From the NCBI GenBank assembly GCA_006514895.1, contig VDMG01000290.1:1-42106 (forward strand): DNA of 42,106 bases, read 5' to 3'. Shown piece by piece: positions 1-42,106 of the stretch. Positions within the stretch are counted from its first letter, which is position 1, and each line of letters starts with the position of its first letter. The translations under genes were made by a program, and so were the position numbers. The DNA comes from Beijerinckiaceae bacterium. Its GTDB lineage: Bacteria > Pseudomonadota > Alphaproteobacteria > Rhizobiales > Beijerinckiaceae. Below the pieces are notes generated by a model, which was not told where the DNA came from, did no database searches, and saw only the letters and a program-made list of their open reading frames with translations.

Positions 1-295
1 CCCAGAGGCAAGGCAGAAACTTTCGAAACTCGCCGTCATATTCGCCAGCGCTTCGATCTTGACCGCTCTCGCAGGAATCGCGGTGGATGTGATAAGCCTG
101 TTCATGGCGTTGCTTTCCTCTCGTGGAATCAGCACCCCGAGCCTACAAGCTCAAGGCGAGCAACGCCGCTCCTCCTATTTCAACAATCACCGGGACATGC
201 CCGTCAAGAGGGTTGTTTACCTTAACTGCTCTCGGCCTCCGCGCTCTTGCCCCGGCTTGCGCATGGCGCCCGCGTGGCCCAGATTTGAAAGCCAG

Positions 296-1609
296 ATGAC
301 CGATCTCTTCGCCGCCGCTAATCTCGAAAAAGACGCGCCGCACCCGCTCGCCGACCGGCTGCGGCCGCAAGTGCTCGCCGATGTGGCTGGGCAAGACCAT
401 CTTCTAGGGCCGCAAGGCGCTCTGACGCGGCTCATTGCCTCGGGCACTCTGGGAAGCCTGATTTTCTGGGGGCCGCCGGGGACCGGCAAGACGACGGTCG
501 CACGCCTTCTCGCGCGGGAGACGAAGCTCGCCTTCGTGCAGATCTCGGCGATTTTTTCCGGCGTCGGAGATCTTAAGAAAGTTTTCGAGGAGGCACGCGG
601 CAGGCGTAAGGCGGGTCAGGGAACCTTGCTTTTCGTCGACGAGGTGCATCGTTTCAACCGGGCGCAGCAGGATAGCTTCTTGCCAGTGATGGAAGATGGC
701 ACCATCACTTTGATTGGCGCGACCACCGAGAATCCGAGCTTCGAGCTCAACGCATCACTTTTATCGCGCGCAAGGGTCATGAGCTTCCATACGCTCGACG
801 CGACGGCGCTCGAGAAACTCCTCGTCCGGGCGGAAACCTGCGAGGCGCGGGCTCTGCCGCTCGATCCCGATGCCCGCCTCAGTCTGGTGCGGATGGCGGA
901 TGGCGATGGGCGGGCTGCCTTGAGCCTCGCCGAAGAGGTCTGGCGCGCCGCCAAGCCGGGCGAGCTCTTCGATACGGCCATGCTCGCTTCGATCGTCCAG
1001 CGGCGCGCGCCGGTTTACGATAAGGCGCGGGAGAGCCATTACAATCTGATTAGCGCGCTGCACAAATCGGTGCGTGGTTCGGACCCGGACGCGGCGCTTT
1101 ATTATCTCGCGCGCATGCTCGATGCCGGCGAAGATCCCCTCTTCATCGCACGGCGGGTGGTGCGCATGGCGGTCGAGGATATTGGTCTTGCCGATCCGCA
1201 GGCGCTTGCCGTCGCGCTCGCCGCCAAGGATGCTTACGATTTTCTCGGTTCTCCCGAAGGCGAGCTTGCGATCGCCAATGCGGTGATCTATGCCGCGACG
1301 GCGCCGAAGTCGAACGCGGCCTATGCAGCGTTCGAGGGCGCGACGCGGCTCGCCAAAGACCACGGCTCCTTGATGCCGCCCAAAATTATTCTTAACGCGC
1401 CGACGAAACTCATGAAGAAGGAAGGCTATGGCGCAAATTATGCTTATGATCACGACGAGCCGGAAGGCTTTTCAGGCCAAAATTACTGGCCAGAGGCGCT
1501 GGGGCGCCAGACACTGTATCGGCCTGTGGACCGGGGCTTCGAGCGAGATCTGCGTGTCCGCCTCGAACACTGGATCGAGCTCAGGAAACAAAGGAACGAT
1601 CCGGATTGA
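296..1609 (+). CDS. rarA: Replication-associated recombination protein A (RarA/MgsA AAA+ ATPase)
   Basis: Translation MTDLFAAANLEKDAPHPLADRLRPQVLADVAGQDHLLG..., Walker A GPPGTGKTT, Walker B LLFVDEVHRFN, IGATTENPSFELN. Start trimmed to the internal ATG at 296 because the upstream ORF extension does not look like protein of this family. Confidence 0.93.
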   Translation: MTDLFAAANLEKDAPHPLADRLRPQVLADVAGQDHLLGPQGALTRLIASGTLGSLIFWGPPGTGKTTVARLLARETKLAFVQISAIFSGVGDLKKVFEEARGRRKAGQGTLLFVDEVHRFNRAQQDSFLPVMEDGTITLIGATTENPSFELNASLLSRARVMSFHTLDATALEKLLVRAETCEARALPLDPDARLSLVRMADGDGRAALSLAEEVWRAAKPGELFDTAMLASIVQRRAPVYDKARESHYNLISALHKSVRGSDPDAALYYLARMLDAGEDPLFIARRVVRMAVEDIGLADPQALAVALAAKDAYDFLGSPEGELAIANAVIYAATAPKSNAAYAAFEGATRLAKDHGSLMPPKIILNAPTKLMKKEGYGANYAYDHDEPEGFSGQNYWPEALGRQTLYRPVDRGFERDLRVRLEHWIELRKQRNDPD

Positions 1610-1771
1610 CGTCGTGGATATGGCTTTCCCGCCCGGCGGCACCGCGGATGTTTTTCTAGTTATATTTCACGGGCCAAACGGCAGTCTTAAAAGCAACGGA
1701 TCCACGGGGATGCGCCTTTGCGGCAACCGCCAACAAGATCCGCAAGAAGCCGCGCGCTTGAGGTTCGCCGC

Positions 1772-4700
1772 ATGATCGATCGCAACGACCTGCAATGGTA
1801 TCGCGACGCGATTATCTATCAGCTGCATGTGAAATCCTTTTTCGACGCCAACAACGACGGCATTGGCGATTTCGGCGGCCTGACCCAAAAGCTTGATTAC
1901 ATCAAGGATCTCGGCGCGACCGCGGTTTGGGTCATGCCCTTCTATCCCTCGCCGCTGCGCGACGACGGCTATGACATTTCCTACTACCTCGGAATCAATC
2001 CGGCCTATGGCGGGCTGCGGGATTTCAAACGTTTCCTGCGCGAAGCGCATGAGCGTGGACTGCGGGTCATCACCGAGCTCGTGATCAATCATACATCGGA
2101 CCAGCATCCCTGGTTTAAGCGGGCGCGCGCGGCAAAGCCTGGTTCGGCAGCGCGCAATTTCTATGTTTGGGCGAGCACGGACAAAGGTTATAAAGACGCT
2201 CCGGTCATTTTCCTTGACACCGAAAAATCGAACTGGACCTGGGACGATCAAGCCAAAGCCTTTTATTGGCATCGCTTCTACGCGCATCAGCCCGATTTGA
2301 ATTTCGACAATCCCCGCGTTCTCGAAGCCGTGCTCGACGTCATGGCCTACTGGCTCGATATGGGCGTCGATGGATTGCGACTCGACGCCATCCCCTATCT
2401 CATCGAGCGGGAAGGCACGAATTGCGAAAATCTCCCGGAGTCCCACGCAGTCATCAAGAGGATTAGGGCCGCGGTCGATGCTCGCTACCCAGACCGGATG
2501 CTTCTCGCTGAGGCGAATCTTTGGCCGGAGGAAACGGCGCAATATTTCGGTCAAGGCGATGAATGCCATATGGCGTTTCATTTTCCGCTCATGCCGAGGA
2601 TCTACATGGCGCTGGCGCAGGAGGACCGGCATCCGATCACCGACATCATGCGGCAGACGCCGGAGGTCCCGGATGGCGCGCAATGGGCGATCTTTCTGCG
2701 CAACCATGACGAGATGACGCTTGCCATGGTGACCGGCACGGAGCGTGACTATCTTTGGTCCTTTTACGCCGCCGACCCGCGCGCGCGGATCAATCTTGGT
2801 ATTCGCCGCCGTCTCGCCCCTTTGCTCGAAAACGACCGGCGCAAGATCGAGCTTTTGAATTCGCTCCTGTTTTCCATGCCCGGCACGCCAATCATCTATT
2901 ATGGCGATGAGATCGGCATGGGCGACAATATCTATCTCGGCGACCGGGACGGCGTGCGCACGCCGATGCAATGGTCGCTTGATCGCAACGGCGGCTTCAG
3001 CCGTGCCGATCCGGCCAAGCTCTTCCTGCCCGCGATCCAGGACCCGGTTTATGGTTTCAGCGCCGTCAATGTCGAAGCGCAGCTCGTGAGCCCATCGAGC
3101 CTTTTGACGTGGATGCGGCGGATCATCGCGGTGCGGCGTTCGCATGTGTCATTCGGGCGAGGCTCGCTGCGCTTCCCTCATCCATCGAACCGGAAAGTCT
3201 TGGTCTATCTTCGCGAATTCCAGGGCGAGCGGATTCTCTGCGTCGCCAATGTGTCGCGGGCGCCGCAAGCGGTTGAGCTCGATCTCTCCGAATTCAAGGG
3301 TGCCGTGCCCGTCGAGCTTACTGCCGGCAGTCTCTTCCCGGCGATCGATTCGCGTTCCTATCTTTTGACATTGCCGGCCTATGGTTTCTTCTGGTTCAGG
3401 CTCGAGCCGGCCGAGGAAACCAAGGACCGCCACGACCAGCATGTGACGCCAGGGCTTTTTACGCTGGTTGCCACTGGTAAGCTCGAAACGATCCTTGCCG
3501 GGCGAGAACGCGTCGCCTTCGAGCGCACGGTCGCACCGCGCTTCTTGCCTTCGCGGCGCTGGTTTGGTCATAAAGAGACGCAGGTCGCCGGGATTTCGGT
3601 CAGGGATTTCGCCGTGCTTCGCGATGGCGGGCGGAGCCGCTTTGTTCTTCCGCTCCTCGACGTCAAACTCCCCGATGGCGGGGTCGAGAGTTATTTCGCG
3701 CCTCTTGCCGCGGAACCGGAGCACAAGGATGGACCGCCCCTTGTCCACGCCGCCGCGAGGCTGCGCCGCGGCGCCTTGACCGGCCTGCTTTATGAAGCGG
3801 AGGCCTGCGAAGGCTTCGTCCCGGCGATGGTTGTGGCGCTACGGCGCGGCGAAAGACTGGACACCGGCCAAGGTGGCAGAATCTCTTTCTTGCCAACGTC
3901 TCGTCTCGGGGCCGAGCTCATGATCGAGGCAACCGATGTCCACCGTATTGGCGCCGGACAGCGCAACTCCTCGCTCGTCCTCGCCAACCAGATGATGCTG
4001 AAAATCCGTCACCGGGTACAAATCGGCACTGACCCCGAGGTCGAGACCCTGCACTTTCTGACTGAAGTGGCACATTTTGCCAATGCTCCTCCCTTGCTCG
4101 GCGTTGTCGAATATATTGACCGCGAGGAGAACCACGCCGTTCTCGCGGTCCTGCAAACTTTCATGCGCAACCAAGGCGATGCCTGGACATGGACGCTCGG
4201 AGCATTGAAGCGCATCATCGAGGCTGCCGCCTTGACGCCGGGGCAAGACGACCGCGCCGGTCATGAGGAATTCGCAATCTATGTGCCGCACATGCGGCGG
4301 CTTGGCTTGCGCACGGCGGAAATGCATAAGGCGCTGTCGGCGCCAACCTCCGATCCAGCGTTCAAGGCCGAAACGCTGACATTCGACGATGTCTGCGAGG
4401 CAGCGGACACGGCAAGAATTATGGCCGAGCACGCCTTCACACGCCTCCGAACGGTCCCCACGAACGCAAGCGCGGACAAGCACGCCCAGGCCGAACGCCT
4501 TCTGGCCCGGCAGGAAGAGTGCTTTGCTCTGATTGATAAGCTTGTTCAAAAGCCGAATGGCGCCATCAAGATCCGCATTCACGGCGATTATTCTCTTGGC
4601 CGCCTCCTGGTCATGAAGGACGATGTGATGATCGTTGATTTTGGGGAAGGTCCTTCCATATCCCCCAGTCAGAGGCGCGCCAAGACGTCGCCGCTGCGCG

Positions 4701-5035
4701 ATGTCGCGGTCATGCTGCGCTCCCTTGCTCGTGCAGTCGCCGCTGCCAAAAGTGATCTCACAAGGTTCGTCCCCGACGCGCCGCTCGTGGCCGCAAGACT
4801 CCACGAAGAACTTGTCCTATTTTCTCAAATCTTCATCCAAGCTTATATGGAGGCCGCGAGTGGCAGCCCGATCTGGATCGAAGATGAAACCACGCGGAGA
4901 CACCTTCTCGTCCTCTATTTGCTGGCTGAATTGCTCCATGAAATCGAAACCGGGGCGGAAAGCCACCCGGAATGGACAGATACGGCCATTGATGGCGTCA
5001 ACACGATCCTCGATCGCATGGCCGAGAGAGCATGA
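1772..5035 (+). CDS. treS: Trehalose synthase (maltose alpha-D-glucosyltransferase) fused to a C-terminal maltokinase-like domain
   Basis: N-terminal GH13 motifs (WYRDAIIYQLHVKSFFDANNDGIGDFGGL, GVDGLRLDAIPYL, FLRNHDEMTL) and C-terminal maltokinase-like region (HGDYSLGRLLVMKDDVMIVDFGEGP). Start moved to MIDRND at 1772. Confidence 0.92.
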   Translation: MIDRNDLQWYRDAIIYQLHVKSFFDANNDGIGDFGGLTQKLDYIKDLGATAVWVMPFYPSPLRDDGYDISYYLGINPAYGGLRDFKRFLREAHERGLRVITELVINHTSDQHPWFKRARAAKPGSAARNFYVWASTDKGYKDAPVIFLDTEKSNWTWDDQAKAFYWHRFYAHQPDLNFDNPRVLEAVLDVMAYWLDMGVDGLRLDAIPYLIEREGTNCENLPESHAVIKRIRAAVDARYPDRMLLAEANLWPEETAQYFGQGDECHMAFHFPLMPRIYMALAQEDRHPITDIMRQTPEVPDGAQWAIFLRNHDEMTLAMVTGTERDYLWSFYAADPRARINLGIRRRLAPLLENDRRKIELLNSLLFSMPGTPIIYYGDEIGMGDNIYLGDRDGVRTPMQWSLDRNGGFSRADPAKLFLPAIQDPVYGFSAVNVEAQLVSPSSLLTWMRRIIAVRRSHVSFGRGSLRFPHPSNRKVLVYLREFQGERILCVANVSRAPQAVELDLSEFKGAVPVELTAGSLFPAIDSRSYLLTLPAYGFFWFRLEPAEETKDRHDQHVTPGLFTLVATGKLETILAGRERVAFERTVAPRFLPSRRWFGHKETQVAGISVRDFAVLRDGGRSRFVLPLLDVKLPDGGVESYFAPLAAEPEHKDGPPLVHAAARLRRGALTGLLYEAEACEGFVPAMVVALRRGERLDTGQGGRISFLPTSRLGAELMIEATDVHRIGAGQRNSSLVLANQMMLKIRHRVQIGTDPEVETLHFLTEVAHFANAPPLLGVVEYIDREENHAVLAVLQTFMRNQGDAWTWTLGALKRIIEAAALTPGQDDRAGHEEFAIYVPHMRRLGLRTAEMHKALSAPTSDPAFKAETLTFDDVCEAADTARIMAEHAFTRLRTVPTNASADKHAQAERLLARQEECFALIDKLVQKPNGAIKIRIHGDYSLGRLLVMKDDVMIVDFGEGPSISPSQRRAKTSPLRDVAVMLRSLARAVAAAKSDLTRFVPDAPLVAARLHEELVLFSQIFIQAYMEAASGSPIWIEDETTRRHLLVLYLLAELLHEIETGAESHPEWTDTAIDGVNTILDRMAERA

Positions 5036-5421
5036 ACGGTTCCAATGCGCCGCGAAAGGACATCTCACGATCGCGAAACGATGGCGCTAATGGTCGCGAT
5101 CTAGAAGGCGGAAATCTTTCAATCGCGAAGCGCGAGGCCAGGTGACGCCCGTCGGTTGCCGCTTCTCTCGAAGCCAAAAAAGACGCGCACGCGCAAACGC
5201 GGATATCGAGCATTGACGGGCCGGAAGCTTCGTGATTATTAGCGCCATCCTCACGCGCGATCCGATGCGGAAAATGGGTCGTGCTGTGATCCCTTTGTCA
5301 TTGCGTGATATTTATCGCGACCCCGGTCTCGGTTTCGAAATCATGCTCGAACGGCCATGCTTGGCCAGATTTACCGTCGTGGGGTCAATTTTCACGTTGG
5401 CTCACGCCTAGGATTTTTTTG

Positions 5422-5688
5422 ATGGCGAACACACTTTCGGCCAAGAAGGCCGCCCGTAAAATCGAGCGCCGCGCCGCGGTTAACCGCTCACGGCGCAGCC
5501 AAATGCGCACTTATGTCCGCAAGGTTGAAGAGGCTATTGCCGCAGGAGACCATGGTGCGGCGGCTGCCGCTTTTCGTGTCGCCGAGCCATTGGTCATGCG
5601 CGCGGCGCAAAAGGGAATCGTGCATCCCAACACGGCCGCGCGAAAGGTCTCGAGGTTAAGCAGGCGGATTAATGCGTTAAGCAAATGA
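5422..5688 (+). CDS. rpsT: 30S ribosomal protein S20
   Basis: [37 protein letters not shown]... is a recognisable bS20 sequence; start at ATG 5422. Confidence 0.95.
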
Positions 5689-5716
5689 TTGACGTCCGAG
5701 AAGATTTTTATCCTTG

Positions 5717-5742
5717 AGCCCGGTGGATGCCGGGCTTTTTTT
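5717..5742 (+). terminator. Rho-independent terminator after rpsT
   Basis: Stem-loop AGCCCGG-TGGATG-CCGGGCT followed directly by a T-run (gcccggtggatgccgggctttttttt). Confidence 0.8.
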
Positions 5743-6041
5743 GCGGCCAAAAAAGCGAACGCAGTCGTCATTTTGACTCTGTTGGGTACCGCACAACCAA
5801 TTTCCATGCAACTCAATGACTTGTCCTTAAAGCCACGCGACACCTTCGAGCAAAGCCGTTTTTCCCCTCGCGACGGCCCTGCACATTGAAATTTTTTGCA
5901 ACCTTGTCCAGCGGCCAGAAGACTTCAATCCCGCTTTTTTCCACCCCTTTTGCGCGCCCTATGGACTCGCGCGAAATCAGGCGGTTACGCGCGCTACCGG
6001 ATCATGCATATTTGCTCCTGCAAAACTGATATTATCAATCA

Positions 6042-6059
6042 TTCATGAAGCTTCATGAA
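6042..6059. repeat. 18-bp perfect palindrome TTCATGAAGCTTCATGAA in the rpsT-dnaA intergenic region
   Basis: Sequence equals its own reverse complement; it also reads as a tandem 10-mer (TTCATGAAGC x2, 6042-6061). Confidence 0.9.
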
Positions 6060-6066
6060 GCGGCCC

Positions 6067-6081
6067 TTAAGGATTCATTAA
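6067..6081 (+). promoter_or_regulatory. Candidate CtrA box TTAA-N7-TTAA with an embedded GANTC (CcrM) site
   Basis: TTAAGGATTCATTAA: two TTAA half-sites separated by exactly 7 nt; the spacer contains GATTC. Confidence 0.5.
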
Positions 6082-6616
6082 ACCGTGCTTGCGGACCGTC
6101 TCGCCGATGCTAAAGTCTCCTTCCGGTCTGGAACTGGCTAACTCCAGATTTCGAGACGGATCTCCTGTGAGTTCTCCCGTTCGTATGAGTGTTTAGCGTG
6201 TAAAGGCGCGTCGTGATCCTGTATAACAAATTTATATGGGCGGGTTACGTCACGCAATGGTTTAGTATATACGCTGGAAAGACTTTCTACACGATGCCGG
6301 TTATTGGTCTCCAGAGTGTTTCGTTCGGGTCTTCTTTTGATTTGATGTAAACAAGCTCTGTGGTTCTCAATGCGGAGCGAAGGGGGATATACGACCGTGC
6401 TAGCATTCATTGAATATCCGAATGTTCTGTTTCCCCCTGCGCGCGGAAGTGTCGTGGCAGAGCGCATTCAAAGGGCTTATTGGGCTTCAACCCGGCATCG
6501 TCGGCGCATTCGCGGCTAGTTTCGCCCCTTAATCTTTTTTCAGTCATCGTCCATTTCTGGCGCCGGCATTTGCGCGGACGCTGTTGCTTTGCCTTGATTC
6601 CTAAGGAAGAAGACCG

Positions 6617-8125
6617 ATGCCGAATCTGCGCAGACAAATTTCCGAGCCCGGAGCTGCTGCCATGGGCGAAGCCTGGATGCGAATCTGCCGGCGGCTGCGC
6701 CTGGAACTTGGCGAAGACGTTTTCTCATCCTGGTTCGGGTGCCTCGAACTCGATGCGCTCTCCGACGAGGACGCCTGCCTCTCGGTGCCCACGAAATTTT
6801 TGAAGAGCTGGATTCAATCGCACTATACGAACAAGATTCTTCAGGCGCTCGCCAGCGAATTTCCGACGATCAAACGGGTGTCGATCAAAGTTCGTTCCTC
6901 GACGCGGCCAGCAGCTCCCCAGCGTGCCACTGGCGGCCACCTCGCTCCTACTTCTTGCGGCGACCCGGATTCGGTGAGAGGGCGGACCGTCACTTCATTG
7001 GCATCTTCCCCGCTGATGGTGGCATCCGCCGCGACACTGCCGAGAAAAACGGCCTCGATGGAGGGTTACGAGGCGGAAACTCTCACGGGGTCGCCGTTGG
7101 ATCGCCGTTTGATTTTCTCGAATTTTCTCGTCGGTGCATCCAACCAGCTCGCCCATGCCGCGGCGCAGAGGATCGCTTTCGCGGCGCCGGGAGACCCATT
7201 GCTTTTCAATCCGCTTTATCTCCATGCTTCTGTCGGATTGGGTAAGACCCACCTTCTCCAAGCCGTCGCGCATGCTGCCTCCTCGGCAAAGCACAAGGTT
7301 ATCTATCTCACCGCTGAGCGATTCATGTACGGTTTGGTCGCCGCCCTCAAAGCGCAGACGGCGATCGCTTTCAAGGAAAGGTTGCGGGCAATCGATCTCC
7401 TTGTCATCGACGACATCCAATTTCTCCAGGGCAAGTCGATTCAACAAGAGTTCTGTCATACGCTGAATGCGCTGATCGATTCCCGCCGGCAGATCGTGAT
7501 CGCGGCCGACCGGCCGCCAGGCGATCTCGAAAGTCTCGAAGAAAGAGTAAGGTCGCGTTTGGCTGGTGGACTTTGTATTGAAATCGGAGGGCTCGACGAG
7601 GCGCTACGGATCAAGATTCTTGAAGCACGCATCGCCGCTGCGAAACTGGTGCACCAAACTTTCGAGGTTCCGGCTGCGGTCGTCGCCTATGTCGCAAGCG
7701 TCGTTCAGACGAATGGCCGCGATCTTGATGGCGCCATCAACCGGCTGCTCGCGCATGCGTCTTTGAATGGCGCGCCGCTTTCGATGGAAACCGCCGAGCG
7801 CGCCATTCGCGATCTGGTGCGAACTCCAGAGCCGAAAAAGATCAAGATCGAGGACATCCAGAAACTGGTCGCAAGCCATTTCAACGTAAGCCGCGCCGAT
7901 ATCCTGTCCTCGCGGCGAACCGCGACGGTAGTGCGGCCGCGCCAGATCGCCATGTATCTTTCCAAGCTTCTGACCCCACGCTCGCTTCCGGAAATCGGGC
8001 GGCGTTTCGGCGGCCGCGACCACACGACCGTCCTCCATGCGGTGCGAAAGATCACGGGTCTCGTGACCACGGACGGAACATTGTCGGAGGAGGTCGAACT
8101 TTTGAAGCGCATGCTTTTGGAGTGA
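6617..8125 (+). CDS. dnaA: Chromosomal replication initiator protein DnaA
   Basis: [13 protein letters not shown] Walker [31 protein letters not shown]-terminal DnaA signature [15 protein letters not shown]. Alternative start at 6662 (MGEAWMRI). Confidence 0.96.
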
Positions 8126-8173
8126 GTTCGTTTCGAATATTCCCCCGTGCCGCGAGACAAGCTAGGCTCGGCC

Positions 8174-8689
8174 ATGGAGCAAGCGGCGATTCGCATCATC
8201 GGCATCGATCCAGGTCTGCGGACTATGGGATGGGGCGTGATCGAGGCCAATGGCGGACGGATTGCCTATGTCGCGAGTGGCGCCGTCCGCTCGAGCGGTA
8301 GAAAGGCGCTCTCTGAGCGCTTGCGCGAGCTCCACTTGGGACTCGCCGCCATCATAAGAGAACACGAGCCAAAGGAGGCGGCGGTCGAGGAAACCTACGT
8401 CAATCGCGATCCGCAATCGGCCCTAAAGCTCGGTCAGGCGCGCGGGATAGCGCTCGCTGTTCCGGCGCTTGCCGGCCTTCCGGTCGCCGAATATGCGGCC
8501 AATCTCATCAAGAAAACGGTGACCGGCTCCGGCCATGCGGAAAAAGCGCAGATTGCGTTGATGGTGAGAAATCTTCTCCCCGGAAGCGGCGCGCAAGGAG
8601 CGGATGCGGCGGATGCGCTGGCGGCAGCGATCACTCATGCCCGGATCCGTCTTTGGGCGCGCAATCTGGAAACCGCCGCCGGACCTTAG
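8174..8689 (+). CDS. ruvC: Crossover junction endodeoxyribonuclease RuvC
   Basis: IRIIGIDPGLRTMGWGVIE..., AAVEETYVNRDPQSALKLGQARG, HAEKAQIALMV; start at ATG 8174. Confidence 0.95.
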   Translation: MEQAAIRIIGIDPGLRTMGWGVIEANGGRIAYVASGAVRSSGRKALSERLRELHLGLAAIIREHEPKEAAVEETYVNRDPQSALKLGQARGIALAVPALAGLPVAEYAANLIKKTVTGSGHAEKAQIALMVRNLLPGSGAQGADAADALAAAITHARIRLWARNLETAAGP

Positions 8690-8752
8690 CCGGCTGGCGG
8701 CCTACAATTCGCTCTACGAGAGCGTATCGCGAACTTAAAACCTGCGGCCAAA

Positions 8753-9364
8753 ATGATCGGCAAGCTCAAAGGCATCATCGACTCCCTGGCCGAGGATTAT
8801 ATGATCCTCGATGTGCAGGGTGTCGGCTATATCGTGCATTGCTCGGGTCGCACGCTGCAAAAGCTGCCACGGACCGGCGAAGCGGCCACGCTCGCGATCG
8901 AGACGCAAATGCGCGAGGATTCGATAAAATTGTTCGGCTTCATCTCCGAGACGGACCGCCGCTGGTTCCGGCTCCTCCTCACGGTGCAAGGTGTCGGTGC
9001 AAAAGTGGCTCTTGCGATTCAGACCGTTCTCGATGCCGCCGAACTTGCCTCCGCGATTGGCTGCCAGGATAAAGCAGCAATCGCGCGGGCGCCCGGGGTT
9101 GGTCCGAAACTCGCGGCGCGGATCGTCGCCGAATTAAAGGACAAGGCAATCGTTCCCGGCGCGTCCGGCGCGGCAACCGCCCAGCTTGCCGGACTGGATG
9201 GCGGCAAGCCCGCCGCCGCGCAGGACGCACTCTCGGCCTTGGTCAATCTCGGCTATGGGCGGTCGCAAGCCGCCGCGGCCGTCGCGGCTTCGCTCGCGGC
9301 GCTTGGCGAGGACGCGCCCGCCGCCGAGCTGATCCTCCGCGGCCTCAAAGAATTGGCGAGGTAA
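8753..9364 (+). CDS. ruvA: Holliday junction DNA helicase subunit RuvA
   Basis: [31 protein letters not shown]..., HhH motifs [14 protein letters not shown] and [19 protein letters not shown]. Confidence 0.95.
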
Positions 9365-9388
9365 AGTGGCAACCGGCTTATTCGCGGA

Positions 9389-10447
9389 TCATGCCTTGCC
9401 GTGATGCGCGGCCTCGGCATTGGCGTCGAGGGGCCAGCGTGGTCTTGCCGCAAAGGTCATGTCGTCGACGAGCCCGAGCGAGAGCCGCTCGATACCCGCC
9501 CAAGCGATCATGGCGCCATTATCGGTGCAAAGACTTGCTGGCGGCAGGACAAGCCGCAACCCGGCCTCGCCGCAAAACCGCATCAATGCTCGGCGAATGG
9601 CGCCATTGGCGGCAACCCCGCCAGCGACCACCAAGGCATTGGGATGGCCGACGGTTTCGCGGAAAAGACGCAGGCCCGCGCGGCAGCGGTCGATGATTGT
9701 ATCGACCACCGCGGCTTGGAAAGAGGCGCAGACATCGGCCACATCAGTGGCGCTCAAAGGCCCCGCGCGCTCGACTTCCAGCCGGACGGCGGTTTTTAAA
9801 CCGGAAAAGGAAAAGTCCGGTTTCGGCCGGCCAAGCATCGGGCGCGGCAAATCGAAACGCGCGGCGTTGCCCTCCGTCGCCAAGGCTTCGACCCGAGGTC
9901 CGCCGGGATAGGGAAGGCCTAGCATTTTGCCGATCTTGTCGAAAGCTTCGCCGGCTGCGTCGTCCACGGTCGAACCGAGCCGGAGATAGTCCCCGACCCC
10001 CTTCACCGCGACCAATTGGGTGTGACCGCCGGAGATCAACAGAAGCAAATAGGGAAACGCGAGTTCACCGGTCAGGCGCGCCGTCAGGGCATGTCCTTCG
10101 AGATGGTTTATTGCCAAGAACGGCTTGCGGCTCGCCAAGGCCAAGGCTTTCGCCGTGGTCAGCCCCACGATGACGCCGCCGATGAGACCTGGCCCCGCCG
10201 CCGCGGCGATTCCATCGAGTTCCGCTAGTTCCAGCCCGGAACGGTCAAGCGCGAGCTGCACGAGCCGGTCGATTATTTCGATATGGGCCCGCGCAGCGAT
10301 CTCCGGCACCACCCCGCCGAAAGCCGCGTGCTCGGCGATCTGGCTCATGATCTCGTTCGATAGGATTTCGCCGGAGCCGCCTGGCTGCAATTGGACGACG
10401 GCGGCGGCGGTTTCGTCGCAAGTGGTTTCAATACCGAGAACGCGCAT
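9389..10447 (-). CDS. tsaD: tRNA N6-adenosine threonylcarbamoyltransferase TsaD
   Basis: [59 protein letters not shown]; start complement of CAT at 10445-10447. Confidence 0.95.
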
Positions 10448-11489
10448 GGTAATTCCTCTGGGCGGATTCCAATATTTGGCATCCGCCGCTAGCCGCACTA
10501 CTTTTCAACCTATAGAACTATCCAAACCAATAGGAAATGCGCCAATTCCGTCCACTTCGCGATCGGGCAAAGCCTTCCCCTTCAGACTTGGGACGCGTGG
10601 CAGCCCCTTGGCGCTCGCCCAGACGCGCGAACTCATGGATCGCCTCCTAGAAGCACATGGCTTCGGCGCGGGCGCAATCGAGATCACCGCCATAAAAACC
10701 AGCGGTGACATGATTCTTAACGTGCCGTTGAGCGAAGCCGGCGGCAAGGGGCTTTTCACCAAGGAGCTCGACCTTGCCTTGCAGCAAGGCGATATCGCAA
10801 TCGCGGTGCATTCGGCGAAGGATTTGCCAACATTCTTGCCGGCGGGAATAGAAATCGCCGGCTATCTCCCGCGCGAGGACGTGCGCGACGCGTGGATTTC
10901 TCCGCACGCGGCCCATCCGCTCGAGCTTCCCATGGGCAGTATTGTCGGGACCGCTTCGCTGCGCCGGGGCGCAATGCTCAAGCGGCTGCGGCCGGACCTG
11001 AAAATCAGCCTATTGCGCGGCAATGTCGAGACACGCCTCGCCAAGGTCGCCAAGGGCGAAGCCGACGCCACTTTGCTCGCGCTTGCCGGTCTGAAGCGCC
11101 TCGGGCTCGAAGCCAGCGCCACGAGCGTTCTGGACGTGGGGGACTTTGTTCCGGCGGCTGGCCAGGGCGCGATCGCCATTACCATGCGGACTGGCGACGA
11201 AGTTGCGCGGGCACTCCTCGCGCCGGTTCTCGATGCGCGGACAGCCGTCGCCCTCGCGGCGGAGCGCGCCTTTCTCGGTGTTCTCGATGGCTCCTGCAAG
11301 ACGCCGATCGGCGCATACGCATGCGTCGAAGCTGGCAACGTCGCATTTCGCGCCATCGTGCTAAAACCCGATGGCTCGCAGTTTTTCGAGACAGTGGCGT
11401 CTGGGCCATCGAGCGATGCGGCATTGCTCGGAGATGCGGCGGGACAAGATCTCGCGGCGCAAATTCCCGCCGGTTTTTTCGATCCGTAA
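10446..11489 (+). CDS. hemC: Hydroxymethylbilane synthase (porphobilinogen deaminase)
   Basis: [70 protein letters not shown] (dipyrromethane Cys). Start uncertain: in-frame ATG 10446 overlaps the tsaD start; a TTG at 10476 is an alternative. Confidence 0.92.
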
Positions 11490-11620
11490 CGTGAGGACAT
11501 CACTTTCCTAAATCTCGCCCGCTCATGCCATATGGCGAATGCGCCAAACTTTGCGCCTTCCCGCTATTTGGCCTACGATGGCGCTAATGATAGCCGGAAT
11601 GGCAGGAAGGAAACGCCCGC

Positions 11621-13579
11621 ATGACAGGTTCACCTATGAAGGCCGCGGTGGCCGGGCCGCGCTCCGTCGCATTGATCGGCCCCTATGGAAGCGGCAAGTC
11701 GACACTCTTCGACGCTCTAATGGCCGAGGCGGGGACGCCCGTGAAACGGCCAAGCGACATTCGCAAGCGCGTCGTCAGCACTGAGGTGAGGCTTGGGCAT
11801 TGTTCCTTTCTGGGCGACCGCTGGTCGATCTTGGATTGTCCGGGTTCGGTTGAATTCGCCTATGAGACGGAAGGAGCGCTCGCGGCGATCGATCTCGCCA
11901 TTGTCGTCTGCGAGCCAATGGCGGGCCGCGCTTCCAGCGTGGCGCTCCTGCTGAAGGCGCTTGAGGATTCTCGGCTTCCCCACCTGATCTATGTCAATAA
12001 GATCGATACGCTGACCGGCTCTCTCGACGACACGCTTGCGGCGCTCCAGTCCTATTCCAAATATCCTCTGGCGCCACGGCAATTGCCGATCCGCGAGAAT
12101 GATGTGGTGGCTGGCTATATCGACGTCGTGAGCAAACGCGCCTACCGTTACGGCACGAACCAAGCCGCTGAGCGTATCGAAATTCCCGCGCAACTGCGTG
12201 ATCCCGAGAAGCAGGCGCTCGACGGACTGGCCGAGGTGCTGGCCGACCAGGACGATGCTCTGTTGGAAAAATTGATCGAGGAAGTGGAGCCGACGGCGGC
12301 GGAGCTTTATCAGCATTTGCACAAGGATCAAGCGAGCGGCACGATCGTCGAAGTATTCTTTGGATCGGCCGCCCGGGGGCAAGGCATTTTTCCCCTCTGG
12401 AAGGCCATGCGGCACGACGTGCCGGATGCCGCCGAAACGGCGGAGCACCGCGGCATCGCTGCCAACGCAGAGCCGCTGGTTCAAATATTCAAGACGCTTC
12501 AAGCAGGCAAGCTTTCCTATGGCCGCATTTGGCGCGGTGTCCTGCGCGACAGCGCCACCTTCGATGGGGTGCGTGTCGGCGGCATTCACCGCTTCCCCGG
12601 CGGCGAATCCGTCCGGGTGCCGGAGGCCGGCGCGGGGGAGCTGGTCGCGCTCGGGCGGCTCGACGGAGTCGCGACGGGGACGGTCCTTGGAAACGCCGGC
12701 GCGGCAGCGTCCCTGCCCTATCCCGCCCCGCCACCGCCGGTCTATGCGCTTGCGATCATGGCAAAAGACCACAAGGACGATGTCAAGCTTTCAGGCGCCT
12801 TGCACAAACTCGTTTTGGAAGACCCAGCCCTTAGCGTCGAGCACAATATCGAAACCGGTGAGACGCTCCTGAAGGGGCAAGGCGAGATTCATCTCAATAC
12901 GGCCATTGAACGCCTCGCCACCACCTACAACCTCCTGATCACGACGGCCTCGCCGAAAATCGCGTTCAAGGAAACGATCAGGCGCAAAGTTTCCCAGCAC
13001 TCAAGGCTCAAACGCCAAACTGGCGGGCATGGCCAATTCGCCGACATCAAGCTCGAGATTGAGCCGCGCGGCCGCGGCGAGGGCTTTTTGTTCATCGATA
13101 AGATCGTCGGCGGCGCGGTGCCAAGGCAATATATACCGGCGGTCGGCGAAGCCGCCGAGGAAGCAATGCAAAAAGGACCGTTCGGCTATCCCGTCGTCGA
13201 CGTCGCGGTGACCTTGGTCGATGGCATGTTCCATGCCGTCGACAGCTCCGACATGGCTTTTCGAACCGCGACCCGCTTAGGGATTACCGAGGGTCTCGCC
13301 AAGGCCGACCCGGTGCTGTTAGAGCCGATCGAACATGTCACGGCGAGCGTGCCGAATAGTTTCACCGCCGCGGCGCAACGCTTGCTGTCAGGCCGCCGGG
13401 GTCAGATCCTGGGCTATGCCGAGCGGCCCGGCTGGCCCGGCTGGGACAATGTCGAGGCGCTCGTACCGGCGGCGGAACTGCATGATTTCATCATCGAGCT
13501 GCGGTCGGACACCATGGGGCTTGGCCACTATCGCCACCATTTCGACCATCTCGCGGAAGCCCGCGGCATGACGCCTTAG
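11621..13579 (+). CDS. Elongation factor G-like translational GTPase (EF-G2 type)
   Basis: G1 GPYGSGKST, G3-like DCPGS, G4 NKID; later EF-G domains (GQGEIHLNTAIERL, SRLKRQTGGHGQFADIKLEIEPRGRGEGFLFIDKIVGGAVPRQYIPAV). Confidence 0.88.
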   Translation: MTGSPMKAAVAGPRSVALIGPYGSGKSTLFDALMAEAGTPVKRPSDIRKRVVSTEVRLGHCSFLGDRWSILDCPGSVEFAYETEGALAAIDLAIVVCEPMAGRASSVALLLKALEDSRLPHLIYVNKIDTLTGSLDDTLAALQSYSKYPLAPRQLPIRENDVVAGYIDVVSKRAYRYGTNQAAERIEIPAQLRDPEKQALDGLAEVLADQDDALLEKLIEEVEPTAAELYQHLHKDQASGTIVEVFFGSAARGQGIFPLWKAMRHDVPDAAETAEHRGIAANAEPLVQIFKTLQAGKLSYGRIWRGVLRDSATFDGVRVGGIHRFPGGESVRVPEAGAGELVALGRLDGVATGTVLGNAGAAASLPYPAPPPPVYALAIMAKDHKDDVKLSGALHKLVLEDPALSVEHNIETGETLLKGQGEIHLNTAIERLATTYNLLITTASPKIAFKETIRRKVSQHSRLKRQTGGHGQFADIKLEIEPRGRGEGFLFIDKIVGGAVPRQYIPAVGEAAEEAMQKGPFGYPVVDVAVTLVDGMFHAVDSSDMAFRTATRLGITEGLAKADPVLLEPIEHVTASVPNSFTAAAQRLLSGRRGQILGYAERPGWPGWDNVEALVPAAELHDFIIELRSDTMGLGHYRHHFDHLAEARGMTP

Positions 13580-13626
13580 AGCAAGTCCCGAAAAAATTGC
13601 TCAACGTTTTCGATAAGGACCTGTCC
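13579..13626. repeat. Imperfect inverted repeat abutting the EF-G-like stop codon; candidate dispersed intergenic repeat
   Basis: AGCAAGTCCCGAAAA ... TTTTCGATAAGGACCTGTCC form an imperfect hairpin; resembles intergenic repeats I recall from related Rhizobiales, not verified. Confidence 0.4.
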
Positions 13627-13836
13627 AACTCTTTGAATTTGAGCGATTCCTTTTCGATCATGTGTTTCCAGTGCGGGGCAAGCGCCAAGCTGGTACGTCT
13701 GGTACCGGATCCACCGGATTTCGCGCCGCCGTGCCGCGCAACCGAGGGCGCGGCGCGAGCGCGGCGCGATCTTCCGCGCATTCCCACCAGTTTCAGACCG
13801 CCGGGATGTCTAGGGCTTTGTATAATTTGTCCCCGC

Positions 13837-13878
13837 AATCGGACAAAAATGTTTCACTTGAAACAATTTTGTCCGATT
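13837..13878. repeat. 42-bp near-perfect inverted repeat containing a parS-like core
   Basis: AATCGGACAAAAATGTTTCA-CT-TGAAACAATTTTGTCCGATT; arms of 20 nt match with one mismatch. Confidence 0.9.
13850..13865. promoter_or_regulatory. Candidate ParB-binding site (parS)
   Basis: TGTTTCACTTGAAACA differs at one of 16 positions from the consensus TGTTTCACGTGAAACA. Confidence 0.65.
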
Positions 13879-13945
13879 GAGCGGGAAAATCGACAAAGTG
13901 GGCTTTGATCATAGGCTGGATTTGAGAAACCGAACAAGCGTGAGC

Positions 13946-14944
13946 ATGAGTTGCGAAGACAACCTTTGCTTTGCCTATCGCGTTGCGCCGGAGCATGGCG
14001 GCGAGAGGCTCGACCGTTTTCTCGCGGCGGCGGCTGCTGGGAAGAATTTGTCGCGTACGAGAATCAAAAGCTTGATCGAAGCGGGCCACGCGTCAATCGA
14101 CGGCGCGCCGGTAAAAGACCCGAGTCTTCTGCTTCGCGCCGGCCAAACCGCCAGCTTGCACCTGCCCCTTCCCGCCGATCCCGTGCCTTCCGGAGAAAAT
14201 ATTCCGCTCAAAATCGTCTTCGAGGACGAACATCTGCTCGTCATCGACAAACCGGCGGGGCTCGTGGTGCATCCAGCGGCCGGGCATGAAACAGGAACGC
14301 TCGTCAATGCGCTGATCGCCCATTGCGGCGCCAGCCTCTCAGGGATAGGTGGCGTGCGGCGGCCCGGAATCGTGCACCGTCTCGACAAGGATACTTCGGG
14401 GCTATTGATCGCGGCGAAGACGGACGCGGCGCACCAGGGAATGGCCGAACTCTTCGCCGATCACGGCAAAACCTTGCCGCTCATTCGTGAGTATCTGGCT
14501 TTCGTTTGGGGCATTCCGGCGCGGCCTTCCGGCACGATCGACGCGCCGCTCGCCCGTCATGCCACGAGCCGCGAAAAGATCGCGGTCGTGCCACCCGGGC
14601 GTGGCCGCCGCGCGGTGACCCATTGGCGGCTTATCGAAAGCTTTGCTGGAGAAGCGAGCTTCGTTTCCTGCAGGCTGGAGACAGGGCGAACCCATCAAAT
14701 CCGCGTTCATATGGCGCATGCGGGTCATCCAATTCTTGGCGACCCAGTCTATGCGGCAGGCTTCAAGAGCAAGACCGCGCGGCTTCGTGCGGCTGCGAAG
14801 GTCGGCCTCGACTCTCTTACCCGGCAAGCCTTGCACGCGGCGGTGTTGGGGTTCCCGCACCCAGTAACCGGTGTCCAAATGCGTTTCGAAAGTCCTCTGC
14901 CGCTAGACTTGCGAAGGCTGCTAGAGGCGCTTGCCGGCGGCTAA
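13946..14944 (+). CDS. RluA/RluD-family 23S rRNA pseudouridine synthase
   Basis: S4-like N-terminus (ERLDRFLAAAAAGKNLSRTRIKSLIEAGHASIDG), catalytic motif GIVHRLDKDTSGLLIAAKT, RTHQIRVHMAHAGHPILGDPVY. Start at MSCEDN (13946). Confidence 0.9.
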   Translation: MSCEDNLCFAYRVAPEHGGERLDRFLAAAAAGKNLSRTRIKSLIEAGHASIDGAPVKDPSLLLRAGQTASLHLPLPADPVPSGENIPLKIVFEDEHLLVIDKPAGLVVHPAAGHETGTLVNALIAHCGASLSGIGGVRRPGIVHRLDKDTSGLLIAAKTDAAHQGMAELFADHGKTLPLIREYLAFVWGIPARPSGTIDAPLARHATSREKIAVVPPGRGRRAVTHWRLIESFAGEASFVSCRLETGRTHQIRVHMAHAGHPILGDPVYAAGFKSKTARLRAAAKVGLDSLTRQALHAAVLGFPHPVTGVQMRFESPLPLDLRRLLEALAGG

Positions 14945-14982
14945 CGCGCGAACCCACGGCCAACACATTTAATCCTCCGCCC

Positions 14983-15103
14983 CTAGGGCATGATGATTTT
15001 GGATTGAACCAATCCAAAATCATGAACGTGATCGATTCCAAAAGTTGAGAGCGGGATGCGGGCGGAAAACCGGATTCCACTTCTCCTCACTCTAGGGCAT
15101 GAT
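14983..15103. repeat. Intergenic repeat unit with a perfect hairpin, bounded by direct repeats CTAGGGCATGAT
   Basis: CTAGGGCATGAT at 14983-14994 and 15092-15103; inside, ATGATTTTGGATTG-AAC-CAATCCAAAATCAT (14993-15023) is a perfect 14-bp stem. Confidence 0.7.
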
Positions 15104-15228
15104 CAATAGATCACGCAACAAACAAAGAGCATGCGTGCTTCAACTTGAAACGCTCATGGTCGAAGCGCTTTGCGCTTTGCGCCGCCGAAAGCACATCACT
15201 CTGGCCATCGCCCGGCGCGGCTTTTTTT

Positions 15229-16638
15229 TCAACCTAAGGCTTTCACGATGCCGTCGACCATTTTCTTGGCGTCGCCGAAAAGCATCGTCGTATTGTTTCT
15301 AAAAAACAATTCGTTTTCGACGCCGGCGTAGCCAGAGCCCAGTCCGCGTTTGACGAAGAGCACATCCTTGGCGTACTCCACATCGAGGATTGGCATGCCA
15401 TAGATTGGCGACGACGAATCGGTTTTCGCGGCGGGGTTTGTCACGTCGTTGGCGCCGATGACGAAAGCGACATCGGCGCCAGGAAATTCCGGATTGATAT
15501 CTTCGAGCTCGAAGACCTCGTCATAAGGCACATTGGCTTCGGCGAGCAGAACATTCATGTGCCCCGGCATGCGTCCAGCGACCGGATGGATCGCGTATTT
15601 GACGTCGATGCCTTTGCTTTTCAGGATGTCAGCCATTTCCCGCAAGGCATGCTGCGCCTGGGCAACCGCCATCCCATAGCCTGGAACGACTATTACTCTC
15701 TTCGCGGCGAGCAAGATTTTGGCGGCATCCTCCGCCGAACCTTGCTTCACTGGCGGCCGCTCCACGTCGCCCTCACCAGCAGCGGGCGCCGCAACTTCGC
15801 CGCCAAAACCGCCGAGGATCACCGAGATGAAGGAGCGGTTCATCCCCTTGCACATGACGTAGGAAAGAATAGCGCCGGACGAACCGACGAGAGCGCCGGT
15901 GATGATCAAGGCCAGATTGGAGAGGGTGAACCCGACGGCCGCCGCGGCCCATCCCGAATAGGAATTGAGCATCGAAATCACGACCGGCATGTCGGCGCCG
16001 CCAATCGGTACAATGAGCAGAACGCCAAGCGCGAAGGATACGAGCACAATCAGCCAAAAGACAAAATGGGCTTCGGTTGCTATGAACGCAAAGATGAAGA
16101 TCGCGAGCAATATGCCAAGCCCGATGTTGATCGCGTGCCGGTTCGGTAGGAGAATGGGGTTGCCGCTCATCCGCCCGTCGAGCTTGAGGAATGCGATCAC
16201 CGAGCCGGTGAATGTGATCGCGCCGATCGCGGCACCGAGTGACATTTCAAACAGCGTCGTGCTATGAATCGAATTAGGCAAGCCGAGACCGAAGCCTTGC
16301 GGCCCGTAGAGAGCGCTCGCCGCCACAAACACGGCCGCAAGGCCGACGAGAGCATGGAACAGAGCCACGAGCTGAGGCATCGCCGTCATCTGAATGGTGC
16401 GGGCCCGCCATACCCCAATACTGCCGCCGATCCCCATCGCGAGCAGGACCCACAGAAACGAGAAGAATCCCCATGGCAGTTGATAGAGGAGAGTTGTCGC
16501 TCCCGCAATCGCCATGCCTATCACGCCGAAACGGTTGCCCTGCCGAGCGGTTTCCGGAGAAGACAGGCCGCGCAGGGCGAGAATGAAAAGCACGCCAGAG
16601 GTAAGATAAAGAAGGGCTGCGATATTTCCGTTCAACAT
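15229..16638 (-). CDS. pntB: NAD(P) transhydrogenase subunit beta
   Basis: MLNGNIAALLYLTSGVLFILALRGLSSPETARQGN..., VIVVPGYGMAVAQAQHAL, HPVAGRMPGHMNVLLAEANVPYDEV. Confidence 0.95.
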   Translation of the reverse strand: MLNGNIAALLYLTSGVLFILALRGLSSPETARQGNRFGVIGMAIAGATTLLYQLPWGFFSFLWVLLAMGIGGSIGVWRARTIQMTAMPQLVALFHALVGLAAVFVAASALYGPQGFGLGLPNSIHSTTLFEMSLGAAIGAITFTGSVIAFLKLDGRMSGNPILLPNRHAINIGLGILLAIFIFAFIATEAHFVFWLIVLVSFALGVLLIVPIGGADMPVVISMLNSYSGWAAAAVGFTLSNLALIITGALVGSSGAILSYVMCKGMNRSFISVILGGFGGEVAAPAAGEGDVERPPVKQGSAEDAAKILLAAKRVIVVPGYGMAVAQAQHALREMADILKSKGIDVKYAIHPVAGRMPGHMNVLLAEANVPYDEVFELEDINPEFPGADVAFVIGANDVTNPAAKTDSSSPIYGMPILDVEYAKDVLFVKRGLGSGYAGVENELFFRNNTTMLFGDAKKMVDGIVKALG

Positions 16639-16642
16639 CGGT

Positions 16643-17074
16643 TCAGCCCTTTTTCTTGAACATGGACAGCATGCGCTCTGTGACGAGGAAGCCACCGAAA
16701 ATATTGACCGAAGCCAGGGTAAGCGCGAGGAACCCAAAAAAGCGGGCGATGCTTGATCCCTCGCCCACGCTTTCATCAATGCCGGCCGCAAGTAGAGCGC
16801 CAACCACGATGACCGAGGAAATCGCGTTGGTGACCGACATCAGCGGGGTGTGCAGCGAAGGGGTTACAGCCCAGACGACGTAATAGCCAACGATCACGGC
16901 AAGCGCGAAAATCGCTAGCCGGAACATGAAAGGATCGATTGCCCCGCCGCTTGCCGCCGAGGCGCCGACCGCGATCTGGTCGGCTACGTTCTGGGCGGTA
17001 TCGGCGGCGTGCCGCGCCGCCTGTGCTGCACCCTGTATCTTTTCCAACAATTGTGGATCGATTTCGGTTGCCAT
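16643..17074 (-). CDS. pntAB: NAD(P) transhydrogenase subunit alpha, membrane part
   Basis: Translation with hydrophobic segments ([39 protein letters not shown]) typical of the split alpha-2 subunit; lies between pntAA and pntB. Confidence 0.92.
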
Positions 17075-17137
17075 CTCATGCCCTCCTTTATTTTCTTGTC
17101 GATGGAGATCTCGGATCGTTGGCTTAGACTTTTGGAC

Positions 17138-18277
17138 TCAGCCGCCCGCTTGAAAGCTTGGATGCGCGAGGGCCCCACCCTTGGTGAGCAAGGTTGCCTT
17201 GACGAGTTCATCGTCCCATTTGATCGCGAGCGACTTGGTTTTTGGATCGATAAGTGTTTCGATGAATGCCAGTAGATTTTTCGCGTAGAGAGCTGAGGCG
17301 GTGGCGGGCAAGCGCCCGGCGATATTCACTGGGCCAAGGATCCTGACGCCGTTTTTTGAAACGACGGTCTCGCCGGGTTTCGCCAATTCGCAATTACCGC
17401 CACGTTCCACGGCGAGATCGACGATCACCGAGCCGGGACGCATCGATTCCACCATGGGCGCCGTGATAAGGAGCGGCGCCGTGCGGCCGGGAATAAGGGC
17501 GGTCGCGATGACGATGTCTTGAGAGGCGATGTGCGAAGAGATGAGCGCCGCCTGTTTCGCTTTATACTCCGCCGACATTTCCTTGGCGTAGCCCGCGGCC
17601 GTCTCGGCCTGCTTGAATTCCTCATCTTCGACCGCGACGAATTTGGCCCCCAGCGAAACGACTTGCTCCTTGGTTGCTGGCCGGACGTCGGTCGCGGTCA
17701 CGATGGCAGCAAGCTTGCGGGCGGTGGCGATCGCCTGCAGCCCCGCGACGCCGACGCCCATGATAAAGATTTTCGCGGGTTGAATCATACCCGCCGCCGT
17801 CATCATCATCGGAATGACCCGGCCGTATTCGGCGGCGGCATCGATGACGGCGCGATAGCCAGCGATATTGGCCTGGCTCGAAAGGACGTCCATCGTCTGC
17901 GCTCTTGTGATGCGCGGCATGAGTTCCATCGCGAAGGCGCAAACCCCCGCCGATGCCAAGGACTGCAAAGCATCGATATGCCCATAAGGATCCATCACCG
18001 CGATGATGGCGGCGCCTTGCTTGGCGCCCGCGATATCCGCGGCGCTCGGCCGCCGGACTCGCAGGACAATATCGGCGTCTTGAACAGCGGCCCCCGTGGT
18101 GGGCGCGATCGTGGCACCAGCCGCCGCGTAGTCTTGATCCGGAATGCCGGATCTAAGTCCAGCGCCAGTTTGTATCCTAACCTCCGCGCCGAGGCCAACA
18201 AGTTTCTTAACCGTCTCGGGCGTCGCGGCGACACGGCCCTCGACCGGATCGTTTTCGGCGGGAATGGCAATCAGCAT
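17138..18277 (-). CDS. pntAA: NAD(P) transhydrogenase subunit alpha, soluble part
   Basis: MLIAIPAENDPVEGRVAATPETVKKLVGLGAEV, VGVAGLQAIATARKLAAIVTATDVRPATKEQVVSLGAKF. Confidence 0.94.
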   Translation of the reverse strand: MLIAIPAENDPVEGRVAATPETVKKLVGLGAEVRIQTGAGLRSGIPDQDYAAAGATIAPTTGAAVQDADIVLRVRRPSAADIAGAKQGAAIIAVMDPYGHIDALQSLASAGVCAFAMELMPRITRAQTMDVLSSQANIAGYRAVIDAAAEYGRVIPMMMTAAGMIQPAKIFIMGVGVAGLQAIATARKLAAIVTATDVRPATKEQVVSLGAKFVAVEDEEFKQAETAAGYAKEMSAEYKAKQAALISSHIASQDIVIATALIPGRTAPLLITAPMVESMRPGSVIVDLAVERGGNCELAKPGETVVSKNGVRILGPVNIAGRLPATASALYAKNLLAFIETLIDPKTKSLAIKWDDELVKATLLTKGGALAHPSFQAGG

Positions 18278-18304
18278 GAATGGCTCCGGGAATCCTTGAA
18301 GCTT

Positions 18305-18330
18305 TGACCCAGCCCGATGACCCAGCCCGA
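18305..18330. repeat. 13-bp exact tandem duplication upstream of pntAA
   Basis: TGACCCAGCCCGA TGACCCAGCCCGA. Confidence 0.9.
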
Positions 18331-18383
18331 TTTTTGTTCACCGGTCAAGCTGCGACCGGAAGCGCCGACGAAGCCGGCAATAG

Positions 18384-18533
18384 CTAGCCCAAGAAAAAAG
18401 CCAGCAAGGCGAGGAGGAGAGCCACGCCAGCCACAGTGTATTTTATGAGCTGGATAAACGTCTGGTAGGTTTTTTCATGTTCGCCGTAGTCCATCGCGGG
18501 ATGGCCCGCGGATTGAGCATGATTCTCAGCCAT
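18384..18533 (-). CDS. Small membrane protein, aa3-type cytochrome c oxidase subunit IV family
   Basis: MAENHAQSAGHPAMDYGEHEKTYQTFIQLIKYTVAGVALLLALLAFFLG: 'MDYxEHExTYxxF' followed by a single C-terminal TM helix. Confidence 0.8.
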   Translation of the reverse strand: MAENHAQSAGHPAMDYGEHEKTYQTFIQLIKYTVAGVALLLALLAFFLG

Positions 18534-18710
18534 TGTGCCACCGTTGTTGCGAGTTCCGTTTCGTTGTAGCTTTTGCAATGATTTTCATCGCGCGCAAGAG
18601 GGAAATGGATCGAATCTGCCAAATTCTTGTGCAGAGCAGAATTTTACGCAAGTGGCAAGCGTCGCAGGCGTTCAAGCTTGATCCGAAATGAATTTGGAAT
18701 CGCCTCGCCA

Positions 18711-20087
18711 TCAAACGGGCGCCCGCAGCCCCGCCTTGGCGAGGGCGCCTTCTTGCCGTTCCTTCAAGGCGGCGGCCGAGAATTTGCCCATTGTCTCATG
18801 GAATAATTGATAGAAATTCAACCTTGCGTCGAGATGCAGAAAAGCGCCGCCGAGGCCGATCGCCGCGCGATCCATGAAAACGAACTCGCGCGGCACCAAC
18901 ACCGGACCCCTTTTCCTCAAGGCCTGGTGAACAACAAAGGCTTCCTTGCGGCCATATTGCGCTGGCGCGACGCCATCTGCGACGCTCCGTACCCGGTCGT
19001 CGAGGAGGGGCGCGTAGATGAACCGCGCCCAAATGTTCAGGGTTTCGGCGAGATCCTTGGTGAGACCGCGAAAGCCCCAGGTTTCATAGGCATGTACGGT
19101 GCGTTCGAAATCATTGTACAGCAATCCCTCATAGAGATCGACCACGCCGCCGACGAATTTGGGCGTGAAAATCCGGATGCAACCGTAATCGAGGAGGTTG
19201 ATGCCACGCGCTTCATGGCCTTCCTCCATCCCAAATACCGTATAATTGCCAAGGTGCGGATCTCCATGGATGACTCCGAAGCGGCTAAACGGAATCCACC
19301 ACGCCTTGAACATCGCACTGGCAATACGATTGCGCGCGGATTCGCCGGCTTGTTTGAAGGCGAGCAGTTTGCCGCCTTCCAGCCAATCCATAGTTAGCAG
19401 CCGCCCGGTTGACAAATCCGCTCGCACGCCAGGAACGCGAACCTCCTCGATATTCGCGAGAATATCGCGATAGAGCGCGGCATGTTTGGCTTCGCGGCAA
19501 TAATCGAGTTCCTCGCGGACCCGGTCACCAATTTCCTTGGTCATTTCGCTTGTATCGATGACCGGATTGAGGCGCCGGTGCAGCGCGAACACAATTTCGA
19601 GCTGGCTCAAATCGGCTTCGACGGCTGATTTCATATCTGGATATTGCAACTTGCAGGCAAGCGCGGCGCCGTCCTTGGCGGCCGCCCGGTGAACCTGGCC
19701 GAGCGAAGCCGCGGCGGCCGGATGAATGTCAAACGCGGCGAAGCGCGAACGCCAGTCAACACCAAGTTCCGCCTGCATCCGCCGCTTGACAAAGGCCGCG
19801 CCCATGGGCGGCGCCTCGCTTTGCAGCTTCTGCAATTCCTCGGCATATTCCGGCGGCAATAGGTCGGGGATGCTCGCCATCATCTGGGCGACCTTCATCA
19901 TCGGCCCCTTGAGGCCGCCAAGCGCTTGGGCCAAGACCGTTGCACGGTTGCCCCAGGCTCCGCCGCCACCGAGAAGACGGGCTCCGGCCATCCTGGCGGC
20001 GATCCCGCCGGCATTGGCGCCGACCCGGGCATAGCGCGCCGCGCGGGCAGAAAACCGGTTGCCTTCCTCGTCTTCCATGTAAAGCAC
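18711..20087 (-). CDS. ABC1/UbiB/AarF-family atypical kinase
   Basis: GGLKGPMMKVAQMMASIPDLLPPEYAEELQKLQSEAPPM (KxGQ-like region), ASLGQVHRA, GVIHGDPHLGNYTV, LLDYGCIRIF. Possible start at 20078. Confidence 0.9.
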   Translation of the reverse strand: MLYMEDEEGNRFSARAARYARVGANAGGIAARMAGARLLGGGGAWGNRATVLAQALGGLKGPMMKVAQMMASIPDLLPPEYAEELQKLQSEAPPMGAAFVKRRMQAELGVDWRSRFAAFDIHPAAAASLGQVHRAAAKDGAALACKLQYPDMKSAVEADLSQLEIVFALHRRLNPVIDTSEMTKEIGDRVREELDYCREAKHAALYRDILANIEEVRVPGVRADLSTGRLLTMDWLEGGKLLAFKQAGESARNRIASAMFKAWWIPFSRFGVIHGDPHLGNYTVFGMEEGHEARGINLLDYGCIRIFTPKFVGGVVDLYEGLLYNDFERTVHAYETWGFRGLTKDLAETLNIWARFIYAPLLDDRVRSVADGVAPAQYGRKEAFVVHQALRKRGPVLVPREFVFMDRAAIGLGGAFLHLDARLNFYQLFHETMGKFSAAALKERQEGALAKAGLRAPV

Positions 20088-20465
20088 TCAATTTTCAGTT
20101 CTAGCGTTTGATTTAAGAGACGAAATAGACGGCGAGAATAATCAAGTTTCCATTTCTCACAACTCACGAAGCCGTGGCCATGAGGCTTGATTCCGAGTAT
20201 GGTAGAGCTTGGCTCATGGCGACGGCCGATTTTTATGTCGTCAGTGGCGTGTGGCGCCGCTCGAACATTAGCATTACGTAATTTATTCTGACGCCCTCGC
20301 CCCGAAGCTGCTGGCGCACTAACGTGTCCGCTTAGGGCGCCCCTGAAGAAGATTGCCGCGACCCTTTGCTTGGGGTTCGCCCGAGGCTGCGAAATATTTT
20401 GAACCTAGGCCGGCGCTCTTGCGCGTCTACCACGATAAACCTGAACGTTCAGCACCAGCTAGAAA

Positions 20466-21551
20466 ATGACAAGAGTAATTCTCAGTCCGAGGATTTTTAT
20501 GATGAATTCTGTGGCACGTAACAGTTACGTTCACCTTGGTAGCGCTGGCGAACCGGAGCTGGAGCTGATCGATGTCTTCGTGCCTAAAATGTATAAATGG
20601 GGAAAGGATTTCTATATATCTGTCTTTAGGCATATCGAAGAAGATACGAATCTATCCGGTTTCACATTTTATCTTACCTCACATGTGCCGGAGAGTTTAC
20701 CTGAGTACGGAACAAAGATAATTCTCGTCATCGTCCTAGATGAGGACTTCGCATATCGTGACTATTTCAACAATATTCATTGCATAATTAGATGTTTAGG
20801 CACAAGACCAGTGTATCTGGATGGATTTCCATCGAACAAGCTACGTGCAATCGCTTTCTTTCACTTCCTCTACAAGCAATCGCAGCTTGCGAAGTTGCTC
20901 GCGCGCGAACTCCAAAAGTTCCATAGGTTGAAGCTGTCGGAAGCTCGGCGGAAAACTCTTCATGTTCCGGTGGGGCTCTATTCATATTTCGACCCAGTTC
21001 CGAAACCAATGACGGAACGTTCGATCGATTACGCATTTCTTGGGAGCGTTAGCTTCGGTGAACGTTTTAGAAAATGGATTCACCGGCTAATGACACCGCC
21101 AAAAATACTTGCGCGCCACCTGATGCTCGACGCCTTCCAAAAGGTGCCGCGCCGATTTAATGGGAAAATCTACACCACAGGCGACTTTTTTGAAAGCATC
21201 GATAACGAGCGCGATTATGAAATAACCATGGGCGATACCAAAATATCTATATGTCCCAGAGGCACGACGTACGAAACTTATAGGTTCTTCGAATCATGCA
21301 AAGCTGGGTGCGTGATCATTTGTGAGCCTTTGCCGAATGTTTGGTTCTATCAAAATCATCCTGGCTTTGTGATCAAGGACTGGTCCCGTTTGCCCGCGAC
21401 AATCGAAGCGTTGCTTGCCAACGAGAAGATGTTGGAGGCGAAATCCGCCGAAGCACTGAATTATTGGAAGAATGTTGTGTCTGAGCGTGCCGTCGCCTTT
21501 CGTATTTCGCAATTCGTGCAATCGGTTGGAACGTCTGCAGCACGGCCTTGA
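20466..21551 (+). CDS. Exostosin-like (GT47-type) glycosyltransferase family protein
   Basis: C-terminal ISICPRGTTYETYRFFESCKAGCVIICEPLPNVWFYQNHPGFVIKDWSRLPATIEALL resembles the exostosin donor-binding region; markedly more AT-rich than its neighbours. Confidence 0.55.
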   Translation: MTRVILSPRIFMMNSVARNSYVHLGSAGEPELELIDVFVPKMYKWGKDFYISVFRHIEEDTNLSGFTFYLTSHVPESLPEYGTKIILVIVLDEDFAYRDYFNNIHCIIRCLGTRPVYLDGFPSNKLRAIAFFHFLYKQSQLAKLLARELQKFHRLKLSEARRKTLHVPVGLYSYFDPVPKPMTERSIDYAFLGSVSFGERFRKWIHRLMTPPKILARHLMLDAFQKVPRRFNGKIYTTGDFFESIDNERDYEITMGDTKISICPRGTTYETYRFFESCKAGCVIICEPLPNVWFYQNHPGFVIKDWSRLPATIEALLANEKMLEAKSAEALNYWKNVVSERAVAFRISQFVQSVGTSAARP

Positions 21552-21761
21552 ACGCGCCGTCCTATTATTTCGATTGCGGGCGGCTCGCCGCTCCGGAAGG
21601 TGCGAATTCCAATGACGGCCCAGTGGTTACCATAAGATTTCTTTTAAAAAAATCTGGCGAGAAAACGCCATGAACGAGCCTGCGCGCCTTAGCTCCGGGC
21701 ACTATTGGTTCAGCAGTGCCGCGGGCTTGCCAAAAGAGGCCGGCCGGGCGACAAGCCCGCA

Positions 21762-23652
21762 ATGCTTCATGTCAATGACGTTACCTTGCGGTTCGGGCCG
21801 CGACTTCTTTTCGACAAGGCGACCGCCGCCCTTCCGGGGAATGCGCGGGTTGGCTTTGTCGGCCGCAACGGTGCCGGAAAGACAACGCTGTTCCGGATGA
21901 TTTGGGGCGAGCTTGCGCCGGAATCGGGTTCGATCTCATTGCCTCGCGCAACGCGTCTTGGCCGTGTCGAACAGGAGGCGCCGGGAGGGCCTCAAAGCCT
22001 GATCGATTTCGTTCTCACCGCCGATCTCGAACGGGCCCGCTTGCTGGCCGAACCGCTGCCGATCCGGCCCGCGTCGGCGAAATTCATACGCGCCTTATCG
22101 ATATTTTGGCGCATTCCGCGCCGTCGCGCGCCGCAACCATCCTGTCGGGTCTCGGCTTCGATGAAGCGGCGCAGCAACGGCCGCTCGATCAATTTTCCGG
22201 CGGCTGGCGGATGCGCGTCGCGCTCGCCGCCGTTCTGTTTTCGCAGCCGGATCTTTTGCTTCTCGACGAACCGACCAATCTCGATCTCGAAGGCACGCTT
22301 TGGCTTGTCGATTATCTTCGGCTCTATCGGGCGACGATCCTCGTCATAAGCCACGACCGCGATTTACTGGATGCTGTTTGCGATCATATCCTTCACCTCG
22401 ACCAAGCCAAGCTCGCCCTTTGGCGGGGCAATTATTCGAGTTTTGAGCAGCAGCGCCGCGAACAGCAGGCGATCCAGCTCAAACAAAAAAAGAAACAAGA
22501 CGACCAGCGGAGGCACCTGCAGTCTTTCGTCGATCGCTTCCGCGCCAAGGCGACAAAAGCGGCGCAAGCGCAGTCGCGCCTGAAGATGCTCACCAAGATT
22601 GAACCCGTGACAGCCATCGTCGACGGGCAAGTTCTGCCTTTCCATCTCCCTTCGCCGCAAAAGCCCCTGAGGCCGCCGCTTGTCGCGATGGACGATGCAA
22701 GCACAGGCTACGGCGAGGTTCCGGTTTTGCGGCAGCTCTCGCTCAACATTTCGGACGATGACCGGATCGGCCTTCTTGGCGCCAACGGGAATGGCAAATC
22801 GACCTTCGCGAAGCTTGTCTCCGGGAGGCTGAAAGCTACAGCCGGCAGTGTCCGGCGTTCGTCGAAATTGGAGGTCGGATACTTTGCCCAGCATCAAATC
22901 GACGATCTCGACCCGTTGGCGACCCCTTATCAATGCGTCGCCTCGCTCATGCGCGAGGGAATCGAAGCGAAGATTCGAACCAAATGCGCGCAGCTCGGCT
23001 TTCCGAATGTGAAGGCCGATACACAAGCCGCACAATTGTCGGGAGGTGAAAAAACCCGCCTTCTGTTGGGGCTGGCAAGTTTCAATGGACCCCACTTGTT
23101 AATTCTCGACGAACCGACCAATCATCTCGACATTGACAGCCGCGCCGCCTTGATCGAGGCGATCAACGGCTATAACGGCGCGGTCATTCTGGTGTCGCAT
23201 GACAAATACCTGCTTACGCTTGCGCGGACCGCCTCTGGCTCGTGGAAGCTCATACGGTCAAACCATTTGATGGCGACATCGACGATTATAACAAATATGT
23301 CCTCGAGCGTTCTGGCGGCGGCGACGGCAGACGAATAAAGAAGGACCGCGGCGAGCCCCGGCAAGCAATGCCGGTCCGCCAAGACGCGGTGCGCGCTGCA
23401 AAAAACGCGGCCCAAATAACCAAACGCATATCGGCGATCGAGGCAAGATTGCGCAAATTTCACGATCTGATTTCACGCATCGACAAGACGCTCGCGGATC
23501 CCGCCGCCTTCAGCAAGGATCCCGCCAAGGCGGCGCTCCTGTCCGCCCAGCGCGGCGAACTTGAGCGATTGCTCGTAGTGGCCGAAGAAGAAAGGCTGAG
23601 TCTCGCTGGCGCTCTCGACGCGGCCCAAGAAACAGCCGCGCGCATCGAATAG
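21762..23652 (+). pseudogene. ABC-F family ATPase (Uup/YheS-like) interrupted by two frameshifts
   Basis: N-terminal part in frame of 21705-22349 (MLHVNDVTLRFGPRLLFDKATAALPGNARVGFVGRNGAGKTTLFRM), middle in frame of 21902-23338 (two ABC signatures, LLLLDEPTNLDLEG and LLILDEPTNHLDID), C-terminus in frame of 23242-23652 (VKPFDGDIDDYNKYVLERSG). Frame changes near 22041-22055 and 23215-23225. Confidence 0.85.
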
Positions 23653-23669
23653 AATCTTCTTTGCGAAAT

Positions 23670-24278
23670 CTAGTGACGCATAAATTCGAGGAGTTTCAAG
23701 AGCCCCAATGCGAAAAGAACCAACAACGACAACAAAATCAGAAACGCGAAAATCCTGGTTTTTAGCGGAAATGTCACCAGGTGGGAGCGAGCGGTTTCAG
23801 CTCCGGTCGCTGGCGCCGGCCAGGAAAGCCCGCCTAGCCAGAAACAAACCGCCGCGGCCAATGTGTCAGTATGGCTGATCGATAACAGACAGCCGGGATG
23901 GGCCGGTCTGCCCTCACCATCGAAGCTTATTTCCACGCTTCGATGGCCATCCGGTGGATTGTTGACAGCACCCGATTTGATGATAGCTCGCTTGGCCGCG
24001 AGGAGCCCTTGAAAGGCTGCCTTTGTCTTGGGTTGTTTGGCGCAGTAGGCGATCTCCGATGGCGTAAAATTGGCAACATAGAATTCGTGCTGCGTATAAT
24101 CCTCGGCGTCCGGCAAAGCTGCTATATTTTCAATTTCAAGGCCTAATCCCTTCGACCCAGGAAAACCGGCGTCCCCGCCCCCGGCCAGACTACCACCGGG
24201 TGCGACCGGAGTAATATGCACAAGTGCGCTCTTGCCCTCCAAGAGACTGTTGATCGTGAAGCGGGCCTGATTTGTCAT
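23670..24278 (-). CDS. Divergent holo-ACP synthase/4'-phosphopantetheinyl transferase-like protein with C-terminal TM helix
   Basis: AcpS-like pattern GLGLEIENIAALP...NFTPSEIAYCAKQPKTKAAFQGLLAAKRAIIKSG...LLSISHTDTLAAAVCFW, then hydrophobic RIFAFLILLSLLVLFALGLLKLLEF. Start at MTNQARF (24278). Confidence 0.65.
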   Translation of the reverse strand: MTNQARFTINSLLEGKSALVHITPVAPGGSLAGGGDAGFPGSKGLGLEIENIAALPDAEDYTQHEFYVANFTPSEIAYCAKQPKTKAAFQGLLAAKRAIIKSGAVNNPPDGHRSVEISFDGEGRPAHPGCLLSISHTDTLAAAVCFWLGGLSWPAPATGAETARSHLVTFPLKTRIFAFLILLSLLVLFALGLLKLLEFMRH

Positions 24279-24434
24279 GGAAATCCCAACTTGCTTGTTC
24301 GCGGAGTTGCCCTTCTGGCGACCTCCAAGAACTAGCGTATGAGACTTGCGAAGGAAAGGCCCACGCTGGGACATCGCCGTACCTCCGGTGGCGATGAACC
24401 TTGTAAGGAAAACCCTTGTCCCTGCGATATTCCT

Positions 24435-26842
24435 TTAGAAAGTCACCTTAACGCCGCCGTAAAAGGCGATGGGCTGGGCGGGAGTGATCGTGCGCGGGTC
24501 GCTGACGAAATTCACCGGGTTGCCGGCAAATTGCGCATCCGTCGTCTGGTCAAAAAACGTGCCATAGGTCGCGTAGTGATTATTGAAGAGATTGTTGATG
24601 AGGCCAAATATCTGCACATTGTTGGTGATCTGATAAGAGGCGTGGAGATTGGCCACCCAATACATAGGCAATTGCGGGTTTTGGTTTGAATCGTCGCCAA
24701 CATAATATTGGCTGCCGACGATCAGCACGTCGAACCCGGCCTTGAACTCCGGCGTGAACGCATAGTCGCCACCGACCTTTAATTGTTGGCGGGGAATTCC
24801 AGGAATGTGATCGCCGGGATGCACGAAAATATTGCCATTCGCATCGGCATAGGGATTGAACGGGGAACTCAGCGTTCCGGAGAATTGATAGGTCGCGTCG
24901 ACATAGGCATAGTTGATATAGGCGCTGAACGCACCGATTGACAAACTAGCGTGCGCTTCGACGCCTTGGCGCAAGGTCTCGGGCACATTGGTGAAATAGC
25001 CAGTCCCCAGCACGAGGCTCGCGAGCTGGATGATATCATTGGTGCTACTGGTCCTGTAGAGGCCTGCTTTCCAGTCGATCGTTCCGCCAGCCGGAATCGC
25101 GAGATTGCCGCGCACACCGGTCTCGATTGTATGGGAGGCGACTTGTTGCAGCGGTGGATCGGAAATGAGAGTGCTGGCGAGAATGCAAGGCCGCGTGGGG
25201 CTGGAACAATTGAGTTCGAGCGGCGTTGGCGCGCGGTTCGCCTCCGAATAACCGCCGTAGGCGGTGAGATTGGGCAATATCTTATACGTTAGGCCGACCA
25301 CGGGATTGAGCCGCGTGAGGGTATCGCTGGAATTAAGTTGGGGTGCGGTTCCGCTCGCATCCTGTGTTGTGATTTCGGCGACATTGAGCCGCCCGCCGGC
25401 GGTAAAATCAAGGCCAGGCGCGACGCTGAACGTATCGAGCGCGAACAGTCCGTAGTAGGTCGTTGTCCCGGTGATATAGGTGGATATGATATCGGTTGGG
25501 GACTGATCTGGATGATCTCGACGCCGCCGGGGATCCCGCCATCGTCAATGACGAAGTTCGGTTGCATCACACCAAGCGTGGCGTTCGCGCTATAGCTCAG
25601 CCAGCTGCGATCGACGCTGCCCCCGAAGTTGAGATAATTGTCATGGTCGAGGATTTTGCCGGTATCGGTCACCTGCAATAAAGTGCCCACGGTATTCGCG
25701 TGCACCCAGGTGCGATCGATCACCCCATAAGGAAAATTGACCGGTCCTGTCGAAGCGACGGCTTGGCCTTGTTGATTGACGATGAAAGATCCATTGTCCG
25801 TGTCGCAAAGTTTGCCGACCGGCCCAGCAGGAAGACCATATTGCGGCAACAGGCTGCAGTCCTGGATGGAGGCGTCGTTGGCATCGACATGCCTCTGCTC
25901 GAAACTGCGAAGATAGAAATTGCTCTGGACCGTCCAGTCCGGATTGATGTCGAATTTGCCGGTGAACGCAAGCGAGCCCACCTGGTTTAGCGAAGTTTGC
26001 GGGGAGGTGAAGACGGAACGGTAATCCTGGTCGATCAAGAGGATCGGAGTCGCCCCGATGACGCCGACATTACTGCTGGCGCCCGAGGCGATGAGGTGAA
26101 GTTCGTTGCCAGGCGTGCGGTAGCCGAGATTGCCATAGAGACGGAAAATCGAAGAAGGCGAAAAAAAGCGCCAGCCGCCGTCGTGCGTCGCATCGGCGGT
26201 GACGTAGAGGCTGTAATCGTCAATTTGCTTGCCATATTCGAACAGGCCGCTGACGCGGCCGTAAGAACCGCCCATGACTTGGGTGGTAAGCCCCTGCCAG
26301 AGGTACCCATTCTTCATCTGCAGGCTGACCGCGCCGCCGAGTGCGTTGAGTCCAAAAACCGGATTGTTGGTAAATATGTCGGCGCGGTAGATCGCTTGGG
26401 GAGAAATCAGATCCCAATTAACGGTGTCGCCAAAAGCCTCGTTGACGCGAATGCCGTTCTGATACACGGCAAGCCCCTGCGGTGTTCCTTGGATCGGCGA
26501 GGCGACGAAGCCGCGATAGCGCAAATCTTGCGCGAAATCATTGCCGTTGACGTCGATCGCTACGGCGCCCGGGATTTGTTGCTGCAACGTGTCCGTCACG
26601 TTTTGCGAATTGGTGCGGGCGAAGTCCTCCGCCGGCACGGTTTGCACCATTGCCGGAGTTTTGTCGGCGTCCTCGCCTCCGCCTGGGAGCGGCGAGGTCG
26701 CCACCACGTTCACCTCCGGCAGCTCAATCGCCGCAGCAGGCGCAGCAGGCGCGGCGTTCTGCGCGAAACTTTGTGCCATTCCCGATGACCAAAGCATCGC
26801 TTCAAGCCCCAAAATTCTGCAGACACCGGCCACCCGCCGCAT
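24435..26842 (-). pseudogene. TonB-dependent outer membrane receptor, one frameshift
   Basis: Upstream part: signal peptide and plug (ELPEVNVVATSPL...LRYRGFVASPIQGTPQGLAVYQNGIRVNEAFGDTVNWDLI...NPVFGLNALGGAVSLQMKNG). Downstream part in a second frame (24435-25301): VVGLTYKILPNLTAYGGYSEANRAPTPLELNCSS... ending in FYGGVKVTF. Frame change near 25490-25510. Confidence 0.85.
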
Positions 26843-27411
26843 GATTTTCTCCTGAATCCCCATTTCCTGGCGTGCCCAACAATGCCGAAGACTAAATTTA
26901 TAATATTCGAGAGGCAATAGAATTTCTGGAGACGCCAGCAAAACAGTTCGCAACTGTTGCATGGATGCACTTTACACATTTGGGGTGAAACAGGCATAGT
27001 TCATCGTATACAATGAAAACATTCTTTAAACTAACGTATTATTAGGAGGTTTTGTAGTTTTTTCTTTGCCCAGAAGTCATGCCTTGACTTCCTGGAATCT
27101 TCGAGAGTAATTCCCGTCTATTTCGGGAATATTTCCCAAGCGACGGGCCCGAGTGAGCCGGCTCGGCACATCCCATCACTAAATGCCGTGGTGAATCTTT
27201 TGATGCGGCGCAGCCAGCCGTCTTAAATTGTCCCAGCAAAAGACCGTAAGCTGAGCGTCCGGGTCCTTCCCCTTCGCGCATTCACTGGGCAGAATATCTC
27301 CAAATTTTCGGGAATTTATTCCATTTCTTCGAGCGGCCATTGCCGCCGTTCTTATGGCATGCTCCCATTTTGTTTCGCACCGGTGATGACACTAGGCAAC
27401 CTTGCCGAGCA

Positions 27412-28770
27412 ATGTCTCTTCGATATCGTCTCATCTGCCTGATTGCGATCGTTTTGATCGCGAGCCTCGCCGTCGAAGGCACGATCGTGTCTTTCAACGC
27501 CTCGCGGTCAGTGCAGACCGAAATGAATTCGGCGCTGCAAGTCGCCCAGCAGATCGCCAAAAACGCGCTGGCACAGCTTCCGGAATCAGCTGACCGGCAG
27601 CGCATCTCGAAGCGCTTGAAACCGGCATCTTCGCGTGTCCCTGACCGGCGGCAGGGCAGCGACCGTGGAACCACCCCTCGAAGAGTCGCATTTTGGGATG
27701 GTGCCACCCTGGTTCGTCCGGTTTCGGCATCGCGCCTGTTACCGCCCGAGTGCCAATCGTGGTTGGGGGCCACGATTACGGTAGCATTGTTATCGAAACC
27801 GATCCTATCAACGAGATCCTCGAAGTCTGGAACGATCTCGGCGATGGCCTCATCGTGCTCACTCTGTTCTTCGGCCTCAACATTCTGCTTATCTATTTCT
27901 TCATCGGCCGAGCCTTGCGGCCTTTGGATCACCTTGCCCTCGCGCTGCAACAGATCGGCCATGGGGATTACAAATTGCGGATCGGCGGCAACTCGGTACC
28001 GGAATTGTCGCGCCTTCAGAGCAGTTTCAACCGGATGGCCTCAGAGCTCGCGGAGCTGGACGAGGAGAAGCGCCTCTTGAACGAGCAGCTGTTGACCTTG
28101 CAAGAGGAGGAACGCAGCGAGATCGCGCGGGATCTGCACGATGAGATCAGCCCTTTCCTTTTCGCCGTCAGCGCCGATCTCGCCACCATCGCGAGGCTTG
28201 CCAAGCAGGGGCGCAGTGCCGAGATCGCCAGAGAGATCCGGTCAACCTTGGACGCCGTCTCCCACATGCAGCGGCAGATTAAGACAATGCTCGGCCGGCT
28301 GCGCCCTGGTGCCCTAGCCGATTTCGGCTTGGCCGCCGCCATCACGAGCTTGGTCGAATTCTGGCACCGGCGGTATCCGGAAACCTGCTTTAAAGTCAAC
28401 CTCCCTCCGGCGGAGGCAAGCTTCGGCGCCTTGATCGACATCACGATCTATCGCATTGTCCAGGAAAGCTTAAGTAATGCAGTGCGTCATGGCAAACCGG
28501 CGGAGATTTCGGTATCGGTGACAGCGGTACCAGCCGATGATCTGGGTCATGGCCGCGTCGTCATCGAGGTCAGGAACGATGGTCATGGAACGGACAAAAC
28601 GGCAGGTTTCCGGCTTCGGGCTGACCGGAATGCAGGAGCGGGTCCACGCGCTTGGCGGGCAACTTGTTCTCATCCGCGAACCAGGGCTTGGTCTCTCGGT
28701 CACGGCAACCCTTCCCTTGCCGGCGGCAAGCTACCTTGGTCTCATCTCTTCCTTTGCAGGCGATGCATGA
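27412..28770 (+). pseudogene. NarX/UhpB-type sensor histidine kinase with several frameshifts
   Basis: MSLRYRLICLIAIVLIASLAVEGTIVSFNASRSVQTEMNSALQ... (frame 1), HLRVSLTGGRAATVEPPLEESHFGMVPPWFV (frame 2), HAMP/HisKA_3 region EEERSEIARDLHDEISPFLFAVSADL (frame 0), terminal FGLTGMQERVHALGGQLVLIREPGLGLSVTATLPL (frame 1). Confidence 0.85.
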
Positions 28771-29420
28771 AGGTTCTTATCATCGATGACCATCCGATCG
28801 TTCATGCCGGTCTCCGGCGCCTCATCGCGGTCGAGCCAGACGCAGAGATCCGCGAAGCGGTGACGGCGAAGGAAGCCTTGGCGAGTTTCAAGGAGGATCG
28901 CCCCGATCTTGTCATCATGGATCTCAACCTGCCAGGGAGCGGCGGGCTGGAGATGATCCGGCGGCTGATGATTGAAGATGAGTCGGTCCACATCCTCGTC
29001 TTCAGCGTGCACGACGACTCGATTCATGTCGCGCTCGCCTTCGAGGCAGGCGCGCTCGGCTATGTGACAAAGAACGCGCCGCCGGATCAAATTACTCTGG
29101 CCATCTTCCGCGTCGCCGCCGGGCACAACTACATCGAACCGGAGATTGCGCAGGAACTCGCCTTGCTCACCGTCCGGACGTCCCGCCGTTCTCCCCTGTC
29201 GCATCCCTTCAACGACCTGACACGCCGCGATCTCGAGATTCTCCGGCTTCTTGGCGAAGGCTACAGCCTGCTGCAGATCGCCGATACGATCGGCCTCAGC
29301 TACAAGACCGTGGCGAATAATTGCAGCCACATGAAGAACAAGCTCGGCCTCGCACGAACCGCCGATCTGATCCGGATCGCGATCGAGAATCAGATCTCCC
29401 CTCAAACAGGGGCGGATTGA
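28767..29420 (+). CDS. NarL/LuxR-family response regulator
   Basis: MKVLIIDDHPIVHAGLRRLI receiver, LVIMDLNLPG phosphoacceptor region, C-terminal HTH LTRRDLEILRLLGEGYSLLQIADTIGLSYKTVANNCSHMKNKLGLA. ATG overlaps the kinase stop (ATGA, 28767-28770). Confidence 0.93.
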   Translation: MKVLIIDDHPIVHAGLRRLIAVEPDAEIREAVTAKEALASFKEDRPDLVIMDLNLPGSGGLEMIRRLMIEDESVHILVFSVHDDSIHVALAFEAGALGYVTKNAPPDQITLAIFRVAAGHNYIEPEIAQELALLTVRTSRRSPLSHPFNDLTRRDLEILRLLGEGYSLLQIADTIGLSYKTVANNCSHMKNKLGLARTADLIRIAIENQISPQTGAD

Positions 29421-29496
29421 AGCGTGACGGTGTTCTATCTCGCAATTCAAAATCAGCCAGCGATTGACTCACGCGCCGATCGGTTTAGTGTCGCTG

Positions 29497-29695
29497 GCGT
29501 AACGGTCCCTCGCTTCGAGGGGTAAAAGGGAATGTGGTGGGGCGCCATCTCTTAAGATCCGCGCATGAAGCCACAGCTGCCCCCGCAACTGTCAGCGGGT
29601 AGCCTTACGCCGGTACGCCACTGGGATGCGGGCAACCGCGACCTGGGAAGGCGGCGCAAGGCAATGATCCGCCAGCCAGGAAACCTGCCGTTCGA
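29497..29695 (+). promoter_or_regulatory. Cobalamin (AdoCbl) riboswitch upstream of cobW
   Basis: Conserved blocks AAAAGGGAAtgtGGTG, GAAGCCACAGCTGCCCCCGCAACTGT, CACTGGG, CTGGGAAGGC and B12 box GCCAGCCAGGAAACCTGCC (29671-29689). Boundaries approximate. Confidence 0.92.
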
Positions 29696-29825
29696 TCGAG
29701 CGAGGGCCGGCGGGGTGACCCGGCCACTCATCGATGCCGGCACGGCTGCCCGCTGCCGGCGAAGGAGCCGGGTTCGTCCGGCTCCCCCAATTAAAGCACC
29801 CGCCGACGGCCGAGGGACCGGGTGC

Positions 29826-30899
29826 ATGCTCATGAATCGTCTTTCCAAAATCCCTGCCAAAATGCCTGTCAAAATCCCGGCAACGATCGTCACCGGCTTT
29901 CTTGGCGCGGGGAAGACGACCCTCATTCGCCATCTCCTGGAAAATCCCGAAGGCCGCCGCATTGCCCTCGTCATTAACGAATTCGGCGATATCGGCATCG
30001 ATGCGCAGATCTTGAATGGCTGCGGCGATCTCGCCTGCGGCGCCCAAAAAATCATCGAACTCGCCAATGGCTGCATCTGCTGCACCGTCGCCGACGATTT
30101 TTTGCCCGCGATCGAGAAGCTTCTCGCGCTTGATCCGCTCCCTGACCATATCGTCATCGAGACCTCTGGCCTTGCCTTGCCAAAGCCCTTGGTGAAGGCC
30201 TTCGATTGGCCGGCCATTCGCGCGCGTCTAACCGTCGATGGTGTGATCGCGGTTGTCGACGGCAAGGCGGTCGCCGATGGACGCTTCGCCGACGATCCAG
30301 CCAAATTGGCGCGCCAGCGCGAGGCCGATCCTTCCATCGCGCATGACAATCCGCTCGAAGAAGTCTTCCAGGATCAAGTTTTGTGCGCCGATCTCATCCT
30401 GCTCAATAAGGCCGATCTTATCGATTTATCCGAGCAACGCCGCATCGCCGCCGACATCGCGGCGCTTGTTTCCCGTGCCGTAAAAATCGTGCCCGCCCGG
30501 GAAGGTCGGATCGACCCCTCTATTTTGCTCGGCCTCGATGCCGCCGCCGAAGACGATCTCGCCGCGCGGCCCTCGCATCATGATGGATTAATCGAGCACG
30601 ATCACGACGATTTCGACAGCGCCGTTTTTGAAATTAGCGCAATCGCCGATAGCGACGCGTGGCTTCGCCGCTTGGTCGATATCGCGGAGCGCCACGATGT
30701 CTTGCGGATCAAAGGCTTTGTCGAGGTGCGCGGCAAGCCAATGCGGCTCCTCGTGCAAGGCGTCGGCAACCGCTTTAGAAAAAGTTTCGACCGGCCTTGG
30801 GGCGCCGGAGAACCTCGTCGGGGGCGCCTCGTTGTCATCGGCGCAAAAGGTCTCGACAAGGCGTCGATCGAACAGCTGCTGGCAAGCGGAGAAGCTTGA
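29826..30899 (+). CDS. cobW: Cobalamin biosynthesis protein CobW (COG0523 GTPase)
   Basis: VTGFLGAGKTTLIRHLL, CXCC motif GCICCTV, NKADLID, His/Asp-rich stretch HHDGLIEHDHDDFD. The supplied ORF start (29565) lies inside the riboswitch, so start trimmed. Confidence 0.93.
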   Translation: MLMNRLSKIPAKMPVKIPATIVTGFLGAGKTTLIRHLLENPEGRRIALVINEFGDIGIDAQILNGCGDLACGAQKIIELANGCICCTVADDFLPAIEKLLALDPLPDHIVIETSGLALPKPLVKAFDWPAIRARLTVDGVIAVVDGKAVADGRFADDPAKLARQREADPSIAHDNPLEEVFQDQVLCADLILLNKADLIDLSEQRRIAADIAALVSRAVKIVPAREGRIDPSILLGLDAAAEDDLAARPSHHDGLIEHDHDDFDSAVFEISAIADSDAWLRRLVDIAERHDVLRIKGFVEVRGKPMRLLVQGVGNRFRKSFDRPWGAGEPRRGRLVVIGAKGLDKASIEQLLASGEA

Positions 30900-30902
30900 T
30901 CC

Positions 30903-33900
30903 ATGCATCTCCTCCGGACGGAAACGCGGTCGTTCGACGAAGCTGAAGCCGCCGTTGATCTCGGACAATCCCCGGCCGAGATCTTGTTTCTTTCTTTTTC
31001 CGACAGCGATCTCAGCCTTGTCGCGACGGCCGCGCAACGGCGCCCGCACGGCGCCATGAGCCTGCGGCTCGCCAATCTCGCCTCACTCAAACATCCCTAT
31101 TCGGTCGATCTCTATATCGAGAAGGCGGCGAGCCAAGCGCGCTTTGTCCTCATCCGCCTGCTCGGCGGCCTTGACTATTGGCGCTACGGCATCGAGGAAT
31201 TTTCCAGCGCGGCGCGCGCCAAAAATTTCAGCCTTGCCATCGTGCCGGGCGACGCGACGGAAGACGCCCGGCTTGGCGCCGCCTCGACATTGCCGGCTGG
31301 TGATCTCCGCCATATTCACGCCGCCTTCCAGCATGGCGGGACGGAACACATCGCTATGGTTCTCGATTTTGCCGCGAACTATGCGCGCGCGCCTCTTGGC
31401 TGGTGTGAACCTTTTCTTTCGTTCACGCTTCCGACGGCAGGCCGTTTCGAGGCGGGCTGCCGTAAGCGCGATTGCACCATAGGCCAGGCGCTCGTCGTCT
31501 TCTACCGTTCCCTAATGCTTGCCGGGGACACGGCGCCGATCAACGCTCTCGCGGACGCGCTCGCCGCGCGCGGGCTCGACGTCACCGCGATTTTTGTTGC
31601 GAGCCTCAAGGACGTGGAAGCCATCGCCTTTATTCGCGCCGCACTCGCCCGCGATAGGCCTGCTGTCATCGTCAATACGACGGGCTTTTCGGCCCGGCTC
31701 GATGCAGAGGCAGGCGTTCTCGACGGTGCCGATGCGCCGGTCCTGCAAGCGATCTTCGCCGGCGAGACGGAGGCGCATTGGCGGGAAAACCCGCGCGGCC
31801 TTGGTGCCGCCGATCTTGCCATGAATGTCGTCCTACCGGAAATGGACGGGCGTTTGATTACCCGCGCGATTGCCTGCAAGGCGGAGGCAGGACATCGGCC
31901 GGATCTCGAATTCACACCCCGCATTCACGCGCCTCAGCCCTCGCGCGTAAACTTTGTCGCGGACTTCGCCGCGGCCTGGGTGAAGTTGCGTAGAACCCCG
32001 CGCGCGAATCGCAAAATCGCCTGCGTCCTTTCGGATTATCCGGGCAAGGAAGGGCGTAGTGGCTATGCCGTCGGTCTCGACACGGGAAAGAGCGTCGCCT
32101 CGATTGCCAAATCCCTTCGTGAAGCCGGATATGACATCGGGCCGCTCCCGCACCCGGACGCATTGATGCAGCATCTCGAAAAGGTGGCTCCGGCCGAACG
32201 CCTGACGCTCAGCGATTACATCTCGGTCCTCGATGCCATGCCTCCGGACTTCGTACAACCTATGCTCGCGCATTGGGGCCCGCCGGACGCGGAGGCTCCC
32301 GGCGGCAGCTTCGCGTTCCCGGTGCTGCGCGCCAAAAATTTACTTGTCACATTGCAGCCCGATCGCGGCACCGCCGCAAATCGCAAGGCGGATTATCATA
32401 ATACGGGATTGCCGCCGCGCCATTCCTACGTCGCCTTCTATGTCTGGCTCCGCCAATATGAAAAGATCGATGCAATGATCCATTGCGGCACCCATGGCAC
32501 GCTTGAATGGCTGCCTGGCAAGGCTGTGGCGCTTACGGACGAGTGCGCACCCGAGGCGGTGCTTGGAGCACTGCCCGTCATTTACCCTTTTATTGTCAAC
32601 AATCCTGGCGAGGCCGCGCAGGCCAAACGGCGTATTTGCGCGCTCACCATCGGCCATATGACGCCGCCTCTGACACTTGCCGGGAGCCATGGCCCGGCGC
32701 TCGAAATCGAAGCCCTGGTTGATGAATATGCGATCGCTGAATCGCTCGATCCCAAGCGCGCGCGGCTATTGGCGCAAGCCATCCTCGCGCGGGCGAAAGA
32801 GGCAGGATTGCTGCAAGACAGCGGCCTACGGGGCACTGCCGATCCGGCCGTTGCCTTGCGCCATCTCGACGCTTGGCTTTGCGATCTCAAGGATATGAGG
32901 ATTGCCGATGGCTTGCATGTTTTTGGGCAGTCGCCCGAGGCCACCCTGCGGGATGCAACCGTGGAAACGCTCGCGCAGACGCTCCGGCAAGGTTGCACGC
33001 AGGAAGCAGACGGCGGCCCGTCTCTGCCGGAGCAAATGCGTGCTCTTATCGATCGCTGCGGGGAAGCGGAAAGCACTTCACTCCTTGCCGCGCTTGACGG
33101 CCGCTTCGTCGTGCCCGGCCCCGGCGGCGCGCCGTCGCGTGGACGCGTCGACGTGCTCCCCACCGGACGCAATCTCTATGGGATCGATCCGCGCGCGGTG
33201 CCGACCCGCACCGCCTGGGAAATCGGTCAAAATGCCGCGACCGAAGTCCTGAACCGCCATGTCCAGGATCATGGCGAGTGGCCGAAGGCAATTGTCATGG
33301 ACCTCTGGGCGAGCGCTACGATGCGCACCGGCGGCGACGATCTCGCGCAGGCGTTCGCGCTCATGGGTGTGAGACCAATTTGGGATTATGCGTCTTCGCG
33401 CGTTACCGGCTTCGAGATCCTTTCTCCCGCGTGCCTAAAACATCCGCGCGTCGATGTCACCTTGCGGATCTCCGGACTTTTCCGCGATGTCTTTCCGGCT
33501 CAGATCGCCTTGTTCGATCAGGCCGTGCAAGCCTTGAGCGAACGCGACGAAGACGATGACATCAATCCGCTCGCGGCCGCGCGCAGGCTAGCACCGGGAA
33601 TTTTCTTCCGCGTGTTCGGCGCCGCGCCGGGCATCTACGGGATTGGTCTTACGCGCGCGATCGACGAGAACTCCTCGCTCTCGCGCGAAAAACTTGGCGC
33701 GCGCTATATTGCTGCAGCCTCGCACGCCTATGGCGGTGCGCAAGGCGACGGCATCGCGACAGAAGCTTTCGCAGGACGCGTCGCGGCCGCCGATGCCCTC
33801 ATTCATGTGCAAGATCAAGACGAGCAGGACATTCTCGACGCCGACTCCATCGTCGATCATGCCGGTGGCTTTGCCGCTGCCGCGAAGATGCTCGGGAACG

Positions 33901-34304
33901 ACGCTCCGGTCTATCATGTCGAGTCTGCGCGCCCCGGCGCCCTCAAGGTGCGCACATTGGAAGAGGAAGTAGCCCGCGTCGTGCGCGCCCGCGCAACGAA
34001 CCCACGCTGGATCGCCGGGCAGATGCGCCATGGCCCTCGCGGCGCCGCCGAAATCGCCGGGACGGTAGATAATCTCTTTGCTCTCGCGGTGCTGACCGAT
34101 GCGGTGGCTAGCCGGCATTTCGAGCTTCTTTTCGAAGCGACGCTTGGCACACCTTCGGTGCGGGATTTTCTTGTCGGCGCCAATCCGAAGGCCGCGCGCG
34201 CGATCGTCAAGCGCTTCGAGGAGGCGCTTTCGCGCGGCTTTTGGCAGAGTCGGCGCAATTCGACCCTTGCCTGTCTCGTTTCGACGCGGGAGACACTCGC
34301 ATGA
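30903..34304 (+). CDS. cobN: Cobaltochelatase subunit CobN
   Basis: LSDYPGKEGRSGYAVGLDTGKSVA, MIHCGTHGTLEWLPGKAVAL, PTGRNLYGIDPRAVPTRTAWEIG, SHAYGGAQGDGIA. Confidence 0.95.
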   Translation: MHLLRTETRSFDEAEAAVDLGQSPAEILFLSFSDSDLSLVATAAQRRPHGAMSLRLANLASLKHPYSVDLYIEKAASQARFVLIRLLGGLDYWRYGIEEFSSAARAKNFSLAIVPGDATEDARLGAASTLPAGDLRHIHAAFQHGGTEHIAMVLDFAANYARAPLGWCEPFLSFTLPTAGRFEAGCRKRDCTIGQALVVFYRSLMLAGDTAPINALADALAARGLDVTAIFVASLKDVEAIAFIRAALARDRPAVIVNTTGFSARLDAEAGVLDGADAPVLQAIFAGETEAHWRENPRGLGAADLAMNVVLPEMDGRLITRAIACKAEAGHRPDLEFTPRIHAPQPSRVNFVADFAAAWVKLRRTPRANRKIACVLSDYPGKEGRSGYAVGLDTGKSVASIAKSLREAGYDIGPLPHPDALMQHLEKVAPAERLTLSDYISVLDAMPPDFVQPMLAHWGPPDAEAPGGSFAFPVLRAKNLLVTLQPDRGTAANRKADYHNTGLPPRHSYVAFYVWLRQYEKIDAMIHCGTHGTLEWLPGKAVALTDECAPEAVLGALPVIYPFIVNNPGEAAQAKRRICALTIGHMTPPLTLAGSHGPALEIEALVDEYAIAESLDPKRARLLAQAILARAKEAGLLQDSGLRGTADPAVALRHLDAWLCDLKDMRIADGLHVFGQSPEATLRDATVETLAQTLRQGCTQEADGGPSLPEQMRALIDRCGEAESTSLLAALDGRFVVPGPGGAPSRGRVDVLPTGRNLYGIDPRAVPTRTAWEIGQNAATEVLNRHVQDHGEWPKAIVMDLWASATMRTGGDDLAQAFALMGVRPIWDYASSRVTGFEILSPACLKHPRVDVTLRISGLFRDVFPAQIALFDQAVQALSERDEDDDINPLAAARRLAPGIFFRVFGAAPGIYGIGLTRAIDENSSLSREKLGARYIAAASHAYGGAQGDGIATEAFAGRVAAADALIHVQDQDEQDILDADSIVDHAGGFAAAAKMLGNDAPVYHVESARPGALKVRTLEEEVARVVRARATNPRWIAGQMRHGPRGAAEIAGTVDNLFALAVLTDAVASRHFELLFEATLGTPSVRDFLVGANPKAARAIVKRFEEALSRGFWQSRRNSTLACLVSTRETLA

Positions 34305-35614
34305 GCAGCGGGACCCCATTGCGAAAGGGCTGGTGTCCCAGTGCGCGGCGGCCGATGCCAGCGAAGGACGGGCTTCTCGTGCGGCTGCGGATCAGTGGTG
34401 GCATTGTCGCGGCCACCACCATGCGCGGGATCGCACAAGCCGGGCGTGTCCATGGTAATGGGCTTTTCGATCTTTCCACACGCGGCAATCTGCAAATTCG
34501 CGGGGTGCGCGAACGCGGCCTGCCCGTGCTGATCGAAACGCTCGACGGCCTCGGCCTCATTGATGAGAATACGGCAATGGAGGCGGTTCGCAACGTTTTG
34601 GTGAACCCTCTTGCCGGACTCGATGGGCGGAGCGTGGTATCGGAAGCGGCCAAGGCGCTTGAAGCCACACTTGCCACCAATAAGGATTTACACGCATTAC
34701 CGGCAAAGTTCGGTTTTCTCATCGATGACGAAAGCGGTCTTTCGCTTTGCCGCATCCCTGCCGACATCCGCTTCGATTGGACCGGAGGTACGCAACCTTT
34801 CGCGATCGGGGGTGGCGGACATGCAAACGAAGCAATTTTTCTGGGACGCTGCGGAGGCGCCGAAGTTCCCGGCATCGCGGTTCGTCTCGCAAGAGTATTC
34901 CTGCAACTCGGTTCATCGATGACGGAGCCGCCGCGCCGGATGCGCGACCTTATCGCACGTTGGGGAGCCAATGCCATCGTCAAAGAGGCCGGGTTGTGCC
35001 TCATTGAGCCTCCGATACGAGATGTCATCGAGGACCCATGTCCGATTGGCCTGATGCGCTTTCATGACAAACACTGCTTTGGGATTGGCGCGGCTTTTGG
35101 AAATCTTGATGCAAACATGCTCGAAGCGGCGGCGATGGCCGCCGAAATTTTTGGCTGCCGTGAGATCAGGCTGACGCCTTGGCGCGCGCTGATTTTTCCA
35201 GATGTTTCCGCAGAGAAAGCCGATGCCATAAGCGCCTTTTGCGCCGCGCGTGGTTTTATCACCGATCGCGGAGACCCGCGATTGACGGTCGCGGCATGCG
35301 GCGGCGCAGCCACCTGCGAGCGCGGCACCACCGATACCCGTTCCGATGCTTTGGCCTTGATGACTTTCGTACGAAGCTTCTGCAAGACTGGGGTCGCTCT
35401 GCATGTGTCGGGCTGCGCCAAGGGCTGCGCGCGGCAAGCAGCGACACCCTTGACCCTCATCGCGCATGAAGGGCTTTACGATCTTGTCACGGATCAAATC
35501 GCGCGTGATGCGGGCTTAAGCGACGCGCATCGCCTCGGCTTTGCGGCGGTGCATGACATTCTCGAAACGATCGCCAAACAAGGCGGACATTGGTGCGAAT
35601 TGGAAAAGCGATGA
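34301..35614 (+). CDS. cobG: Precorrin-3B synthase CobG
   Basis: Nitrite/sulfite reductase-like ferredoxin fold; RKGWCPSARRPMPAKDGLLVRLRISGG, Fe-S Cys motif ALHVSGCAKGCARQ. ATGA overlap with cobN. Confidence 0.92.
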   Translation: MSSGTPLRKGWCPSARRPMPAKDGLLVRLRISGGIVAATTMRGIAQAGRVHGNGLFDLSTRGNLQIRGVRERGLPVLIETLDGLGLIDENTAMEAVRNVLVNPLAGLDGRSVVSEAAKALEATLATNKDLHALPAKFGFLIDDESGLSLCRIPADIRFDWTGGTQPFAIGGGGHANEAIFLGRCGGAEVPGIAVRLARVFLQLGSSMTEPPRRMRDLIARWGANAIVKEAGLCLIEPPIRDVIEDPCPIGLMRFHDKHCFGIGAAFGNLDANMLEAAAMAAEIFGCREIRLTPWRALIFPDVSAEKADAISAFCAARGFITDRGDPRLTVAACGGAATCERGTTDTRSDALALMTFVRSFCKTGVALHVSGCAKGCARQAATPLTLIAHEGLYDLVTDQIARDAGLSDAHRLGFAAVHDILETIAKQGGHWCELEKR

Positions 35615-36258
35615 GCGGAGCATCGCCATTGAGCCGTTTCAATTATTTGCGCAACGGAGCTGAAATTTACCGCCACTCCTTCGCGAGGATCCGCGCCGAG
35701 GCCGATCTCGCCCGCTTCGCCCACGACGAGGAACAGGTCGCGGTCCGCATGATTCACGCCTGCGGTATGGTTGAGATTGCCGGCGATCTCGTGTTTTCGA
35801 ACGGAGCCGTAGCGCAAGCGCGGCGCGCGCTGCGGCAGGGAGCGTTGGTCCTCTGCGATTCGAAAATGCTTGCGCGAGGCATCAGCGCGGCACGTCTGCC
35901 GGCCGCGAATAAGGTGATTTGCACGCTCGAGGATCCGGCCATCCCATCGCTCGCGCAAAAACTCGGCACCACGCGCAGCGCCGCCGCTCTTGAACTCTGG
36001 CGCGAGAGGCTCGATGGCGCGGTTATCGCGATCGGCAATGCGCCAACCGCTTTGTTTCACCTTCTCGAAATGCTCGACGAAACATCCGCACGGCCTGCTT
36101 GCGTTATTGGCATGCCGGTCGGCTTCGTCGGCGCGGCGGAATCAAAAGACGCGCTCATCAGTGACGCCCGCGTGCCTTTCATCGCCATCAAGGGGCGCAA
36201 GGGAGGCAGCGCCATGGCCGCCGCGGCTTTGAATGCCATCGCGAGCGAAGCCGAATGA
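35611..36258 (+). CDS. cobH: Precorrin-8X methylmutase CobH
   Basis: FNYLRNGAEIYRHSFARIRAEADLARF, VRMIHACGMVEIAGDLVFS, GMPVGFVGAAESKDAL. Confidence 0.95.
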   Translation: MSGASPLSRFNYLRNGAEIYRHSFARIRAEADLARFAHDEEQVAVRMIHACGMVEIAGDLVFSNGAVAQARRALRQGALVLCDSKMLARGISAARLPAANKVICTLEDPAIPSLAQKLGTTRSAAALELWRERLDGAVIAIGNAPTALFHLLEMLDETSARPACVIGMPVGFVGAAESKDALISDARVPFIAIKGRKGGSAMAAAALNAIASEAE

Positions 36259-36998
36259 GCGGGGCGTCTTCTTCAAACGGCCGCCTCTATGGCGTCGGCC
36301 TCGGTCCCGGCGATCCCGACCTTGTGACGATCAAGGCAACGAAAATCATTGCCTCCGTTCCGGTCGTCGCCTATTTCGCCAAAAAGGGGGCGCCCGGACA
36401 AGCCCGCGCCATCCTCGAACGCTGGCTTGGCGGCGCATGCCTCCAATTGCCATTGCTCTTTCCCTTGACGGCGGAAACCCACTTTTGCGACCCCACCTAT
36501 GTCGAGGGGCTGCGCGGCTTTTATAGGAACTCAGAAGCCGCCATCGCAGCGCATCTCCTGGCGGGCCGCGATGTCGCTCTCGTTTGCGAGGGCGACCCGC
36601 TTTTCTACGGCTCTTTCATGCATCTTTACGTCCGGCTGAAAGATCGCTTCGAGATCGAAATCGTCCCGGGCGTCACCGGCATGTCAGGCTGCTGGAGCGC
36701 GGCGAAGGCACCGATGGCCTGGGGCGACGATGTCTTGAGTATTCTTCCCGGCACGCTCGATCGCGCGGCGCTGGTCCGTCATCTTGGTGCAGCCGACGCC
36801 GTGGTCATTATCAAGATCGGCGCTAATCTTTCGAAAATCCGCGCGGCGATCGCCGAGGCGGGACGGCTCCCGGCAGCGATCTATGTCGAACATGGCACGA
36901 GCGAAGCTGAAAATATCGTCCCCCTTGCCGCCAAGACAGACAATCACGCGCCCTATTTTGCGTCCATCCTCATTCCCGGCCAAGGCAGACGCCCATGA
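36255..36998 (+). CDS. cobI: Precorrin-2 C20-methyltransferase CobI
   Basis: LYGVGLGPGDPDLVTIKATKIIA, LVCEGDPLFYGSFMHLY, VPGVTGMSGCWSAA. Confidence 0.94.
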   Translation: MSGASSSNGRLYGVGLGPGDPDLVTIKATKIIASVPVVAYFAKKGAPGQARAILERWLGGACLQLPLLFPLTAETHFCDPTYVEGLRGFYRNSEAAIAAHLLAGRDVALVCEGDPLFYGSFMHLYVRLKDRFEIEIVPGVTGMSGCWSAAKAPMAWGDDVLSILPGTLDRAALVRHLGAADAVVIIKIGANLSKIRAAIAEAGRLPAAIYVEHGTSEAENIVPLAAKTDNHAPYFASILIPGQGRRP

Positions 36999-37762
36999 GC
37001 ACGCCGGGAAGCTTGCGGATTGTCGGTCTTGGCCCTGGTGGCGACGCATGGATCACGCCCGAAGCCTCTTGCTTCATCGCGCATGCGACCGATCTTGTCG
37101 GCTACGCGCCCTACCTCAAACGGCTTCCTCTCACAAAGGGGCAGAAGCGCCACCAAAGCGGCAACGGGGCCGAAGTGGAGCGCGCGCGCCATGCTTTGGG
37201 CTTGGCCGGGGATGGCCGCCATGTCGCTCTTGTCTCCGGCGGCGATCCCGGCATCTTCGCGATGGCGGCGGCGGTTTTCGAGGCGATCGACGAAGGTGAA
37301 CCCCGCTGGCGCGACATCGACGTCGCGGTGATCCCGGGAATTTCGGCCATGCAGGCGGCCGCGGCGCGGATCGGCGCACCTTTGGGGCACGACTTCTGCG
37401 CGATTTCCTTGTCCGACAATCTCAAGCCATGGCCCTTGGTGGAAAAGCGGCTCGCGCTCGCGGCAAGCGCGGATTTCGTGATCGCGCTCTATAACCCCGC
37501 ATCAGTCGCGCGGCCACGCCGCATCCATGATGCTTTCGCGCTGCTACGCGGCCTGAAACCCGCTTCGACGCCGGTTGTTTTCGCGCGCGCGGTGGGGCGG
37601 GAGGATGAACACATCTCGATAGTGACGTTGGCCGGCGCGGACCCTAGCATTGCTGGCATGAGCACGCTCATTATCGTCGGTTCCAGCGAAACCCGTATCA
37701 TTCCGCGCGCCGGACCCACGCCCTTCGTCTATACCCCTCGCGGGGTCAAGGTTCCGCGATGA
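36995..37762 (+). CDS. cobJ: Precorrin-3B C17-methyltransferase CobJ
   Basis: LRIVGLGPGGDAWITPEA, VALVSGGDPGIFAMAAAVFEA, ALYNPASVARPRRIHDAFALLRG. Confidence 0.94.
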   Translation: MSTPGSLRIVGLGPGGDAWITPEASCFIAHATDLVGYAPYLKRLPLTKGQKRHQSGNGAEVERARHALGLAGDGRHVALVSGGDPGIFAMAAAVFEAIDEGEPRWRDIDVAVIPGISAMQAAAARIGAPLGHDFCAISLSDNLKPWPLVEKRLALAASADFVIALYNPASVARPRRIHDAFALLRGLKPASTPVVFARAVGREDEHISIVTLAGADPSIAGMSTLIIVGSSETRIIPRAGPTPFVYTPRGVKVPR

Positions 37763-38508
37763 CGCAAGCTTCTCTGATGATTAAAGAGAAATTCCATGAC
37801 TTCGGCAGGATCGAGGAGTACCGGTCCAGGGGCTTGCCGCGGCCGGGCGACCATGACGACCGGCAAACCGAGAGTCCGCGCCGCGAGGAGTTTGGCGAAT
37901 GTCGCGTCGCCGCCGCTGTTCTTGGTCACGATCACTTCGATCGACTCTTCGCGCAGGAGCTTTTCCTCCGCCTCAAGCGTGAAGGGGCCGCGCCCCAGGA
38001 TGACGCGATGGCGCGGCAAGTTTGGCGGAGGCACGAGCGGCTCGATCGCGCGAACAAGATAAAAATGCTGCGGCGCCGCCGCGAAGGCCTCGATTTGCAG
38101 CCGCCCAATGGTCAAAAAGACGCGTTTGGGTTCATTCCCGAGCGCGGCGGCGGCGGCGGCCATATTGCCAACATCGATCCAGCGATCGGAGGCTTCGGGG
38201 TGCCAAGCAGGGCGCGACAGACATACGAGCGGAATCTTCGCGCGCGCTGCTGCAACGGCCGCATGGCACGGCATGTGTTCCGCGAAAGGATGCGTGGCAT
38301 CGACGAGCACATCGATGCGCTCGGTTTCGAGATAGGCTGCAAGCCCGTCCACGCCGCCAAAACCGCCGGTGCGATAGGGAATTTCTGGCGCCCGTGGCGC
38401 CTTGGTGCGGCCGGCGAAGGACAACACGGCGGAGATGCCGCTTTGTCCTGTGAGAAGGCTCGTGAGCTTGCCCGCCTCCAATGTCCCGCCAAGCACGAGA
38501 ACCCGCAT
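37729..38508 (-). CDS. cobK: Precorrin-6A reductase CobK
   Basis: MRVLVLGGTLEAGKLTSLLTGQ, VLVDATHPFAEHMPCHAAVAA, VTKNSGGDATFAKLLAARTLGLPVVMV. Start at CAT 38506-38508. Confidence 0.92.
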   Translation of the reverse strand: MRVLVLGGTLEAGKLTSLLTGQSGISAVLSFAGRTKAPRAPEIPYRTGGFGGVDGLAAYLETERIDVLVDATHPFAEHMPCHAAVAAARAKIPLVCLSRPAWHPEASDRWIDVGNMAAAAAALGNEPKRVFLTIGRLQIEAFAAAPQHFYLVRAIEPLVPPPNLPRHRVILGRGPFTLEAEEKLLREESIEVIVTKNSGGDATFAKLLAARTLGLPVVMVARPRQAPGPVLLDPAEVMEFLFNHQRSLRHRGTLTPRGV

Positions 38509-38570
38509 CGCTTGTCTCCCGAATTCCTGCTCTCGCCGCCAAGACCTCCACCACCAAGAACTCGACCGCA

Positions 38571-39791
38571 ATGACTTCGCCCTCTTGCGTAAAATGGCTG
38601 TCGCTGATCGGCATTGGCGAAGACGGCGTCCCAGCTCTCTCTCCTGCCGCGCGGAAACTACTCGCGCAAGCCCAATTGATCGTGGGCGGCGCTCGCCACC
38701 TTGCGCTTGCGGCTCCGCTCCCACCCCAAACCATGACTTGGCCCTCTCCCATTGCGGACGCTATTCCGCAAATTCTTGCGCGGCGGGGGTCGCCAGTCTG
38801 CGTCCTCGCTTCGGGCGATCCCTTCTTTTACGGAATCGGCAGCTTGCTTAGCGCGCATATTGGTCCAGATGAAATGCAATGCTTGCCGGCGCCTTCCGCT
38901 TTTAGCCTCGCGGCGGCAAGGCTCCACTGGAGCTTGCAAGATTGCTGCCTCGTTTCTCTGCATGGACGCGAATTCGAGCGGATCATTCCGGCGCTGCAAC
39001 CCGGCGCCAAAATCCTTAGTCTGTCGTGGGACGAGACGACTCCGCCACGCCTTGCAAAGCTCCTTTGCGAGAAAGGCCTAGGCCAATCGCGGATCACCGT
39101 GATGGAGGCGATGGGAGGACCAAGGGAGCGTGTGCGCGCCAGTACGGCTCAGGCCTTCAGCATGGAGGGAATCGATCCCCTGAATCTCGTCGCGATCGAA
39201 ATCGCCGCGACATCCCAATCGCAGATTCTCCCGGTCGCAAGCGGCCTAGCCGATAGCTGGTTTGAAACCGATGGCCAGCTGACCAAGCGCGAGGTTCGCG
39301 CCATTGCTCTGTCATCGCTGGCGCCGAGGCGTGGCGAGCTATTGTGGGATGTCGGTGCGGGCTCTGGATCGCTCGCGATCGAATGGCTGCTTTGCGACCC
39401 AGCCAATCGGGCGATCGCGATCGAGGCGCGGGCTGATCGCGCAAACCGCATCGCGCGCAATGCCTTGAGCCTCGGCGTCCCACATCTTGAAATCATCACC
39501 GGCACGGCGCCGGAGGTCTTCGCGAATCTGCCGCGGCCGCAGGCGATTTTCATCGGCGGCGGCGCAAGCAACAGCCATCTCCTCGACAAGGCTTTTGCCG
39601 CCCTGCCCAGCGGTGGAAGGCTCGCCGTCAATGCGGTAACCCTCGAAACGGAAGCGGAGCTTATTCGCCGGTTCGAGACACACGGTGGCGATCTGGTGCG
39701 GTTAGAGACCGCGCGCGCGGAACATCTCGGCTCGTTTCACGGCTGGCGTCCGGCCTTGCCGGTGACCCAATGGTCGATGACGAAGCTCTGA
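38571..39791 (+). CDS. cobL: Precorrin-6Y C5,15-methyltransferase (decarboxylating) CobL
   Basis: WLSLIGIGEDGVPALSPAARKLLAQAQLIVGGARHL, VCVLASGDPFFYGIGSLL; C-terminal CbiT-like LLWDVGAGSGSLAIEWLL. Alternative start 38481 would overlap the cobK start. Confidence 0.93.
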   Translation: MTSPSCVKWLSLIGIGEDGVPALSPAARKLLAQAQLIVGGARHLALAAPLPPQTMTWPSPIADAIPQILARRGSPVCVLASGDPFFYGIGSLLSAHIGPDEMQCLPAPSAFSLAAARLHWSLQDCCLVSLHGREFERIIPALQPGAKILSLSWDETTPPRLAKLLCEKGLGQSRITVMEAMGGPRERVRASTAQAFSMEGIDPLNLVAIEIAATSQSQILPVASGLADSWFETDGQLTKREVRAIALSSLAPRRGELLWDVGAGSGSLAIEWLLCDPANRAIAIEARADRANRIARNALSLGVPHLEIITGTAPEVFANLPRPQAIFIGGGASNSHLLDKAFAALPSGGRLAVNAVTLETEAELIRRFETHGGDLVRLETARAEHLGSFHGWRPALPVTQWSMTKL

Positions 39792-39820
39792 TGGCAACGT
39801 GAGTTTGAAGCAGACAGCTT

Positions 39821-40372
39821 TCACATCGTTGGCATTGGCACACGCGGAGCGGCAAGCGCAGCGCGCAATTGCTCGATCTGGTGTTCCACCGGGCTTGGCG
39901 GCAGCTTCCCGTTTCCGCGCGCGTCTCGCGATTTATAGAACAGAAGGTCGAGATGGATGATGCGCGCCTGGAGGCGAAGGGATAGTCCGATGAGATCGCG
40001 CAGACGCGGCGGCAATTTGGCAAGAACGTCCTTGTTCGAGACAACATCCTGCTCGGACAATCGAATCCTACGTTTTTCGGTGGCAGCCTCGGCGCGGGTC
40101 AACTCGCCTTCGTTGACGGCGCGCTGGAGAAGCAGCCAAGACGCAGCCTGCATGAGTCTTGTCGTCAAACGCATGCTTTCCACCGCATAGGCGACCGCCG
40201 CCGGGCGCGGCAAGAGCTTCGCCTCCTCTCGGCCATCGCCGTCGAGGTAAGCCGCGGCCCGGCTCACCAGATCCATACCCTCCTGAAAAAGGGCTAGGAA
40301 TTGTTCGGACGCCGCCAGCTTCTCGCCGAAGAAGATGGTCTTATCCTCTTTTAAAAACGGCGTTTGACCCAT
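39821..40372 (-). CDS. DUF1465-like conserved alphaproteobacterial protein
   Basis: FGEKLAASEQFLALFQEGMDLVSRAAAYLDGDGREEAKLLPRPAAVAYAVESMRLTTRLMQAASWLLLQRAVNEGELTRAEAATEKRRIRL matches my recollection of the family; start at MGQTPFL (40372). Confidence 0.7.
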   Translation of the reverse strand: MGQTPFLKEDKTIFFGEKLAASEQFLALFQEGMDLVSRAAAYLDGDGREEAKLLPRPAAVAYAVESMRLTTRLMQAASWLLLQRAVNEGELTRAEAATEKRRIRLSEQDVVSNKDVLAKLPPRLRDLIGLSLRLQARIIHLDLLFYKSRDARGNGKLPPSPVEHQIEQLRAALAAPRVPMPTM

Positions 40373-40560
40373 GATGTGCCTGTTTTTTTGCCGGGACCAG
40401 CCGGAAGTGGCCTTGCCGGTAAGCGGACCGCACGAGCGGTCATTTTTTGTATCATAGGCCAATTCGTTGCCGAGCGGGGTTTCAGCTTTAATTAGGATTA
40501 ACTTGCGGTTTGGGACTCTGCGACATGTCGCATTTTGGTAACGTCATGAGTGCCAGCTTC

Positions 40561-40995
40561 TCAGGGCATCCGGGGCGACGCGAGCATATCGAGAACCGGA
40601 CAGGCGGGTGCGGTGGTCTCCACAAGACATTGCTCTAAGGCGCTTGCGAGAAGTGCTTCCAGCTTGCGAAGATCAGCGATCTTTGCGCGAACTTCGCCGA
40701 GATGGGCTGCCGTCAGGATTTGAACCTCGGCGCAAGATGCCCGGCCGGGTTCGCTCAGGCCGAGCAAGTTACGAATTTCGTCAAGGCTAAACCCTAATTC
40801 TCGCGCGCGGCGGATAAAGATCAGCGTTCGCATTTGACTTGATCGATAAACCCGCCACCCGCCTTGCGTGCGCGGCGGAGGCGGCAGCATCTTGACCTTT
40901 TCATAGTAGCGAATGGTCTCGATATGCACACCAGTTCGGCGCGATAACTCACCTATCGAAAGATTCCCGATTCGCGCATCCGTGATGTCCGGCAT
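40561..40995 (-). CDS. merR: MerR-family mercury-responsive regulator
   Basis: LSIGELSRRTGVHIETIRYYEKVKMLPPPPRTQGGWRVYRSS; three Cys in MerR(Hg) arrangement: SCAEV ... QC-(8 aa)-C (QCLVETTAPACPVLDML). Confidence 0.9.
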   Translation of the reverse strand: MPDITDARIGNLSIGELSRRTGVHIETIRYYEKVKMLPPPPRTQGGWRVYRSSQMRTLIFIRRARELGFSLDEIRNLLGLSEPGRASCAEVQILTAAHLGEVRAKIADLRKLEALLASALEQCLVETTAPACPVLDMLASPRMP

Positions 40996-41012
40996 TAAAA
41001 TAACCCTTGTTT

Positions 41013-41027
41013 CTGTAGCTGCTACAG
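41013..41027. promoter_or_regulatory. Candidate MerR operator in the merR-merT divergent region
   Basis: Palindrome CTGTAGC-T-GCTACAG following a TTGTTT -35-like element. Confidence 0.5.
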
Positions 41028-41067
41028 GATGCAGCATGGACCAAAATCAATCAAGGAAGCCCTGTCG

Positions 41068-41490
41068 ATGAATGATTCGTCGATCGATTCTCGCTGCGAA
41101 CCGGGCCGGGCTCTAGCGGTGCCGGATGATACCGCGGCTAGCCGGACGCAAAAGCTCGTTGCCGCCGGCGGCATCCTCGGAGCGATCGCGGCCTCGTCGT
41201 GCTGCATAGCGCCTTTGGTGCTGTTTAGCTTAGGGAGCAGCGGCGCCTGGATCGGGAACCTCACGGCGCTTGCTCCCTATCAGCCCTATTTCATCGCGGC
41301 GACGCTTGCCTGCCTCGGACACGGATATTGGCTGGTTTACCGGCGCCAGAAGATCGCTTGCGCGGAAGGCGAGGTTTGCGCCCGGCCGCTGGCGAACTAT
41401 CTCGTCAAGACGGGCCTCGTCCTAGCAACCGTCCTCGTCGCGGGTGCGATTGGGCTGGACCTCATCGGCCCCTATCTTTTTAACCCTTGA
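41068..41490 (+). CDS. merT: Mercuric ion transporter MerT
   Basis: Vicinal Cys pair in first TM segment (ILGAIAASSCCIAPLVLFSLGSSGAWIGNLTAL), second Cys pair CAEGEVC; directly upstream of merP. Confidence 0.9.
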   Translation: MNDSSIDSRCEPGRALAVPDDTAASRTQKLVAAGGILGAIAASSCCIAPLVLFSLGSSGAWIGNLTALAPYQPYFIAATLACLGHGYWLVYRRQKIACAEGEVCARPLANYLVKTGLVLATVLVAGAIGLDLIGPYLFNP

Positions 41491-41786
41491 AAGGACACCC
41501 ATTGATCAAATTGCTTACCATGGCTGCCTGTGGTCTTGGCCTCATCTTTCCGGCTTCCGCTTTCGCCGCCGAACAAACGGTAACGCTCGCGGTTCAGCAC
41601 ATGACCTGCACACTTTGCCCTCGCACCGTAAAGGCGAGTCTCCAGGCCGTGCCTGGCGTAACCAATGTCGTCGTGTCGTTCGAGGATAAGACGGCCGTGG
41701 TGACCTACGACGATAGCAAGGCGCAAGTGGATGCGCTCGTGAAGGCGACGACGAATGCGGGCTATCCTTCCGCGCCCAAGAGCTGA
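41487..41786 (+). CDS. merP: Periplasmic mercury-binding protein MerP
   Basis: Signal peptide, then HMA domain with MTCTLCP metal-binding motif (QTVTLAVQHMTCTLCPRTVKASLQAVPGVTNVVV). Confidence 0.92.
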   Translation: MKGHPLIKLLTMAACGLGLIFPASAFAAEQTVTLAVQHMTCTLCPRTVKASLQAVPGVTNVVVSFEDKTAVVTYDDSKAQVDALVKATTNAGYPSAPKS

Positions 41787-41938
41787 ATGGCTTGCGCGGG
41801 CATCGGGACAAACTAGGGAAGATCATGAACGAGCGCTGCGCGCCAAGGGGAAACGGCAAGGCCTGCGGCCGCGCTTAGTCGTCACAATTTCACTGGGGAC
41901 AATCTCAAAATACTGATGTTTGTTTATCCGGCCGGGCC

Positions 41939-42106
41939 ATGATTCTTGAATCCGTCATCACTTGTCCGCATTGTACCACCGCGAAATCGGAGACCATGCC
42001 GACCAATGCGTGCCAGTTTTTCTATACATGCAGTGGCTGCGGCGCGACGCTGCGGCCTGAGCCTGGCGATTGTTGTGTGTTCTGTTCCTACGGCTCGGTT
42101 CCGTGC
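41939..42106 (+). CDS. Cysteine-rich small protein of the 'GDCCVFCSYG' type, truncated by window end
   Basis: Read from ATG 41939: MILESVITCPHCTTAKSETMPTNACQFFYTCSGCGATLRPEPGDCCVFCSYGSVPC with no stop to the window end. Absent from the supplied ORF track because it is open at the edge. Confidence 0.8.
   Translation, partial: MILESVITCPHCTTAKSETMPTNACQFFYTCSGCGATLRPEPGDCCVFCSYGSVPC

Follow-up and report, generated by a model that had tools for sequence, protein, structure and literature searches.

A putative CtrA box at the predicted dnaA promoter of a Beijerinckiaceae bacterium and the recurrence of TTAA-N7-TTAA upstream of dnaA in the order

The window analyzed here is a stretch of 42,106 nucleotides from the forward strand of a Beijerinckiaceae contig (VDMG01000290.1), in which dnaA lies downstream of rpsT and in the same orientation (Table 1). 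A dnaA match is present in 60/60 relatives, the named ones including Methylocapsa acidiphila, Methylocella tundrae and Beijerinckia mobilis. Behind rpsT, the sequence shows a terminator-like hairpin with a T-run at about 5716-5742, and comparison of the rpsT-dnaA gap with Rfam returned no family match. Elsewhere, the window encodes a trehalose synthase/maltokinase fusion-like protein with TreS N-terminal and C-terminal domains (1718-5032, + strand; TIGR02456, TIGR02457), a cobalamin riboswitch (29486-29706, + strand; RF00174, 113.7 bits), a CobW ORF (NCBIfam) listed as 29565-30896 and CobN (NCBIfam) at 30903-34301. The CobW match begins at residue 103, hence the true start of this gene is probably located after the riboswitch.

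Table 1. Features of the rpsT-dnaA region, in coordinates of the window
Feature	Position	Strand	Basis or remark
rpsT (30S ribosomal protein S20), upstream neighbor of dnaA	5422..5688	+	NCBIfam TIGR00029
Conserved block with CAA-N4-TTG (5814-5823)	5794..5832		Genus alignment, conserved windows
Conserved block GAAATCAGGCGGTTA	5973..5987		Second best-conserved window in the gap
CtrA-type box TTAAGGATTCATTAA, TTAA-N7-TTAA	6067..6081		Exact match, the only one in the window
GATTC, CcrM-type GANTC site in the box spacer	6072..6076		Exact match
Predicted -35 element TTGCGG of the dnaA promoter	6089..6094	+	7 bp after the box
Predicted -10 element TAAAGT, extended TGC at 6108-6110	6111..6116	+	16-bp spacer to the -35 element
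Candidate 40-codon leader ORF, GTG start, AAGGGGG upstream	6397..6519	+	Between promoter and dnaA
dnaA	6617..8125	+	NCBIfam TIGR00362, 467 bits

Alignment of the gap with those of 18 relatives places its best-conserved window over the -10 region (6104-6118), and the window covering the -35 region (6081-6095) is one of the top four 15-bp windows by conservation in the genus. A stricter form of the -10 element, TATG[CT]TA, occurs in 11 relatives. Transcription of dnaA would begin near 6123 from a promoter predicted about 500 nt before the gene, leaving a leader of about 490 nt. This leader may encode a peptide: the candidate ORF is preceded by a strong Shine-Dalgarno-like sequence, has an Arg/His-rich end and is matched by similarly placed ORFs in many genus members. 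No Pfam match was obtained for it, and its differences between the genome under study and its closest relative (11/5/9 by codon position) give no clear coding signature. Further upstream, the CAA-N4-TTG of the first, strongly conserved block resembles the NtrX motif CAAN2-5TTG found at the Sinorhizobium meliloti dnaA promoter (PMC9223101). Both genes would then carry a second regulator motif upstream, conserved here within the genus; unlike the S. meliloti NtrX site, however, the one here is a candidate, in a block some 270 bp ahead of the promoter.

The preliminary description of this DNA had reported a CtrA-type site with exact half-sites, a 7-nt spacing and an internal GATTC upstream of dnaA, and its sequence and coordinates proved exact in every respect. 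Taken by itself, the motif match is unremarkable, because 11/100 shuffled windows contain at least one exact TTAA-N7-TTAA (one observed in the 42 kb versus 0.12 expected from shuffles). GANTC sites number 111 in the window, where base composition predicts 153 and a first-order Markov model 224, and the rpsT-dnaA gap displays no local enrichment (4 versus about 3.5-3.8 expected). The CtrA ChIP-seq consensus is TTAA-N7-TTAAC, in which the final C is preferred and not invariant (PMC7200025). The dnaA box lacks this C behind its second half, the two halves reading TTAAG and TTAAA, as do several other promoter boxes of the same genome that have no C after TTAA. In Caulobacter crescentus, full CtrA boxes usually begin around -35 (PMC4287350). 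The arrangement is shared in that a TTAA-N7-TTAA adjoins a cell-cycle gene promoter; it differs in its target, dnaA, and in its position, since the box would start about 56 nt before the predicted start site, some 17-20 nt further upstream.

The draft genome under study (G000, 3.03 Mb) encodes the expected regulators. Searched with Caulobacter queries, it yielded CtrA (G000:C285, 84% identity over 191 aa) and CcrM (61% identity); these queries appear sound because the matches are strong and full-length. GcrA is also encoded. Exact TTAA-N7-TTAA occurs 18 times, the counts of TTAA pairs for spacings N5 to N9 being 2, 4, 18, 11 and 15, which is a mild and weak over-representation of N7 across the whole genome. 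At this density about 0.006 sites would be expected in the 930-bp gap, a figure to be read knowing that the gap was singled out post hoc. In this genome, 12/17 exact N7 sites lie 30-200 bp before gene starts, versus 4/22 N8/N9 sites (hand-tallied; Fisher p = 0.0025, an optimistic value as the range was picked after viewing the list). Genes downstream of exact N7 boxes include minC, smc and ftsK, the latter box being common to C. crescentus (PMC4287350) and to this genome. At minC, the box reads exactly TTAAC-N6-TTAAC in 13/13 of the genus members that were read in register, and also in G017, which belongs to another genus; left out of this count are G004 (truncated locus read out of register, with an N7 motif at -858) and G012 (without a minC match). 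The minC box illustrates a well-kept CtrA box in this genus. Another N7 box, TTAACGAAAACTTAA, is found in locus L069 (G000:C242, locus position 2081), in which neither a hemE motif nor a DnaA-box cluster was detected. A similar one, TTAACTTTTCGTTAA, lies 231 bp from a hemE motif in the complete relative G010 (G010:C1:2017382).

The dnaA box is kept far less well than the minC box, and on its own is weakly conserved in the genus. Both halves are retained only in the closest relative, G006 (TTAAGGATTCGTTAA), and the box window sits at the 49th percentile of 15-bp windows for genus-wide conservation. G000 and G006 are identical at 14/15 positions of the box, a level that 15% of windows match, and they group together in the DnaA tree, followed by G001. 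At the same position, G004 reads GGATTCGTTAA and G001 reads GAATCATTCAAA, and G005 and G013 both read TGAATTTTTCGTTAA, that is, TGAA-N7-TTAA. Most genus members carry an A/T-rich tract instead of the motif, for example GAATTTTTCGTTAAG or CGAAATTTTGG, ahead of the same promoter. Such motif-less tracts, the average conservation of the site and the absence from both halves of the C seen at minC would all be accounted for if the box were an A/T-rich UP-like promoter element that matches TTAA-N7-TTAA by chance in two sister species. This explanation seems rather unlikely to us: it fits poorly with the TGAA-N7-TTAA found at the same place in G005 and G013, and A/T richness would not be expected to produce the sharp N7-only enrichment that appears upstream of dnaA in two sets of genomes.

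That enrichment is spacing-specific and order-wide. In 119 distinct upstream regions, TTAA pairs with spacings of 3 to 11 number 0, 2, 2, 1, 15, 2, 3, 3 and 0. Within 103 rpsT-dnaA gaps, N7 pairs number 15 (Poisson about 1e-11, or 1.6e-8 counting 12 only), versus 0-3 (mean 1.3) for any other spacing between 2 and 15. A second set of genomes, chosen from a coordinate list with sequences unseen and sharing genera with the first, gave 10 N7 pairs in 65 gaps versus a mean of 0.8 per other spacing (2.4e-8). These counts ignore relatedness, and several of the 25 boxes come from sister genomes; genera with conserved boxes are counted more than once, the TTAACCATTTATTAA and TTAACAAAGCGTTAA types, for instance, each being represented by three genomes. 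Among control tetramers, AATT, TTTT and AAAA display a mild and broad excess near N7, the A/T-tract excess having a period near 11 bp, and TTAA stands out by a far sharper peak. When up to one mismatch is tolerated, sites are most frequent 300-400 bp after rpsT, and the boxes lie more than 400 nt from dnaA in 9/10 cases of the second set and at all but one of the first-set positions listed. In the first set, TTG[CT] follows the box by 5-21 bp in 10/15 cases, versus a background of 16-25%; the promoter-adjacent arrangement is nevertheless not general, since TTG[CT] stands at promoter distance in 4/10 boxes of the second set.

The GATTC inside the spacer raises a separate question. The preliminary description proposed that the overlap of the two signals could couple hemimethylation state to CtrA binding at dnaA, and a methylation-sensitive switch of this kind, whereby hemimethylation of the GATTC after replication of dnaA would alter the action of CtrA or GcrA or CtrA would shield the site from CcrM, has a precedent in a synthetic construct. 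Where a CtrA box and a GANTC were made to overlap, CtrA blocked CcrM (PMC5172544), and in Caulobacter the transcription of dnaA and ctrA responds to promoter methylation, GANTC near start sites going along with cell-cycle timing (PMC4287350). The site studied here resembles the synthetic promoter (PMC5172544, Fig. 6A) in having GANTC inside the CtrA box, with the difference that the latter is an engineered reporter in which CtrA occludes CcrM, and ours a natural sequence. Both CcrM and GcrA are encoded, and the GATTC would lie about 47-51 nt before the predicted start site, a GANTC-control criterion being a location within 50 bp upstream. A GANTC is kept in G000, G006 and G004, and in G001 as GAATC; most genus members lack it in that tract. 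From the genus alignment and the DnaA tree it follows that only a small clade has the GANTC, and only two genomes the exact TTAA pair. The overlap does not generalize either: GANTC falls inside 2/18 N7 sites of the genome and 2/25 order-wide dnaA boxes, the latter two being those of the G000/G006 sister pair. With so few boxes containing it, methylation coupling is a lineage-specific guess. We regard such a switch as improbable, and the spacer GATTC probably arose, in this lineage, as a by-product of the sequence around it.

A role of the rpsT-dnaA gap as the replication origin, at which CtrA would repress initiation as it does at the Caulobacter origin, was also considered. The gap is filled with conserved blocks, and in the complete relative G010 the GC skew changes sign near dnaA. 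However, DnaA-box-like 9-mers are at chance level in the window and do not form a cluster in the gap, the skew of G001 does not turn at dnaA, which suggests an origin elsewhere, and hemE, the usual neighbor of alphaproteobacterial origins, is 61 kb away in G010 with an N7 box of its own. For these reasons an origin in the gap is disfavored, and we judge it highly improbable.

We lean towards TTAAGGATTCATTAA being a functional CtrA box at the main dnaA promoter, one instance of an input that is recurrent in the order and turns over fast. The order-wide, spacing-specific enrichment and the genome context favor this reading; poor conservation in the genus, the missing flanking C and the unusual position weaken it. 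Of the interpretation as a CtrA site offered in the preliminary description, what stands is backed by the encoded regulators, the cell-cycle promoters, the minC box and the enrichment in the order, and what finds no support is conservation of this box across the genus and the generality of the GANTC overlap. Under the favored reading, in this methanotroph-like bacterium of the Methylocapsa/Methylocella type of Beijerinckiaceae, phosphorylated CtrA would bind the box just upstream of the -35 element of the main dnaA promoter and change dnaA transcription, more likely upward than downward, during the part of the cell cycle in which CtrA is active. Should the GATTC matter, its remethylation by CcrM would be delayed while CtrA occupies the box. 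A bolder version, in which CtrA directly controls dnaA through a distal promoter across much of the order, unseen by a survey limited to 400 nt, and the box of the sister pair has captured a GANTC, so that occupancy and replication-dependent methylation share 15 bp, appears to us quite improbable.

Motif-based prediction of CtrA targets in this order was previously performed by Brilli et al. (2010; PMC2877005), who noted that CtrA sites were missing ahead of dnaA in rhizobia. Their survey did not reach further than 400 nt from the start codon, whereas most boxes described here are located beyond 400 nt. Our search of the open-access literature found no published CtrA site at dnaA in the order. 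CtrA restrains replication, and the question is whether it also acts on transcription of the initiator gene dnaA, a matter that the earlier survey left open for rhizobia-type bacteria. The N7 enrichment beyond 400 nt provides a list of genomes and coordinates at which a direct link between CtrA and dnaA may be sought. As for the GANTC overlap, if functional, it would represent a natural counterpart of the published synthetic competition between CtrA and CcrM.
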